From: Bacteroidota bacterium
Lineage (GTDB): Bacteria; Bacteroidota; Bacteroidia; 2-12-FULL-35-15
Length of the DNA: 64,000 nt
Direction of reading: 5' to 3'
NCBI GenBank assembly: GCA_947449315.1
Contig: CANFRC010000011.1
Coordinates: forward strand, 1-64,000
Positions 1 through 64,000 of the stretch are shown one piece after another. The position numbers were made by a program, and so were the translations under genes. Below the pieces are notes generated by a model that worked only from the letters and a program-made list of their open reading frames with translations, had not been told where the DNA came from and ran no database searches. Positions within the stretch are counted from its first letter, which is position 1. Each line of letters begins with the position of its first letter.

Positions 1-155
1 AATAGTTGTTCGGTACATTTCATCGGACACTGGTATTGTTCCTTTACAACTCCTGTTGGTGAGGCTTCCGGCTGTTTTGATTCTCCTTTACAACTTGTCA
101 GAAAAACAGAAAGAAGCAGAACAGAAGCACAAATGATCGAAATAGTTTTTTTCAT
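1..155 (-). CDS. Heavy-metal-binding-type lipoprotein, N-terminal part (cut by window start)
   Basis: Only the first 51 codons are present. They begin at an ATG (153-155, minus strand) and run off the window edge. The product starts with a basic residue pair, a hydrophobic stretch and a lipobox ending in LTSC (Cys22), so it should be a lipid-anchored periplasmic or outer-membrane protein. Residues 41-47 read YQCPMKC. This resembles the opening of the short heavy-metal-binding domain (YxCPM...C) found in many Bacteroidota lipoproteins and copper-efflux partners. The metal-binding role is inferred from that motif only, because the rest of the domain is outside the window. Confidence 0.6.
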   Translation of the reverse strand, partial: MKKTISIICASVLLLSVFLTSCKGESKQPEASPTGVVKEQYQCPMKCTEQL

Positions 156-232
156 TACTTGAAATAAATTTTTAATTATTCACTAAATTACATATTTTTA
201 TACGTGAATGAAATAAAATTAAAACTTAATAT

Positions 233-240
233 TATATTTG
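233..240 (+). promoter_or_regulatory. Candidate Bacteroidota -7 promoter box
   Basis: TATATTTG matches the Bacteroidota -7 consensus TAnnTTTG and lies 31 bases before the start codon at 272. I do not see a matching TTTG box about 20 bases further upstream, so the assignment rests on the -7 element and its position. Confidence 0.4.
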
Positions 241-271
241 TTGCTCAACATTACTAAATTTTTACGCTGCT

Positions 272-544
272 ATGAAAAAACATTTACTACTACTTTTACT
301 TTTTATTGGATTGTCTACTGCAGGATTTTCACAGGCAGCTGGAAAAGGAAGTGCTGAAAAGTCTAATAAATCAAAAGTAACACCTCATGTTCAGATGAGG
401 CATTTTCAAACAGCTCCGAAAGACCCAAAGATGAAACACAATGGAACTACTTATCGCAGAAAACAAAAAAATGCTTACAATGTAGATGGCGATGGCTATA
501 GCAACTCATCGGGGGGGAAAAGAAAAAGAAAGAAAAAAGCATAA
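272..544 (+). CDS. Small secreted, strongly basic protein of unknown function
   Basis: A 90-residue protein with a clear Sec signal peptide (residues 1 to about 21, ending GFSQA). The mature part of about 69 residues is rich in Lys, Arg, Asn, Ser and Gly and ends in a very basic GGKRKRKKKA-type tail. No known domain was recognised. The mature chain looks intrinsically disordered and would bind anionic partners such as lipopolysaccharide or nucleic acid, but that is inference. The gene stands alone with its own candidate promoter and a strong terminator just after the stop. A run of seven G residues (511-517) lies in the codons just before the basic tail. Confidence 0.65.
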   Translation: MKKHLLLLLLFIGLSTAGFSQAAGKGSAEKSNKSKVTPHVQMRHFQTAPKDPKMKHNGTTYRRKQKNAYNVDGDGYSNSSGGKRKRKKKA

Positions 545-550
545 CTCATA

Positions 551-582
551 AAAAAACGCTCACATTTCTGTGAGCGTTTTTT
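551..582. terminator. Bidirectional Rho-independent terminator
   Basis: An 8-bp perfect stem (CGCTCACA at 557-564, TGTGAGCG at 569-576) has a 4-base loop, an A-tract on the left and a T-tract on the right. It sits between the converging small secreted gene and the DUF3050 gene and can serve both. Confidence 0.9.
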
Positions 583-620
583 GTATGTGATAGTGATTAA
601 TTCGGGGCGAGAAATTCCAC

Positions 621-1421
621 CTATTGAATTGTGCTAGTAGCGGTTGTTTTTCTATTCAATATTTCTCTGTATGCTCCATCCCAAAGGTTAATTCGTTTTT
701 GCAAAGAGGCGATAGTTGCTTTTTCTGATTGGTCCCAAAATGCTTGATTTTCTCCACAAAGGTTTGCGGTCATTTGTAAAGCTAAATGACTGTGATGATC
801 TCCATCAACTTCTATATGTCTTTCCAGATAATATTTGAAAATTTCTATGCTGTCAGGAAAGTTGCTATGAATATCATTAACGATTGATACAAACATTCCT
901 GGTATTAAATCTTCACGTCCAAATGTAAAAATTGCTGATTGCAAATAATATTTATCGCTGTCAATTATATGAAACGTAAAGTCTACAAAATCTTTTGCTT
1001 CTAAGGGAGTTTGTGCAGATGCAAAAGCCGCCTTAAAGTTGCGCGTTTTTTTCAACTCTTCTATAAAGATTTCGATTTGAGAAGTTTCTGCCCCACATTG
1101 TTTCATGGCATCAATGTATAATTCGAAATGGCTTTTTCTGATGCCATTTAGATCAATGTCTGATTCTTCACCAACAACAATTTCGTTAATAAGGTGTCGT
1201 GTGTCAGCAGAGCCTTTTGGAAACCAAGGAACTGTTGTACATGTCAAATTGTTTTGGAGTGTTTTAAGTAAAGACATAAAATCCCAAACAGCATAAACAT
1301 GATATTGCATAAACACTTTCAAGTCGTCAATGTCTTTTATTACTGAATAAACTTTATGATTCATTATCTGTTGCCTTAGAGGCTCAATTGTCTTCCTAAT
1401 TTTTTCTATTTGTTCTGTCAT
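621..1421 (-). CDS. DUF3050 family protein (heme-oxygenase-like fold)
   Basis: A 266-residue soluble protein without signal peptide or membrane segment, recognised as DUF3050. Visible family features include the N-terminal segment around residues 38-50 (MQYHVYAVWDFMSLLK), a Trp-Phe-Pro loop after it, and the C-terminal ERHIEVDGDHHSHLA stretch with closely spaced His and Glu residues. That layout resembles the metal-binding helices of heme-oxygenase-like (TENA/HO-like) di-metal enzymes. The reaction is not established; oxidative chemistry on a small molecule is a reasonable guess from the fold. The gene is single and ends at the bidirectional terminator near 551-582. Confidence 0.8.
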   Translation of the reverse strand: MTEQIEKIRKTIEPLRQQIMNHKVYSVIKDIDDLKVFMQYHVYAVWDFMSLLKTLQNNLTCTTVPWFPKGSADTRHLINEIVVGEESDIDLNGIRKSHFELYIDAMKQCGAETSQIEIFIEELKKTRNFKAAFASAQTPLEAKDFVDFTFHIIDSDKYYLQSAIFTFGREDLIPGMFVSIVNDIHSNFPDSIEIFKYYLERHIEVDGDHHSHLALQMTANLCGENQAFWDQSEKATIASLQKRINLWDGAYREILNRKTTATSTIQ

Positions 1422-1708
1422 TCCTGAAGATTTTAATACTATTCTAACATTTTACTGCTGTTGAGGCTTGTTCACCTATTTTTTTTCTTTCCTCTGTTAG
1501 CTATGCCAACAGCAGACAATAGAGCAGATTAGAGGATACGTGAGCCGTTATTTAAAGGCAATTAATAAATTTTCACAAAAGCAGTTTCAAAAGTAATAAT
1601 AAAATGTACCAACGAACAAAGAAGCAATGATAAAGATCACTTGGTAAAACAGAAGGTTGTAATTGAAAGCGTGGTATATTTACTTTATAAAAAAGTATTT
1701 ATTAAAAA

Positions 1709-2203
1709 ATGAAACAACTCTATTTAGTGCGTCATGCAAAATCCGATTGGACCATGGAAGGGCTTTCGGACAAGGCTCGTCCTTTGAACTCACGCGGACA
1801 CAATGACGCGAAAACAATGGCTCGTGAATTAAAAAATAAAAAAATAATGCCCGATTTGATCATTTCAAGTCCAGCAATCAGAGCCATATCGACAGCGCTT
1901 ATATTTGCTGAAATTTTGAATTTCGATCTTTCAAAAATTGTGATCAATAAAACACTCTATGAATCCGGAGTCAAAGAATATGTAAAATGTGTTTCTGAAA
2001 TAGATCGTAATATAAAAACGATTCTGCTGTTTGGGCACAACCCTGTGATCACTGCTTATGCAAACAGTCTCACTACGTCATTTGCCGAAGAAATGTCCAC
2101 TTGTTGTATTGCTGGTATACAATCAAATACAAATGATTGGAATTTTTTTACAAATAAAACAAATCAATTAATCTATTACGATTACCCCAAAATGCATTCC
2201 TGA
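1709..2203 (+). CDS. SixA-like histidine phosphatase
   Basis: A 164-residue member of the histidine phosphatase (phosphoglycerate mutase-like) superfamily. The catalytic LVRHAKSDW motif is at residues 6-14 (His9 would carry the phosphate) and the second catalytic His is in LLFGHNPVI at about residue 114. Length and motifs fit SixA-type short phosphatases, which in E. coli act on phosphohistidine in phosphotransfer proteins. It is the first gene of a plus-strand run leading to ppk1 and ppx, so a link to phosphate or polyphosphate handling is possible but not shown. A TATATTTA sequence about 30 bases upstream could be its -7 box. Confidence 0.85.
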   Translation: MKQLYLVRHAKSDWTMEGLSDKARPLNSRGHNDAKTMARELKNKKIMPDLIISSPAIRAISTALIFAEILNFDLSKIVINKTLYESGVKEYVKCVSEIDRNIKTILLFGHNPVITAYANSLTTSFAEEMSTCCIAGIQSNTNDWNFFTNKTNQLIYYDYPKMHS

Positions 2204-2293
2204 AGGAGGGTTAATTAATTGTTAAGGTTTAGGTATTTATTCCATTGCAGCTTTTAATTTCAGATTTTCGTACACTCTAATAACTCAAAAAAA

Positions 2294-2575
2294 ATGAACA
2301 AAAAAGAACTTCGTAAAGCGCTTGAACTTTTATTGGTAAAATCCATAGAAGAAGTGCTGAACAAAAAAAACGGCCTAACGGCTAAAAAAATTAGAAAAAC
2401 AACGTTCGAAGCATCGAAAACGGTTGCAAAAAAATTCTATAAGTCTTTGAAAGAAGCCGCTAAGAAGCCCGCAAAAAAAGCTGTTCAATCAGCTCGTCCG
2501 ATTGGCTTAAAAAAAGTGGCGCCCGCAACAAAAAAATTAAGCCCTGCGAAAAAACCGTTGAAAAATAAAAAATAA
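2294..2575 (+). CDS. Lysine-rich histone H1-like DNA-binding protein
   Basis: A 93-residue protein with 27 lysines (29 percent). The first half has a helical pattern (residues 1-55), and the C-terminal tail has repeated PAKK/PATKK-type motifs like eukaryotic H1 or bacterial H1-like proteins (AlgP, HctA/B type). There is no signal peptide. The role is presumably nucleoid binding or binding of polyanions, inferred from composition. The stop lies 24 bases before the start of ppk1, so co-transcription with polyphosphate kinase is likely. Polyphosphate is known to bind lysine-rich nucleoid proteins, which makes this position notable. Confidence 0.7.
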   Translation: MNKKELRKALELLLVKSIEEVLNKKNGLTAKKIRKTTFEASKTVAKKFYKSLKEAAKKPAKKAVQSARPIGLKKVAPATKKLSPAKKPLKNKK

Positions 2576-2599
2576 ACTAAATGTATTGTTCTTGATTTT

Positions 2600-4660
2600 A
2601 TGATTCGAAAAAATATTGTATTAATAAATCGGGAGTTAAGCTGGTTATCTTTCAACGAGAGGGTATTGCAAGAAGCTGAAGATAAAACCGTTCCGCTGAT
2701 CGAACGTTTGAAGTTCTTAGGCATCTATTCCAGCAACCGAGACGAATTCTTTCGTGTGCGTGTAGCTACCCTTAAACGTGTAGTAAAACACCAGAAGAAA
2801 GCAGAAGAGCTGATGGGAGAAAACCCTGTTCGTTTGCTTGATAAAATTCAGAAAGCAGTAATAGATCAACAAAATAAATTTGAGCGCATTTATCAAGTAA
2901 TCATTAAGGAGCTTGAAAAAAAAAACGTATCAATACTGAATGAGAAACAATTAAATTCAGCTCAAGGCACTTTTGTAAAAGTTTATTTCAGAGAAAAAGT
3001 GATGCCTTCATTGTTCCCAATAATGCTGGATTCTTCTTCTCCTTTTCCATATTTAAAAGACAAATCCGGTTACCTGATCATTCGATTAGGCAGAAACGGA
3101 TCAACCAAAAAAAGTAAGTTTGCGCTTATTGAAGTCCCTACCGATGCGCATTCTAGATTTGTAGTTCTTCCAAAAGAAAAAGAAAAAAACTGTATTGTAT
3201 TATTAGATGATGTTATTCGTTTTTGTTTGGAAGATGTTTTTCCAAACTTTGAACACGACTACATGGAAGCTTATAACATTAAGCTAACCAGAGATGCAGA
3301 GATTGACATGGACAATGATCTTACAAAAAGTTTTGTAGAGAAAATTTCCAAAGGTCTGAAAGCAAGAAAAAAAGGACAGCCTGTTCGCATCGTTTATGAC
3401 AGCGCTATACCGGCTGATATGCTTGATTTTATCATGAAAAAAATCAAGTTGGGAAAAGAAGACAACCCAATACCTGGTGGAAGATATCATAATTTCAAAG
3501 ATTTTATTTCTTTCCCAAAAATAGGTAACGCGGAGTTAAGCTATCAGAAAACGGAACCACTAAAACATCCGGATCTGAAAGATCAACCAAGCATCTTTAA
3601 AGTTATCAAAAAAATGGATGTGATGCTTACTTATCCGTATCAATCCTACGAACACATTATCGATTTTTTAAGAGAAGCGTCTATCGATCCGAAAGTACAA
3701 AGTATCAAGATTACCCTGTATCGCGTTGCAAAGAACTCAAACGTTGTAAAGGCGTTGATCAATGCTATAAAAAACGGGAAACAAGTTACGGCCATTATTG
3801 AATTGCAAGCCCGATTTGATGAAGAAGCAAATATTTATTGGGCTGGAAAACTTCAAGAAGAAGGCGCCAATATAATTTATGGTGTTCAGGGTTTAAAGGT
3901 GCACTCAAAAATGTTCCTTATATCCAGAAAAGAAAACGGACAAATCAATCAGTATGCCCACATAGGAACAGGAAATTTTAATGGTGATACCGCACGCATA
4001 TATACAGACCATACCATACTGACTGCAGATAAAAAAATTACCGAAGAAGTAGAAAAAGTTTTTACATTTTATTCCGATAATTTTAAGGGAGGGAGCTATA
4101 GGCACTTGCTGGTGTCTCCTTTTTTTATGCGCAAACGATTGACACAACTTATCAACAAAGAAATTCAAAACGCCAAAGCAAACAAACCGGCATCTATCAT
4201 ATTGAAATTAAATAATTTGGTAGACTCGGAAATGATCAAAAAATTATACGAGGCTAGTTCCGAAGGAGTAAAAATAAAACTAATAATAAGAGGAATCTGC
4301 TCATTAGTAGCTGGAGTAAAGGGCTTAAGCGACAATATCGAAACAATTAGTATTGTAGACAAATTTCTAGAGCATAGCAGAGTGTTCATATTTAATAACG
4401 GAGGAGATGAAAAATACTTTATATCTTCGGCCGACTGGATGACCCGAAATTTAGATCATCGCTCGGAAGTTGCAGTGCCTATTTACGATAAAAAGATTCA
4501 AAAACAATTAAAAGAAATTATCGATTTGCTTTGGGCAGATAATACAAAGGCGAGAATACTGGGAAGCAAACAGGATAATGAGTACAGAAAGTCGGCCGGA
4601 AAAGTAAAGATCCGTTCGCAAGAAGCTATTTATAATTTATTCAAAAACGTAAAGCATTAA
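2600..4660 (+). CDS. ppk1: Polyphosphate kinase 1
   Basis: A 686-residue cytoplasmic or membrane-associated enzyme that makes long-chain polyphosphate from ATP. The N-terminal domain starts with the typical RELSWLSFNERVLQEA segment. Both catalytic histidines are visible at the positions used in E. coli numbering: His435 in LKVHSKMF (phosphorylated intermediate) and His592 in EHSRVF. The middle phospholipase D-like part contains HIGTGNFNGDTARIYTD. Length is full. The exopolyphosphatase gene follows after only 6 bases, giving a synthesis/degradation pair in one transcript. Confidence 0.97.
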   Translation: MIRKNIVLINRELSWLSFNERVLQEAEDKTVPLIERLKFLGIYSSNRDEFFRVRVATLKRVVKHQKKAEELMGENPVRLLDKIQKAVIDQQNKFERIYQVIIKELEKKNVSILNEKQLNSAQGTFVKVYFREKVMPSLFPIMLDSSSPFPYLKDKSGYLIIRLGRNGSTKKSKFALIEVPTDAHSRFVVLPKEKEKNCIVLLDDVIRFCLEDVFPNFEHDYMEAYNIKLTRDAEIDMDNDLTKSFVEKISKGLKARKKGQPVRIVYDSAIPADMLDFIMKKIKLGKEDNPIPGGRYHNFKDFISFPKIGNAELSYQKTEPLKHPDLKDQPSIFKVIKKMDVMLTYPYQSYEHIIDFLREASIDPKVQSIKITLYRVAKNSNVVKALINAIKNGKQVTAIIELQARFDEEANIYWAGKLQEEGANIIYGVQGLKVHSKMFLISRKENGQINQYAHIGTGNFNGDTARIYTDHTILTADKKITEEVEKVFTFYSDNFKGGSYRHLLVSPFFMRKRLTQLINKEIQNAKANKPASIILKLNNLVDSEMIKKLYEASSEGVKIKLIIRGICSLVAGVKGLSDNIETISIVDKFLEHSRVFIFNNGGDEKYFISSADWMTRNLDHRSEVAVPIYDKKIQKQLKEIIDLLWADNTKARILGSKQDNEYRKSAGKVKIRSQEAIYNLFKNVKH

Positions 4661-4666
4661 AGACAA

Positions 4667-5566
4667 TTGAAATTTGCAGCAATCGACATAGGTTCCAACG
4701 CAGTAAGACTTTTGTTTTGCAACGTTTATGACGACAACGGCAAGATCTCATTCAAAAAAGCAGAACTCATCCGAGTGCCAATCCGTTTAGGTGAAGACTC
4801 CTTTTTAAACGGAAAAATTTCAACAAAAAAAGCCGACAAATTAGTAACTGCCATGAAGGCATTTAAAAATTTGATTGATGTATATGATGCGATCGACTAT
4901 CGTGCATGCGCTACATCCGCTATGCGCGATGCTGATAATAGATATGATGTTGTTCAACGCGTGAGAAAAGAGGCGGGAATAAAAATTGAAATTATTGATG
5001 GTAAGACAGAGGCCGATATCATTTACGCAAATCATATTGAAGAACATTTAGATAAGAGCAACAATTATTTATACATTGATATTGGAGGGGGGAGCACCGA
5101 AATAACCTTGTTTTCAAAAAACAAAGCTGTTGTTTCCCAATCTTTCAACATCGGAACGATACGAATGCTTCACAATAAAATTGAAAAAGAATATTGGACC
5201 TATTTTAAAAACTGGGTGGAAGAAATTACCAAAGGGTACAAACCTTTGATTGCAATTGGTTCCGGGGGAAACATCAATAAACTTTTTAAGATGTCGGACA
5301 GAAAACCAAACAAAGCTTTGCCTACTGAAAAACTAAAAGGTATTTATGATGTATTGGAATCCTATTCGTATGAAGAGCGTGTAAAAATTCTTGGGCTTAA
5401 TCCCGACCGCGCCGATGTAATTATTCCTGCTTCAAAAATATTATTGACCATTCTTAAAAAGGCAGCTATTGAAAAAGTAATCGTTCCTCAAATCGGGCTA
5501 TCCGATGGTATTGTGCATCAACTTTATGAAAAGTACAAAGAGAAAAAATTAGCAGAACAGGGTTAG
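4667..5566 (+). CDS. ppx: Exopolyphosphatase, Ppx/GppA family
   Basis: A 299-residue protein of the ASKHA fold that removes terminal phosphate from polyphosphate (or from pppGpp). Motifs seen are AIDIGSNAVRLL at residues 5-16, ACATSAMRDA near residue 82, and YIDIGGGSTEIT near residue 138. It is the short Bacteroidota form of about 300 residues that lacks the C-terminal HD-type domain of E. coli Ppx. The start is TTG at 4667, six bases after the ppk1 stop; no ATG fits because the DIGS motif lies right at the N-terminus. It is translationally coupled to ppk1, and whether it prefers polyphosphate or pppGpp cannot be told from sequence. Confidence 0.92.
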   Translation: MKFAAIDIGSNAVRLLFCNVYDDNGKISFKKAELIRVPIRLGEDSFLNGKISTKKADKLVTAMKAFKNLIDVYDAIDYRACATSAMRDADNRYDVVQRVRKEAGIKIEIIDGKTEADIIYANHIEEHLDKSNNYLYIDIGGGSTEITLFSKNKAVVSQSFNIGTIRMLHNKIEKEYWTYFKNWVEEITKGYKPLIAIGSGGNINKLFKMSDRKPNKALPTEKLKGIYDVLESYSYEERVKILGLNPDRADVIIPASKILLTILKKAAIEKVIVPQIGLSDGIVHQLYEKYKEKKLAEQG

Positions 5567-5607
5567 TGCAATCAAGGGAGCGCTTTTATATTTTTTTGAG
5601 AACTATT

Positions 5608-6528
5608 TCAGGAATCACATAAATTTTTTAAGGCTGCCTCAACTGTCGGATATTTAAATTCAAAGCCTTCCTTTACCAATTTTGTAGGGACCACTTTTCT
5701 GCTTTTCAAAATCAGTTCCGTCTCTGTTCTTATAAAAAAAGCACCGATTTCCAACATCCATTTTGTTGCGGGCAACCCTATTCTTACATGCAATTGCTTT
5801 CTCAGCAAGGACATAAAATGATTATTGGTAATGGGATGTGGGGCAGCAAAATTATACGCGCCTGAAGCGTTATCGTGTTCAATCAACCAAAATATAGCAT
5901 TCAAAAAATCTTCTTCATGTATCCAACTGATAAATTGTTTTCCGCTTCCCATCTTTCCTCCCAGCCCTAACCTTGTTAGCTTCGACAAAACAGGCATTAC
6001 ACCTCCTCCTTTCCCTAAGACCATCGAAATGCGTATTGCTACTTTTCTAGTATTAGGAGTTATCACTTCGTTGAAGCTTTGCTCCCACAATTTGCAAACC
6101 TCCACAGAAAAGCCCGATCCGATGTCTCCTGAAAATTCATCCATAAATTTTTCTTCCGAGTAACCGTAAATGGTAGCAGAAGCACTATTTAACCATACAT
6201 GCGGAGGGTTTTTGGTTTTGTTTATCGCCTGGCCCAATACTTTTGTTGCGTTTATTCTGGAGGAAATAATTTCTGCTTTGTTCTTTTCATTGTACCTACA
6301 ATCAACGCTTCTTCCGGTAAGATTGATCAGCACGTCGGCCCCCTCGAACGAATTTGCCCAATCACCAATTGTTGTCCCGTCCCAATTTATATAAGTGATG
6401 TTTTTTTGTTTTCGGGATGCGCCTCTCGTCAAAACAATAATTTCAGTTCCCGAAGTGTTAAACCTGTCATTGATCGCTTGGCCAAGAAAACCTGTTCCTC
6501 CAGCCAAAATAATTTTTTTTATTTTCAT
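5608..6528 (-). CDS. TIGR01777 family NAD(P)-binding epimerase-like protein
   Basis: An extended short-chain dehydrogenase-like protein with an N-terminal GGTGFLGQ nucleotide-binding motif, a LINLTGRSVDCRYN stretch characteristic of the YfcH/SDR39U1 group (TIGR01777), and a C-terminal DUF1731-type end with KSRKVVPTKLVKEGFEFKYPT. The substrate is unknown for the family. I prefer the ATG at 6528 because it gives the usual distance to the Rossmann motif; an ATG three codons earlier (6537) directly abuts the U-tract of a terminator hairpin. The gene converges with ppx, whose stop lies 41 bases away. Confidence 0.88.
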   Translation of the reverse strand: MKIKKIILAGGTGFLGQAINDRFNTSGTEIIVLTRGASRKQKNITYINWDGTTIGDWANSFEGADVLINLTGRSVDCRYNEKNKAEIISSRINATKVLGQAINKTKNPPHVWLNSASATIYGYSEEKFMDEFSGDIGSGFSVEVCKLWEQSFNEVITPNTRKVAIRISMVLGKGGGVMPVLSKLTRLGLGGKMGSGKQFISWIHEEDFLNAIFWLIEHDNASGAYNFAAPHPITNNHFMSLLRKQLHVRIGLPATKWMLEIGAFFIRTETELILKSRKVVPTKLVKEGFEFKYPTVEAALKNLCDS

Positions 6529-6537
6529 AATTTTCAT

Positions 6538-6568
6538 AAAAAACCCCGAAGAAATCTTCGGGGTTTTT
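6538..6568. terminator. Terminator hairpin immediately before the epimerase start
   Basis: A strong GC-rich stem (CCCCGAAGA at 6544-6552, TCTTCGGGG at 6555-6563) with A/T tracts on both sides has the form of a bidirectional Rho-independent terminator. On the minus strand it would end the transcript of the sigma/anti-sigma operon about 330 bases after its last stop. Its U-tract touches the first possible ATG of the epimerase gene. Confidence 0.8.
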
Positions 6569-6733
6569 GTTGGTTTAATAAACGTTCGTCGTAGTTTTTT
6601 TCATTCAATCAAAAATGCTATTTGTTTGCTCGATACAAATATAAAAAACAAAAGGGCATCATAACTAATTTTTAGTTCTAATGCCTCTTCTGTTAGTGAG
6701 CCTGTTGGAGTAGCAACATGGTATACAATTCTA
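6569..6733. other. Non-coding remainder of the 6538-6894 gap
   Basis: I see no gene, RNA or repeat here. The gap between the epimerase and the anti-sigma-like gene holds the terminator hairpin at one end and a short decayed coding remnant at the other; this stretch lies between them. Confidence 0.5.
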
Positions 6734-6885
6734 TTAATTTACAAAACACATTTTAGGAACATCGGTAACAAAAACCGTGAATGTAGAGGTGGTAGAACTA
6801 AAAACAGGATTAATATTTTGGGAATTTTCAGCGCCTGACGTTGGACCAAGCCTAACCAATTCCTTCCCGATGCTCCAAAAACTGT
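6734..6885 (-). pseudogene. Decayed remnant of a secreted PKD/adhesin-type repeat
   Basis: About 50 codons read in one minus-strand frame give a sequence with the pattern GPTSG...NINPVFSSTT and STFTVFVTDVP, ending at a TAA (6734-6736). This matches the rhythm of the WSPxxGLSNPNixNPxasPtTTTTYTVTVTD repeats of Bacteroidota secreted proteins, two of which are present in the large cargo protein at 18488. There is no start codon and no signal sequence, and it begins almost directly after the anti-sigma-like gene in a different frame. I read it as a leftover of a lost gene or of an earlier, longer C-terminus. Confidence 0.45.
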
Positions 6886-6894
6886 GTTGTTTTT

Positions 6895-7869
6895 TTATCT
6901 CGTTAATTTAATTTTTCCTTTTGCTTCTAATTTTTTTCCATCGGCCCCTGTTGCAGAGACAATGTATAAATACAACCCTTCTTTCGCTTTGGCCCCTGTT
7001 AAGGTTGTGCCATCCCATTTGCCATTGATGCCGATATAATCGTAGACAACATTTCCTTTCGTATCATAAACGGTGGCATTCATATTAACAATGTTTTTAC
7101 TTGTGAATGTAAATACATCTTCTTTCCCATCTCCGTTAGGAGAAAATTCCGAAGGCATAGAAGCTAAAGATGAGTTTCCGGTTACTTCTATTTTCAAACT
7201 GTCAATCGCCGCTTTTCCATCAGGACCAATTGAGTTAAGCGTTATCGTATACAATCCGGGAACATCAAACACTTTTATTGGGTTTGAACCAGTAATTGAT
7301 TTTGTTCCATCGTTAAACGACCATTTATTTATTTTTCCTGTTCCAATATTTGAAAGGTTAACGATTAAAGGAACGGCTCCGCCTATGCAGCTAGAGGAAA
7401 TGGAAGCGACACGGTCTTCAGAGAATGCACTTAATTCCTTTTGTACCAATTTTTTATTTTTTACCGAAACAGGAACTTGATTTTTTACTGGCTTTTTTTC
7501 CGTGTTATCAACTACTTCTTCTTTTGTTATATTCGTTGGAGTTGCTATTGTATTTTTAATTTCATCTACACGAATAGGTGCTGGTTTCTCTGCGATTTGT
7601 TTTGTTGGGGTTTCGGTAATTGGTTTAACTATTTCTGTTTTGTTTCCTGAGTAGTTCATAACTAATACGGTACCTACAACAGTCGCTGCAGAAGACACAA
7701 TAGCAACAATGGTATTGGTTCCAATTTTATTCAAAAGCATCTTTGCTAACGCTCCCACACCTGCACCTTTAAGGCCTGTCTGAATGTTCTTCCATACACT
7801 CGGATTTACTTCCGCTTCGAAGTTTTCGAATGATTTCTTAAACATATCTTCTAATTCATTTTCCTTCAT
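6895..7869 (-). CDS. Anti-sigma-like membrane protein with PKD domain and T9SS type B-like C-terminal domain
   Basis: A 324-residue protein. Residues 1-50 are cytoplasmic and charged, with a short FxxFExxVxPSVWKNIQ-type segment seen at the start of Bacteroidota anti-sigma-like proteins. One membrane helix spans about 52-71, followed by a Thr/Pro/Lys-rich linker (75-145). Next are a PKD-like domain (about 155-230, WSFNDG core) and a domain beginning SEFSPNGDGKEDVFTF (239-324) that is typical of gliding-motility/T9SS type B C-terminal domains. The start lies 2 bases after the stop of the ECF sigma gene, so it is very probably that factor's regulator. There is no cleavable signal peptide, so the sorting-type domain would face the periplasm on an inner-membrane anchor. 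Confidence 0.82.
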   Translation of the reverse strand: MKENELEDMFKKSFENFEAEVNPSVWKNIQTGLKGAGVGALAKMLLNKIGTNTIVAIVSSAATVVGTVLVMNYSGNKTEIVKPITETPTKQIAEKPAPIRVDEIKNTIATPTNITKEEVVDNTEKKPVKNQVPVSVKNKKLVQKELSAFSEDRVASISSSCIGGAVPLIVNLSNIGTGKINKWSFNDGTKSITGSNPIKVFDVPGLYTITLNSIGPDGKAAIDSLKIEVTGNSSLASMPSEFSPNGDGKEDVFTFTSKNIVNMNATVYDTKGNVVYDYIGINGKWDGTTLTGAKAKEGLYLYIVSATGADGKKLEAKGKIKLTR

Positions 7870-7871
7870 TT

Positions 7872-8399
7872 CTATCTATCTATAGGTATTATTTTTTGTA
7901 AATGTGCTTTTGCCCTTGAGTATTGAGATTTTGAAGTTCCTTCTGAAATGTTCAGCATTTCACCTATCTCTTTGTGTGAATAACCCTCAATGGCATAAAG
8001 GTTAAAAACCGTTTTAAATCCAACCGGCAGCGACTGTATTATTTTTAATAGGTCCTGCGCTGCAAAATTATCGTTTAAATAACCGGATGATGGCAACATA
8101 AACTCCACACTGTCCAGATCTATATTTTGTTTAAATTTTTTATTCTTTCTGATGTTGGAAAGCGCTGTGTTTACAAGTATTTTTCTTATCCACCCCTCTA
8201 ATGATCCTGTTCCCTTGTACGACTCAATGTTTTCAAAAACACTAATAAACCCCATTTGCACGACATCTTCCGCTTCTTCTGAACTATCACAATAACGAAG
8301 GCAAAGCCCCATCATCTTGCGAACAAATTTTTCGTACAAATGTTTTTGAGCAATTGCATTCTTTTCAATGCACCCTTTTACTATTTGCTCATCAGTCAT
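7872..8399 (-). CDS. ECF-type RNA polymerase sigma-70 factor
   Basis: A 175-residue extracytoplasmic-function sigma factor. Region 2 is at about residues 10-75 with EEAEDVVQMGFISVFENI and the GSLEGWIRKILVNTAL segment. Region 4 is at about 115-170 with the helix-turn-helix in GYSHKEIGEMLNISEGTSKS. No extra domains are present. It forms a two-gene operon with the downstream membrane protein, its likely anti-sigma partner. The short divergent region to rnr contains AACTTTGC on the minus strand, a partial match to the Bacteroidota -7 box. Confidence 0.92.
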   Translation of the reverse strand: MTDEQIVKGCIEKNAIAQKHLYEKFVRKMMGLCLRYCDSSEEAEDVVQMGFISVFENIESYKGTGSLEGWIRKILVNTALSNIRKNKKFKQNIDLDSVEFMLPSSGYLNDNFAAQDLLKIIQSLPVGFKTVFNLYAIEGYSHKEIGEMLNISEGTSKSQYSRAKAHLQKIIPIDR

Positions 8400-8514
8400 A
8401 ATTGGTTTCTGAAGTATAGATGCAAAGTTGCATTATTTGGTTGCACAACAAAAAAATTTTTTAGTTTTTATTAACAAACCTTTCTTTATCCACAAAACAG
8501 TAGCACTTTTGGGT

Positions 8515-10881
8515 ATGGCAAAAAAATTCCAGCGCAAAACAGAAGGGCCGAAAAAGAGTTTTTTTTTCGAAGAGATCGTGAAGGTGTTATCCGCAAATCG
8601 CAATAAGTCATTAAATTACAAGCAAATAGCTGCAGAATTAAGGGTCACCGACCACGGACAAAAGCAGATGATCAATGTTATTTTAGAAGAACTAAAGAAC
8701 AAAGGCACTGTTTCGGAGCCGGAAAGGGGCAAATTCAAAATTACTAGTGTTGATGTATACATCACCGGGAAGGTAGATATGACCAGTACCGGCAATGCAT
8801 ATATTGTTTCTGAAGAAACAGAACAGGACATCGTTATTCAAGCGAAAAAAACGCTGAATGCCATGCATGGGGATATCGTTAAAGTGCGATTGTTACCAAC
8901 ATATAAAGGGAAAAAAGAGGGGGAAATCGTGGAGGTGATCGAACGTTTCAAAACAGAATTCGTTGGGACCATCCAAGTTTCTCCTCGTTTTGCTTTCTTG
9001 GTTCCAAGCAACAATAAAGTACATGTAGATATATATATTCCGCTTGAAAAACTGAATGGAGCAAAAGACGGACAAAAAGCGATCGCGAAAATTATAGAAT
9101 GGCCCAAAAACGGAGTGAACCCGATAGGTGAAATCAAATCTGTTCTTGGTGATGTAGGTGAAAACAACACCGAAATGCATGCCATCCTAGCTGAGTTTGG
9201 TTTGCCCTATGAATTTCCGAAAGATGTAGAACGTGCGGCCGACCTTATTCCTATTAAAATTACAGAAGAGGAAATTTCTAAACGACGTGATTTCCGAGAT
9301 ATAACAACCTTTACAATCGACCCTGTTGATGCAAAAGACTTTGATGATGCGCTATCTATTCAAAAATTATCAAATGGAAACTGGGAAATAGGTGTTCACA
9401 TTGCTGATGTGAGTCACTATGTGAAACCGGAATCAATGATTGACAAAGAAGCTATTTCGAGAGCAACATCTGTTTATTTGGTGGACAGGGTAGTACCCAT
9501 GCTTCCTGAAGTGCTGTCAAACAATGTCTGTTCTCTTCGTCCGCACGAAGAGAAACTGTGCTTCTCCTCTGTCTTTGAAATGACAGATGATGCAGAGGTT
9601 GTGGAAGAGTGGTTCGGTAGAACAATCATTAATTCCGATAGGCGCTTTACCTATGAAGAGGCACAACTTGTCATCGAAACAGAAGAAGGTGATTTCAAAG
9701 AAGAGATCTTAACATTAAACAGACTTGCAAAAATACTACGCGCTAATCGATTTAAAAAAGGAAGCATTGCCTTCGAAAAAATGGAAGTGAAATTTCATTT
9801 GGATGAAGTTGGAAACCCTACAGGGGTGTTTTTTAAAGTAGCGAAAGATTCAAATCAGCTCATCGAAGATTTTATGTTATTGGCCAACCGAAAAGTGGCT
9901 GAATTTGTAGGAAAGAAAAAAGACAGTTCTGAAAAAGGGCCGAAATCAAAAGAGTCACAACGACCTTTTGTGTATCGTATTCACGACAAGCCCAATCCGG
10001 ATAAGTTGCAAAACTTTGCTGAGTTTGTGGCTAAATTTGGTTACAAAATAAATATCAAAACGGAAAGTGCTGTTGCCGATTCAATGAACAATTTATTGAA
10101 AGAAGTGAATCAGAAAAAGGAGTCTGGAATGATTGAAATGCTAGCTATACGCACTATGGCGAAAGCGGTTTACACGACCAAAAACATTGGTCATTACGGA
10201 TTAGGGTTTGATTTTTACACCCATTTTACTTCCCCAATTCGCAGGTACCCGGATGTTATGGTGCATCGTTTACTGCAGCATTATTTGGATGGGGGCAAAA
10301 ACCCTGATATCGATAAACTGGAAGAACAATGCAAACATTCGTCTGACATGGAAAAGCTGGCTGCAGATGCAGAACGAGCTTCCATCAAATATAAACAAGT
10401 ACAATATTTAACGGATAAGATCGGACAAGAATTTGATGGGATTATTTCAGGTGTAACGGAATGGGGAATTTTTGTAGAGCTAATTGAAAACCACTGTGAG
10501 GGGATGGTTCGTTTGCGCGAATTACGTGATGACGCTTATTATTTTGATGAAGATAATTATTGTTTGCGCGGTCGTAAATATGGAAAAGTATTAACGCTTG
10601 GCGACAAAGTTCGCATTGAAATAAAACGCGCTGACCTTGTGAAGAAACAGTTGGATTTTGCTTTAGTAGAAGTTGAAGAAAGAAAAATAAACGCATCTAC
10701 AGCAACAAAAAAACCGGATCACAAATCGAGAAATAAAAATTATAAGGAAGAGATGAAGAGGGCAACTGAAAACAATTCAAAACACAAACAACATGAAGCG
10801 GCTCCTTCTCCGAAACAAAACCCTGAACCTAAAAAACCAACAGGAAATGACTTTTTGGATGAATGGGGATTTGAGGTGTGA
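8515..10881 (+). CDS. rnr: Ribonuclease R
   Basis: A 3'-5' processive exoribonuclease of the RNB family that digests structured RNA. The order of parts is a winged-helix N-terminus, OB/cold-shock domains, the RNB catalytic domain with DPVDAKDFDDAL (metal-binding aspartates), an S1 domain starting GQEFDGIISGVTEWGIF, and a basic, low-complexity tail. The frame is open 29 codons further upstream (to 8428), but that extension is hydrophobic and unlike the family. The ATG at 8515 gives the expected basic MAKKFQRK start and 788 residues. It is divergent from the ECF sigma gene. Confidence 0.95.
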   Translation: MAKKFQRKTEGPKKSFFFEEIVKVLSANRNKSLNYKQIAAELRVTDHGQKQMINVILEELKNKGTVSEPERGKFKITSVDVYITGKVDMTSTGNAYIVSEETEQDIVIQAKKTLNAMHGDIVKVRLLPTYKGKKEGEIVEVIERFKTEFVGTIQVSPRFAFLVPSNNKVHVDIYIPLEKLNGAKDGQKAIAKIIEWPKNGVNPIGEIKSVLGDVGENNTEMHAILAEFGLPYEFPKDVERAADLIPIKITEEEISKRRDFRDITTFTIDPVDAKDFDDALSIQKLSNGNWEIGVHIADVSHYVKPESMIDKEAISRATSVYLVDRVVPMLPEVLSNNVCSLRPHEEKLCFSSVFEMTDDAEVVEEWFGRTIINSDRRFTYEEAQLVIETEEGDFKEEILTLNRLAKILRANRFKKGSIAFEKMEVKFHLDEVGNPTGVFFKVAKDSNQLIEDFMLLANRKVAEFVGKKKDSSEKGPKSKESQRPFVYRIHDKPNPDKLQNFAEFVAKFGYKINIKTESAVADSMNNLLKEVNQKKESGMIEMLAIRTMAKAVYTTKNIGHYGLGFDFYTHFTSPIRRYPDVMVHRLLQHYLDGGKNPDIDKLEEQCKHSSDMEKLAADAERASIKYKQVQYLTDKIGQEFDGIISGVTEWGIFVELIENHCEGMVRLRELRDDAYYFDEDNYCLRGRKYGKVLTLGDKVRIEIKRADLVKKQLDFALVEVEERKINASTATKKPDHKSRNKNYKEEMKRATENNSKHKQHEAAPSPKQNPEPKKPTGNDFLDEWGFEV

Positions 10882-10968
10882 TGCGCTTATTAGATAATAA
10901 TTTGACGCAGTTATAAATCAAATAAAAAAAGTACAGGTGTAATAAATACGAATTACGGTTCAATCTTT

Positions 10969-11721
10969 TTAAATCATATTCAATCTTTTCGACAAATCAT
11001 CTTTGTATGAACCACCAATTGGAATTAGTTTTTTATCTTCTTCCAAAATTAAATTCGGTTGTTCGATAGCAACAATTTTATCGATTCGAACAATGAAAGA
11101 ACGATGAACACGAATAAAATCGTTTACAGGAAGTTTTTTCTCAATATCCTTCATTGTGGAGTGAATCGTATATCTGGCGCTACTTGTATTGATCACAACG
11201 TAATCTTTTAAGGCTTCCACAAAATAAATATCGTTCGTTTTCACTTTTACCAAGCGGGAATTCGACTTAACAAAAATGATGTCCTTCGACTCATTATTTT
11301 CAACAATTGAATACAGGAAATCGCGTTCTTTTTTAACATCCGTATCTTTCTCATGCTTGTAGATGGCCATTTCAATGGATGTATGTAAATCAATTTCTTT
11401 GAATGGTTTGATGATATACCCGAAAGGTTCTGAAACTTTTGCCTTACTTAATGTACTTTCATCCGCATACGCTGTAAGATAAATAATAGGAATATTAAAT
11501 TTTTCACGAATTTGTGCTGCCGCCTCAATTCCGCTCATATCGCCCTTTAGCATAATATCCATTAATATCAGGTCGGGTTTTACATCTTCAGCCGTTTTGA
11601 TAGCATCTTCCCCAGAGGAGCAAATTCCAACAACGAAGTAACCAAGTTTTTTCAGACTATGCTGAATATGCTTTGCAACAATGCTTTCATCTTCTACTAT
11701 AAGTATATTCGTTTTTGACAT
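10969..11721 (-). CDS. LytTR-family response regulator
   Basis: A 250-residue two-domain regulator. The receiver domain covers about residues 4-120, with the acidic pair near residues 11-12, phospho-acceptor Asp55 in LILMDIMLKG and the conserved Lys in IIKPFKE. The LytTR DNA-binding domain covers about 148-246 with VKTNDIYFVEALKDYV and FIRVHRSFIV. It is encoded 3 bases after the upstream histidine kinase and is surely its partner. Target promoters cannot be read from the sequence, but the pair lies directly next to the T9SS cargo operon on the same strand. Confidence 0.93.
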   Translation of the reverse strand: MSKTNILIVEDESIVAKHIQHSLKKLGYFVVGICSSGEDAIKTAEDVKPDLILMDIMLKGDMSGIEAAAQIREKFNIPIIYLTAYADESTLSKAKVSEPFGYIIKPFKEIDLHTSIEMAIYKHEKDTDVKKERDFLYSIVENNESKDIIFVKSNSRLVKVKTNDIYFVEALKDYVVINTSSARYTIHSTMKDIEKKLPVNDFIRVHRSFIVRIDKIVAIEQPNLILEEDKKLIPIGGSYKDDLSKRLNMI

Positions 11722-11724
11722 ATT

Positions 11725-13779
11725 TTAAATTCTATTTTTTACTTGATTTTGTTTAAATACAATGGAATAATTCGTCCCTTTCTCCAAATGCAGTTCAATT
11801 GTTCCACTCAATTGATCGGTCAAAGTTACAACTAATTGTAACCCTAAAGACTCCGTATTTCTGTAATCTATGTGCTTAGGCAATCCTTTTCCATTATCTC
11901 CAATCAACAATATCAAGTCGTCCTCAACAATTTTCATTTTGATGGATACCTCTCCGCCTTCCTTTTTTTCGACGAACGCGTGTTTTAAGGCGTTGGAAAC
12001 AATTTCATTAATGATTAATCCACATGGAATTGCCAGGTCTAAATTAAGAAAAACATTTTGAATGTCAAGATTTAATTTTATTTCACGATCAAAATTAGAA
12101 TAGGAGTGAATTAGATTTTGTGACAGATTGATAATATATTCCGAAAAATTAATGCTTGAAAAATCCTTTGTCTGATAAAGGCTTTCGTGAATAAAAGCCA
12201 TGGATTTTATTCTATTTTGGCTTTCTTTTAAAATACTAAGCGTTCCTTCATCCTTAACATAAGACGACTGAAGGTTCAAAATACTTGAAATTACCTGCAA
12301 GTTGTTTTTTACCCGGTGGTGCACTTCTTTCAAAAGAATCTCTTTTTCCTGCAACGACTTTCTGATTTTTGCTTCCGATTGCTTCTTTTCCGTTATATCA
12401 TGACCGATACCGGAAACCTCTAACACATCTCCATTTTCATTAAAAATAGGATTCAAATAGATCTCTCTCCAGGATTCTTCCCCATTTTTATTTATAAACT
12501 CTGTTTCTAAATATTGTGGATTGCCTGCAAAAGCGCTTTCGTACTTTTTGATCCAAAAGTTATCATACGGCTCACTCGACTGGCTATCAAAGGCAAAGAC
12601 AGAAACACCAACTTGTGCTTCGATTCCGGATTGTTTCAAAAGTTGATGCGCATAATTTTTGTTAAACGTTGACAGGCGCAAGTTTTTGTCCACTGTCCAA
12701 ATAATATGGGAGCCGCTTTCAATAATCGCATTTAATTTTACAGATTGCGTAAACAGCTTTTCCTGGCTTTGTTTTATTTCTTTTTCAATTTGCTGTTTCT
12801 CCGTAATATTTCTAAAGATTCCTCTTGTAGAAACAAAAATCCCGTTTTCGAACTTGCTACTTAAATTTCCTTCACAAATCACGGCTGCTCCTTCTTTCGA
12901 GATAAACGTTAATTCGACATTCGCAATGGATTCGCCTAATAAAATCTTTTTAAAAATAGCCTGACAGTGTTCTAGCGAATTCGGGTGAATAAAATCAAAT
13001 ACGCTGCAGGTTTCAATATCCCGATCATCATACCCTAGTATTTTTTTCCATTCATTATTTACATAAAAAATCTTTCCATCAACTCCAACACTTTGAATAA
13101 GGTCTGTTGCATTTTCAAATAAATCACGGTATTTTGCTTCGCTCTCCTTTAATTCTCTTTCCGCTCTTTTTAATTCTGAGACGTCATGAGAAACACCCAT
13201 GGCACCCACAACAACGCCTTCGTCATTCTTTATAACAGATGCCGATAAGAAGGCAACAAATAGTTCGCCCGATTTTTTTTTGTTAACCACTTCCCCAGAA
13301 AAAGAGCCCTTTGTATAGATTTCATCATCGGTGATTCTTCTTCTCTCGTTTGGGTTTGCATATAAAACACTGACATGTTTCCCTATCACCTCTTCCGGCT
13401 TATATCCGAATTTTTTCTGAGCAGCGACATTAAATTCTATTATCAACCCTTCTCTATCTGATGCACAAATCATATCCAATGAACTGTCAATAAGCAGACG
13501 CGTAAACTTTTGTGCGCCTTCTAAAATTCGTTCCGCTTTTTTGCGTTCGGATATTTCCTGTTGAAGTTTCTTATTTATTTCTTCTGCAAGCTGAGCTCTC
13601 GTTTGTTCTTTTAAGAGCTGTTTTTCGGAAGAGCTATCCTCTAAACTACTTGAAACAGGAGGCCCTTTTGAAGTTTTTTTTATTGGATTTATTACTTTTT
13701 TTTGTAATAATTCCACTTGCTTCTGAAGTTTTTGAACCTCGGAAATTAATTCGCTTTTTGTTTTTTTAGAAAGTGTCAT
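11725..13779 (-). CDS. Multi-PAS sensor histidine kinase, HisKA_2 type
   Basis: A 684-residue protein without membrane helices, so probably a cytoplasmic sensor. The order is an N-terminal coiled coil (about 5-90), three PAS domains with PAC motifs (about 90-205, 213-326, 345-463), a HisKA_2 dimerisation domain with EVHHRVKNNLQ (His487/488), and an HATPase with NEIVSNALKHAF and DNGKGLP. HisKA_2 kinases commonly pair with LytTR regulators in Bacteroidota, and the partner gene follows 3 bases downstream. The signal is unknown; three PAS domains suggest a small ligand, redox state or light. Confidence 0.92.
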   Translation of the reverse strand: MTLSKKTKSELISEVQKLQKQVELLQKKVINPIKKTSKGPPVSSSLEDSSSEKQLLKEQTRAQLAEEINKKLQQEISERKKAERILEGAQKFTRLLIDSSLDMICASDREGLIIEFNVAAQKKFGYKPEEVIGKHVSVLYANPNERRRITDDEIYTKGSFSGEVVNKKKSGELFVAFLSASVIKNDEGVVVGAMGVSHDVSELKRAERELKESEAKYRDLFENATDLIQSVGVDGKIFYVNNEWKKILGYDDRDIETCSVFDFIHPNSLEHCQAIFKKILLGESIANVELTFISKEGAAVICEGNLSSKFENGIFVSTRGIFRNITEKQQIEKEIKQSQEKLFTQSVKLNAIIESGSHIIWTVDKNLRLSTFNKNYAHQLLKQSGIEAQVGVSVFAFDSQSSEPYDNFWIKKYESAFAGNPQYLETEFINKNGEESWREIYLNPIFNENGDVLEVSGIGHDITEKKQSEAKIRKSLQEKEILLKEVHHRVKNNLQVISSILNLQSSYVKDEGTLSILKESQNRIKSMAFIHESLYQTKDFSSINFSEYIINLSQNLIHSYSNFDREIKLNLDIQNVFLNLDLAIPCGLIINEIVSNALKHAFVEKKEGGEVSIKMKIVEDDLILLIGDNGKGLPKHIDYRNTESLGLQLVVTLTDQLSGTIELHLEKGTNYSIVFKQNQVKNRI

Positions 13780-13798
13780 GAAATTTGAAATCGCCTAC

Positions 13799-15346
13799 TT
13801 ATTGGATGCCTGGAACGAATGAAGGCGTTTCGGGAACAACCTTAATGCCATCAAACCTAATTTCAATATCGTTTTTATACAAAATAGTTAAAAACAAAAT
13901 TCCTGTTTCGTCATAAAATTTCCAGTCGCCTTCCTTCAATCCTCCAACATATTTTCCGGTCTGTCTTTCTTTTCCGTTTTCATAATAATAGATCTGCATC
14001 CCATCCGGAACGCCATCTATAAACTTTCCTACAAACCTAAGTTTACCATTCGAGGTATAATAGTGTTTCCATTCACCATCCCGTAGATCGGCTTTGTAAT
14101 TCCCCTCTTCGCGATACTCGGGAAGCTCTAGCATCCAAGGGCCTTCTTTTAAGCCATCCATGAAATCGCCTTTTGTAATTACTTTCCCGGAATCGCTATA
14201 TTCGATCATGGTCCCATCCTCCAGATCATTTCTATAGTTTTCTTCTCTCAATAAATTTCCTGATTCGTAATACCATTTCCAGGCGCCTTGAGCTTTTCCC
14301 CTTTTATCGTATTTCCCTTTTTGTTCAATTTTTTTATTGGGATGATAAAACACCCAATCACCGATTCTTGTTCCGTTAAGGTATTCGCCTTGCATTTTCA
14401 ATTCTCCGTTTGAGTGGTATTCTTTCCAAATCCCTTGCTGGCGGCCTGCTGTATCTAAAATCCCTTCTCCAGTTAATACGCCATCTACAAAAACCTTTGC
14501 TCCTATTACATTTCCATCCGGAGAAAACGCTCGTTGAATTCCTTCAGCAACGCCATCTTTATATGTTGCCGTAAATTTTACAGCGCCATTATCGTAATAG
14601 GTTGTTTTCACGTCTAGCTTTGCTAGTTCCGGTGCATTCAATTGAATGACACCGTTACTATATTTTGTGGTGTTTAATAAACTTCCTTTAACAGAGTATT
14701 CTTTAAAGTAGCCATTCATCTTATCATCCGAATAGTTAACTTCATTTTTCATAACACCTGATGGATAAAACTCTTTCCAGACACCTTGTTTCATTCCCTT
14801 CTCATCTTTTCTATTTATTCTTTCTTCACGTTGAATAAAACCCATTTTATAAGCTGTCAAGGTGACTACGGTGCTATCAGGCGATAGTTCGTACCCCTGA
14901 CCCTCTTCCTTTCCTCCAACAAAAGGGGTTATTTTTTTAACTTTTCCGTCCTTATAATAACTAACGGTATTGCCTTGTTTAACGTCATTGTCATAATTCT
15001 CGGCTGTAACAAGGGTTTGGTCTTTTGTGTCATATGTTTTTTTTAACCCGGTCTTTTTGCCTTCTTTGTAATTAAATTCGAATGCCAACTTTCCTTGCTC
15101 ATTATAAAATTTCCAAACACTATCCAGTAGGAAGTTTTTTCTATTGCCTTCTGATTTGAGCGTTCCTATTTGAGAATACGTTTTCCAATAACTATCTGGT
15201 TTCCCATCGCGCATAGTGCCTTCACTAGAAACTATTCCGTTGTCGAAGTAAAATTTATTATACCCGTTAGGATTCATGTTTTGATTTGGCTGAGCAAATA
15301 AAACAGATGGAAATAAGATCAAAAATAGTTTAAAAAATCTTAACAT
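13799..15346 (-). CDS. Secreted MORN-variant (YwqK-like) repeat protein
   Basis: A 515-residue exported protein with a Sec signal peptide (MLRFFKLFLILFPSVLFAQ) and then a tandem array of about 20 short repeats. Their recurring core reads like YxNGxxKxxGxYxNGxxxGxWxxY, the MORN repeat variant seen in YwqK-like proteins. Such repeats form beta-hairpin ladders; the role is unknown but is often at the cell surface or in protein-protein binding. The frame is open to a TTG at 15379, but the ATG at 15346 starts the signal peptide. It is probably the last gene of the cargo/PorP/OmpA operon, following the OmpA gene with a gap of about 110 bases. Confidence 0.82.
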   Translation of the reverse strand: MLRFFKLFLILFPSVLFAQPNQNMNPNGYNKFYFDNGIVSSEGTMRDGKPDSYWKTYSQIGTLKSEGNRKNFLLDSVWKFYNEQGKLAFEFNYKEGKKTGLKKTYDTKDQTLVTAENYDNDVKQGNTVSYYKDGKVKKITPFVGGKEEGQGYELSPDSTVVTLTAYKMGFIQREERINRKDEKGMKQGVWKEFYPSGVMKNEVNYSDDKMNGYFKEYSVKGSLLNTTKYSNGVIQLNAPELAKLDVKTTYYDNGAVKFTATYKDGVAEGIQRAFSPDGNVIGAKVFVDGVLTGEGILDTAGRQQGIWKEYHSNGELKMQGEYLNGTRIGDWVFYHPNKKIEQKGKYDKRGKAQGAWKWYYESGNLLREENYRNDLEDGTMIEYSDSGKVITKGDFMDGLKEGPWMLELPEYREEGNYKADLRDGEWKHYYTSNGKLRFVGKFIDGVPDGMQIYYYENGKERQTGKYVGGLKEGDWKFYDETGILFLTILYKNDIEIRFDGIKVVPETPSFVPGIQ

Positions 15347-15457
15347 ACTTATTAGGTCTTCGCCTACAAAGTTATACAATTTGAGGGATTTTGTAACGGA
15401 AATAAGAACAAATTCCTTAGAGGTTGAGAGGAAACAAGCGCTTATAAAATTGTTCTA

Positions 15458-17461
15458 TTATTGATTCGAAGAAAAAGTGGAAATGGCAATGATCTGTATT
15501 TTGCGTTCTAAGGCGGCCATCGGATTATAGATGGAGTTTTTCGTATCATAATAATCGTCGCTTACATTGGGACGCGCCTTGAGCTCCCCTATGTCTTCAT
15601 TAAAAAAAGTAATGCTCCCTTCTGCCTTATTAGGGTTATCAACATACTTCACAAAAACACCGTTTTGATATCCCATGAAATAATTACGCAAGCTGGATAT
15701 TCTTCGTTTCGCGAGATTTATATTGTAGTCGGTTGATGCCAAGGGGCTGCAAAACCCTTTCATCGTGATGGTTACTTTTTCACTGTCATTTAAAACTTTC
15801 AGCAGCAGTTGTGCAAACTTTTCAAGGTCCTGCATTCCAGCATTTACAGAGTCATCAAAAAGGTTGTCAATGTCGTTATCTGCTCTTTCTTTGTCGATAT
15901 CCTTTGCACCTCTTGAATATTCTTTTTTATATAATTCGCGCATTGCAGCATAGTCTTCATACGTTTTTTTATAGTTTTTTGTGGTTGTTATAGCGAGCGT
16001 TTTTTTGTCTGGCTCATCATTATGAAAATAGAGCGTGAGCGGGACAAGTAATTTCATTTGAGTTACAAATATTTTTGTACTATCAACCTGTATAGGTGGT
16101 ACGTTTGGTTTAGGAAGTTTAATCATGTAAATATCATTACAACAACTTTCTTTCTCCTCGAAAAAAGACCCTATACGATTTGAAGAAATAAACGCTTCGG
16201 TCTTCTTAGAATTAATAGAAAAATAAATGTCATTTAAGTTGCTATTAAAGGGTAGTCCTAGATTTTTAGGTTCTCCCAATTCTTTGTTTTTGTATTCACT
16301 TTTAAAAATATCGAAGCCCCCTAACCCTTTGTGCCATGTTGAACTAAAAAACAACTCCTGGCAAGGAGTGCAATAATATGGCGTTATTTCATCATCAATC
16401 GTATTGACCTTTTTGCCTGCATTTACAGGCTTCTCATAGCTACCGTCCTTGCCAATTTTGCTATACCAAATATCCATCTTCCCTTCCCCTCCAGAACGGT
16501 TAGAAGCAAAAAATAACACCTCATCATCACCTAAAAATCCGATTGCCGGTTGCGTATTTGTTGATCCTTTTGCGTTTATTTCAGGAGGCAATTTTTTTAA
16601 TGATTCCCATCGCCCGTTTTTATAATCGGAGGAGTAGATCTCACAATTAAACTCTTGTGCATTCTTCTGAACACACCTAGTAATATACACTTTAGTGAAA
16701 TTGGCATTAAAAGATGTGTTTGCGTTGTGTATTCCCTGACGATTAAAAAGTGTATCGAGTTCAATTGCTTTTTCCCACTTCAAACTATCTTGAACGGCTG
16801 TATAAATTTTGTTGTAGCTCACTTTATTTTTTTTGTCAGCATCCTTTTTATCACGCAAAGAAGAAAAGTACAAAAGGCTGTTAACCTGTACTGGCGCGTA
16901 TTCCGACACTTTACTGTTTACAGTGCTATCCAAATGAACAATGCTTACACTTTTATCGGGACTAGCCACAAGCAGCTGTGCGTAATCACAAGCTGCAACT
17001 TCCTGTATCGCTTTTTTTACAAAATAGCTATCCTTTTTTTTCTTGTTTTTCTTCGCGTACTTATCAAATAATTTTTTTGCGTCTTTGTATTTTGCCTGTG
17101 TTTTTTTGATGCTTGCAATCCAGAAAACACATTCCGGATATAGCTTTCCTTGTGCATCCTTTTTATAAACCTTAGCATACCAATGGTCCGCAATTGTAAA
17201 ATCGAAATTCAAACGACTCGCTTCTGCGTATCTATATTGAATCGTAATGTCGGTGGAATCCTGCAAAATAGCCTGATTGTAATAAATAGCCGCGCTAAAA
17301 AAATTGTTGTCAGCAAATGCTTTATCGCCGTCGGCAAGAAGTGTTTTTAGTTTTTGTGCAGGAAGCGAAGCGCTAAAAATAAGGAAGAAGAGAAGAAAAA
17401 AAAGTATGTTCTTTCTTCGATAACAATAAAATGATTGATTCGCGTTCTTGTCAAAAATCAT
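15458..17461 (-). CDS. T9SS-associated TPR/PD40/OmpA-like protein (PorE-like architecture)
   Basis: A 667-residue exported protein. The order is a signal peptide (hydrophobic core about 17-35), TPR-like helices (about 40-150), PD40/beta-propeller repeats (about 190-450) with ASNRSGGEGKMDIWYSK and FSSTWHKGLGGFDIFKS, and an OmpA-like peptidoglycan-binding domain (about 560-665). The layout matches Bacteroidota PD40-OmpA proteins, including PorE, which tethers the T9SS to peptidoglycan. The OmpA loop reads GFCSPLASTDYNINLAKRR, a variant of the usual GHTD...NxxLSxxR. The gene begins 3 bases after the PorP/SprF stop, so it is translationally linked. Confidence 0.82.
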   Translation of the reverse strand: MIFDKNANQSFYCYRRKNILFFLLFFLIFSASLPAQKLKTLLADGDKAFADNNFFSAAIYYNQAILQDSTDITIQYRYAEASRLNFDFTIADHWYAKVYKKDAQGKLYPECVFWIASIKKTQAKYKDAKKLFDKYAKKNKKKKDSYFVKKAIQEVAACDYAQLLVASPDKSVSIVHLDSTVNSKVSEYAPVQVNSLLYFSSLRDKKDADKKNKVSYNKIYTAVQDSLKWEKAIELDTLFNRQGIHNANTSFNANFTKVYITRCVQKNAQEFNCEIYSSDYKNGRWESLKKLPPEINAKGSTNTQPAIGFLGDDEVLFFASNRSGGEGKMDIWYSKIGKDGSYEKPVNAGKKVNTIDDEITPYYCTPCQELFFSSTWHKGLGGFDIFKSEYKNKELGEPKNLGLPFNSNLNDIYFSINSKKTEAFISSNRIGSFFEEKESCCNDIYMIKLPKPNVPPIQVDSTKIFVTQMKLLVPLTLYFHNDEPDKKTLAITTTKNYKKTYEDYAAMRELYKKEYSRGAKDIDKERADNDIDNLFDDSVNAGMQDLEKFAQLLLKVLNDSEKVTITMKGFCSPLASTDYNINLAKRRISSLRNYFMGYQNGVFVKYVDNPNKAEGSITFFNEDIGELKARPNVSDDYYDTKNSIYNPMAALERKIQIIAISTFSSNQ

Positions 17462-17464
17462 AGC

Positions 17465-18487
17465 CTACATATAAATTGGACAAACGCGTTGTTTTGCAAT
17501 AAAAGGTTTGATCTTCTTGAAGATATAGATCACAGAAAGTTCAAACCCTCCCCGGTGATTTGTTGCCGCAATCAATTTTGATGTATTCATATCATAACTT
17601 ACACCTACCGTAATGTTGCGGTAATCCATATTTGCAACAAGAATAAACGCATCTTTCAGTCTGTAAAAACCGCCTATCGAAACAGCTGTTGTCATTCCGT
17701 CGACAGGTTTCAAATAATATTTACCAAATAAACCCATGACCGTTTCATGAAACTTGCCTTGCTTTTGATATAATACAGTTGGCAGAACATCTATCTGTTC
17801 TGTAACGGGTAATTCAAGAAGTCCGTTGATGCTTGTTTTTACATCTAAACGAATAGCATCATTATTAAAAAACGATTGTTTGGGCTTGTTTAAGTGCAAT
17901 GCAGAAACCCCAATACTTGCTTGAGTCCTAGCATTTTTTTTATACAAATATGCTACCCCTCCACCAAAATCGAAATAGGTGATTCTTGTTCTTGGAAAAT
18001 TTTCTCCGCTGGGCAATGATGGATCATAATTGTCGCCATCAAATTGATTGTCAAAGGTAAGTGCATTGATATTAAAGCTTTTCGAACTAACGCCAGGTTG
18101 CAATGCAACAGAAATAAAATGCGTTGAATCTTTATTTAATTTTTTTATGTACGCACCGGACAAATAAATTTGTGTGGTTGTAAATTTTGAGTCCCCCGAT
18201 TTATCGGTGTTAACAACTACTCCGGCAGCAACCGCATCATTCTTAAGTTTTGTATCCAGCCGGGTATCTGATGCAATGGAGAAAGTTCTATACGGAACAG
18301 GGATAATGGACCATTGACTTCTGAAGTTTCCAACAAACCTCCAATCGCCATTAAACAGACCCGTTTGAGAAGGGTTTAAATTTTGTGGCGAAGCATTAAA
18401 TTGTGAATAATGAATGTCTTGTGCACAAACAAAACTCACACAAAAGACAGCTAAAAATAATATGATCTTATTTTTTTTCATTTTCAA
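17465..18487 (-). CDS. PorP/SprF family T9SS outer-membrane protein
   Basis: A 340-residue predicted outer-membrane beta-barrel with a signal peptide (residues 1-22, CVSFVCAQ). The family hallmark QDIHYSQFNASPQNLNPS is at the mature N-terminus and GDWRFVGNFRSQW follows. SprF is needed for delivery of the adhesin SprB in Flavobacterium, and PorP belongs to the P. gingivalis T9SS. PorP/SprF paralogues are typically encoded just after a type B-sorted cargo, as here: the start codon directly abuts the stop of the 1,201-residue cargo gene. It is likely the dedicated partner of that cargo. Confidence 0.93.
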   Translation of the reverse strand: MKMKKNKIILFLAVFCVSFVCAQDIHYSQFNASPQNLNPSQTGLFNGDWRFVGNFRSQWSIIPVPYRTFSIASDTRLDTKLKNDAVAAGVVVNTDKSGDSKFTTTQIYLSGAYIKKLNKDSTHFISVALQPGVSSKSFNINALTFDNQFDGDNYDPSLPSGENFPRTRITYFDFGGGVAYLYKKNARTQASIGVSALHLNKPKQSFFNNDAIRLDVKTSINGLLELPVTEQIDVLPTVLYQKQGKFHETVMGLFGKYYLKPVDGMTTAVSIGGFYRLKDAFILVANMDYRNITVGVSYDMNTSKLIAATNHRGGFELSVIYIFKKIKPFIAKQRVCPIYM

Positions 18488-21400
18488 TTACCGAATAAGG
18501 GTGGTGTTTCCTTGTTTTTTTAATTCACTACCATTATAACATTTCGCTGTAAGGTACCAAGCAAAAACAGCGGGATCTGCCTTCATATCATTATAAACAC
18601 CATCCCAGCCCTTATGAATATCATCTGTTTCGAAAACCAATTGACCCCACCTGTTGTAAACTGCAAAATAAAGCTCGGCCACAGAATTGCTTCTAACATA
18701 TAAAACATCGTTGTGCCCATCACCATTTGGAGTGAACGTGTTAGGAACAAAAACATCATCTAAATTACATTTCATTGATTTCACATAAATTGTAATTGTT
18801 GCACTTACAGTACATCCCAATGCATTTGTTATGGTAACGGTATACGTAGTCGTTACTTCTGGTGTTACTGTCGGATTAAAAGCGTTTGGATTACTTACAC
18901 CGATTGCAGGACTCCATAAAATTGTAAGTGTTGTGTCTGTGATTGCATGAATAATTGTTGATTGTCCTGGACTCAACGAATCGTTGTCTGCTGATGCAGA
19001 AAGCGCAAACGAGGCCGGATCAAAAACAGAAACCGTGGTTGACAACATTTGGGAACAGGTATCTCCCTGAGCATTTACAGCAGTGACCGTTACTGTATAT
19101 GTAGTGGTTACAGCTGGTGTTGCCATTGGATTGCTTATCGTTGAATTACTTAACCCTGACGCTGGTGACCAACTGTAAGAAAAGCCGCCAGAAGCTGAAA
19201 GAGGTGCGGTTCCACCTATACAAACAGATTGATTTGCATTTATTGTTGCCCCGGAAGTATTATTAAAAACTATCGCAGCAGTGTCGGGACAACCATTTGC
19301 GGTTGTTGAAATCAAACTTATATTATAATTTCCGGAAGAAGGAAATGTATGTGTCGGGTTTTGTGAGGTTGACGTAAAACCATCGCCAAAGTCCCATTGC
19401 CAGGAAACTGGCGACACAGCAGAAGAATCATAAAAGTTTAGCGTATTCGAGCAAGGGGGATTTGAGAAATCGAATGCAGCAGAAATTCCCGGATAAACAG
19501 TAATAAAAGTAAAGGCCGTGTCTGCAATGTTACATCCAGTATTTGCTAAGATGAGAGACACCAAATAGGTTCCGGGCACATTGAAAACATGCGTTGGGTT
19601 ATAAATTATTGAAGAAGTATCTCCTCCTCCAAAATCCCACAAATACGTTCCGTAGGGGGAACTTAAATTGCTGAATGTAACAGAAAAGGGAGCACAACCA
19701 GCTGCTGTATCGATTCTGAAATCGGCATGAACGGGAGGAACCTGAAAATCAAATTTAAATGTTCCATTGTTACAATTGGATGACATATTAATTCCACTAG
19801 AAGAAACGCCAGTTGTCAATGGCGAATAAATTGGGCTAGAATAAGGCCAAGAACCAGGAGTAACTGGAAAATCATCATTCCCTCCGCAACCTGCACAAAC
19901 CGATTGGTAAATAATTCCCTTTTTATCAAACCGGCTTGTTCCTCCATCTACGTGCTCCCAACTACTCGCACCACCAAAATAGGTGGCATAAAACAAGGAT
20001 GCTGCATTCGCAGACAAAACGATTAAATAAAAGTTGTGCCCATCTGTTGTGGCTTGATAAGCCCCGGGTGTAATAGGCATTCCGGTTGTTGTCGTTACAG
20101 GAGGAACAATTTTTCCGCCCCATCCAGAAACATAAATATTCTTGCATTCATCCACCAAAAAAGCGGATGGTGAAATATTGGGAGCGCCACTTCCGTTGCC
20201 AAAAACAGTTGAAAAACCAATTGTTGTAAGAGCATCATTCATTCGTGTAATAAACTGCCCGCTGTTGGGATTGCTATATACGCCTGGTGTGACAGGCATC
20301 AAACCTTCTGTTTGACCAACAACATATACATTGCTATCCTTGTCCAATTGTATAAAATACGTTTGGTCATATGCAGGAGTTCCCCAATAAGTGGATGCAA
20401 GAAGTGCGGCTCCATCTTTCTTTATTTTTGAAATATAACCATCTGCTTTCCCACCTTGATACGTGGTGTGCACCACTCCTGCAGTTGTTGGAAAATTATT
20501 ACTTCTTGTTCCTCCAGTAATATAAACATTCGAAGAATCGTCAAGCGCCAATGCATAGCCCGCATCATTATCACTTCCACCAAGATAAGTGCTCCACAAC
20601 AAAGTAGAAAAATCGGAATTGAATTTAAAGGCTACAGCATCTTGCTCGCCGCCCAAGGTGTTGTCAAAACCACCAACAATTGGAAAATTTCCTGAGCGCG
20701 TTGAACTTGCTATATAGGCATTTCCGGCAGCATCAACATTGATCTCGCCACGATATTGGTCTCCATAATTATATTGCAGCGAATCGGCAGGAAACTCATA
20801 GGTTGTGCCAGAAAACAAAACACTGTCGTTGTTTACGTTCACCCCGTCATTCATAGTACCACCAATGAATGTGGATGCCATTAACGTTGTGCCGGTAGAA
20901 TTAAATTTAGCAACGTAAATGTCTGTGCCATTATCAAAAAAAGATCCGTTATAAATAAAGTGCAACAGTATTCCGCCATTAAACGTTGTATCATATGCTG
21001 TGGGTGTGACAGGAAAATCGGACGAACCTGTAGCACCATACAATAACAGATTTTCGGCATTATCAACCACTAAACTTGTTACGATCTCTGTACCAACAGC
21101 ACCACCTATATAGGTTGAATACTGTAAAAAGGTTCCTGATGAATCGTATTTTGTAATGACCACATCCGTTCTGCCATAAGCTGTTGCACCATTAAAAGTG
21201 GCATCATACGCGCCCAGAGTGGTTGGAAAACCAATGTCAAAACATGTTCCTCCGGAATACAAATCTCCTTGCGGATCATAAGTAGCGGTCATGCCAAAGT
21301 TGTCGGCAGTAGAGCCGGATGAACAAGCAAAAACTAGCACCGGATCGATTACTAGTTCAACATCCTGGTTATACCCTTTCGGGAAACGAAAATGTATTGT

Positions 21401-22093
21401 CTTGTTTTCTAAAACAAATTCACACGGAACTTTTACTTCTGCTCCATCAATCCATTGATATGCATATGGCTTTTCTTCAACCATTTGATTTACGCTGGTC
21501 GTTAAAATTAAAGCCCCTTTTTCAATTTTTATGTTGTCCAATCCTTCATAATAAAGTTTGATATCGTTGGTATTTGCCTTGGGAGAAACTATAAAATTGT
21601 ATTTGACACTGTTCTGCATGCCCAATATTTGCAGTTCAATTCCTTGGTATAAATTTTTATAGTTTACCTCTCTGAAATTTTTTGCATCACCGACCCATTT
21701 GCTCTTGTCTTTACCAATAAAATAATTACAATAATCGTGGGATTTGTCTCTCGCACTTGTTTCTACAGAAGACAAAGCGTTAAGGAACGACATGCGGAAA
21801 GCGTGAGAGCGAATAGGTGCTGTGGAAATGTTTTTACTGTTTTGCCCTGCATGATTGCTTCGCAAAGTTTCTTTATCGTAAAAATTATAGGTGAATGCAT
21901 TTTTTTCAAGAAACAGGGCCCCACCATCTAGCTGAGCACGAAACAAAACTTTTTTGTCCCATTGATTTTTGTTTTCAGTAAATTTTATTTTGTTCTGCGC
22001 CTCCCCTGATCTTACTCCACCGCCAGCCACCCCTTTTATAAAAAAGGAGAACAGAAAAAATAAAAAAAAATATTTTTTAACTAAACGTTTCAT
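18488..22093 (-). CDS. Large SBBP/PKD-repeat surface protein with T9SS type B sorting domain
   Basis: A 1,201-residue exported protein. The signal peptide is MKRLVKKYFFLFFLFSFF... The N-terminal domain has ENKNQWDKKVLFRAQ (DUF7948-like), followed by many SBBP beta-propeller repeats with YxTYxGGs..D cores. Two PKD domains (TYLWDFGGGDTSS and SWQWDFGDGFTST) and two WSPxxGLSN...TTTYTVTVT repeats come next. A type B T9SS C-terminal domain starts FVPNTFTPNGDGHNDVLYV. The reading frame is open to 22240, but that would overlap the upstream gene and lack a signal peptide; the ATG at 22093 is correct. It is probably a surface adhesin or matrix protein exported by T9SS with the adjacent PorP/SprF partner. 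Confidence 0.9.
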   Translation of the reverse strand: MKRLVKKYFFLFFLFSFFIKGVAGGGVRSGEAQNKIKFTENKNQWDKKVLFRAQLDGGALFLEKNAFTYNFYDKETLRSNHAGQNSKNISTAPIRSHAFRMSFLNALSSVETSARDKSHDYCNYFIGKDKSKWVGDAKNFREVNYKNLYQGIELQILGMQNSVKYNFIVSPKANTNDIKLYYEGLDNIKIEKGALILTTSVNQMVEEKPYAYQWIDGAEVKVPCEFVLENKTIHFRFPKGYNQDVELVIDPVLVFACSSGSTADNFGMTATYDPQGDLYSGGTCFDIGFPTTLGAYDATFNGATAYGRTDVVITKYDSSGTFLQYSTYIGGAVGTEIVTSLVVDNAENLLLYGATGSSDFPVTPTAYDTTFNGGILLHFIYNGSFFDNGTDIYVAKFNSTGTTLMASTFIGGTMNDGVNVNNDSVLFSGTTYEFPADSLQYNYGDQYRGEINVDAAGNAYIASSTRSGNFPIVGGFDNTLGGEQDAVAFKFNSDFSTLLWSTYLGGSDNDAGYALALDDSSNVYITGGTRSNNFPTTAGVVHTTYQGGKADGYISKIKKDGAALLASTYWGTPAYDQTYFIQLDKDSNVYVVGQTEGLMPVTPGVYSNPNSGQFITRMNDALTTIGFSTVFGNGSGAPNISPSAFLVDECKNIYVSGWGGKIVPPVTTTTGMPITPGAYQATTDGHNFYLIVLSANAASLFYATYFGGASSWEHVDGGTSRFDKKGIIYQSVCAGCGGNDDFPVTPGSWPYSSPIYSPLTTGVSSSGINMSSNCNNGTFKFDFQVPPVHADFRIDTAAGCAPFSVTFSNLSSPYGTYLWDFGGGDTSSIIYNPTHVFNVPGTYLVSLILANTGCNIADTAFTFITVYPGISAAFDFSNPPCSNTLNFYDSSAVSPVSWQWDFGDGFTSTSQNPTHTFPSSGNYNISLISTTANGCPDTAAIVFNNTSGATINANQSVCIGGTAPLSASGGFSYSWSPASGLSNSTISNPMATPAVTTTYTVTVTAVNAQGDTCSQMLSTTVSVFDPASFALSASADNDSLSPGQSTIIHAITDTTLTILWSPAIGVSNPNAFNPTVTPEVTTTYTVTITNALGCTVSATITIYVKSMKCNLDDVFVPNTFTPNGDGHNDVLYVRSNSVAELYFAVYNRWGQLVFETDDIHKGWDGVYNDMKADPAVFAWYLTAKCYNGSELKKQGNTTLIR

Positions 22094-22164
22094 GAACGAA
22101 GTAACACTATTTTTAGTTGAAGGGTCTCTATCAAAAATAAGAAAAAATATCTTATATTCAATGG

Positions 22165-24054
22165 CTATTTTGATGGTATTGCACTCATGCCCACCTTTGC
22201 CTGCTGATAATCGGGTTTTAATTCCAATGTCTTGCTCCACGCAAGTCGCGCTTTTTCATAGTCTTTAATCGTAAAAGAGGCTCCTCCGATATTATACCAA
22301 TAGTCAGCATTAGAAGGTTCAATCTCTGCCGCTTTCTCAAATCGTTTTATTGCTTCCCTTGGGTTTTTTTCACCTATTATCATCCCCTCATTAAAATACG
22401 CTGCGGCTAACAATCCAAAATTTCTCTTTAAAAGTGGGTTGTTCGGAAAGATAGATTTTGCGATGTCCCAATATTTTTTTGTTTGGTCATACTCCTTCCG
22501 CTTGAAATAACATACACCCAGGTTTAAATAACCGTTTACATATTGGGGGTGAATTTTAATTGCTCTGTTCAAATAATAAATACCCTTTTCAATTAATTCC
22601 TTTTCCTGTAATTTATTTTCCGGTTTTTCTGAAAGGTCCACAAATGCTTTTCCGGCATTTCCATTCACCAATGCACTGTTTGGAACCGTTTGGGCGTCTG
22701 TTATAAAAAGCGTCTGATCGTTTTTCCATTCTGCATTTCTAGCAATTGTTTTTACCCCACAAAGAAGCACAATAGTTCCTATTAATAATACACCCCTTGT
22801 TTTTCTTGATTTTTCATCCGTTATTTTTTTCAACAACCAATCAAGACTTATTGCAATTATAATTGCAAAGCCAAACGAAGAGTGATATATCAAACGCTCG
22901 CCCATAGTAGCACCGATGTCCATTAATAAATTAGAAACCAATGCAAGATGAATCAGATAAAATGCAAGTGCAAACGCAATCATGTTTCTTCTAAAAAACA
23001 AAACAATGGTTGCAGCAATTAATGATAAATGAATACCTATCGACAGCCAAACGAGTGGATTGAAAAAGTTTTTATAGGCAATTGTGTTGTAAGAATAATC
23101 ACTTGAAAGTGGGTGAGGAAAAAATAACGCCCTAAGGTAATGATTAAGTACCTCTATCTTTGTGGCCCATTTTTCTGGGTTTGTTGCAAACATGTATGGA
23201 TTGTTAAGTACGTCAGGGTTTTCGAAGGTGGCTCCTTTGCCGACAATTGAAAAACGGATATACAAATATATCCCTGCCACAACTGAAATTCCAATTACAG
23301 AAATCACCCCTTCTGAGGTATTATCATTTTTTATAATGAAAAGAAGCATTGGTAGCAAAACCAATAATGTGATTGCATATTCTTTTGATAATAAAGCCAA
23401 AAAATAAAACAAAAGACCGAAAAACAAGACTAACATATTCTTTGTTTCCCTGTAATTGAAAACCGAAATAAAAGTAAGAACGATAAATAAGAACGATAAA
23501 ATTTCGTCCCTGCTTTTCACATTCGCAACAACTTCTGTATGAATTGGATGAATTAAAAAAATGAGGCAAGTTAAAAATGCAACAAGGTGGTTTTTCTTGA
23601 AAATAAATTTTCGCAAAAAGAAAAGCAAAAGAACAACAGAAAAAACATAGCACAAAACATTCACAAAATGTCGAAAGTGAGCAAGGCCAAGCTGCGGATC
23701 TGTTTTATCAGATGTCTTAAACAGCTGCTGCTCAAGGGCAAAAGTAGCGATAGAAAAGGGGCGGTAGCGTCCTCCCGAAAGCTGTTGCGTTGAACCCATT
23801 TGACGATAAAAACTTTCGTATGCATCTGTCTTAAAAATTTTACGGATGCCATGAACACCTTGTTGTACATATTCATTCCCCTGAATAACGATTCCATCAT
23901 CCAACGCATATTCGTTGTTGAACGTGTTTGCGTAAAATAGCAACCCTACTATTACTAGTATCAGCGCCTGTGTTTTCAGGTAAGCAAAACGAAAGTTGCT
24001 GGTTATATCCGTGGGCAAAAGATGGGCTTCTTTTTTCGTTTGTTGCTTCATCAT
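22165..24054 (-). CDS. Polytopic GT-C-like glycosyltransferase with TPR tail (TMTC/PMT-like)
   Basis: A 629-residue inner-membrane protein. About 10 hydrophobic segments span residues 30-430, followed by four or five TPR motifs (about 460-629, for example NADYWYNIGGASFTIKDYEKA). The first extracytoplasmic loop has YALDDGIVI and later GGRYRPFSIATFALEQ. This resembles the DD and RPL/F-S motifs of eukaryotic TMTC O-mannosyltransferases and related bacterial GT-C proteins, which use lipid-linked sugars. The substrate is unknown. It ends 71 bases before the SBBP cargo gene on the same strand, so it could be co-expressed with, and even modify, that cargo; this is inference. Confidence 0.75.
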   Translation of the reverse strand: MMKQQTKKEAHLLPTDITSNFRFAYLKTQALILVIVGLLFYANTFNNEYALDDGIVIQGNEYVQQGVHGIRKIFKTDAYESFYRQMGSTQQLSGGRYRPFSIATFALEQQLFKTSDKTDPQLGLAHFRHFVNVLCYVFSVVLLLFFLRKFIFKKNHLVAFLTCLIFLIHPIHTEVVANVKSRDEILSFLFIVLTFISVFNYRETKNMLVLFFGLLFYFLALLSKEYAITLLVLLPMLLFIIKNDNTSEGVISVIGISVVAGIYLYIRFSIVGKGATFENPDVLNNPYMFATNPEKWATKIEVLNHYLRALFFPHPLSSDYSYNTIAYKNFFNPLVWLSIGIHLSLIAATIVLFFRRNMIAFALAFYLIHLALVSNLLMDIGATMGERLIYHSSFGFAIIIAISLDWLLKKITDEKSRKTRGVLLIGTIVLLCGVKTIARNAEWKNDQTLFITDAQTVPNSALVNGNAGKAFVDLSEKPENKLQEKELIEKGIYYLNRAIKIHPQYVNGYLNLGVCYFKRKEYDQTKKYWDIAKSIFPNNPLLKRNFGLLAAAYFNEGMIIGEKNPREAIKRFEKAAEIEPSNADYWYNIGGASFTIKDYEKARLAWSKTLELKPDYQQAKVGMSAIPSK

Positions 24055-24100
24055 TTTCTGTGGTACAATTTCTGTAGGAGCCTATGCCTTGTTTATTTAG

Positions 24101-24108
24101 TAATTTTG
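24101..24108 (+). promoter_or_regulatory. Candidate -7 promoter box for the NtrY-like kinase
   Basis: TAATTTTG matches TAnnTTTG and lies 68 bases before the TTG start at 24176, inside the divergent intergenic region. No clear upstream TTTG partner box was found. Confidence 0.35.
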
Positions 24109-24175
24109 CAGACCTTTGGAGTCGTCTTGTTAAAAAAATATTTGATAGTAAATATACATTAATAATCACTTTTCT

Positions 24176-27100
24176 TTGAAAAAATTTTTCAAAAATAAAT
24201 ATTTTCTCGCTGTCCTATCTGCGCTATTTTGCGCTGTGGGTTTCTTAATGAACCATTCACTTTCAGATGGGTCTGCTCCAACAATAAGTAGTTTTGAGAA
24301 CGTGCTGCATAAAAAAGAGCTTCGTCTGAATGAAGAGATGACCGCCTTAGCAAAAAGAGCTGAGACACAAAATTACAATCAACTCTTTACAGAAAAACCG
24401 GATTACTATAATACACTTTTAGAGGAGGATGGGCTTGCGCTACTAATCTATGAAAATGACACACTGAAATTCTGGAACGACAACTCCATTGCTGTTGAAA
24501 ACTGGATAAAAGAAATTTGCCTTGATTCAAAAATGGCCAAACTGCGAAACGGTTGGTTCGAGGTGGTTAGGCCACATACAAATGCAACTACAACAAAAGC
24601 AATTGTTGGGTTAATCCTGGTTAAAAACGAGTTTCCTTATCAAAATAAATATTTAACCAATGAGTTCCAAAAAGATTTTGCAGTTCCTGCAGAAACTAAA
24701 CTGATCACCGACAATCCGAATGCAACCAATGGTGTCAAAAACTATAATGGCGAATACCTTTTTTCATTAGAATTTAATTCCGCGAATAATTCAATTTCCT
24801 TTTTTTCCTATTTTTCAGTTGTGTGCAGCCTATTGGGTTTTCTGTTTCTTTTTGCACTGATAAAAGCGCTTTCTATTAGCCTCTTCCACAAATATGGCAA
24901 AAGTTATCCTGCCATAATTTTTATCGCAATCGTAGTAATCATCCGATATATTACCATTAAATTTTCCATCCCGGAAAGCTTCTATAATTTTGATTTATTC
25001 AATCCTGCCATCTTTGCAAATGCAAATTCCGTTTGGCTATCCTCACTTGGCGACCTTCTAATCAATGTGTTGTTATTGTTTTATTTAACCTATTTGTTTT
25101 TTAATGAGTGTGAGTTTAATGGCTTAGTTAGCCGACTTAAAAACATAAATAAACTTGTTATCTCCTTAGGTTTCTTTTTAGCATTTTTTTGGTTCTCATG
25201 GGTGATCAGCTCCTTGTTTATCGGATTAATAAAAAATTCAAACATTCCATTTGGAATAAACAACCTGTTTAGCCTTAATCAATATAGCTATATCGGAATT
25301 GTTGTGATTGGATTGCTTTTGTTTGTTTACTTTTTGTTTGCAGATAAAATGGTATCCGTGTTAAAACAACTGAAGTTAAATAACAAACAATACATTTTAG
25401 TATTTGTTTTTTCTGCTGCGCTTCATATACTTATTTCACATTTACTTGGAACCCTCGATCTGATTGTTATTTTTTGGCCGTTCCTGCTTGTCCTTTGCAT
25501 TGCAGGAATAAAGAAAAAAAATACGGCTTATCCGTTTTCGGCTATCATATTGATTGTGTTTCTGTTTTCTTTGTTCTCGGTCCATATCTTCCTAAAACAT
25601 TCCAGAATAAAAGAAAATGAAAGCAGAAAGGTATACGTAGAGAAGCTTGCTGCAGAGCAAGACCCTGTTTCTGAATTGCTTTTTCAGGATGTGGAAAAAA
25701 AATTACAGGCAGACTCCATACTTATTTCACTTGTTAGCGGTCCGGAAAAACAGCCAGAAGAATTTGAAAAAAGAATAAAACAAGAATATTTCAGTGGTTA
25801 TTGGGAAAAATATGATGTACACATTGCTCTATTTGATAGCACGTGTGCGCCTGTAATAAAATCGCAGAACACCTTGTTCGACAATAATTTTTATTTTGAT
25901 GAACTCATCGCATCGAAGGGAAATCCTACCGCCTGTGAACACTTTAATTTCATCAACAACTCTTCGGGAAAAATAAGTTATCTGGCAAAATTGCCTTTAT
26001 ACAAGAACCAAAAATTACATACAAAATATGGAACTATTTATATAGAGCTAGATGCAAAATTTATTTCTGACGAAATCGGATTTCCTGAATTATTGCTTGA
26101 CAGAAACGTTGGCTTATCTCAGGAGCTTACCAATTACTCCTATGCAAAATATAAAAACGGACAGCTGATAAACCAATACGGAAAATATCCTTACAGCCTA
26201 AACAGCAAAGACTTTGGACAAAGTAAAAAAGGTTTTGTGTTCAGTAACAAAGATGGATATAATCATCTTCTTTATCGACCGGACACGGAAAAATTAATTG
26301 TTTTAAGTAAAAAGAACGAGGGCCTTGTTGGAAAAGTGACAACGTTCTCCTACCTCTTCGCTTTTTTTAGTTTACTGTTGCTAGCAATCTTGTTTCTGCG
26401 ACAGATTTCAATGGAGAGCTTGTTTGAAAATTTTAGTTTTAAGTACCGCATACAAGTGCTTCTTGTTTTGATTGTGTTAGTCTCTTTAGCTTTGTTTGGA
26501 GGCGGCACCATCTATTATATAAAACAGCAATTTGAGGTTAAAAACCAAGAAAATATAAGCGAAAAAATTCATTCGGTTCAAATCGATATTGAAAGTAAGT
26601 TATCCGCTGAAACAAATTTGAATAAGGGGCTTAGCGAATACGTTTCTTTCATTTTAAAAAAATCTTCCTCCGTTTTTTTTACTGATATCAATTTCTATGA
26701 CATCAATGGAAACCTTTATTCTTCCTCGCGTTCAAAAGTTTTTGATGAAGGGTTGACATCCAAAAAAATAAATCCAGAAGCCTATTTACAGATTGCCATC
26801 TTAGGAAAATCAGAATTTATACATGATGAAAGAATTGGGAAGTTGGAATATTTGTCGGCCTACATTCCATTTAAAAACAAAGACGGGAAACTCCTCGCAT
26901 ACCTTAATCTGCCTTATTTTGCTAAGCAAAGTGAGTTGGAAAAAGAGATTTCTGGATTTTTGGTTGCCCTAATAAATATTTACGTTTTATTATTTGCACT
27001 GTCTATTGTAACGGCTATTTTCATTTCGAATTATGTAACAAAACCTCTAAAACTTATCCAGGATAAATTAAGTAAGATCAAACTTGGAAAAACCAACGAG

Positions 27101-27883
27101 CCTATTGAATGGAAGGAAAATGACGAGATTGGAAGTTTGGTAAGCGAGTACAACAGAATGATTCAGGAACTTTCAAAAAGTGCGGAGCTGCTTGCTAAAT
27201 CGGAACGAGAAAGCGCGTGGCGTGAAATGGCAAAACAGGTTGCGCATGAAATAAAAAACCCATTAACGCCAATGAAGTTAAGTGTACAACACTTACAAAG
27301 AACTTGGCAAGATCACGCTCCGGATATGGATCAAAAAATGGAGCGCTTAACAAAAACCATTATTGAACAAATTGATACACTATCCACGATTGCGACAGAG
27401 TTTTCTAATTTTGCAAAAATGCCTAAAGCCAATCTGGAAAAAATTAATATTGAACGTGTTTTAATCAACAGCATCTCTCTTTTCCGCGACTACGCTGCAG
27501 TTGAAATAATCTTTAACAACCTGTCGAGCCTTGAACCAATTGTTTTTGCTGATAAAGAACAGCTTTTGCGTGTTTTTAATAATTTAATTAAAAATGCCAT
27601 ACAATCTATTCCTGAAAATAAAAAAGGGCTGATTGAAATCGTATTGAGAAACGAAAACAATCAGATTGAGATTCGCGTCACCGACAACGGAAGCGGAATA
27701 AGTGACGAGGCTGTAGACAAGATCTTTGTTCCAAATTTCACGACTAAAACAGGCGGAATGGGACTTGGATTAGCAATGGTAAAAAACATTATAGAAACAG
27801 CAAATGGTCGCATTTGGTTTGAAACAAAAAATACACAAGGAACCACTTTTCACATTTCTTTACCCCGCTGTTCTGAAGAATAA
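24176..27883 (+). CDS. NtrY-like membrane sensor histidine kinase
   Basis: A 1,235-residue kinase with an unusually large sensor part: one N-terminal helix, a periplasmic segment (about 30-200), a group of about eight membrane helices (about 205-480), a second extracytoplasmic region (about 490-720), further membrane helices near 725, 765 and 930, HAMP (about 945-1000), HisKA with QVAHEIKNPLTPMKL (His near 1023) and HATPase ending with GGMGLGLAMVKNIIETANG. The H-box is NtrY-like. The start is TTG, supported by a basic N-terminus before the first helix. No response regulator is adjacent, so this is an orphan kinase. Confidence 0.9.
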   Translation: MKKFFKNKYFLAVLSALFCAVGFLMNHSLSDGSAPTISSFENVLHKKELRLNEEMTALAKRAETQNYNQLFTEKPDYYNTLLEEDGLALLIYENDTLKFWNDNSIAVENWIKEICLDSKMAKLRNGWFEVVRPHTNATTTKAIVGLILVKNEFPYQNKYLTNEFQKDFAVPAETKLITDNPNATNGVKNYNGEYLFSLEFNSANNSISFFSYFSVVCSLLGFLFLFALIKALSISLFHKYGKSYPAIIFIAIVVIIRYITIKFSIPESFYNFDLFNPAIFANANSVWLSSLGDLLINVLLLFYLTYLFFNECEFNGLVSRLKNINKLVISLGFFLAFFWFSWVISSLFIGLIKNSNIPFGINNLFSLNQYSYIGIVVIGLLLFVYFLFADKMVSVLKQLKLNNKQYILVFVFSAALHILISHLLGTLDLIVIFWPFLLVLCIAGIKKKNTAYPFSAIILIVFLFSLFSVHIFLKHSRIKENESRKVYVEKLAAEQDPVSELLFQDVEKKLQADSILISLVSGPEKQPEEFEKRIKQEYFSGYWEKYDVHIALFDSTCAPVIKSQNTLFDNNFYFDELIASKGNPTACEHFNFINNSSGKISYLAKLPLYKNQKLHTKYGTIYIELDAKFISDEIGFPELLLDRNVGLSQELTNYSYAKYKNGQLINQYGKYPYSLNSKDFGQSKKGFVFSNKDGYNHLLYRPDTEKLIVLSKKNEGLVGKVTTFSYLFAFFSLLLLAILFLRQISMESLFENFSFKYRIQVLLVLIVLVSLALFGGGTIYYIKQQFEVKNQENISEKIHSVQIDIESKLSAETNLNKGLSEYVSFILKKSSSVFFTDINFYDINGNLYSSSRSKVFDEGLTSKKINPEAYLQIAILGKSEFIHDERIGKLEYLSAYIPFKNKDGKLLAYLNLPYFAKQSELEKEISGFLVALINIYVLLFALSIVTAIFISNYVTKPLKLIQDKLSKIKLGKTNEPIEWKENDEIGSLVSEYNRMIQELSKSAELLAKSERESAWREMAKQVAHEIKNPLTPMKLSVQHLQRTWQDHAPDMDQKMERLTKTIIEQIDTLSTIATEFSNFAKMPKANLEKINIERVLINSISLFRDYAAVEIIFNNLSSLEPIVFADKEQLLRVFNNLIKNAIQSIPENKKGLIEIVLRNENNQIEIRVTDNGSGISDEAVDKIFVPNFTTKTGGMGLGLAMVKNIIETANGRIWFETKNTQGTTFHISLPRCSEE

Positions 27884-27943
27884 AATCTGCGCTCTTTAAT
27901 CAATTGTTTTTGTATATTCGTATCCAATAAATAAATTGTTTCT

Positions 27944-28351
27944 ATGAGCAGACCCATACGCGTTTTAGTTGCAAAAGTTGGACTAGACGGACACGATCGC
28001 GGAGCGAAAGTTATCGCTTCTTTTTTGCGAGATGCAGGAATGGAAGTTATATACACGGGACTGAGACAAACACCCGAAATGATTGTAAATGCTGCTCTTC
28101 AAGAAGATGTAGACGCAATAGGTGTTAGTATTCTGTCGGGAGCTCACAACACTGTTTTTCCAAAAATCATACATCTCATGAAAGAGAAAGGGCTAAACGA
28201 TGTGCTGTTGACGGGCGGAGGAATCATTCCCGATGCGGACATCAAAAAGCTTAATGAAATTGGCGTTGGTACACTTTTTCCTCCCGGAACCAACACCAAA
28301 GAAATTGTTGAGTACATCACCAATTATGTGAAAGAACATAGAAATTTTTAA
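27944..28351 (+). CDS. Cobalamin-binding small subunit of an acyl-CoA mutase
   Basis: A 135-residue stand-alone B12-binding domain, equal to the C-terminal domain of methylmalonyl-CoA mutase or to small subunits such as IcmB/HcmB. The base-off/His-on motif DxHxxG is present (Asp15, His17, Gly20 in [12 protein letters not shown]), with the later SxL (VSILSGAH) and GGG (LLTGGGIIP) motifs. It must pair with a separate large substrate-binding subunit that is not in this window. The neighbouring enoyl-CoA hydratase 47 bases downstream supports a role in CoA-ester metabolism. Which acyl-CoA is rearranged cannot be decided here. Confidence 0.9.
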
Positions 28352-28398
28352 TTAAAAATTATTCTCAAACCCTTTTTTAGTTTTCTCTTCAGATAAAA

Positions 28399-29178
28399 AT
28401 GACATACGAAACCCTACTAACAATTATCGATAACGGTGTTTTTACTATCACCATCAATCGCCCTGACAAACTAAATGCGCTCAACAAAAAAACCATTGAA
28501 GAAATCGGCGAGGCAATAAAACTTGCCGAATCAACAACTGAAATAAAAGCAATTATCATTACAGGGGCCGGCCCAAAATCGTTTGTTGCTGGCGCTGATA
28601 TAGCAGAATTTGTGGGCCTTTCCGTTGAACAAGGAAAAGCGTTGGCAAAAAGCGGACAAGATGTTTTTAAACAAATAGAAAACTGTTCCAAGCCGGTAAT
28701 TGCTGCTGTAAATGGGTTTGCGCTTGGTGGTGGATGCGAGTTGTCTATGGCTTGTCATTTGCGCATTGCCAGCGACAACGCAAAGTTCGGTCAACCGGAA
28801 GTAAACTTAGGGTTGATTGCTGGTTATGGCGGAACACAAAGACTGATTCAATACATCGGAAAAACAAAAGCCACAGAGCTACATATGACTGCCGATATGA
28901 TTAGTGCAGACCAAGCATTAAATCTTGGTTTGGTTAATTATGTTGTTCCACAAGATCAGCTTCTTTCAAAATGCACAGAGCTAATTGAAAAAATAAAAAG
29001 TAAATCTCCAAAAGCAATTACAGGAGTTATCAATAGTGTAAATGCTTATTTCGCAGATGGCGTTGATGGGTTTACTGCTGAAGTAGTGGAGTTCGGAAAG
29101 TGTTTTGCCACCGACGATTTTAAGGAGGGCACAACCGCGTTCTTAGAAAAACGTAAAGCTAATTTCACAGGAAAATAA
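28399..29178 (+). CDS. Enoyl-CoA hydratase/isomerase (crotonase family)
   Basis: A 259-residue crotonase-fold enzyme, closest in pattern to short-chain enoyl-CoA hydratases such as 3-hydroxybutyryl-CoA dehydratase. The oxyanion-hole segment is AGADIAEF, and the catalytic glutamates lie in LGGGCELSMACHLRIAS and FGQPEVNLGLIAGYGG. It hydrates trans-2-enoyl-CoA in beta-oxidation or amino-acid breakdown in the cytoplasm. It follows the B12 mutase subunit on the same strand and is followed one base later by the flippase gene, although that gene has an unrelated function. Confidence 0.93.
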   Translation: MTYETLLTIIDNGVFTITINRPDKLNALNKKTIEEIGEAIKLAESTTEIKAIIITGAGPKSFVAGADIAEFVGLSVEQGKALAKSGQDVFKQIENCSKPVIAAVNGFALGGGCELSMACHLRIASDNAKFGQPEVNLGLIAGYGGTQRLIQYIGKTKATELHMTADMISADQALNLGLVNYVVPQDQLLSKCTELIEKIKSKSPKAITGVINSVNAYFADGVDGFTAEVVEFGKCFATDDFKEGTTAFLEKRKANFTGK

Positions 29179-29179
29179 A

Positions 29180-30655
29180 TTGAATCCTCTTAAAAAACTC
29201 GCTTCTCAAACTGCTATTTATGGCTTGCCAACAATCGTTGGGCGCTTGTTGAATTACTTATTAACTCCGCTGTATACTTACAATTTTTCTACCGGAGAGT
29301 TTGGAACCGTAACATCAGCGTATGCATATGTTTCTTTTTTATTGGTTTTCTTAACCTACGGCATGGAAACGGCCTTGTTTCGTTTTTCACAAACCGAATC
29401 CGATAAACAAAAAGTGTATACAACCTCTCTTATTTCTTTATTCATCACCTCTACGATTTTTATTATTGCCGTTAGTGCTTGTGCGCCCTCTATTTCAGAA
29501 ACCATAAAATTCAGTGGTCATCCAGAATATGTTGTTTGGTTTGCTATCATTATTGGAACAGACGCCCTGGCTGCTGTACCATTCGCTAAGCTTCGCGAGT
29601 TGGGAAAAGCAAAAAGGTTTGCTCTTATTAAAACAATTAATATCTGTATAAATATTGGCTTAAATTTATTTTTTATTCTGTTCTGCAAACATGTCTATGA
29701 ATCTTCTTCATCAGCGTTAAAACCGCTAGTAGATAAAATCTATAATCCGGAAATAGGAATTGGATATGTTTTCATTTCTAACCTAATCGCCAGCCTTGTT
29801 ACACTATTGTTGCTTTCTCCGGAAATTTTCAGGGTTCGGTATGTTTTTGACTCCCCTTTGTGGAAACGAATGATGAGATATGCGCTTCCTTTACTCCTTG
29901 CTGGATTAGCCGGGATGGTAAATGAAACGCTTGACAGAATCCTGCTTACGCATACGTTACCCGGAAAAGAGGCGATGGTTCAAACCGGCATATATGGCGC
30001 CTGTTACAAGGTTTCTATTATTATGACCATTTTTATTCAAACGTTTCGGTTTGCTGCAGAACCCTTCTTTTTTAGTCACTCCAAAGAAAAAGACTCAAAA
30101 AAAACATATGCTGATGTGATGAAATTTTTTGTGATTGTTTGCTCCATCATTTTTTTAGGAACAATGATGAACATTCATTGGATCCAATATTTTGCGGGAA
30201 CAGCAGAATTCCGAACAGGCATTAAAGTGGTTCCAATTCTCTTGCTTGCAAATATGTTTTTAGGAATCTTTTTTAATCAATCCATTTGGTATAAATTGAC
30301 AGGACAAACACATTATGGCGCTTTTCTGACCATTTTCGGTGCCGTTATTACCATTTCTTTGAACGTCTATTGGATCCCGCGAATTGGATATATGGGATGC
30401 GCATGGGCAACGCTTATCTGCTATGCTAGCATGATGGTCGTGTCTTATTTTTTGGGTAATAAACAATTCCCTGTTAATTACGACCTCAAACGCATCCTCG
30501 GATACTTGGGTTTATCATTAACTTTGTATATGATAAGCGTTTTCGTCCAAACCGAATCAACAGCAATGAATCTGCTCATTAACAATTTTATGCTGATTGG
30601 GTTTATTGGTGTTGCATGGAAACTCGAAAAAAATAATATCAAGAAATTGGCTTAA
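29180..30655 (+). CDS. Oligosaccharide flippase family protein (Wzx/MurJ-like, MOP superfamily)
   Basis: A 491-residue inner-membrane protein with 12-14 predicted helices. Its start, [20 protein letters not shown], is typical of Bacteroidota polysaccharide exporters of the MOP superfamily. It is likely to flip a lipid-linked sugar intermediate for surface polysaccharide. The start is TTG one base after the enoyl-CoA hydratase stop; the conserved N-terminal helix begins there, so a later ATG would delete it. dut and a sugar nucleotidyltransferase follow, an arrangement commonly seen in this phylum. Confidence 0.88.
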
Positions 30656-30666
30656 TAAATTATATT

Positions 30667-31101
30667 TTGAAAATCAATATCATAAATAAATCTAAACACG
30701 AGCTCCCTAGCTATGCAACAGCCGCAGCTGCAGGGATGGATTTGCGAGCAAATTTAGATGCACCTATTGTATTAAAATCGCTTGAAAGAACCCTTGTTGC
30801 TACTGGTTTATTCATTGAGCTGCCTGTTGGCTTCGAGGCTCAGATACGCCCCAGAAGCGGCTTGGCATTTAAAAATGGATTAACCGTGCTTAACTCGCCT
30901 GGAACAATAGACGCTGACTATAGAGGAGAAATAAAAGTGATTTTAGTAAACCTCTCTAACGAGCCTTTTACAATAAATGACGGTGAACGTGTTGCCCAAA
31001 TGGTAATAGCAAAACACGAACAAGCAGAATGGATTGTAGTAGAAGAATTAACAGGAACAGATCGTGGTGCCGGCGGATTCGGACACACAGGAACAAAATA
31101 A
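30667..31101 (+). CDS. dut: dUTP diphosphatase
   Basis: A 144-residue trimeric dUTPase that converts dUTP to dUMP and pyrophosphate. All five family motifs are visible: [42 protein letters not shown] and the C-terminal [13 protein letters not shown] arm. The start is TTG at 30667, 11 bases after the flippase stop; the protein has no ATG before the first motif. The nucleotidyltransferase gene follows after 7 bases. Confidence 0.97.
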
Positions 31102-31108
31102 TTACTTT

Positions 31109-32110
31109 ATGAAGATAATCATCCCAATGGCAGGAATGGGCAAAAGAATGCGCCCACACACACTTACAACTCCTAAGCCTCTTATTCCTATAGCAGGAAA
31201 AGCAATGGTTCAAAGGATCGTAGAAGATATCACAAAAGTTTGTGATGAGAAAGTTGAAGAAATAGCCTTTGTTGTCGGACGTTTTGGAAAAGAGGCAGAA
31301 GAAAACCTTGTAAAGGTTGCTGAAAGCTTAGGCGCCAAAGGAAGCATTTTTTATCAAGACCAACCGCTCGGAACCGCTCATGCTATTATGTGCGCAAAAG
31401 AATGTGTTACCGGAAAAGTGGTGGTTGCTTTTGCTGATACGCTATTCAAGGCGGACTTCAAAATGGATTCATCAGAAGAAGGAATCATTTGGGTACAAAA
31501 AGTTGACGACCCGAAACCTTTTGGAGTTGTGAAACTTGATGCCAATAATGTAATTACCGACTTTGTTGAAAAACCTCAAGAGTTTGTTTCTGACCTTGCA
31601 ATCATCGGAATATATTATTTTAAGGATGGCGATTATCTTAGAAGAGAACTACAATATTTGCTAGATAACGACATAAAAGAAAAGGGAGAATACCAACTGA
31701 CAAATGCCTTGGAAAATATGAAAGCCAAAGGAACGAAATTTACCCCAGGGAAAGTAACCGAATGGCTAGATTGCGGTAACAAGGACGCCACAGTATATAC
31801 GAATCAGCGTATTTTAGAATTTATTAAGGATAGCGGGATTGTTTCAAACACACACACAAACACCAGCTCAAAAATTATCGAGCCCTGTTTTATTGGAGAA
31901 AATGTTGTGCTCACTAATTCTGTTGTTGGCCCTCACGTATCTGTTGGCAATGGAACTGTCATTGAAAACTCAATCGTAAAAAACTGTATCATCCAAACAA
32001 ACAGTAAAATTAAAAATGCCGAACTGAGCAACTCTATGATTGGTAATTTTTCTGAGTTTACAGGAAAATCAAGCGATGCCAGCGTTGGCGACTATTCAAC
32101 AATACGATAA
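31109..32110 (+). CDS. NDP-sugar nucleotidyltransferase with left-handed beta-helix end
   Basis: A 333-residue protein with the nucleotide-sugar pyrophosphorylase signature MAGMGKRMRPHTLTTPKPL at the N-terminus and a C-terminal hexapeptide-type beta-helix (about 250-333) with repeated I/V-x-N-S motifs. It transfers a nucleotide to a sugar 1-phosphate (glucose-1-phosphate thymidylyl- or uridylyl-like, or mannose-1-phosphate guanylyl-like); the base and sugar cannot be fixed by eye. The ATG at 31109 is chosen over an in-frame ATG 45 bases upstream inside dut because it starts right at the beta-strand before the signature. Confidence 0.88.
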   Translation: MKIIIPMAGMGKRMRPHTLTTPKPLIPIAGKAMVQRIVEDITKVCDEKVEEIAFVVGRFGKEAEENLVKVAESLGAKGSIFYQDQPLGTAHAIMCAKECVTGKVVVAFADTLFKADFKMDSSEEGIIWVQKVDDPKPFGVVKLDANNVITDFVEKPQEFVSDLAIIGIYYFKDGDYLRRELQYLLDNDIKEKGEYQLTNALENMKAKGTKFTPGKVTEWLDCGNKDATVYTNQRILEFIKDSGIVSNTHTNTSSKIIEPCFIGENVVLTNSVVGPHVSVGNGTVIENSIVKNCIIQTNSKIKNAELSNSMIGNFSEFTGKSSDASVGDYSTIR

Positions 32111-32136
32111 ATAAACGCTATTGATCTGACTCTATT

Positions 32137-33891
32137 TTGAGAATAAATAAACGATATAATTTTTATTTTCTTGTTGCCATCGCAATGGTATTTACTTCTT
32201 GTAAATCTCAAAAAAGCGGATTGTCAGACACATCGAAGAGCGAACACAAAACAACATCACTAAGCGATAAGGAACTCGTACAATTAAAATTTCTGTTCTT
32301 TGAAGCAAATAAAGACAGAATCCTAGGAAACTATGAGCTTGCAGAAACGCACTATTCTCAAGCTTTAAAAATTGATCCGAACAATGCAGCCAGCATGTAT
32401 GAACTGTCTGGAATCTATGCATACCAGGGAAATAAAAGCCGCGCACTCTTTTTCAGTAAAAAGGCTTCGGAAATAGACCCAAAAAACGTTTGGTATCAAT
32501 TACAATATGCAACCTGCTTAAAAGATAGCAAGCAAGGAGCAGGCGTTACACATGTATACGAGCGGCTTGTAAAAGACAATCCCGGCAACTACGATTTTTA
32601 TTACGAGTTGGCCAACTCCTTCCTGGCAATTAATAAATCATCAGAAGCAATTAAGGTATACGAAAAAATTGAAAACAATATTGGTGTGACCGAAGAGTCG
32701 TCCATGCAAAAGTTAAAAATCTATAAGAACACAAACAACATTGATAAGGCGGTTGAAGAAGCGAAAAAATTAATTAAAGCCTTTCCTAAAGAAGGCAAGT
32801 ATTACGGAATATTAGGAGAGCTGTACCAAGACAAAGGCTTGTTCGACAAAGCCCTTCAAGCTTATAACGACCTGCTGGTAATTGACCCCACAAACGCCTA
32901 TGTCCACCTGTCGTTGGCTGACTTGTATCGCAACCAAAAACAAAACGAAAAGGCTTTTCAAGAAATCAAAATTGCTTTTCAAAGCAAAGGGCTTGACATT
33001 GACACGAAGGTAAAAATTCTTTTATCCTATTATTCGATTACTGAAACATTCTCGGAATTGAAGGCTGATGCGGATGAGTTGTGCAAGATCATTGTTGCGG
33101 TTCACCCTGATGAGGCGAAAGCTTTTTCTATTTATGGCGATTTTTTATTTCGCGACAAAAAGTATGAAGCGGCGAGGAAAGAATATAGAATGTCCATTTC
33201 TCTTGATAAAGAAAAGTATGCTTTGTGGAACCAACTTCTGGTCATAGAATCTGAATTAAACGATTATGTCTCCATGCAAAAAGAAAGCAAGGACGCAATG
33301 GAGCTCTTCCCCAATCAAGCCGCTCCCTACTTTTTCAGCGGAATAGCAAACGTTCAGTTAAAAAACTATCAGACAGCAGTTGATGACCTAACGGAAGGAA
33401 AAGAGTTTGTGTTTGACAACAAACTTTTATTGTCACAGTTTTATGCAACTATTGGTGATGCACAGAATCAATTAAAAAACAACAACGAATCGGATGCCGC
33501 TTACGACAAATCATTGGAGTTAGATCCAACAAATGTGTATGTTCTAAACAATTACGCTTATTATCTCTCGTTAAGAAACAAAAACCTAGAAATGGCGGAG
33601 TCGATGTCTAAAAAAAGTAACGAGCTAGAGCCAAACAATAATTCTTACCAGGACACTTACGGTTGGGTGTTGTATCAGCTGAAAAAATATGATGACGCAA
33701 AGGTTTGGGTAGGAAAAGCTATTGAAAACGGCGGAAAGGCAAACGGCACTCTGCTTGAACATTATGGTGATATCCTTTTCCAGCTTGGCGATAAAAACGC
33801 TGCAATAAATTATTGGATAGAAGCAAAAAAATATAGCGGACACTCCGATGCTATCGAAAAAAAAATCGCGGACAAAAAATTATATGAATAG
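32137..33891 (+). CDS. TPR-repeat lipoprotein
   Basis: A 584-residue protein with a lipoprotein signal (VFTSC, Cys22) and then tetratricopeptide repeats along almost the whole length, for example YELAETHYSQALKIDPNNAA near residue 68. It probably sits at the inner leaflet of the outer membrane or in the periplasm as a scaffold. The start is TTG at 32137, supported by the lipoprotein signal. The following DUF4292 gene overlaps its stop by 8 bases. This TPR-DUF4292-EnvC order recurs in Bacteroidota and suggests a shared envelope function. Confidence 0.87.
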   Translation: MRINKRYNFYFLVAIAMVFTSCKSQKSGLSDTSKSEHKTTSLSDKELVQLKFLFFEANKDRILGNYELAETHYSQALKIDPNNAASMYELSGIYAYQGNKSRALFFSKKASEIDPKNVWYQLQYATCLKDSKQGAGVTHVYERLVKDNPGNYDFYYELANSFLAINKSSEAIKVYEKIENNIGVTEESSMQKLKIYKNTNNIDKAVEEAKKLIKAFPKEGKYYGILGELYQDKGLFDKALQAYNDLLVIDPTNAYVHLSLADLYRNQKQNEKAFQEIKIAFQSKGLDIDTKVKILLSYYSITETFSELKADADELCKIIVAVHPDEAKAFSIYGDFLFRDKKYEAARKEYRMSISLDKEKYALWNQLLVIESELNDYVSMQKESKDAMELFPNQAAPYFFSGIANVQLKNYQTAVDDLTEGKEFVFDNKLLLSQFYATIGDAQNQLKNNNESDAAYDKSLELDPTNVYVLNNYAYYLSLRNKNLEMAESMSKKSNELEPNNNSYQDTYGWVLYQLKKYDDAKVWVGKAIENGGKANGTLLEHYGDILFQLGDKNAAINYWIEAKKYSGHSDAIEKKIADKKLYE

Positions 33892-34762
33892 CAAAAGCCG
33901 AACCTATTTTTATTTTCTATTTCCACAAAACAAACTTGTGGCAACGGTCTTGCTTATGGCTTCGCTAAGTTTTATGTCCTGTAAACATCAACAAAAAATT
34001 ACATTAAACAACGGGAAATGCATTCTAGATTTTAAGAATTCGAAAGCGTTAACCGCCAACCTTAAAGCAAACGAATTTAAATTTGTTTGGCTAAAAGGAA
34101 AGCTTAGCGCAGAATCCACAATAGACAGCACAACAAACTCGTTTACTGTTTCTCTTAGGATGAAAAAAGACAGTGTGATCTGGATGTCCATTTCTAAACT
34201 TGGCATTGAGGGGGCGCGTGTGTTAATAACAAAAGACTCTGTGAAATTTACAAACACCATAAACAATAAATATTTCAAGGGCGACTACACTTACTTAAGC
34301 AAAATGTTAAACTCCGAACTAGATTATGAAATGCTACAATCTTTGTTGGTTGGTAACAGCGTGGAATTTTATGATGATGACGAAAAAATAAAACCAGGAA
34401 TCGACAACTGTCAATATACGCTTGGAACGATCAGAAAATATAAGCTTCGAAAAGTGATAGGAAAAGGAAAAGAGCTCAAAGAGCCCGCGCAAAGTATTTA
34501 TATGAATCCTGAAACATTTAAGATAACCCGCATACTATTTTATGAGTTCAATCCCGGAAGAAGTTTTGATGCACATTTCGAGAACTATGAATTAAAGGAC
34601 TCTACACAACTGTTTCCAATGAAAATGAACTACTTGATCAAAGCACAAAAGAACATAAAAATTGACATTGAATATTCTAAAGTAATATTAAACGAAGAAC
34701 AAACTTTTCCTTTTAAAATACCAGACAACTATGAGCAAATCGTTTTCAAAGAAAAACAGTAA
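33884..34762 (+). CDS. DUF4292 lipoprotein (LolA/LolB-like fold expected)
   Basis: A 292-residue protein with a lipoprotein signal (LSFMSC, Cys33) recognised as DUF4292: features include VWMSISKLGIEGARVLITKDSV and the later NYLI/IEYSKV strands. The family is thought to share a LolA/LolB-like half-barrel that handles lipids or lipoproteins; this is a fold-level inference. An earlier in-frame ATG exists at 33848, but the ATG at 33884 overlaps the TPR gene stop (ATGAATAG) in a coupling arrangement. Its 3' end overlaps the start of the EnvC-like gene by 32 bases. Confidence 0.88.
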   Translation: MNSKSRTYFYFLFPQNKLVATVLLMASLSFMSCKHQQKITLNNGKCILDFKNSKALTANLKANEFKFVWLKGKLSAESTIDSTTNSFTVSLRMKKDSVIWMSISKLGIEGARVLITKDSVKFTNTINNKYFKGDYTYLSKMLNSELDYEMLQSLLVGNSVEFYDDDEKIKPGIDNCQYTLGTIRKYKLRKVIGKGKELKEPAQSIYMNPETFKITRILFYEFNPGRSFDAHFENYELKDSTQLFPMKMNYLIKAQKNIKIDIEYSKVILNEEQTFPFKIPDNYEQIVFKEKQ

Positions 34763-35987
34763 AACGTTTTTTCTTCTTGTTCTTTGGTGCTTCGCATTGC
34801 TAGGCACCCAACTCTGTGTTGCCCAAAAACAAACCAAAAAGGAGCTTGAAAATAAAAAATTACAAATTCAAAAAGAGATCGAGAAAACAAATCAACTGCT
34901 TGCTGAAACCAAGAAAAACAAAAAACATTCGCTAAATGAATTGCTGATGCTCAACAAAAAGATCAGCGACCGAGAAGAGTTAATTGCTACTATTAATGGT
35001 GAAATAGGGGTTCTTAATAAACAGATCCAAGAAAATAACGAAACCATTAATGGCCTGCAAAACGATCTGAAAAAGCTAAAAGCAGAGTATGCAAAAATGG
35101 TTTATTACGCGTATAAAAATCAGGATTCTTACAGTCGATTAATGTTTGTTTTTGCGGCAAGAGATTTTGAACAAGCATACATGAGATTGAAATACCTTCA
35201 ACAATACAGCGATTATCGTCACAAACAGGCAGAAAAAATTATTTCTACAAAAAAGAATTTAAACGAAAAGGTGCAAGACCTAGAGGCTAAAAAATCCGAC
35301 CAGCGGGTTTTGTTGGGAAGCCAGGAAACTGAAAAACAAAATCTTACTTCTGAAAAAAGCGAGAAGCAACAGGTGTTTTCAAATCTTCAGACACAGGAAA
35401 GTAAACTCAAGAAAGACCTAGAGAAAAAGAAACAAGACGCCAAAAAGTTGCAACTAGCTATTCAACGTGTAATTGAAAAAGAGCTTGAAAAGGCGCAGGC
35501 GCAAGCCAAAACAGACGGTAAGCCAAAGCCACAAAAACTCATATTAACACCTGAATCACTTGAACTGTCTAATTCTTTTTCAAGCAATAAAAGTAAGCTT
35601 CCGTGGCCGGTTTCAAAAGGAATTATTAGCGAGCATTATGGTGTTCACCCACACCCTCTTATGAAAGACATTGATGTGAACAATAACGGTATTGATATTA
35701 CAACTAACAACGGCTCTTTAGCTCGTGCCGTTTTTGACGGAGAAGTGAAAGCTGTAGTGAACATGCCTGGGTCCGGACAGTTTGTTCTGTTACGTCATGG
35801 TGAGTTTTTAACAATTTATTCTAATTTAAAAGATGTGTATGTTAGGGTGGGCGATAAAATAAAGACAAAACAAAACATTGGCTCAATCCTTTATGACGAT
35901 GATGATTCCAAAACTCAAATGCACTTCGAAGTATGGAAAGGTCAAACAAAAATGAATCCGGAAGATTGGTTATATAAGAATAACTAG
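34731..35987 (+). CDS. EnvC-like murein hydrolase activator (degenerate LytM/M23 domain)
   Basis: A 418-residue exported protein with a signal peptide, a long coiled coil (about 35-265) and a C-terminal M23/LytM domain (about 290-415). The zinc-binding set of active M23 enzymes is broken: the HxxxD position reads NNNGID, and the expected YAHL and HLHFE segments read YSNL and QMHFEV. Loss of the metal ligands is the rule in EnvC/NlpD-type activators, which switch on amidases at division instead of cutting peptidoglycan themselves. It overlaps DUF4292 by 32 bases and precedes tatA; Tat exports amidases in some bacteria. Confidence 0.9.
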   Translation: MSKSFSKKNSKTFFLLVLWCFALLGTQLCVAQKQTKKELENKKLQIQKEIEKTNQLLAETKKNKKHSLNELLMLNKKISDREELIATINGEIGVLNKQIQENNETINGLQNDLKKLKAEYAKMVYYAYKNQDSYSRLMFVFAARDFEQAYMRLKYLQQYSDYRHKQAEKIISTKKNLNEKVQDLEAKKSDQRVLLGSQETEKQNLTSEKSEKQQVFSNLQTQESKLKKDLEKKKQDAKKLQLAIQRVIEKELEKAQAQAKTDGKPKPQKLILTPESLELSNSFSSNKSKLPWPVSKGIISEHYGVHPHPLMKDIDVNNNGIDITTNNGSLARAVFDGEVKAVVNMPGSGQFVLLRHGEFLTIYSNLKDVYVRVGDKIKTKQNIGSILYDDDDSKTQMHFEVWKGQTKMNPEDWLYKNN

Positions 35988-36004
35988 CAGAACAATATTT
36001 TCAT

Positions 36005-36012
36005 TATCTTTG
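36005..36012 (+). promoter_or_regulatory. -7 promoter box for tatA
   Basis: TATCTTTG is an exact match to the Bacteroidota -7 consensus TAnnTTTG, followed by the common GCAAC context, 24 bases before the tatA ATG. Confidence 0.6.
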
Positions 36013-36036
36013 CAACGTATTTAAAACTTACATAAA

Positions 36037-36237
36037 ATGTTAAACAGTATTTTAATCGGCCTTTTTGGTCTTGGTGGATCAGAAATGATCATTGTTTTGG
36101 TCATTGTTTTATTGCTTTTTGGCGGTAAAAAAATTCCTGAACTAATGAAAGGTCTTGGAAAAGGGGTAAAAGAATTCAAGGACGCTTCTAAAGGCGAAGG
36201 CGATAACACCACTTCAAGTACAGACAAAAAAGACTAA
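36037..36237 (+). CDS. tatA: Twin-arginine translocase subunit TatA/TatE
   Basis: A 66-residue protein with one membrane helix (about 15-30), the hinge [21 protein letters not shown] forming the amphipathic helix, and a short charged tail. It forms the size-variable pore of the Tat pathway with TatC (not in this window). It has its own promoter box and a terminator directly after it, so it can be expressed alone. Confidence 0.95.
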
Positions 36238-36263
36238 TTTTTATTTTAATAAAACTACACTCC

Positions 36264-36290
36264 TCCTCTTCGTTTTCGAAGAGGATTTTG
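36264..36290 (+). terminator. Rho-independent terminator after tatA
   Basis: A 9-bp stem (TCCTCTTCG at 36264-36272, CGAAGAGGA at 36277-36285) with a TTTT loop is followed by a T-rich tract, 27 bases after the tatA stop. Confidence 0.85.
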
Positions 36291-36313
36291 TATTTAATAA
36301 TATTCCTTGATTT

Positions 36314-37741
36314 GTGAAGGCTTACCACTCTCTTTCCGAAATCCAATCAGACTTGTCAAACAATACTATTTCTTGTGTTGACCTTGTAAAAACATATGTG
36401 AGCCGAATTCAAGACAAGAAAAATCTAAACATTTTTTTGGAAGTTTTCGAAAACGCTGCACTTGAAAAAGCAAAACTTGTAGACAAAAAGGTTCAATCAA
36501 AAACAGCTGGGAAGCTTGCCGGAATGGTTATAGCGCTGAAAGATAATTTATGTTATAAGGGACACAGAGTATCCGCTTCATCAAAAATATTAGAAGGTTT
36601 TGAATCGTTATATAACGCTACTGTTGTTGAACGGTTGTTAGCTGAAGACGCTATTATTATTGGCCGTTGTAACTGTGATGAATTTGCAATGGGCAGCTCT
36701 AACGAAAACTCGGCTTTTGGAAATGCATTAAACCCGCTTGACCCAAAACGTGTTCCAGGTGGTTCTTCCGGAGGCTCTGCTGCTGCTGTTGCTGCCGACT
36801 TATGTCTTGCTGCTCTTGGAACAGATACCGGCGGATCTATTCGTCAACCAGCATCATTTTGTGGTGTTGTTGGCTATAAACCAACATACGGAAGGGTTTC
36901 GCGTTATGGCGCTATTGCATACGCTTCTTCTTTTGACCAGATAGGACCCTTAACAAAAACGGTTGAAGACACCGCAATAATAATGGAGGTGATCTCTGGT
37001 AAAGACGACTACGATAGCACAGCGTCTTCTCGTGTTGTACCCGCTTTCTCGAAAGAGATAACTAAAAAACAACAACCGCTGCGAATTGCTTATTTAAAAG
37101 ATTGCCTTGAAAGCAATGGCCTTAACCCTGAAATTAAAGCCCGCATTAACGAAATAATAAGCAAATTAAAAGCTAGTGGACATGTTGTTGAAGCGGTTGA
37201 TTTTCCATTTCTAGATTATCTTGTTCCAACATATTATGTGCTAACTACTGCAGAGGCCTCATCCAACCTTGCGCGGTTCGATGGAATCAATTTTGGCTAT
37301 AGAAGCAAGAACGCAACTGACTTAGAGTCAACCTATAAAAAATCACGCAGTGAAGGATTCGGTGCTGAAGTAAAAAGGAGAATAATGTTAGGAACGTTTG
37401 TGCTGAGCTCGGGCTATTATGACGCATATTATTCGAAGGGCCAAAAAGTTCGCCGACTATTACTAAACAAAACAAACGAGATTTTTAGCAAATACGATTT
37501 TATTCTCTTGCCAACAACACCTGGAACAGCCTTTGAGTTTGGCAAAAAAGGCGCCGACCCTATTGCAATGTATTTGGAAGATATTTTTACTGTACAAGCT
37601 AACATTACTGGCCTGCCAGCTATTTCTTTGCCGATGGGCAATCATTCTAACGGGCTGCCTTTTGGTGTGCAAGTAATTGGAAAAAACTTTGCCGATTCCG
37701 ACCTGCTTTCATTTTCAAATTATTTAATGGGCGGATTTTAA
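36314..37741 (+). CDS. gatA: Glutamyl-tRNA(Gln) amidotransferase subunit A
   Basis: A 475-residue amidase-signature enzyme of the GatCAB complex, which converts Glu-tRNA(Gln) to Gln-tRNA(Gln). The Ser-cisSer-Lys triad is visible: Lys76 in ALKDNL, Ser151 in PGGSSGGSAA and Ser175 in GTDTGGSIRQPASF. All three are offset by -3 from the usual numbering. The start is GTG at 36314. gatB and gatC are not in the window, as is common when the subunits are scattered. Confidence 0.97.
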   Translation: MKAYHSLSEIQSDLSNNTISCVDLVKTYVSRIQDKKNLNIFLEVFENAALEKAKLVDKKVQSKTAGKLAGMVIALKDNLCYKGHRVSASSKILEGFESLYNATVVERLLAEDAIIIGRCNCDEFAMGSSNENSAFGNALNPLDPKRVPGGSSGGSAAAVAADLCLAALGTDTGGSIRQPASFCGVVGYKPTYGRVSRYGAIAYASSFDQIGPLTKTVEDTAIIMEVISGKDDYDSTASSRVVPAFSKEITKKQQPLRIAYLKDCLESNGLNPEIKARINEIISKLKASGHVVEAVDFPFLDYLVPTYYVLTTAEASSNLARFDGINFGYRSKNATDLESTYKKSRSEGFGAEVKRRIMLGTFVLSSGYYDAYYSKGQKVRRLLLNKTNEIFSKYDFILLPTTPGTAFEFGKKGADPIAMYLEDIFTVQANITGLPAISLPMGNHSNGLPFGVQVIGKNFADSDLLSFSNYLMGGF

Positions 37742-37825
37742 TTTTTTTTCACTCCTCTTCGTAATTAAAACAAACATCTCGTTTAATCTTTCTTGCTATT
37801 TCAAACAATCCTTGCGATATTTGTA

Positions 37826-39355
37826 ATGGTGGTAAAATTAAAATCATTTTTCAGAAATACGATCTCTTTTGCGGGAACTTTCCTCTTGCTACTCTTGTGT
37901 TCAACAAAAAGCTTTTCTCAATCCCCAGTTGGGTATTCCCCGGAAACGCTGCAGGACGATCCCATTGCTGCCGCTCTAGACAGCCTCATCAATTTAAATT
38001 TATTTGAAAAAGGTTACGCAAAGATCAGCTACCCCAAAAACCCAAAATACAATTTTCCTCACGACTCCATCCCTCGCTACGATGATTTGGTTTATGAATT
38101 GCGAATGGCGAAATTAGACGCCGTTTCTCCATTCGATCTTCAATATAACCCTGTAGTAAAAGGATATATAGAAATGTACACCAAACGCAAGCGGGAACTT
38201 GTAGCGCGCGTTATGGCCCTTTCACAATTCTATTTTCCAATGTTTGAAGAACAGCTCGACAAATATAATTTGCCTCTCGAATTAAAATACCTTGCTATTT
38301 GTGAGTCAGCTTTAAACCCTGTGGCAAAAAGCCACGCTGGGGCTATGGGGCTTTGGCAATTTATGTATCCTACAGGAAAAATTTATGGCCTAAAGGTTTC
38401 TTCATATGTTGACGAACGGTGCGACCCGTATAAATCTACTGCTGCTGCGTGTGAATATTTTCAATATCTGTATGGTTTATTTGGCGATTGGCAAATGGTA
38501 TTGGCCGCTTATAATTGTGGGCCAGGAAACATAAACAAAGCAATCCGCAGAAGCGGCGGAAAAAAAACATACTGGGAAATTCGCCCTTTCCTTCCAAAAG
38601 AAACACAAGGGTATGTGCCAGCCTTTATTGCAGTAAACTACGTGATGAGCTATACGGCTGAACATAATTTATACTCTGCAATTCCAAAAAAAACATTTTT
38701 ACAAGTTGATACCGTTTCCGTAAAAAAACAAATTTCTTTTCATCAAATAGCGTCTGTTTTAGATATTTCGGAAGACGAACTTCAATATTTAAACCCGAGC
38801 TACAGAAAACAGGTTATCCCGGTTGTTGCCGACGAACAAAGCATCTTGACGCTTCCATCAAATAAAATGGGCGCCTTTATATTAAACGAAGACAAGATCT
38901 ATGATTTTTATCGCGCCGACACACTCAATCGCGAATCAATAATTGCTACCCAGGAGACCATGAAAATTCACACCGTAAAAACTGGTGAACACCTAAACAA
39001 TATTGCAAAACGATACGGTTGCACAGTGGCTGATATTAAATCGTGGAACAGCATTACAACCAACACTCTAAAGCCTGGAAAAAAACTGACCATCTATATT
39101 TACGGAAAAAAGCCGCTAGAAAAAACAACTGGTCCGACGCCAGAAAAGAAAACAACTACTCTGGTAACAGCAGAAAATAACACGAGCAAAAACACAGCAG
39201 AAAAATATAAAATTTACACCGTACAAAAAGGAGATTCGTTGTATAAAATTGCGCAAAAAAACAAAACAACCGTTGATGAAATAAAGCGGCTGAATAATTT
39301 TGGTGAGAAGTATTCGTTATTACCTGGGAAAAAGATCAAGGTCGGAACTTTGTAA
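37826..39355 (+). CDS. MltD-like lytic transglycosylase with two LysM domains
   Basis: A 509-residue exported enzyme: a signal peptide ending near KSFSQ, a helical N-terminal part, a SLT/GH23 catalytic domain with LAICESALNPVAKSHAGAMG (catalytic Glu in CES) and NCGPGNINKA, and two C-terminal LysM domains (IHTVKTGEHLNNIAKRYG and IYTVQKGDSLYKIAQKN). It cleaves the glycan strands of peptidoglycan in the periplasm. The frame is open to a TTG at 37793, but the ATG at 37826 gives the usual signal peptide. The small secreted cysteine-fold protein follows. Confidence 0.92.
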   Translation: MVVKLKSFFRNTISFAGTFLLLLLCSTKSFSQSPVGYSPETLQDDPIAAALDSLINLNLFEKGYAKISYPKNPKYNFPHDSIPRYDDLVYELRMAKLDAVSPFDLQYNPVVKGYIEMYTKRKRELVARVMALSQFYFPMFEEQLDKYNLPLELKYLAICESALNPVAKSHAGAMGLWQFMYPTGKIYGLKVSSYVDERCDPYKSTAAACEYFQYLYGLFGDWQMVLAAYNCGPGNINKAIRRSGGKKTYWEIRPFLPKETQGYVPAFIAVNYVMSYTAEHNLYSAIPKKTFLQVDTVSVKKQISFHQIASVLDISEDELQYLNPSYRKQVIPVVADEQSILTLPSNKMGAFILNEDKIYDFYRADTLNRESIIATQETMKIHTVKTGEHLNNIAKRYGCTVADIKSWNSITTNTLKPGKKLTIYIYGKKPLEKTTGPTPEKKTTTLVTAENNTSKNTAEKYKIYTVQKGDSLYKIAQKNKTTVDEIKRLNNFGEKYSLLPGKKIKVGTL

Positions 39356-39374
39356 CCCTTTTTATTCTCTAACC

Positions 39375-39830
39375 ATGGGCACTCGTATTCTTGTTTTTTG
39401 TTTGTCCCTTTTTATTTCTAGCTCAATAAAGGCGCAAGACACATCCATCGTTAATAATAAAATTGTCTCCTTTTGCGAAAAACACATCGGCAAAAAAGTA
39501 GGCAGGGGCGAATGTTGGGACTTAGCAAAAGAGGCCCTCGACTTTGCCAAAGCGACCTGGACACCTCCCTACGACTTTGGAAAAACAACCCTACCTAACA
39601 AAGAGGTTTTGCCAGGAGATATTATTCAATTCGAAAATGTTAAAATTGTTTACCCCGATAAAAGCTGGAAAGAGTTTCCTCACCATACTGCAATCGTATA
39701 TAAAGTGTTAGGGCCGGGAAAGTATGTGATCGCAGAACAAAACGTAAACAACAAAAAAATTGTGACGCTTTCGGAAATCGATCTGAACTTTGTAAAAAAG
39801 GGTAAATTCACACTGTTCCGACCACAGTAA
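39375..39830 (+). CDS. Small secreted cysteine-peptidase-fold (NlpC/CHAP-like) protein
   Basis: A 151-residue protein with a signal peptide (cleavage near SIKAQ). Cys47 lies in VGRGECWDLAKEAL at the start of a helix, His103/His104 in FPHHTAIVYKV on a strand, and a polar residue (Gln122) follows in VIAEQN. The order Cys-His-polar is that of papain-like NlpC/P60 and CHAP enzymes. The GxGECWDLA pattern recalls the cysteine-proteinase-fold domain of fungal BBC1/AIM3. An upstream in-frame ATG (39300) lies inside the preceding gene and is rejected. A cell-wall or peptide-bond role next to the lytic transglycosylase is plausible. Confidence 0.7.
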   Translation: MGTRILVFCLSLFISSSIKAQDTSIVNNKIVSFCEKHIGKKVGRGECWDLAKEALDFAKATWTPPYDFGKTTLPNKEVLPGDIIQFENVKIVYPDKSWKEFPHHTAIVYKVLGPGKYVIAEQNVNNKKIVTLSEIDLNFVKKGKFTLFRPQ

Positions 39831-39911
39831 TTTATTCTTTATAATTCGCCCATTTAATATCGCTTTCCTGTATTAACTATTTTTTTTATAAATTAGCGAA
39901 AAACTCTTCCT

Positions 39912-41168
39912 ATGCAAAAGATTTTTCGTTGCCTGTTATCGGTATTTGTGTTGCTTACTTTAAACACATTTGCACAAGACTTTACCTACTCTAATATTAG
40001 CATCGTAAGTGCTACATTCAGCGGTGGGAACTTAAATATTCGCAAGGACGATGGTACCGGTAGCTACACAGCTCCGCAATGGACTGCAGCAGGCACAACC
40101 CAAAGCCCTGTTGCTTATGTAAGCGGACTAGCACCTACTGTTGCTGGAGCATTCACAATAACCTGTGCAAGCGTTCCAGATTCTGTTTTTGTCCGCGGAA
40201 GCGCATCTGACGGAATAAATTTCATTGCTAAAAAAGTAATTGTTGCTGCTTCTGCAACAACGACTCACAATTTTTTATACCCCGCAACTGTCGGCTCTCA
40301 TATTTTTACTGCCTCTATTGTTCGCTTTTTTAAACCATTCACCATTAACTGGGAAGTTTCGTTTGACAACGGAACAACATGGAGGGCCATTGGCGCAACA
40401 AACAACACGCTCTATGTAACACGCAGCACACCACAAGCAGAAGGAACAGATTATAAATGGTACCACACGGTTTTTGATCTCAGCTGCAGAAACGCGCAAT
40501 ACCAATCGCTAGACACCGCCATAATAAGTCATGTATGGAGCGAGTTTGTTGATCATGTTGTTTTAAATTATAATGATGACAGCCTTTTTTATTATAAGAT
40601 CATGAACTCCCCAAACGTAACCTTGGGTTCACTTTTAAAGTTTAGAGATGCTGAGTGTTACACGTTTGCTCAACTCTTTTTATCATCAATAAAAATTCAA
40701 GGTGTTGTTCGCACAAACGACTACGTATACATAACCCCTATAAACAATACCGTTTGCGGACACACAGTAAACCGCTTCATCGTAAAGGACTGGAGCTTCG
40801 GCACACCAAGTGCCACTGCGGCATGTCCGGCTTTTCCTTATAAGAACACCTATGTTACATCAGTAGGAACAATGCCGCCTCCCTATACGGCTTATGTTTT
40901 TACAACATCGGATGTGACAGACATGGTTGGGATACCCGGCTCGTGCAATGTTAGACCTGCGTCCTATTTTAATAACCACCAAATCGCAAAGCTAGATGGT
41001 GTATATTATGATGCTTGTTATGGTGTTACTTTTCCAACGCTAGGTGCAATAAAAACGGCAGCCTTCAGCGGATGGAACTATCGATTTACTGTTGGCACAA
41101 ACACAGAAGCTTATTTTTCAAATGATATGTCACAATCAGACCTTTCAGAAACAATTACTACTTTTTAA
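39912..41168 (+). CDS. Secreted transglutaminase-like protein
   Basis: A 418-residue exported protein with a signal peptide (residues 1 to about 21, NTFAQ). The N-terminal half (about 25-235) looks like beta-sandwich material of unknown family. The C-terminal half carries the order expected for a transglutaminase-like Cys-His-Asp triad: Cys249 at the start of a helix in DAECYTFAQLF, His356 in NNHQIAKLDG and Asp367 in VYYDACYG. This would be a surface or periplasmic peptidase or crosslinking enzyme; the substrate is unknown. It is followed 7 bases later by a secreted unknown and then a T9SS cargo protein. Confidence 0.6.
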   Translation: MQKIFRCLLSVFVLLTLNTFAQDFTYSNISIVSATFSGGNLNIRKDDGTGSYTAPQWTAAGTTQSPVAYVSGLAPTVAGAFTITCASVPDSVFVRGSASDGINFIAKKVIVAASATTTHNFLYPATVGSHIFTASIVRFFKPFTINWEVSFDNGTTWRAIGATNNTLYVTRSTPQAEGTDYKWYHTVFDLSCRNAQYQSLDTAIISHVWSEFVDHVVLNYNDDSLFYYKIMNSPNVTLGSLLKFRDAECYTFAQLFLSSIKIQGVVRTNDYVYITPINNTVCGHTVNRFIVKDWSFGTPSATAACPAFPYKNTYVTSVGTMPPPYTAYVFTTSDVTDMVGIPGSCNVRPASYFNNHQIAKLDGVYYDACYGVTFPTLGAIKTAAFSGWNYRFTVGTNTEAYFSNDMSQSDLSETITTF

Positions 41169-41175
41169 TTTCTGT

Positions 41176-42006
41176 ATGAAGCCGTTCTTTGCTCTATTGT
41201 TTTTTACCATTATGTCGTTTGCTGTTTCAGCACAAAAGATTGAACGCAAAATTATTATTGAGAACAACCGTTTTTACTACTCAACAATCGATGAGGAGTT
41301 TCAGGTTGCAACATTGCATGTTGGAAATGTTTCAGACGAGCTAAAAACAGCAAAAAGCCTGGCGCTGCCGGCAGGAAGAAATTTTAATGATCCTATTGTT
41401 CCGTTTTCCTGGGATCTTACGAGAGACGATTTTTATGCAATCAATTTTTTAAACCACCCGCTGAACGACAGGAACGAGGCGCTTAAACGTTTTAAGTTAA
41501 GCGCTCTTCAGGAGTGGAGCGACAAAGTTACTGTTCTTAACAAGATCATGGAAAGTGTTGATTTAACTCCATTTGCTTATAACGACCCGTATTTATTTAC
41601 GATCAAAAGGTCAAACACGTTGACCAACTTTTTTTTTGACGGTATTGTGCTAAACGACACAACATTCTTTATGGCCATTACAAACAGCGGCGAAATTTCT
41701 TTTTGGAATTATAATCGTTTGGGGTGGAAAAACAGTGAAATTCAGAAATTGTCTGTTGATGCTTTTTTCACTCTTTTTGAATATAAAAAAAGGGCTTATA
41801 TGTTTTTAAATAATGGGCAAACATACGAAGTGTCAACAAAAACAATTTCTCAAGCGCCAAACAAAACACCCGGCGCAACGCTGAGTGAAGGGGTTTTAAT
41901 AATTAACAAAGATGATAACACCGTAAAATATATTAAAAACAGTCAGCTGGATTTTAATGTTCCACTGAATGAATTGATAAAAAAAAGAGCAATAGAAATT
42001 TTTTAA
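41176..42006 (+). CDS. Secreted protein of unknown function
   Basis: A 276-residue exported protein with a signal peptide (MKPFFALLFFTIMSFAVSAQ). The mature part has no motif I recognise; it is rich in aromatic residues and alternating hydrophobic/polar stretches, suggesting mainly beta structure. An upstream in-frame ATG (41092) lies inside the preceding gene and gives no signal sequence, so the ATG at 41176 is used. It sits between the transglutaminase-like gene and a SprB-repeat T9SS protein with gaps of 7 and 11 bases, indicating one operon. Confidence 0.65.
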   Translation: MKPFFALLFFTIMSFAVSAQKIERKIIIENNRFYYSTIDEEFQVATLHVGNVSDELKTAKSLALPAGRNFNDPIVPFSWDLTRDDFYAINFLNHPLNDRNEALKRFKLSALQEWSDKVTVLNKIMESVDLTPFAYNDPYLFTIKRSNTLTNFFFDGIVLNDTTFFMAITNSGEISFWNYNRLGWKNSEIQKLSVDAFFTLFEYKKRAYMFLNNGQTYEVSTKTISQAPNKTPGATLSEGVLIINKDDNTVKYIKNSQLDFNVPLNELIKKRAIEIF

Positions 42007-42017
42007 ATATATATAAA

Positions 42018-42569
42018 ATGAAAAAAATATTTTTTACACTGTCGCTTACTTTCCTTTGTGGTATAGCATTTTCGAGCGACCTAACCTTTGTTGTTGTTAA
42101 CACAACAGGAACTGCAGGATCGGGATCAATTGACCTTACTGTTACAGGAGGCGTTGCCCCATTTACCTATTCTTGGACGGGACCGTTGGGCTACACTGCC
42201 TCAACAGAGGACCTTTCTGGTTTGGATGCTGGCACATACGTCGTTACCGTAACCGACAAATACTGCGGTGTTGCAACTGTCACCGTTGTTGTTGTGGCAG
42301 ACGCAACGACAAGCATACCAGAAAACGAAAAAAACATTTTGTCAGCATATCCAAATCCTAGTAACAACCAAATGACTTTAACAGCAAGCAAAACGTTTGT
42401 CAACGCCTCTTTCAGGCTCGTGAATATTTCTGGTGTTGTTGTTTTGGAAAAAAGCGGCTTGACGGGAAACGCTTTTGTTATGGATATTTCGGGACTGCCA
42501 AGCGGTGTTTATCTTTTAGAAATGAATGACAAAGGTGCGCTATCGAAAATTAATGTTTTAAAAAACTAA
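42018..42569 (+). CDS. Small T9SS cargo with SprB-type repeat and type A sorting domain
   Basis: A 183-residue exported protein: a signal peptide (1 to about 19), one SprB-like repeat (about 25-90) with GSIDLTVTGGVAPFTYSW and GTYVVTVTDKYC, and a C-terminal type A T9SS sorting domain (about 108-183) with LSAYPNPSNNQMTL and the final SGVYLLEM...KINVLKN. It is therefore exported across the outer membrane by T9SS and likely lipid-anchored at the surface after sortase-like processing (PorU route). It is the last gene of a run of four secreted proteins. Confidence 0.88.
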   Translation: MKKIFFTLSLTFLCGIAFSSDLTFVVVNTTGTAGSGSIDLTVTGGVAPFTYSWTGPLGYTASTEDLSGLDAGTYVVTVTDKYCGVATVTVVVVADATTSIPENEKNILSAYPNPSNNQMTLTASKTFVNASFRLVNISGVVVLEKSGLTGNAFVMDISGLPSGVYLLEMNDKGALSKINVLKN

Positions 42570-42701
42570 CTAGTCTAAAAGCGAGTCGTTGAAAAAACAA
42601 CCTCGTTATTGTTTCTTATTCCGCTGTTTTTCTTCTTTTCCAAAGGAGCGTAGACAATGCCGTTGATCAAATTTGTGCTTGTTTTTACTCTATCAACAGG
42701 G

Positions 42702-43859
42702 CTACACCTTGTCCAGCGCCAGCTTCAAGTCTTCAATCAATGTTTCAGCATCTTCTAATCCGATATACAGCCGAACCATATTCCAAGGAAGCGGGTTTTC
42801 AAAACTCTTGCTAGCCGCTAGGGCACAAAGCGGAAACACCAATGACTCATAGCCGCCCCAAGAGGTCGCCATCAGAAAACGAGTCAACCCATTACAAAAA
42901 CGCTCCATTGCTGCCTCGTCTTTTGCATCAACGACTAGCGACAAAAGACCGCCACCCTGCTTCATTTGTTTTTGCGCCAAAGCCAACTGTGAATTTTTAG
43001 AAGAAAAAGGGTAGTATACATTTTTAATTTTAGGGTGTTTTTCTGCGAAATCAGAAACCTTTTTGGCTGTTTCAGCGCTTCTGTTTACTCGGAGCTCAAG
43101 CGTTCTCAGCCCTCGCAAAACAAGCCCTGCATCATGAGGAGAAATGCAGCTTCCGATTGTCATATATTCTTCTGCAAACATTTTCATGATGCGCTCATGT
43201 GATGCACAAACAACACCACAAACCACATCGCTGTGTCCATTAAGATACTTGGTTCCTGAATGTAAAACAATGTCAACCCCCATTTTGATTGGGCTCTGGT
43301 TTAGCGGGGAGTTATAGCTATTGTCTATAATCGTTGTAATGCTTTTGCGCATAGCCAGTGTTGCTATTGCTTCAATATCCTGCATCTCAAAAGTTAATGA
43401 ATTTGGGCTTTCCAAATAAATCAGTTTCGTGTTTGCTTGAATTGCATTTTCAAAAGCCGCGGCCTCTCCCCCGCTTACAAATGTGTGTGTAACGCCATAT
43501 TTTGAAAGGTATTTAGTAAGGAGGTTGTTCGTCCAGCTGTATGGTTTTTGCACGCAAACAACATGATCGCCAGACTTTACAACACTCATCACTGCGGCCG
43601 CAACTGCAGCGCTTCCACTTGAAAAAACGAGTGCGTCTTCGGCGCCCTCTAGAGCTGCTACCTTCTTTCTAAGTGTTGCCACTGTTGGGTTATAACCTCT
43701 TGTATAAAAGGGGGTTTCTAATTCCCGGGTTAACTTTTCGCGCATTTCTGCAACAGTTTTAAAGCAAAAATTGCTTGATTGAAAAGCGGGCGGAGCAACC
43801 GCTCCGTAGTAGTCTTCACGATCCTCGCCGAGGTGATTTAGAATATAGGAAATATCCAT
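42702..43859 (-). CDS. PLP-dependent trans-sulfuration enzyme (cystathionine gamma-synthase/lyase-like)
   Basis: A 385-residue fold type I PLP enzyme of the Cys/Met metabolism family. The PLP lysine is in LHSGTKYLNGHSDV, the phosphate-binding segment is FSSGSAAVAAAVM, and the Asp binding the pyridine nitrogen is in TTIIDNSYNSP. The family covers cystathionine gamma-synthase, gamma- and beta-lyases and methionine gamma-lyase; I cannot decide which. It is a single gene, with an 18-bp perfect AT palindrome just before its start. Confidence 0.88.
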   Translation of the reverse strand: MDISYILNHLGEDREDYYGAVAPPAFQSSNFCFKTVAEMREKLTRELETPFYTRGYNPTVATLRKKVAALEGAEDALVFSSGSAAVAAAVMSVVKSGDHVVCVQKPYSWTNNLLTKYLSKYGVTHTFVSGGEAAAFENAIQANTKLIYLESPNSLTFEMQDIEAIATLAMRKSITTIIDNSYNSPLNQSPIKMGVDIVLHSGTKYLNGHSDVVCGVVCASHERIMKMFAEEYMTIGSCISPHDAGLVLRGLRTLELRVNRSAETAKKVSDFAEKHPKIKNVYYPFSSKNSQLALAQKQMKQGGGLLSLVVDAKDEAAMERFCNGLTRFLMATSWGGYESLVFPLCALAASKSFENPLPWNMVRLYIGLEDAETLIEDLKLALDKV

Positions 43860-43870
43860 TAATTTGATTT

Positions 43871-43888
43871 TTAAAAATTAATTTTTAA
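43871..43888. repeat. Perfect 18-bp AT palindrome upstream of the PLP enzyme
   Basis: TTAAAAATTAATTTTTAA is a perfect palindrome placed 12 bases before the minus-strand ATG of the PLP enzyme and 42 bases before a possible plus-strand start. It could be an operator, or chance in an AT-rich gap. Confidence 0.35.
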
Positions 43889-43929
43889 TGATAAAATATA
43901 CAGATTTTTTTCAAATTTAAGAATTTATT

Positions 43930-44190
43930 ATGGCCTTCAAATCTACAACAGACAAAGTTTTCTTTTTCAAAAATTTCGCTCGTTCGATATTATTCTTTCA
44001 AAAATGGTTAACGATTTATGAAACGCCTGTAAAAACCGGGTCAATAACACACGAATGGCTAACAAACAAAGGCGCTCAAGCCAGAGCGCTTTATGCGCAT
44101 ATTAAGCGCCTTTCGGGGCCCGAGACAGCCATTTGTTTCAGCGAGAACTTTCTTGTCGCCACGGCCTTAAAAAGGGCGTTTTTCGTTTAA
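43930..44190 (+). CDS. Doubtful small open reading frame
   Basis: An 86-codon frame with an ATG but no similarity I recognise, no signal peptide or membrane helix, and a composition not clearly coding. It spans a 9-bp inverted repeat (AAAGGCGCT at 44068-44076, AGCGCCTTT at 44105-44113). It may be non-coding. It is listed because it is the only sizeable frame in the long gap between the PLP enzyme and the methyltransferase. Confidence 0.2.
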   Translation: MAFKSTTDKVFFFKNFARSILFFQKWLTIYETPVKTGSITHEWLTNKGAQARALYAHIKRLSGPETAICFSENFLVATALKRAFFV

Positions 44191-44543
44191 CTAGCTATGG
44201 CTCCGGCGCGTTTGCTTTTTCGGTCGCGCTCACTTTGTAGCATTCTGTGAACCACAGTTTGTTTAATCGTATCCTGTGTTGGGCCTTATTTGAAAAACCA
44301 AAAACCTTGTTTTAGAAACTGGTTGGGCGGAACAAAGGTTTCAAGAACAAGCCTTTCGATCATAATAAATTGTCAGGCTAGAAAACGGGTATAATTTGTT
44401 ATAAAATAAAGGTTTGAAGAGAAAAAGGGGGCGAGTCGTAAGTGTAAAACAAGTCGGGCAGAATTTGGTAGCCGACAAATTTTAAATAAAAATTCCAGAA
44501 AAAATGGGTAGGGGCGACAGCCTAGAACAAGCTTGGTTTTTGA
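44191..44543. other. Gene-free stretch beside the parS cluster
   Basis: No credible gene is seen in these 353 bases. Base composition is mixed, with G-rich stretches (near 44427-44432 and 44512-44516). There is a short GTCGG/CCGAC inverted repeat around 44452-44475 and a TATAAT-like sequence near 44390. It may hold a small RNA or regulatory DNA, but nothing diagnostic is visible. Confidence 0.4.
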
Positions 44544-45431
44544 TTATTTTTCTTTTCTAAAAAGGTATATTTGGCTAGAGGAGGTTTTGCCAGATTTAAG
44601 AGCAAAAAGGTTAGATTGGAAACCGTTCCACGTGGAACGCACAATATTTGACCTCCCTGTTTTTATCTTTTCGCTGAGCATGGATACATAAAAAGAGTCA
44701 AAAATCATGGGCAAAACCTTGAACATTTTCAGGCCATGATTTTTAAAAAGCTGCTCGATGTCTTTGGGTGTAAAGTGATACAGGTGGCGGGGCACATCGT
44801 ATGCGGCCCAGTTCTCTTTATAAATTTTTGCATCAAACGAATTGCAGTTGGGGACTGCTACTATAATTACGCCCCCGGGCTTAATTAATCGCCTGAGGTC
44901 TTCTACCCTTTCGTTTAGTCTGGGCACGTGCTCCAAAACGTGCCACATTGAAATAATATCAAAAGACTCGTCTTGTAGGCCCTGTATTTCCGACTCGGGT
45001 TTAACATTTAAACCATAGTTGGCAACTGCCTTGCTTCGTGCACCAGGATCAGGTTCAATGCCAAGCGTTTCCCATTTTGCGCGCTTACAGATATTCAAAA
45101 ACTCGCCTGTGCCACAGCCTATATCCAAAATTTTTCCCGTTCTATAATACTTAGAGATTAGTTGAAGCTTCTTGAGAAGCGTGTATTTTCTGACGTATTG
45201 ATAGGTAGCGTTAATAAAGCCTTTTTTTGTATTTGAGTGAGAAACGTACTCGTCTGAATTGTAATATGGTCCAAGCTTGTCCTCTTCGGGTCTTGGGTTT
45301 GTAAACTTAAAACCACACAAACTGCACTGAACAACATTAAACGTTTCACGTGAAACCGTGTGGTCGACACAAGACAAAAACGGTGAAAATGATGTTGAAT
45401 TACAAACCGGGCAATTGATTAGTGCTTCCAT
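44544..45431 (-). CDS. SAM-dependent methyltransferase with N-terminal zinc ribbon
   Basis: A 295-residue protein. The N-terminal Cys4 ribbon (Cys7, Cys10, Cys36, Cys39) ends in GFKFTNPRPEE, and a class I methyltransferase domain carries GKILDIGCGTGEFL and MWHVLEHVP. This arrangement is typical of methyltransferases in surface polysaccharide or modified-sugar clusters, so a sugar or small-molecule substrate is likely. It is not RsmG, the methyltransferase often next to mnmG. Two parS-type palindromes lie within its coding sequence: one encodes residues 26-30 (VSRET), the other residues 265-269 (RSTWN). Confidence 0.87.
   Translation of the reverse strand: MEALINCPVCNSTSFSPFLSCVDHTVSRETFNVVQCSLCGFKFTNPRPEEDKLGPYYNSDEYVSHSNTKKGFINATYQYVRKYTLLKKLQLISKYYRTGKILDIGCGTGEFLNICKRAKWETLGIEPDPGARSKAVANYGLNVKPESEIQGLQDESFDIISMWHVLEHVPRLNERVEDLRRLIKPGGVIIVAVPNCNSFDAKIYKENWAAYDVPRHLYHFTPKDIEQLFKNHGLKMFKVLPMIFDSFYVSMLSEKIKTGRSNIVRSTWNGFQSNLFALKSGKTSSSQIYLFRKEK
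44624..44639. promoter_or_regulatory. parS-type centromere site 1
   Basis: A perfect 16-bp palindrome whose core GTTCCACGTGGAAC fits the conserved ParB-binding parS consensus (TGTTNCACGTGNAACA). It lies inside the methyltransferase gene near its 3' end. Confidence 0.8.
45343..45356. promoter_or_regulatory. parS-type centromere site 2
   Basis: GTTTCACGTGAAAC is a perfect 14-bp palindrome identical to the core of the bacterial parS consensus. It lies in the N-terminal coding part of the methyltransferase gene. Confidence 0.88.
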
Positions 45432-45442
45432 AAAAATATTTT

Positions 45443-45458
45443 TGTTTCACGTGAAACG
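45443..45458. promoter_or_regulatory. parS-type centromere site 3
   Basis: TGTTTCACGTGAAACG matches the 16-bp parS consensus at 15 positions. It lies in the 36-base gap between mnmG and the methyltransferase gene. Confidence 0.9.
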
Positions 45459-45467
45459 AGTTGGGGT

Positions 45468-47372
45468 TTATCTGCCTAAATATACCATAAGGACGGAAAT
45501 GTCGGAAGGCGTAATGCCTGAAATTCGAGACGCCTGTCCAATAGTTCTAGGCCTTATTTTATTAAATTTTTCTCTAGCCTCTGAAGACAGCGAGGTTAAT
45601 CTTTTGTAATCGAAATCATCGTGAAGGACAAGGTCTTCCAGTCGCGTTTGTTTGTCGGCCAGCTCGTGCTCTTTTGAAATATATCCTTCATATTTCATCA
45701 GGATTTCTGCCTGTTCGATGCTTTCTAAATCATACTGAGAAATAAATTCTTTTACCTTTGGAGAATAGATAGCAAAGTCTAATAGTGTAATCGTTGGGCG
45801 CGTTAACACACCAAACATTTTTACTTTCTGTGTAATTGGGGCAGACCCAATGGCTTCTAACGCCAGATTAATTTCTGCGGGATCAATGCTTTCCTTCTTA
45901 AAATAATTTATTATTTCCTGGGTTTGTTTTTGTTTTAAATTAACCCTGTCTATTCGCTCCTGTTTAGCCAAGCCAAGCTCAAACGATTTTGGGGTTAGCC
46001 GAATGTCTGCGTTATCTTGCCTTAATAGGATTCTATATTCAGCGCGCGAGGTAAACATCCTATAGGGTTCTTCTGTACCTTTTGTTACCAAATCATCTAT
46101 TAAAACCCCAATATAAGCTTCTGATCTTTGAAGAACAAAAGGGTCCTTTTTGTTAATCTTCTGATGCGCATTGATGCCTGCCATTAATCCTTGACAAGCA
46201 GCTTCTTCGTAACCTGTTGTTCCATTAATCTGTCCGGCAAAATATAAATTCTCAACCAGCTTGGTTTCAAGGGTTAAATTCAATTGCTGTGGCGGAAAAT
46301 AATCATATTCTATTGCATAGCCGGGGCGGAACATTTTCGCGTTTTCAAATCCTGGAATTTTTCTCAGCGCTTTAAATTGAACATCTTCTGGTAGTGACGT
46401 AGAGAAGCCGTTCACATAAATTTCTACTGTATTCCAACCTTCTGGCTCGACAAAAATCTGATGTCTTTCTCTTTCAGCAAAACGAGTAATTTTATCTTCT
46501 ATGCTGGGGCAATATCTGGGGCCGAGGCCTTGAATTCTTCCTGAAAACATAGGCGACTTTTCAAAACCTGTCCTTAAAATTTCATGTACCTCCTCATTCG
46601 TATAGGTAACATAACAGGGTATTTGTCCTGCAGGACCATTTCCAAATGCGTCGTTGCGTTTTACTTTATAACCGAACTGATCAACATCTAAAAACGAAAA
46701 CCTGTTGGGGTTATCGTCTCCGTGTTGGACTTCCATTTTAGAATAATCAAGAGAGCGACCATCGATTCTAGGAGGGGTTCCTGTCTTCATTCGCCCTGCA
46801 TCAAAACCTAATTTTACTAGTTGTTCTGTAATTCCTGTCGATGATTTCTCACCGGCTCGACCGCCACCGTATTGTTTTTCTCCTAAATGAATTAAACCGT
46901 TTAAGAAAGTGCCGTTAGTTAAGACAACAGATTTTGCTCTAATCTGTATGTCCATTCCTGTAATTACCCCGCACGCTTTTCCGTCTTCTACAATCAATTC
47001 TTTAACCATATCTTGCCAAAAATCAAGATTTGGCGTTGCTTCCAACATCAATCTCCACTCTTCAGCAAATTTCCAACGATCACTTTGTGCGCGCGGACTC
47101 CACATGGCTGGGCCTTTTGAGCGATTTAGCATCCTGAATTGAACGGCCGTTTTATCTGTAACTATTCCTGAATATCCTCCAAGAGCATCAATTTCTCGCA
47201 CGATCTGACCTTTTGCAATTCCTCCCATTGCAGGATTACAGCTCATTTGAGCTATCGTCTGCATATTCATAGTAATCAACAATGTTGAAGAACCCATATT
47301 TGCAGCAGCAGCAGCGGCTTCACAACCTGCGTGTCCAGCACCAACAACTATAACATCGTATTCTTTAAACAT
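45468..47372 (-). CDS. mnmG: tRNA uridine 5-carboxymethylaminomethyl modification enzyme MnmG (GidA)
   Basis: A 634-residue FAD enzyme that, with MnmE, modifies the wobble uridine (position 34) of certain tRNAs. The dinucleotide-binding motif [19 protein letters not shown] is at residues 10-28, with [23 protein letters not shown] after it, the family motif [14 protein letters not shown] in the middle, and the helical MnmE-binding domain at the C-terminus. Length is full. In many bacteria mnmG lies beside oriC and parAB; here three parS-type sites flank its 3' side, although neither parA/parB nor rsmG is adjacent. Confidence 0.97.
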
Positions 47373-47488
47373 TTAATTTCTAATAAATAATAGTGTGTTC
47401 CTCTAAAAAAGTGTGTAAAAATAATACTTTTAGAATGTTTTGAGAAATAAATAATGTTAATTTATTGATTATCAGTTTTTTATAATAA

Positions 47489-48475
47489 TTATAATCCTAA
47501 TTGCTTAGATAAATCAAGCATTTTGATAATCGGTCTTTTTGCTTTCTCTATTAAATCTGCTGATAACAACACCTCAGGTTGTTCATATTTAAGGCAATTA
47601 TAAAGCTTTTCTAGCGTATTTAACTTCATGTGAGGACAATCATTACAAGCACAAGAATTATTCGGCGGAGCTGGAATAAACGATTTATTGGGGCTAGATT
47701 TCTGCATTTGATGTATAATTCCTGCTTCTGTGGCCACAATAAATTCATTGCAATCAGACTTAATTGAATAGTTTAATATACCGGTTGTACTACCAATATA
47801 ATCGGCAATTTCCAAAATGTTGGCTTCGCACTCAGGATGAGCTAATAATTTTGCATTTGGATGTTTGTGCTTTAAATTAGAAATTTTTTCTAGTGAAAAT
47901 ATCTCGTGAACCATACAAGCACCGTCCCATAAAACGATATCACGACCCGTCTTTTTCTTAATATAAGCACCTAAATTTTTGTCTGGGGCAAATATTATTT
48001 TTTGTTTTTTTGGTAAACTTTCCACAATCTGAACTGCGTTTGTAGATGTACAAACAATATCTGTTAAGGTTTTTAATTCAGCAGTACAATTGATGTAAGA
48101 AATAACCAAATGATCGGGATACATTTTTTTAAACTCAAAAAACGCATCAGCTGGGCAAGAATCCGCTAAAGAACAGCCTGCTTTTAAATCAGGTAATAAA
48201 ACTTTTTTATTCGGTGATAATATCTTTGCTGTTTCCGCCATAAAATGAACCCCGGCAAAAACAATAATATCGGCTTTTGTTCTTGCAGCTTCCTGAGATA
48301 GACCCAAACTATCGCCAATGTAATCAGCAACATCTTGAATATCGGCATCTTGATAATAATGGGCAAGAATAATTGCATTTTTCTCTTTTTTTAACTTATT
48401 AATTTCAGAGAACAAATCTAGCGATAAATCAACAGGAATATCAAGAAAACCTTTTGTCTTTAAATCATCACCCAT
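47489..48475 (-). CDS. nadA: Quinolinate synthase
   Basis: A 328-residue [4Fe-4S] enzyme that condenses iminoaspartate and dihydroxyacetone phosphate to quinolinate in NAD synthesis. The three cluster-binding cysteine regions are visible: [23 protein letters not shown] and [17 protein letters not shown]. The early [20 protein letters not shown] motif is also present. nadB and nadC are not in the window. The gene starts at the edge of the AT-rich gap that may hold the replication origin. Confidence 0.96.
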
Positions 48476-49053
48476 AATAATAATATATATTTTATTTTAA
48501 TTAAATTTTAAAAATTGTTGTTGTTATTGGTCTGTTAGTTCAGTGTAAAAAAAAGAGCAAAAAGCGTTGTATATATCACTTTTAACAGTTAATCAACACA
48601 AAGTAACAAGTTATAAGAACATAACACATTGAACAGGTGCGTCTTTTTACTTTATTAACAACCTGTTTGTATACTTTTCATCTAACAACTTCTTTACAAA
48701 AATACAGCAAAATGTGTTATGAAAATGTTTGTTTTTCGTGTTAAAATAAGGCCAACTAATTTTGCCAACTCGAAAAAAAGAACAAGGAAATATAAAATTG
48801 AACAAAGCAAGAAAAAACTACAACCCTTTAACAACACAATATATTCTTTTCAACAAATTTAGTGTTAATAAAAATAAAACTATAGGCCTAATTATCAAGG
48901 CTTTATTTTCCAACTTTACAAACGTGTTAATAAGCCAAAAAAGCTGTTAATTACGATGTTCTTAAACGAAATTAAAGCTAACTAAATTAATTCACATCAG
49001 AACAAAGAAGAAAAAACGAATTAAGTTTTTACGAACACAAATCAAAATTAGAG
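48476..49053. other. AT-rich divergent gap, candidate replication origin region
   Basis: These 578 bases have no credible gene and are very AT-rich. They contain three exact copies of the 9-mer TTATTAACA or its complement (48652-48660, 48863-48871, 48925-48933), which differ from the DnaA box TTATCCACA at two positions. All genes from 42.7 kb to the gap read leftward and all from the gap to 54.9 kb read rightward, as expected around an origin, and the parS cluster is 3-4 kb away. The promoters of nadA and rpiB must also be here. The origin role is inference. Confidence 0.4.
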
Positions 49054-49491
49054 ATGATTAAAATAGCAATTGGTTGTGATCACGCAGCGTTTCAATTAAA
49101 AGAAAAATTAAAATCTTATTTACTATCAAAAGGGTTCGAAATAAAAGATTTTGGTTGTTATTCTGAAGAAAGAGCAGATTATCCAGACTTTGCTCACCCT
49201 GTAGCAAACGCAATAGAAAAAAAAGAATTTGATTTTGGACTATTATTATGCGGGAGCGGAAACGGCATAAACATGACAGCAAACAAACACAAAGGAATAA
49301 GGTCAGCCTTGTGTTGGAACTCAGAAATAGCCGAATTGGCGAGACTTCATAATGACGCGAATATTTTGACACTACCCGCAAGATACATTTCAGAAGAAGA
49401 AGCGATGAAGTGTGTCGATATATTTTATTCGACACCATTTGAAGGCGGCAGGCATTCTGATAGGGTGAAAAAAATAACAGAAGGTCTTTAA
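49054..49491 (+). CDS. rpiB: Ribose 5-phosphate isomerase B
   Basis: A 145-residue RpiB/LacAB-type isomerase that interconverts ribose 5-phosphate and ribulose 5-phosphate. Active-site features are IGCDHAAF at residues 6-13 (Asp9, His10), Cys66 in LLLCGSGNGI, and His99 in RLHNDANIL. Length is normal. It is the first gene to the right of the AT-rich gap and is followed 10 bases later by the M28 peptidase. Confidence 0.96.
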   Translation: MIKIAIGCDHAAFQLKEKLKSYLLSKGFEIKDFGCYSEERADYPDFAHPVANAIEKKEFDFGLLLCGSGNGINMTANKHKGIRSALCWNSEIAELARLHNDANILTLPARYISEEEAMKCVDIFYSTPFEGGRHSDRVKKITEGL

Positions 49492-49501
49492 TCAAAAAGA
49501 A

Positions 49502-51046
49502 ATGAAAAAAACAGCATTCTTTTTTTATATACTATTTTCTTCAGCGCTTTTTGCTCAACAGAAAGACTCGGTTGCCCTGAGGTATTCAAAAACAATAACA
49601 GCAGGGGCTATGAGTAAAAACCTGCACGTTTTAGCTTCCGATGAATATGAGGGAAGAGAAACAGGCAAAAGGGGGCAAAAGATGGCGGCAGCGTATATTG
49701 CCAATCAGTTTAAAGCGGCAGGAATTCCTCCTTATAAAGATAGCACGTATTTTCAAGAATTTCCATTAAACGTAATAACCCCTAGTCCGGTAGAAATTAC
49801 GGTGAACGGAAAGTCGTTTACCTGCAACAAAGACTACTATAGCTTTCCGGGGCAATCGGAACAAAAAATAGAGACTAACAATGTACAATTTTTGGGTTAC
49901 GGGATAGACGAGCCCCAATACAGCGATTATAAAGGAGTCGACGTACAAGGAAAAGTGTTAATGATACTTTTGGGCGAACCTTATACAAAGGATACGTTAT
50001 CTTTGATAACAGGAAAAAAGGCTGCATCAATGTGGACAAGCTATTATAAAACCAAGCTTGAAAAAGCGCGTGAAAGCGGAGCTCAAGCCCTGTTGGTTGT
50101 TGTGGACGATATTTCGAAAAGCCTTGCCGACAACAAGCATCGGCTAGAGTCGTCATCTATGAAGTTAGATTTAGGTAAAAAAGAGATGGCGGTCATTTAT
50201 ATTTCACAAGAAATAGCAAATGCAATTTTAAAAAAACAAACGATCGAAAAAATAAAACAAAAAATAGCCGCGAGCGCAAAACCAAGAAACACATTGGCAA
50301 AATCGGCCCTTATAATTAATATAAAAAACAACGTACAAAAAATCAGCTCCGAAAATGTTCTTGCTTATATTGAAGGAACAGACATGAAAGACCAGTTAAT
50401 AGTGGTTACGGCGCACTACGACCACTTAGGAGCAGACGGCGCCACGGTATATAATGGCGCAGATGACGACGGCTCCGGAACAGTGGCTGTTATTAATTTA
50501 GCAGAAACGTTTGCGAAAGCAAAAAAAGAAGGCCACGGACCAAGAAGAAGTATCTTGTTTATGACTGTTGCAGGAGAAGAGAAAGGGCTACTAGGCTCTT
50601 CTTATTATACCGATCACCCGGAATACCCATTAAAGAATACAGTTTGCGACCTTAACATTGACATGATTGGAAGGGTAGACGAAAAACACGCCAACAATCC
50701 CGACTATGTTTATTTGATTGGATCAGACAAGTTAAGCTCTCAATTACATAGCATCAGCGAAACAGAAAATAAGCTGTATGAAAACTTACAATTGGACTAT
50801 ACGTACAATGATGAAAAAGACAAAAACCGTTTTTATTATCGATCGGATCATTACAATTTTGCCAAAAACGGGGTTCCTGTGATATTTTATTTTAACGGCG
50901 TTCACGCTGACTACCACAAAGAAACCGACGAGGTAGAAAAAATTAATTTCGACAAAATGGAAAAGATCACAAGGCTGGTTTTTTTCACAGCGTGGGAACT
51001 TGCAAACAGAAACGAACGAATAGTGGTAGACTCAAATAAAAAATAA
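49502..51046 (+). CDS. Secreted M28-family metallopeptidase
   Basis: A 514-residue exported zinc aminopeptidase: a signal peptide (1 to about 18, SALFAQQ), an inserted PA-like domain (about 115-290), and the M28 catalytic domain (about 295-500). Zinc-ligand regions are visible as TAHYDHLG, GADDDGSGT, GEEKGLLGS, NIDMIGR and YRSDHYNFA. It probably trims peptides in the periplasm or outside the cell. There is no T9SS sorting domain at the C-terminus. The gene is followed one base later by the lutB-like gene. Confidence 0.92.
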   Translation: MKKTAFFFYILFSSALFAQQKDSVALRYSKTITAGAMSKNLHVLASDEYEGRETGKRGQKMAAAYIANQFKAAGIPPYKDSTYFQEFPLNVITPSPVEITVNGKSFTCNKDYYSFPGQSEQKIETNNVQFLGYGIDEPQYSDYKGVDVQGKVLMILLGEPYTKDTLSLITGKKAASMWTSYYKTKLEKARESGAQALLVVVDDISKSLADNKHRLESSSMKLDLGKKEMAVIYISQEIANAILKKQTIEKIKQKIAASAKPRNTLAKSALIINIKNNVQKISSENVLAYIEGTDMKDQLIVVTAHYDHLGADGATVYNGADDDGSGTVAVINLAETFAKAKKEGHGPRRSILFMTVAGEEKGLLGSSYYTDHPEYPLKNTVCDLNIDMIGRVDEKHANNPDYVYLIGSDKLSSQLHSISETENKLYENLQLDYTYNDEKDKNRFYYRSDHYNFAKNGVPVIFYFNGVHADYHKETDEVEKINFDKMEKITRLVFFTAWELANRNERIVVDSNKK

Positions 51047-51047
51047 T

Positions 51048-52430
51048 ATGTCAACAGCGTTAGAATTGTTTTTAGAAGCATCAGAAAAAAAGGCGTTTGA
51101 TGTGGCGCACCTCAAAACGATACAGCACAATATATTACAGTATGACAAAAAAGTTGTAGAAGGAAAACAGCAGTTCAGTAATTTAGAACTTGCTAAAACC
51201 CGCGCCGCAGCAATCAAACAGAAATCGATTGAAAACCTAGATAAATATCTGATAGAGTTTGAAGCTAATTTTATAAAACGCGGAGGAAAAGTAATTTGGG
51301 CACAAGATGGCGAAGAGGCTGTGAAAGAGGCGCTTCAGATTATGCAGCGAGTAAAAGCAAAAACGGTGGTGAAGGCGAAGTCGATGGTTAGCGAAGAGGT
51401 TCATTTTAACGAAGGCCTTGAAAAAGCAGGAATAGAAAGCATTGAAACAGATTTGGGAGAATACATTGTACAGCTTCGCAAAGAGGCCCCATACCACATT
51501 GTAACACCAGCGATGCATCTTTCAAAAGAAGATGTTTCAAAAACATTTCATGAAAAAAAGGGGACGCCAATTGATTGGACACCGGAGCAAATTACAACAT
51601 TTGTTCGGCACGAATTGCGCTCCAGATATAGCAAAGCGGAAGTTGGAGTAAGTGGAGGAAATTTTATGATTGCGGATGTTGGCGCAATTGCTGTAACGGA
51701 AAACGAAGGCAACGGCTTGATGTCTGCCGCATTTCCAAAAGTGCAAATAGCGATCATTGGAATAGAAAAAGTTATTCCTTCAATGGCCGATCTAGACCTC
51801 TTTTGGCCCTTGCTGTCTACCTATGGAACAGGGCAGGGCTTAACGGTTTATAACACCATTTATACGGGACCCAAACAACAAAAAGAAGTAGACGGCCCTG
51901 ATGAGATGATCGTTATTTTATTAGACAACGGAAGAACAACCTTGTTGGCGGAAACAGAACAAAGAAGAGCGCTTTCGTGTATTCGTTGCGGAGCGTGTTT
52001 AAATGCGTGTCCTGTATACCAAACGGTTGGCGGTCATTCATATGGAACAACGTATAGCGGCCCTATCGGCTCTATTATCACGCCCCATTTTAAAGGAATG
52101 GAGGAGTTTAAACACCTAAGTTTTGCGTCCACTTTATGTGGAAAATGCACAGAGGTTTGTCCAGTAAAAATAGATATTCACAAACTTTTATTGATCAACA
52201 GAAAGCAGTCGGTTGAAAAAGGGTTGTCTACAAAAACAGAAAACTGGATCTGGCATTTCTGGAAAAAAGCAATGCTAAAGCGCAGTAAAATGGATAAAGG
52301 CGGGGCAAAACTAAAAAACTTTATGATCAAACAGTTCTTTAAAAAGCAGTGGGGAGAAAGAAGAGAGTTGCCTCAGGTTACGCAGAAGTCTTTCAACCAG
52401 ATTTGGAGAGAACGTAAAGGAATAAAGTAG
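51048..52430 (+). CDS. lutB: LutB-like iron-sulfur oxidoreductase subunit
   Basis: A 460-residue protein of the lactate-utilisation LutB/YkgF family. The DUF162-type N-terminal domain (about 60-300) includes HFNEGLEKAGIESIETDLGE and GVSGGNFMIADVGAIAVTENEGN. Two [4Fe-4S] motifs follow: CIRCGACLNACPVYQ and CGKCTEVCPVKID. In the complete LutABC system it oxidises L-lactate to pyruvate with electrons going to the respiratory chain. lutA and lutC are not adjacent here, so the partner subunits must lie elsewhere or the function differs. Confidence 0.9.
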   Translation: MSTALELFLEASEKKAFDVAHLKTIQHNILQYDKKVVEGKQQFSNLELAKTRAAAIKQKSIENLDKYLIEFEANFIKRGGKVIWAQDGEEAVKEALQIMQRVKAKTVVKAKSMVSEEVHFNEGLEKAGIESIETDLGEYIVQLRKEAPYHIVTPAMHLSKEDVSKTFHEKKGTPIDWTPEQITTFVRHELRSRYSKAEVGVSGGNFMIADVGAIAVTENEGNGLMSAAFPKVQIAIIGIEKVIPSMADLDLFWPLLSTYGTGQGLTVYNTIYTGPKQQKEVDGPDEMIVILLDNGRTTLLAETEQRRALSCIRCGACLNACPVYQTVGGHSYGTTYSGPIGSIITPHFKGMEEFKHLSFASTLCGKCTEVCPVKIDIHKLLLINRKQSVEKGLSTKTENWIWHFWKKAMLKRSKMDKGGAKLKNFMIKQFFKKQWGERRELPQVTQKSFNQIWRERKGIK

Positions 52431-52479
52431 GTTCCAGCATTGATTAACAAAATAGTAGAACCAAATTTAGCCACACACA

Positions 52480-52911
52480 ATGATTAGCTTTAACAGCGAA
52501 GATGTAAAATTTACCCTAAAGAATAAATCCAAAATAAAAAAGTGGGTTATGTCAACCATCGAAAAAAAGAAACGCAAAGCAGGAGACATTTCGTTTGTTT
52601 TTTGTTCGGACGAGTTTTTATTGACGATTAATAAACAGTATTTAAAGCACGATACGTATACCGACATTATCACCTTTGATTATTCCAAAGAAGACACCAA
52701 ACAAGCGGTTTCCGGAGATATTTTTATTAGCACAGACAGAATTAAAGAAAACGCCCTCACGTTTTCTAAAACGTTCGAAAACGAAATACAGCGAGTCATC
52801 ATTCACGGAACCCTTCATTTGCTCGGCTATAAAGACAAAACAAAAACGGCTAAAGCGGAAATGACAAAGCAGGAAGACCTTTGTTTGGCCGCGTTACAAA
52901 AAATAAAATGA
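52480..52911 (+). CDS. ybeY: Endoribonuclease YbeY (Bacteroidota-type metal site)
   Basis: A 143-residue YbeY-family protein needed for rRNA maturation and ribosome quality control. The metal-binding helix reads HGTLHLLGYKD: the first two ligands His109 and His113 are in place, but the third position of the usual HxxxHxxxxxH motif is Asp119. I recall the same GYKDK variant from other Bacteroidota YbeY proteins, so this is probably a working lineage variant rather than decay. The ATG of the next gene overlaps its stop codon (ATGA). Confidence 0.92.
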   Translation: MISFNSEDVKFTLKNKSKIKKWVMSTIEKKKRKAGDISFVFCSDEFLLTINKQYLKHDTYTDIITFDYSKEDTKQAVSGDIFISTDRIKENALTFSKTFENEIQRVIIHGTLHLLGYKDKTKTAKAEMTKQEDLCLAALQKIK

Positions 52912-54878
52912 CAATCGAGAATAGAAAAAACACAGCAGTTGACAATTCACTATTGTTGCTGATTCTTTTTGTTGCTTCCGTTTTGCGTTTTTGGAATTAT
53001 TCCAACATCCCCTATATGCACGACGAATTAAGTGCATTGGCAAGAACAAACTTTGCTTCGTTTTCTGAGCTTATTAACAAAGGGGCGCTTGTAGATGGCC
53101 ATCCCGTTGGCGTTCAAGTGTTTTTGTTTTACTGGACAAAACTATTTGGCTACAACGAAATGATCGTCAAGCTTCCGTTTATTATATGCGGCATACTATC
53201 CATTCTTTTGGTTTTTCGTCTTTCCAAATTTTGGTTCAACAGCTCTGTTGGTTTAGTTTCTTCAGCATTCATGGCTATTTTACAGTATCAGGTAATGTAT
53301 AGTCAGCTTGCGCGACCCTATAGTAGTGGAATGTTTTTTTCTTTGTGGATGGTATGGTGCTGGAGTAATTATTTATTTGGTTCTGACGAAAAGAAAAAAT
53401 ACTGGCAAGCCGGGTATATTGTTTCATCGGCTCTTTGCGCATATGATCACCATTTTGCTTTATTGCTGGCGGCAATGGTTGGTTTTACCGGCCTTGTTTT
53501 TATGAATAAAAAAACATGGAAAGGGTATTTGTTTTCGGGAGCAGCCATATTTATTTTATACATACCTCACATCCCAGTTTTCTTTTATCAATTAAAAAAA
53601 GGTGGAGTAGGGGGCGATGGAGGCTGGCTTGGTAAACCGCAATCGGATTGGTTAACAATGTATTTGAGCTATGTGTTTCATTATTCTTACGCCATGTATT
53701 TTCTTGTTTTTGCTTTGCTTCTTTTAAGCATTTTTTTTTATTCGAAAGAACTAAAAGCGAAACAAAAATTTAGAGTTAGTTCGTTGTTATGGTTTTTGTT
53801 GACTTTCGGAATCGGTTATTTTTATTCTATAAAAGTGAATCCTGTTTTGCAATTTTCAATGATGATTTTTGTGTTTCCTTTCTTTCTTATTTTCCTTTTT
53901 TCTTTATTCGGCGAACTCGAAAACACCTTGAAGATAACGCTTGTGTTTTCCATATTGTTGACAGGAACAATAACATTAGCAACAACCAGAAAACATTTTC
54001 AGGTATTTTATCATCAACCGTATCAGGAACAAGTGCTGAGCACAAATACGATCATCACACAAATTGGCGACGACAAAAAAGCGACCATAGAATTGTTTGC
54101 CCCCCCTTATTTTATGGAACATTATTTTAAAAAATATGGAAAACGGTTTGACTATATTTATTACAACGGATTTGACGAAGTTCCCGATACAAAAGCGTTT
54201 CGTGTGTTTGTAGAAAAACAAACGACAGACTTTTTTATTGCTGGAAATTTACCTTTAGAATACTATCAGATCATACAGGAAAAATATCCACACACGCAAT
54301 ATAAAGAAGAAGGCTTTACGTTTTCTGTGTATTGTTTCTCTAAGATCGAAAAACAGAACGAACAAAAAGAAAAACCGGTTTTTTCTATAAAACATTCGGT
54401 GTTGGATGTTGGTAAAGCAAATGTTAATTGGCAAGGGGGCGATGTTGTTTCGCTAGACCCGAGAAATACAGGAGGAAAGCTATTGTATATCGACAGCACT
54501 CAGGAATACGGGTATACGTTTTCTGCAAAGCTTAAAAACATTATTAACGGAAAACACAACATCCTAAATGTAAGTGCTGGAATATTGGTAAAAGATGCTG
54601 CATCTGATCCCACGCTGGTGATCGAGATACAAGATGGAAAAGAGTCCTTGTTATGGAGAGGAGGAAGCTATAAGTCCTTTAACAATTATCCAGGAGAGAT
54701 CAACAAGGTGTATGTTTCAAACCTGTTTTCAGGATTTGACCTCAAGAAGCATCCGAAAGCAGAAATAAAAATTTATATCTGGAACAGAGACAAAAAGCCA
54801 ACATACATCGACGGTATAAAAATCGAAACCGTTGAAAGCAATCCTTTTATTTATGGATTGTATGAGCCGATAGATTAA
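52908..54878 (+). CDS. GT-C family membrane glycosyltransferase (GT39/ArnT-like)
   Basis: A 656-residue inner-membrane protein with about 11 helices (residues 15-360) and a soluble C-terminal part. The first extracytoplasmic loop has the acidic motif [10 protein letters not shown], typical of GT-C enzymes that use polyprenyl-phosphate sugars (PMT/ArnT type). The acceptor is unknown; lipid A, polysaccharide or protein are possible. The ATG at 52908 overlaps the ybeY stop and is preferred over an ATG at 52881 inside ybeY. Its stop codon overlaps the convergent pgk stop by 4 bases. Confidence 0.8.
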
Positions 54879-56068
54879 ATTTTCTCTATTGCATCCACTC
54901 CTGGCAGGCTGCCGCTTTCAATGTATTCTAATAATGCTCCACCACCTGTAGAAACATAAGAAACATCGTTTCCTAAACCATATTTATTTATTGCGGCAAC
55001 GGAATCGCCGCCACCAATTAAAGAATAGGCTCCTTTTTGGGTAGCTGCAACAATTGCTTCTGCAACGGCTTTGGTGCCGTGTTCAAAACTGTTCATTTCA
55101 AAAACGCCCATGGGTCCGTTCCATAAAATTGTTTTTGAATGAGAGATAACTTCTGCATACGCCTTTTCTGTGAGCGGTCCGATATCAAGACCCATCCAGC
55201 CATCTGGAATGTTTTTAATATCAACCGTTTGTTTGTTGGCGTCATTTGAAAATGCATCTCCAACAACTGTATCAACAGGAATATAAATGTTTACGCCTTT
55301 TGCTTTCGCATCGTTTAAGATCTTGATTGCAATATCCAATTTGTCTTCTTCTACCAAAGAGCTTCCCACTTTTCCTCCTTGCGCTTTCACAAATGTATAA
55401 GCCATTCCTCCCCCAATGATCAGGTTGTCTATTTTATCCAACAGCTTATCGATAATTAATATTTTTCCGGAAACCTTTGCTCCGCCCATGATCGCGGTCA
55501 TAGGTTTTTCTGCGCTGTTTAATACTTTGTTGATGCTAGCTAATTCGTTCGCCATGACATACCCAAACACTCTGTCGTTTGGAAAGAAATTAGCAACGAT
55601 AGTGGTAGAGGCGTGGGCGCGGTGTGCAGTTCCAAAAGCGTCATTTACATAAACGTCACCCAAAGAAGCAAGTTCCTGAGCGAACGATTCTGTTCCTGCT
55701 GTTTCCTGTTTGTGAAAACGAAGATTTTCCAACAATAAAACTTCTCCTGATTTCAAGTTGCGAGCGCCTTCTTTTGCAGCTGCGCCAATGCAGTCTGCAG
55801 CAAACGTAACAGGCCTTCCAAGAAGACCGCTTAAATGAGCCACGATGTGTCGCAAGGAATATTTTTCTTCAGGCGCATCTTTCGGTCGACCGAGGTGTGA
55901 CATTAAAATGACACCCCCGCCATCCTCTAAAATTTTATTGATTGTTGGTAAAGCGGCACGCATGCGTGTGTCGTCTGTGATTGTGAATAGGGCGTTTAAA
56001 GGAACATTAAAATCCACACGCACCAAAGCCTTTTTCCCTTTAAAATTATAATTGTCAACCGTTTTCAT
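54875..56068 (-). CDS. pgk: Phosphoglycerate kinase
   Basis: A 397-residue glycolytic enzyme that transfers phosphate from 1,3-bisphosphoglycerate to ADP. Typical segments are [35 protein letters not shown], the hinge region with [11 protein letters not shown] and the C-terminal [15 protein letters not shown]. Full length. It is a single gene converging on the GT-C gene with interlocking stop codons. Confidence 0.98.
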
Positions 56069-56181
56069 TTTGAGAGAGATTTCGTTTCTGCTGCAAAAAT
56101 AACTTTTATGTTCAAACAGGAAAAAGATTTTGATGATATAGATTTAAAAAAATATAAAAAACAGTTGGTTATACCAAAAAG

Positions 56182-56203
56182 TATTTAGACATTTGCCTAA
56201 ATA
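56182..56203. promoter_or_regulatory. Candidate operator of the ArsR/SdpR-type repressor
   Basis: An inverted repeat (TATTTAG at 56182-56188, CTAAATA at 56197-56203, 8-base spacer) lies 22 bases before the repressor start, overlapping the expected promoter. Size and placement fit autoregulation by a dimeric ArsR-type repressor. Confidence 0.5.
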
Positions 56204-56225
56204 TATAACTATCTAATTATAAAAA

Positions 56226-56522
56226 ATGAATCTTTTATTTAAGGCGTTGAGCGACCCAACACGCAGGCAGATCATAGAATTGCTCCGTAAAAGGGACATG
56301 AATGCAGGAGAAATCGCGGATTATTTTTCAATAAGCAAACCCAGCATCTCGCACCATTTGGACTTGTTGCGACAAGCAAACGTGGTAATTTCAATTAAAG
56401 AGGGTCAATTCATCACTTATTCTTTAAACACAACCGTTTTTGACGAAGTTGTTACATGGGTGCTCGACCAAAGCCAACGTAAAAAAACAAACAAAAAAGA
56501 TATTAAACAAAAAAGTAAATAA
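56226..56522 (+). CDS. ArsR-family autorepressor, SdpR-like
   Basis: A 98-residue winged-helix regulator beginning MNLLFKALSDPTRRQIIELL, with the recognition helix in ISKPSISHHLDLLRQA. No metal-binding cysteine motif of the ArsR/SmtB sensors (CVC) is seen, which agrees with the SdpR subgroup. The downstream gene encodes SdpI, as in the B. subtilis sdpRI immunity operon, where membrane SdpI sequesters SdpR when toxin binds. An inverted repeat just upstream is the probable operator. Confidence 0.9.
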   Translation: MNLLFKALSDPTRRQIIELLRKRDMNAGEIADYFSISKPSISHHLDLLRQANVVISIKEGQFITYSLNTTVFDEVVTWVLDQSQRKKTNKKDIKQKSK

Positions 56523-56537
56523 CACAAAACAAAACAA

Positions 56538-57191
56538 ATGAAAACATTAAAAAACGATTGGTTGATTTGGGTCATTATTTTATCACCCTACCTATTTGTA
56601 GCTTATTTCTGGGATAAATTTCCGAGTCAAATTGCTACACATTTTGGAATGGATGGACAACCAAATGACTACAGCAGCAAGGTTACCGGACTCATTTTGT
56701 TTCCCGGGATAAATGTGTTGATGTATTTTTTGTTTATCGTTTTACCTAAAATAGACCCTTCACGGAAAAACTATGGTTTGTTTCAGGATAAATTTAAAAT
56801 TATCAGAACCCTGTTACACGCACTTTTATCATACATTACAATGGTAACCGTATTCTACTCTCTGGGTTACCAGTTTAATATTGAATATGTTCTTTTCTAT
56901 GGATTACTAGCCTTTTTTCTTGTTATGGGAAACTATTTGGGAAATGTGCGACACAATTATTTTATTGGGATTCGCACGCCATGGACGCTTTCAAATGAAA
57001 CAGTGTGGAAAAACACCCACAGATTAACAGCTAAAATATGGGTGGGAGGGTCTCTCCTAATGATGGTCATTTATCCTTTTCTTCCTCAAGAAATAAGTGG
57101 GACCGCTTTTATGATTTTCATTGGGGCCATTGCCATTATCCCAATTGTTTATTCATTTCTGGACTTTAGGAAACAAACTACTGGCAAATAA
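56538..57191 (+). CDS. SdpI-family membrane protein
   Basis: A 217-residue protein with six predicted helices, a DUF1648-type N-terminus (PSQIATHFGMDGQPNDYSSK) and the SdpI signature NYFIGIRTPWTLSNETVWKNTH. B. subtilis SdpI gives immunity to the SdpC toxin and inactivates SdpR; outside Bacillus the family is widespread without a toxin gene, and no sdpC-like gene is seen here. The gene is co-transcribed with the ArsR-type gene (15-base gap). Confidence 0.92.
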   Translation: MKTLKNDWLIWVIILSPYLFVAYFWDKFPSQIATHFGMDGQPNDYSSKVTGLILFPGINVLMYFLFIVLPKIDPSRKNYGLFQDKFKIIRTLLHALLSYITMVTVFYSLGYQFNIEYVLFYGLLAFFLVMGNYLGNVRHNYFIGIRTPWTLSNETVWKNTHRLTAKIWVGGSLLMMVIYPFLPQEISGTAFMIFIGAIAIIPIVYSFLDFRKQTTGK

Positions 57192-57197
57192 AAAAAT

Positions 57198-57230
57198 CAA
57201 GCATTGCTCTTTTTTGCTTGCCCTTTTTTT
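57198..57230 (+). terminator. Possible Rho-independent terminator after the SdpI gene
   Basis: A short stem CAAGCA (57198-57203) / TGCTTG (57215-57220) with an 11-base loop is followed by CCC and seven T. The stem is weak, so the call is tentative. Confidence 0.4.
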
Positions 57231-57324
57231 CAAGCACTTTTAAGAAAACAACAAATTAAAAGTTATTAAAAAATGAAGGTTTAAAATTTGTGTTGAGGTC
57301 AACCTTTCGCTTGAATCATTTTGC

Positions 57325-57332
57325 TATATTTG
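57325..57332 (+). promoter_or_regulatory. Candidate -7 promoter box for holB
   Basis: TATATTTG fits TAnnTTTG and lies 65 bases before the holB ATG in an intergenic region that contains the SdpI terminator candidate upstream. Confidence 0.4.
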
Positions 57333-57397
57333 AAACAGTTAAAAAAACGGTACTGTCCCCTTTTAAAAAATGCGGGAGAGACAGGTGGAGCTAAAAA

Positions 57398-58537
57398 ATG
57401 TTATTCAAAGAGATAGTCGGGCAACAAGCGATAAAAGAAAGGCTGATGCGCTCTGTAATGGAGGGTAGGATAAGCCATGCGCAATTGTTTCTTGGGCCAG
57501 AAGGTTCCGGAAGCCTTGCAATGGCTGTTGCTTACGCACAATATATTTCCTGTAAAAACAAACAGGAAAACGACTCTTGCGGAACTTGCTCTTCCTGTGT
57601 AAAATACAATAAATTGGTCCACCCCGACCTTCATTTTGTTTATCCGATAGCCCTTTCTAAAGACGTCAGAACGAGTACAAGTGTTGCATCCGAATGGCGA
57701 GCCGCTTTATTGGAAAACCCATACATCACACTTTTTAATTGGTTTGAACAGCTCAGCGCCGAAAACAAGCAAGCAGTTATCGGTGTTGAAGAAAGCGGAG
57801 AAATACTCAGCAAATTGAGCCTTACCACCTATGAGGCGGAATACAAAATAATGATCATCTGGCTAGCCGAAAAAATGAATCCGGCAGCAGCCAATAAATT
57901 ATTAAAAATATTAGAAGAGCCGCCAGACAAAACATTGTTTTTGTTGGTATGTGAAAGTGAAGACCAGCTTTTAAGGACGATTGTCTCCCGAACACAACTC
58001 ATCAAGATCAACAAGATCAACGACGCCGACATCACACAAGCTTTGGTGGATCGCTATGGGTTGTCTGTTGAAGCAGCAGGGTCTACCGTACATTTAGCAG
58101 ACGGAAGTTTTGCAGAGGCCTTATCGTTGATCAGCGTGAATGAAAATGCAGGACAAAACCTGCTGAGTTTTCAGAAGCTTATGCGCGCAAGCTTAAAGTT
58201 TGATCCTAAAGCAGTGATGTCTTGGATCGATGAAATAAGTGCTGCAGGACGAGAGCGACAAAAAAACTTTATGAATTACGCCTTACACATTATGCGCGAG
58301 AGCATGATCTTGAATTATGCAGATGCCAGTTTGGTAAAACTAGGAGCAGACGAGCAAGAGTTTGTAAAAAAATTCGCTCCATTCATTCATGCTGCCAACA
58401 TCGAACGGTTTATCGATGAGCTTAACAAAGCCCATTTCCACATGGAAAGAAACGCGAATGCAAAAATATTATTTATGGATTTGGCATTTAAATTCAACGA
58501 ATTATTAAATGTACCGAAGCCAGTTTTACAGAGTTAA
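57398..58537 (+). CDS. holB: DNA polymerase III subunit delta'
   Basis: A 379-residue clamp-loader subunit. The P-loop position reads LGPEGSGSLAMAVA, with Ser instead of the ATP-binding Lys, as expected for the non-ATPase delta' subunit. The zinc module has CKNKQENDSCGTCSSC, and the helix after it contains NAANKLLKILEEPPDKTLF-type residues (AAANKLLKILEEPP here). It is the first gene of the holB-ricT-gldH-PBP run. Confidence 0.92.
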   Translation: MLFKEIVGQQAIKERLMRSVMEGRISHAQLFLGPEGSGSLAMAVAYAQYISCKNKQENDSCGTCSSCVKYNKLVHPDLHFVYPIALSKDVRTSTSVASEWRAALLENPYITLFNWFEQLSAENKQAVIGVEESGEILSKLSLTTYEAEYKIMIIWLAEKMNPAAANKLLKILEEPPDKTLFLLVCESEDQLLRTIVSRTQLIKINKINDADITQALVDRYGLSVEAAGSTVHLADGSFAEALSLISVNENAGQNLLSFQKLMRASLKFDPKAVMSWIDEISAAGRERQKNFMNYALHIMRESMILNYADASLVKLGADEQEFVKKFAPFIHAANIERFIDELNKAHFHMERNANAKILFMDLAFKFNELLNVPKPVLQS

Positions 58538-58609
58538 GAAAGATACGAGCAGCAGCAAAAACGCTAAAACGATTTAGCAGAATTAAACAAAAAAGAGAGA
58601 ACTAAAAAT

Positions 58610-59932
58610 ATGGGATGTAGTGGATGTTCAACGGGTAGGGGCTGTAGCACAGCAAGCAGTGGCTTACCTGGTGGTTGTAAAAATAATGGTTCATGCGGCA
58701 CCGGCGGCTGCAACAAATTAAATGTTTTTGATTGGTTGGCTAACATGGAATTGCCAAGTGGTCAACCAGCATTTGATATTGTGGAGATCAGATTTAAGAA
58801 CAGCAGAAAAGACTTTTACAGGAACGTAAATAATTTACAATTGAATGTGGGTGATGTGGTGGCCGTGGAAGCAACAGGCGGTCACGACATTGGCGTTATT
58901 TCTATTTCAGGTGAATTAGTGCGCTTGCAAATGAAAAAGCGCAATGTGAAATCGGATTCAGAAGAAATTAAAAAAGTATATCGCAAAGCAAAACCGGCAG
59001 ACATTGAAAAATGGCAGGAGGCACAAGGCCTAGAACAAGCAACCATGTACCGCGCAAGAACATGTGCGGTGAAGCTTAACTTGCAGATGAAGATCAGCGA
59101 TGTGGAATATCAGGGCGACAGAACAAAAGCTATTTTTTATTATACAGCAGATGACAGAGTTGATTTTCGTGAGCTGATAAAAGTGCTGGCGGACGAATTT
59201 AAGGTGCGCATTGAAATGAAACAGATCGGTGCGCGTCAGGAAGCAAGCCGCTTAGGTGCGATTGGTTCTTGTGGTCGTGAATTGTGCTGTTCTACTTGGC
59301 TCACCGATTTCCGTTCTGTTTCTACCAGTGCAGCACGGTATCAGCAACTTTCGTTAAACCCACTAAAATTGGCAGGCCAATGTGGAAAGCTGAAGTGTTG
59401 TTTAAACTTTGAGTTAGACAGCTATTTGGATGCGTTGCATGATTTTCCTGAAGTAAACAACGTGAAGCTAGAAACGGAACGAGGCAGAGCGTTTCACCAA
59501 AAAACAGACATCTTCAGACGCACCATGTTTTTCTCATACACGGATGAACCAGATAACTTTATTCCGCTTCCTGTTGATCGCGTGAAAGAGATTATGGAGA
59601 TGAATAAAAACAGCCTGAAACCAGCAGACCTTCTTCTTAAGGTTGCAACTAAGATTGTAGAGAAAAAACCGGATTACGAAAATGTAGTTGGCCAGGACAG
59701 CTTAACGCGTTTTGATAAAAGCAAAAAACCAAAATTCAAAAACAACAAAAAACGGTCAGGTGGTCCAAACGCAAACAAACCGAATGAAGGTAATCCGAAC
59801 AGACCGAATCCCAATGCGAACGGTCCGAAAAAACCGAACAACAACAATCGCCCGAGACCAAATAATAATAGGACGAACCAAACCAAACCAAACACTTCGG
59901 GAAATAACAATACAACACCCGAAGCAAAGTAG
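58610..59932 (+). CDS. ricT: PSP1-domain protein RicT (YaaT)
   Basis: A 440-residue protein: a Cys/Gly/Ser-rich start with six cysteines in 34 residues (3, 6, 12, 23, 29, 34), a central part, and the PSP1 C-terminal domain with GARQEASRLGAIGSCGRELCC and KLAGQCGKLKCCLNFE (about 210-275). An Asn/Pro/Lys-rich low-complexity tail covers about 375-440. In B. subtilis RicT forms a [4Fe-4S]-containing complex with RicA and RicF that guides RNase Y. The Cys-rich N-terminus probably binds a metal or cluster. gldH follows 23 bases later. Confidence 0.88.
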   Translation: MGCSGCSTGRGCSTASSGLPGGCKNNGSCGTGGCNKLNVFDWLANMELPSGQPAFDIVEIRFKNSRKDFYRNVNNLQLNVGDVVAVEATGGHDIGVISISGELVRLQMKKRNVKSDSEEIKKVYRKAKPADIEKWQEAQGLEQATMYRARTCAVKLNLQMKISDVEYQGDRTKAIFYYTADDRVDFRELIKVLADEFKVRIEMKQIGARQEASRLGAIGSCGRELCCSTWLTDFRSVSTSAARYQQLSLNPLKLAGQCGKLKCCLNFELDSYLDALHDFPEVNNVKLETERGRAFHQKTDIFRRTMFFSYTDEPDNFIPLPVDRVKEIMEMNKNSLKPADLLLKVATKIVEKKPDYENVVGQDSLTRFDKSKKPKFKNNKKRSGGPNANKPNEGNPNRPNPNANGPKKPNNNNRPRPNNNRTNQTKPNTSGNNNTTPEAK

Positions 59933-59955
59933 GTTGTGCCTGCTGAAAAAAACCT

Positions 59956-60447
59956 ATGAAAAAAAGAGACAATAAAATAAAATCAATTTTATCAGCCACA
60001 CTTTTCTTAGTGTGTGTGTTGTTTTTTTCATCCTGCGACAACAATCGGATATTTGAGCAAAATCAAGCTATTCCGGAAACTGGCTGGGCAGCAACCAATA
60101 AAATAAAATTTAATGTTGATATAAAAGATCCGTCTACCCCAACTAATTTTTATATCAATGTAAGAAATGCTGACGGCTACCCTTACAGCAATATCTTTCT
60201 ATTCATCAAAACAACATTTCCGAATGGTAAACGCTCGAATGATACATTGGAATGTGTTTTAGCAGATGAAAAAGGAAAGTGGATCGGCAGCGGTATGGGC
60301 GACTTGTATGACAATCAAATACCATTTAAGAAAAATGTGCGCTTTCCATTGGCTGGCTCCTATACTTTTGAAATTGAACAAGGAATGCGTACAGAAAACG
60401 TTCCATTGATCATGGATGTAGGTTTAAGAATAGAAAAAGCAGAGTAG
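59956..60447 (+). CDS. gldH: Gliding motility lipoprotein GldH
   Basis: A 163-residue lipoprotein (lipobox LFFSSC, Cys27) matching GldH: CDNNRIFEQNQAIPETGW after the lipid site, FYINVRNADGYPYSNIFLF, and SGMGDLYDNQIPFKKNVRFP. GldH is needed for gliding in Flavobacterium johnsoniae and is linked to the T9SS-dependent motility apparatus. It is encoded between ricT and a class A penicillin-binding protein, the order also found in flavobacteria. Its presence supports a gliding- and T9SS-capable host. Confidence 0.95.
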   Translation: MKKRDNKIKSILSATLFLVCVLFFSSCDNNRIFEQNQAIPETGWAATNKIKFNVDIKDPSTPTNFYINVRNADGYPYSNIFLFIKTTFPNGKRSNDTLECVLADEKGKWIGSGMGDLYDNQIPFKKNVRFPLAGSYTFEIEQGMRTENVPLIMDVGLRIEKAE

Positions 60448-60509
60448 CGCCAGAAACTAAATAAATAAAAACAAGAAGAACCCAATCTCAGAAAAGGGGG
60501 AACAATAAT

Positions 60510-62774
60510 ATGAGCGCAGAAAAAGTAAAAACAAACAACTATAAAAAATTTATCATTTGGTTTTGGATCCTGTTTGCAGGACCGGTAGTTGGCCTATTGC
60601 TTTTTGTTACAGGCGTGATTCTGTTTTCTGATCTGCCCAATACCGAAGAGCTTCAAAACCCCAAAACCCTTTTAGCAACAGAAGTATACTCTTGCGACAT
60701 GAAAGTGTTGGGAAAATATTATGCAGAAAATAGAACAAATGTAAAATTTAATGAGATCTCTCCGAATGTTGTCAATGCGCTTATTGCAACAGAAGATGCC
60801 CGTTATTTTGATCATTCCGGGGTTGATATCTATTCGTTAGGACGCGCCATTTCCGGGCCATTGCTCGGCAGGTCGAATACTGGTGGAGGAAGCACAATCA
60901 CGCAACAGCTTGCAAAAATGTTGTTCCCGCGCGAAGACCTTCATGGGTTTAGTTTGATTTTGCGCAAAATAAAAGAATGGGTCATTGCTGTAAAACTAGA
61001 GCGGGAGTATACAAAAGAAGAGATCATCGCGATGTATCTGAATAAATTCGATTATGTAAATAACGCAGTAGGAATTAAGTCGGCAGCAGAAATTTATTTT
61101 GGAACAACACCAGATTCATTGCGCCAAGAGCAAGCAGCTGTTCTTGTCGGTATGGCAAAAAATCCTGCCTATTTCAATCCGAATCGTTATCACGACAGAT
61201 CGGAAGGTCGCAGAAATACCGTGCTTCAACAGATGTTGAAATATAAATACCTCACAAAAACACAATGTGACTCTTTACAAAAAATCCCCTTGCAGCTAAG
61301 CTTTCATCCAGAAAACCATAACGAAGGCCTTGCTCCTTATTTGAGAGAATATATTCGTGATGTGTTTTTGAAAAAGTGGGCAGAAGAAAATCCAAAACCC
61401 GACGGTACAAAATACGACGTGTACCGCGATGGGTTAAAGATCTACACAACGATTGACTCCCGCATGCAACGTTACGCCGAAGAAGCAGTAAAGGAGCATT
61501 TAACAGAGCTGCAAGCATCTTTCAACAAAGAGCTTAAGAAAAAAAAGAATGCGCCATTTGCTTGGAATGTGAATAAAGCAGAGATTGACGGTCTGATGAA
61601 ACAGGGAATGAAACGCTCTGAAAGATACAGAATCCTTAAGAAGGCGGGCATGAGCGAAGAGGCCATCATGAAAGTGTTTAAAACAAAAGTAGCCATGACC
61701 GTTTTTTCCTGGAACAAAGAAATTGATACAACCATGTCTCCTTGGGACTCTATCCGATATTACAAAGGATTTTTACAAACAGGCTTTATGTCAATCGAGC
61801 CGCAAACAGGATATATAAAAGCATGGGTAGGTGGCAACAACCATAAATATTTTCAATACGATCACGTGCAAATCGGTCATGCCCGGCAAGTGGGGTCCAC
61901 CTTTAAAACCTTTGTTTATGCGCTGGCCATACAGGAAGGGTATTCACCCTGTTATCGTTTACCCAACGTAAAAACATGTATTGATATGCCTGCTGGCCAA
62001 CCACAATATTGCCCGGAAAATGCATCGGGTGAAGAGAAGTATAATGGAAGAATTATTACACTTCAACAAGCACTTGCAATGTCCATAAACTATGTTTCTG
62101 CTTACCTGATAAAACAGTTTGGCCCGCAAGCGGTTGCTGACCTGGCTCACAGAATGGGTGTAGTAAGTAAAATTGATCCAACACCTTCTATTTGTTTGGG
62201 AACACCCGAGATCTCCGTTTTTGAAATGGTGGGAGCGGAAGCCACATTTGCAAACAAAGGAACATGGATACAGCCCACATTTGTAACACGAATTGAAGAT
62301 AAGAACGGGAAAGTGTTAGCTGATTTTTCTCCGAAAACGGAAGAGGTGATGAATGAAGAAAAGGCTTATGTGATGCTGCAGTTGATGAAAGGTGTTGTAG
62401 ATATCGGAACCGGGATCCGCTTGAGGTATCGTTATAAGTTGATGAATCCGATTGCTGGTAAAACAGGAACCACACAAAACAATTCGGATGGTTGGTTCAT
62501 GGGAATAACTCCCGATCTTGTTTCGGGATGCTGGGTAGGAGCAGAAGATCGTTCGGTACATTTTGATCATGGTGACCAAGGACAAGGTGCTCAAATGGCC
62601 TTGCCTATCTGGGCGAAATACATGCAGAAAGTGTATGCCGATAAAACGTTAAAAATTTCGAAAGGCGATTTTGAAAAGCCAGCTAAAAAAATTGATATTG
62701 AAATGGATTGCCGCAAGTATAACAAAGAGCTGGAGAGTGGAACAGAAGATTATAATTCAGAAGAAATAAATTAA
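60510..62774 (+). CDS. Class A penicillin-binding protein (PBP1A-like)
   Basis: A 754-residue bifunctional peptidoglycan synthase: one membrane helix (about 15-38), a GT51 glycosyltransferase domain with ATEDARYFDHSGVD and GGSTITQQLAKMLFPRE, and a transpeptidase domain with SxxK in GSTFKTFVYAL, SxN in SINYVSAY and KTGT in AGKTGTTQNNSDGW. Full length. It polymerises and crosslinks peptidoglycan at the outer face of the inner membrane and follows gldH by 62 bases. Confidence 0.95.
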   Translation: MSAEKVKTNNYKKFIIWFWILFAGPVVGLLLFVTGVILFSDLPNTEELQNPKTLLATEVYSCDMKVLGKYYAENRTNVKFNEISPNVVNALIATEDARYFDHSGVDIYSLGRAISGPLLGRSNTGGGSTITQQLAKMLFPREDLHGFSLILRKIKEWVIAVKLEREYTKEEIIAMYLNKFDYVNNAVGIKSAAEIYFGTTPDSLRQEQAAVLVGMAKNPAYFNPNRYHDRSEGRRNTVLQQMLKYKYLTKTQCDSLQKIPLQLSFHPENHNEGLAPYLREYIRDVFLKKWAEENPKPDGTKYDVYRDGLKIYTTIDSRMQRYAEEAVKEHLTELQASFNKELKKKKNAPFAWNVNKAEIDGLMKQGMKRSERYRILKKAGMSEEAIMKVFKTKVAMTVFSWNKEIDTTMSPWDSIRYYKGFLQTGFMSIEPQTGYIKAWVGGNNHKYFQYDHVQIGHARQVGSTFKTFVYALAIQEGYSPCYRLPNVKTCIDMPAGQPQYCPENASGEEKYNGRIITLQQALAMSINYVSAYLIKQFGPQAVADLAHRMGVVSKIDPTPSICLGTPEISVFEMVGAEATFANKGTWIQPTFVTRIEDKNGKVLADFSPKTEEVMNEEKAYVMLQLMKGVVDIGTGIRLRYRYKLMNPIAGKTGTTQNNSDGWFMGITPDLVSGCWVGAEDRSVHFDHGDQGQGAQMALPIWAKYMQKVYADKTLKISKGDFEKPAKKIDIEMDCRKYNKELESGTEDYNSEEIN

Positions 62775-62780
62775 ATTGAT

Positions 62781-63488
62781 ATGAATAAAACGGTTGCAAA
62801 TGCCGACGAGGCAATCAAAGACATTCAAGACAATGTAACAATCATGCTTGGTGGTTTTGGTTTGTGTGGCATTCCAGAAAATTGTATTTCTGCGCTGGTA
62901 AAAAAGGGCGTGAAAGGATTGACATGCATTTCTAACAACGCAGGTGTTGATGATTTTGGTATCGGCTTGATGTTAAAAACGCGTCAAGTGAAAAAGATGA
63001 TCTCTTCTTATGTTGGGGAGAACGCGGAGTTTGAAAGACAATTGTTAAGCGGAGAATTAGAAGTAGAATTAATTCCGCAAGGAACACTGGCAACGCGCTG
63101 TTTGGCTGCAGGCTATGGTATGCCGGCAATATTCACTCCCGCAGGTGTTGGGACAGAAGTAGCGATAGGTAAAGAAACACGCAAATTTATGGTAGAAGGA
63201 GTTGAAAAAGAATTCCTGATGGAAATGGCTTTTGACGCCGATTTCGCAATCGTAAAAGCATGGAAAGGTGATCCGCATGGAAATTTAATATTCAGAGAGA
63301 CTGCAAGAAACTTTAATCCGATGATGGCGATGGCAGGAAAAATTACCATTGCTGAGGTGGAGGAGCTGGTTCCTGCAGGGGCATTAGATCCAGATCAAAT
63401 CCATACCCCCGGAATTTATATTCATAGAATATTTCAAGGAAGCAACTATGAAAAAAGAATTGAACAACGAACCGTAAGAAAACTGTAA
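62781..63488 (+). CDS. scoA: 3-oxoacid CoA-transferase subunit A
   Basis: A 235-residue family I CoA-transferase alpha subunit with [18 protein letters not shown] near the N-terminus and the [31 protein letters not shown] core ([19 protein letters not shown]). With subunit B it moves CoA between succinyl-CoA and acetoacetate or related 3-oxoacids. It starts 6 bases after the PBP gene stop, although the functions are unrelated, and the B subunit gene follows 29 bases later. Confidence 0.94.
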
Positions 63489-63517
63489 TTTTCAAATCAA
63501 CACATTCCCAAATTTAT

Positions 63518-64000
63518 ATGTTAGACAAAGTAGGTATTGCGAAGCGTATCGCAAAAGAAATAAAGGATGGCTATTATGTGAACCTGGGAATTGGCATTCC
63601 AACCTTGGTGGCCAATTATATTCCTGAACACATGAACGTTGTTCTGCAATCGGAAAACGGCCTTTTAGGAATGGGTCCTTTTCCTTTTGAGGGAGAAGAA
63701 GATGCGGATCTGATCAATGCGGGAAAACAAACCATAACAACACTTCCAGGATCTTCTTTTTTTGATTCCGCGATGAGCTTCGGAATGATCCGTTCACGCA
63801 AAGTAGATCTGACCATCTTAGGCGCTATGGAAGTTGCTGATAACGGAGACATAGCGAATTGGAAAATTCCAGGCAAAATGGTAAAAGGAATGGGTGGAGC
63901 AATGGATCTTGTGGCATCTGCAAAAAATATTATAGTTGCGATGCAACATGTAAATAAAGCCGGTGAATCAAAGTTGTTGCCCAAGTGCGATCTTCCTTTG
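63518..64000 (+). CDS. scoB: 3-oxoacid CoA-transferase subunit B (cut by window end)
   Basis: 161 codons from the ATG at 63518 to the window edge. Features are [15 protein letters not shown] at residues 23-37 and the catalytic glutamate in [14 protein letters not shown] (Glu50), which forms the acyl-CoA thioester. Later parts include [19 protein letters not shown]. About 55 residues of the usual length are missing beyond the window, with no sign of damage in the part seen. Confidence 0.93.

Follow-up and report, generated by a model that had tools for sequence, protein, structure and literature searches.

Sigma gene, promoter and partner protein

The window, a stretch of 64,000 nucleotides of a Bacteroidota genome, carries two adjoining genes on the minus strand at 6895-8399. 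The first is an ECF sigma factor gene (7872..8399) encoding 175 aa with the sigma2 and sigma4 regions and without sigma3; the second, 2 bp after it, encodes an anti-sigma factor-like partner of 324 aa (6895..7869). Both open reading frames, as proposed in the initial annotation, are present, and the sigma domains were confirmed with Pfam (Sigma70_r2, E 7.6e-16; r4_2, 2.4e-14). The layout suggested there for the partner, namely a cytoplasmic start, one membrane helix, a PKD domain and a type B domain of the type IX secretion system (T9SS), turned out to be right in every structural point.

All parts of the partner lie on the minus strand. Residues 1-38 (7756..7869) make up a cytoplasmic two-helix anti-sigma module with the motif [ED]LFK...F..FE..V.P.VW..I, and residues 51-72 (7654..7719) a transmembrane helix, identified by a hydropathy peak of 2.17 at residues 53-71 that stands at the same place in relatives. 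About 50 cytoplasmic residues precede this sole strong N-terminal hydrophobic segment, and hydropathy gave no N-terminal signal peptide. The linker of residues 73-150 (7420..7653) is mostly disordered and rich in K, T, E and P, with a short helix (137-149) at its end. It is followed by a PKD domain at residues 153-231 (7177..7413), recognized both in the structural model and by Pfam PKD_4 (match 165-221, 27.7 bits at a cut-off of 27), and by a T9SS type B (CHU_C) domain at residues 236-324 (6898..7164), which is a variant without the RWG motif. The CHU_C type IX signal domain (PF13585) matched residues 238-320 (E 1.3e-14, 54.5 bits, cut-off 27), and TIGR04131, the NCBIfam model of type B domains, scored 29 bits in the window partner, below its cut-off of 35, and over the cut-off in several relatives. 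A Pfam search of the N-terminus returned no anti-sigma domain, and no RsgI_N or FecR N-terminal domain was matched in the partner at E 1 (Pfam, NCBIfam).

In alignment A1 the mean identity was 0.68 in the N-terminal module, 0.60 in the PKD domain, 0.53 in the C-terminal domain (CTD) and 0.16 in the linker (residues 73-136), whose length within the genus ranged from 71 to 95 aa. A drifting linker of kept length between conserved parts is the pattern expected of a tether joining working parts; fully extended, it has a computed reach of ~265 A. AlphaFold2, run on the partner with 41 relatives, gave a pLDDT above 90 for the PKD domain and the CTD, 64-70 for the N-terminus and below 50 for the linker up to residue 135. 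By structure comparison, the modeled PKD domain resembled the ColG PKD (Z 11.9), and the CTD resembled that of PorZ (Z 8.5) and, at Z 8-9, parts of GhpA, an adhesin of the T9SS.

Upstream of the sigma gene, 18 bp ahead of its start codon, stands the element TGCAACCAAATAATGCAACTTTGCATCT (8418..8445, minus strand), with TGCAAC as -35, a spacer of 17 bp and CATCT as -10. The exact pattern TGCAAC-(17)-C[AG]TCT precedes the sigma gene in 30 of 34 genus loci, the remainder having 1-2 changes, and its distance to the sigma ATG is 17-19 bp in most of them. This element, nearly invariant ahead of the sigma gene, is an ECF-type promoter and gives good support to autoregulation of the pair. Over 22 genus genomes, the pattern with a start codon close behind was found 199 times vs 24 in the reversed control. 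In genome G000, three other intergenic pattern sites lie no more than 50 bp from a gene, and at two of them the gene's product has a type A T9SS tail; sigma-like elements 36 and 30 bp before type A tail genes were seen at G000:C1:18671 and G000:C12:63595, respectively. Among 20 unselected TGCAACC sites from four relatives, seven precede T9SS-tail or cargo genes by Pfam (p 0.002 at a base rate of 10%); as such genes are common (5% or more of all genes), this count is suggestive only of a regulon wider than the sigma's own operon that includes T9SS cargo genes. The gap between the anti-sigma gene and a downstream cargo gene did not contain the promoter motif. In F. psychrophilum, ECF-type promoters precede porG, gldN, porU and one ECF/anti-sigma pair (PMC9723704).

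Of 35 other genomes in this GTDB genus, 33 carry a full-length partner ortholog (37-64% identity); the remaining two genomes are 64% and 89% complete. Among the genus genomes examined, the position of the sigma ortholog is unchanged; in the loci examined, the partner directly follows it and a divergent RNase R gene lies upstream. A LytTR-like response regulator and a PAS histidine kinase are encoded at 10969-13779 (minus strand), and in many relatives upstream of the RNase R gene; they are a possible functional partner of the pair. On the other side, the window has a gap of ~350 bp (6538-6894) where relatives carry a T9SS cargo gene and three small genes; the TIGR01777-like epimerase gene stands beyond the gap, the intervening genes are missing, and no cargo gene directly adjoins the pair in the window. 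About 7 kb upstream of the pair, at 15458-22240 (minus strand), there is an operon of a type B cargo gene (1250 aa, TIGR04131 over cut-off), a PorP/SprF shuttle gene and a PorE/OmpA-like gene.

The N-terminal module and its tie to sigma factors

A profile of the first 75 residues of the partner (A2) matched in 110 of 345 genomes spread across the class, and module loci were located with the A2 and A5 profiles. In all 78 loci sampled class-wide, the gene of the module-bearing protein immediately follows a sigma-factor ORF of the same orientation, and it usually overlaps that ORF or lies within 50 bp of it. Together with its presence throughout the genus, this means that the fusion is no one-off. 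The C-termini differ: 51 of the 78 proteins end in a type B T9SS domain, as judged by an HMM trained on cargo tails only, roughly two dozen are longer proteins whose ends resemble outer-membrane barrels, and a few are short. Pfam OMP_b-brl models matched nine of the ten barrel-like proteins tested, some below cut-off. With the sigma linkage constant and the C-termini varied, the module is a regulatory head that is mobile between proteins and stays coupled to sigma factors. On a sigma tree labeled by type of C-terminus, 11 changes were counted vs 30.9 after shuffling, of which the starred branches force no more than one, so that the tree is compatible with a single swap as well as with several.

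Several loci depart from the simple plan. In the proteins at loci L146, L151, L153, L157, L159, L160 and L162, the 35-residue anti-sigma motif occurs twice in tandem before the membrane helix; they belong to two families, f9 (CTD-type) and f28 (barrel-type). At L230:3755-6869 (G050), and in other genomes of family f16, the order is sigma, CTD-type anti-sigma, second sigma and a 249-aa membrane protein without a CTD, i.e., two sigma/membrane-partner pairs back to back. At L058:14140-16324 (G014), 2 kb from the CTD-type pair, there is another sigma gene, and the protein encoded after it has 545 aa and a related motif at its N-terminus.

Contact between module and sigma was modeled in the relative G026 by reading the stop codon between the two genes as glycine, with an alignment of 30 rows. 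The two N-terminal helices reached a pLDDT of 91-93 (pTM 0.73), compared with 64-70 when the partner was modeled alone, in a construct whose six-residue linker between sigma and N-terminus favors contact and whose alignment differs from that of the partner-alone model; this suggests that the N-terminus folds on the sigma factor. The sigma/anti-sigma pairing put forward in the initial annotation is thus upheld by the unbroken synteny and by the predicted folding, and both strongly support the assignment of the partner as the anti-sigma factor of the adjacent ECF sigma, the identity of the two as a sigma/anti-sigma pair being nearly certain.

A C-terminal domain set apart from T9SS cargo

The CTDs of 81 anti-sigma proteins were aligned with 45 cargo tails of the same genus. 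By the cargo-trained HMM, the type B-like domain stands at the exact C-terminus in 30 of 30 genus partners, as it does in the CTD-type proteins counted class-wide. All 81 proteins keep the type B signature (TPNGDG, W-D-G, G-x-Y and the final L-x-R), whereas the [ND]xWG motif, present in 43 of the 45 genus cargo proteins, occurs in none of them. In 30 further cargo proteins from nine other families, WG was found in 24 and [ND]RxG in all. When pooled, [ND]xWG is present in 67/75 cargo proteins vs 0/81 anti-sigmas (Fisher p about 1e-35), a value that overstates the case because scores played a part in choosing the cargo and the kinship of the sequences makes them non-independent, although the split is still complete. 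The anti-sigma CTDs are, by their sequences, a distinct subtype of the type B domain.

The simplest reading of these alignments is that the fold would have been retained and a feature needed for ordinary export lost, which fits a protein staying anchored in the inner membrane. The earlier statement that such a domain cannot serve normal export holds in this respect: the signal peptide is absent and [ND]xWG is lost in 81/81, so the CTD is not a normal export signal. It could equally be that, with the RWG motif gone, the CTD no longer touches the T9SS. In F. johnsoniae, mutating each of five conserved type B motifs in the SprB CTD blocked secretion, the place of RWG among these five not being evident in the text of that work, and type B recognition passes through PorP/SprF shuttles (PMC12618676).

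Free forms of the domain were also observed. Proteins of 123-136 aa consisting of a signal peptide and a CTD alone, without RWG, are encoded at L046:9094-9504 and L074:3031-3402, and their CTDs are nearest to those of anti-sigmas (59-66%), not to cargo. One such secreted CTD is encoded 2 bp after the anti-sigma gene and is 66% identical to the tail of that anti-sigma. Copies with a signal peptide suggest that some partner binds the tail and that a soluble CTD is able to compete for it.

The link to the T9SS proposed in the initial annotation is supported by the type B domain on these 81 proteins and by the gene neighborhoods. A T9SS cargo gene comes next after the pair at 26 of 62 CTD-type loci vs 0 of 20 barrel-type loci (Fisher p 1.8e-4), and the same was seen outside the genus (10/31 vs 0/20, p 0.004); the window belongs to the 36 of 62 CTD-type loci without cargo as the next gene. 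Cargo of one family (SHxxGxDxxYxY...YRDC) is the neighbor of the pair in three taxonomic families, and a second cargo family has this position in two. In two genomes, porG, uppS and bamA come next after the pair, porG being over the cut-off of NF052316 in the one tested. No PorP/SprF gene was found next to the fusions in the 46 neighborhoods searched. The window's genome encodes SprA, i.e., the T9SS is present, as well as 27 type B tails that score over cut-off and 89 matches to type A; since SprA is near-universal in the class (334 of 345 genomes), co-occurrence with the T9SS is uninformative. In family f32, in which some genomes lack SprA, all ten adjacent pairs are barrel-like and none is CTD-type, albeit in small numbers.

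Known relatives, mode of action and meaning

The initial annotation knew of no described mechanism of this kind, which was too strong in view of Dma1/Dma2 (PMC13088901), an anti-sigma of Phocaeicola vulgatus (PMC9308784) and PorA (PMC7712824). Dma1/Dma2 of B. thetaiotaomicron consist of an N-terminal anti-sigma module, a membrane helix, a disordered tether and a barrel, next to an ECF21 sigma (PMC13088901). Compared by that published description, the partner shares with Dma the short anti-sigma module encoded after an ECF sigma gene, the one membrane helix and the long disordered tether. It differs in that a PKD and a T9SS type B domain replace the integral outer-membrane barrel, and in that T9SS cargo neighbors accompany the CTD type only, not the barrel type. 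The C-terminal module of Dma is destined for the outer membrane, as that of the partner would be, and the barrel-type relatives found here share the partner's N-terminal module. With the defining barrel missing, the partner was not filed as Dma and is best called a T9SS-CTD variant of the Dma architecture.

In P. vulgatus, the M0N98_03760/03761 system of a sigma and a barrel anti-sigma is induced by envelope damage, and loss of the anti-sigma turns its regulon on (PMC9308784). This anti-sigma has the cytoplasmic, inner-membrane and periplasm-spanning plan in common with the partner and differs in its barrel C-terminus, its occurrence in gut Bacteroidales and the absence of any described T9SS element. 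The idea of a CTD protein informing a sigma pathway already has a precedent in P. gingivalis, where PorA, a T9SS protein with a CTD, provides input to the PorXY-SigP sigma pathway (PMC7712824). There, too, a CTD-bearing protein influences an ECF sigma, by a sigma route that controls T9SS genes; unlike the partner, PorA is a separate surface protein acting via a two-component system, without an anti-sigma fusion. SigI/RsgI of Clostridium thermocellum combine a short cytoplasmic anti-sigma and one membrane helix with ectodomain modules shared with the regulated secreted proteins. The partner is like them in plan but has no Pfam RsgI_N match and belongs to another phylum, with another envelope and ectodomain. 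With type B cargo such as SprB it shares the domain family, the fold and an often preceding PKD (PMC12618676, PMC9143113), but cargo has a signal peptide, [ND]RWG (67/75 sampled) and usually an adjacent PorP/SprF gene, all three of which are absent from the anti-sigma; the partner does not count as ordinary T9SS cargo. In the open-access literature searched, no description of a CTD-bearing anti-sigma was found, nor any paper joining 'gliding motility-associated C-terminal' with anti-sigma.

The reading we favor, to which we give an even chance, is a Dma-like anti-sigma whose barrel was swapped for a T9SS-type module and which controls T9SS cargo by way of the outer-membrane end of the pathway. 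The two-helix module would bind the ECF sigma and hold it at the inner membrane, as synteny and prediction strongly indicate. According to sequence and model, the membrane helix and the flexible tether of ~80 residues carry the PKD-CTD part across the periplasm, where this part may reach the outer membrane. We infer that the RWG-less CTD, itself not exported, reads the state of the type B pathway through contact with its outer-membrane end, the candidates being a shuttle of the PorP/SprF kind, the translocon or the CTD of competing cargo, and that this contact governs sigma release. An altered contact would destabilize the anti-sigma, probably through proteolysis, the route taken by other membrane anti-sigmas, and the freed sigma would transcribe its own operon via TGCAAC-17-CRTCT, together with the T9SS cargo genes that often adjoin it.

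Somewhat less probable, and still a serious possibility, is that the same Dma-like anti-sigma bears in its PKD-CTD just an Ig-like ectodomain sensing envelope stress, peptidoglycan, a glycan or a small ligand, the T9SS tail resemblance being ancestry without T9SS contact. The loss of RWG in every anti-sigma CTD, the score of the window domain below the TIGR04131 cut-off, the general use of Ig/FlgD-like folds as scaffolds and the response of a barrel-type anti-sigma of the same plan to envelope stress (PMC9308784) all agree with it, but the other parts of the type B signature are kept at the exact C-terminus in 81 proteins, and T9SS cargo is enriched among the neighbors of the CTD type alone. 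Only tentatively do we propose that the anti-sigma is a non-exportable mimic of type B cargo, its CTD being gripped by the shuttle or translocon and its N-terminus fixed in the inner membrane, by which T9SS occupancy or pulling would be read out directly as sigma release tuning cargo synthesis.

That the partner is a real T9SS client, cut near the membrane so that PKD-CTD is exported and export or pulling removes the anti-sigma, is unlikely: against a type B domain at the exact C-terminus, an ectodomain that roughly suffices for the more than 200 C-terminal residues required in type B secretion (PMC10202324) and the free secreted CTDs of the same subtype stand the missing signal peptide and adjacent PorP/SprF shuttle, and a lost RWG that lies in a conserved part of a tail whose five motifs are each needed for secretion in SprB (PMC12618676). 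An unrelated membrane adhesin or structural protein merely sharing the operon, and not an anti-sigma, would explain the N-terminus without a Pfam anti-sigma domain and is most improbable given the module-sigma linkage regardless of C-terminus, the homologous module in Dma-type proteins and the predicted folding onto the sigma.

Proteins annotated with a 'T9SS type B sorting domain' fall into true cargo, which has RWG, and likely regulators, which do not, and present cargo lists, therefore, probably include regulators by mistake. As to how Bacteroidota adjust the expression of the T9SS and its cargo to the capacity for export, to our knowledge only the PorXY-SigP route of P. gingivalis has been partly worked out. 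A class-wide anti-sigma family with a non-canonical T9SS tail, whose members adjoin T9SS cargo genes and swap with outer-membrane-barrel relatives, offers a testable link from the outer membrane and the T9SS to transcription; if the cargo-mimic proposal is true, such anti-sigmas would be a widespread gauge of secretion capacity across Bacteroidia.
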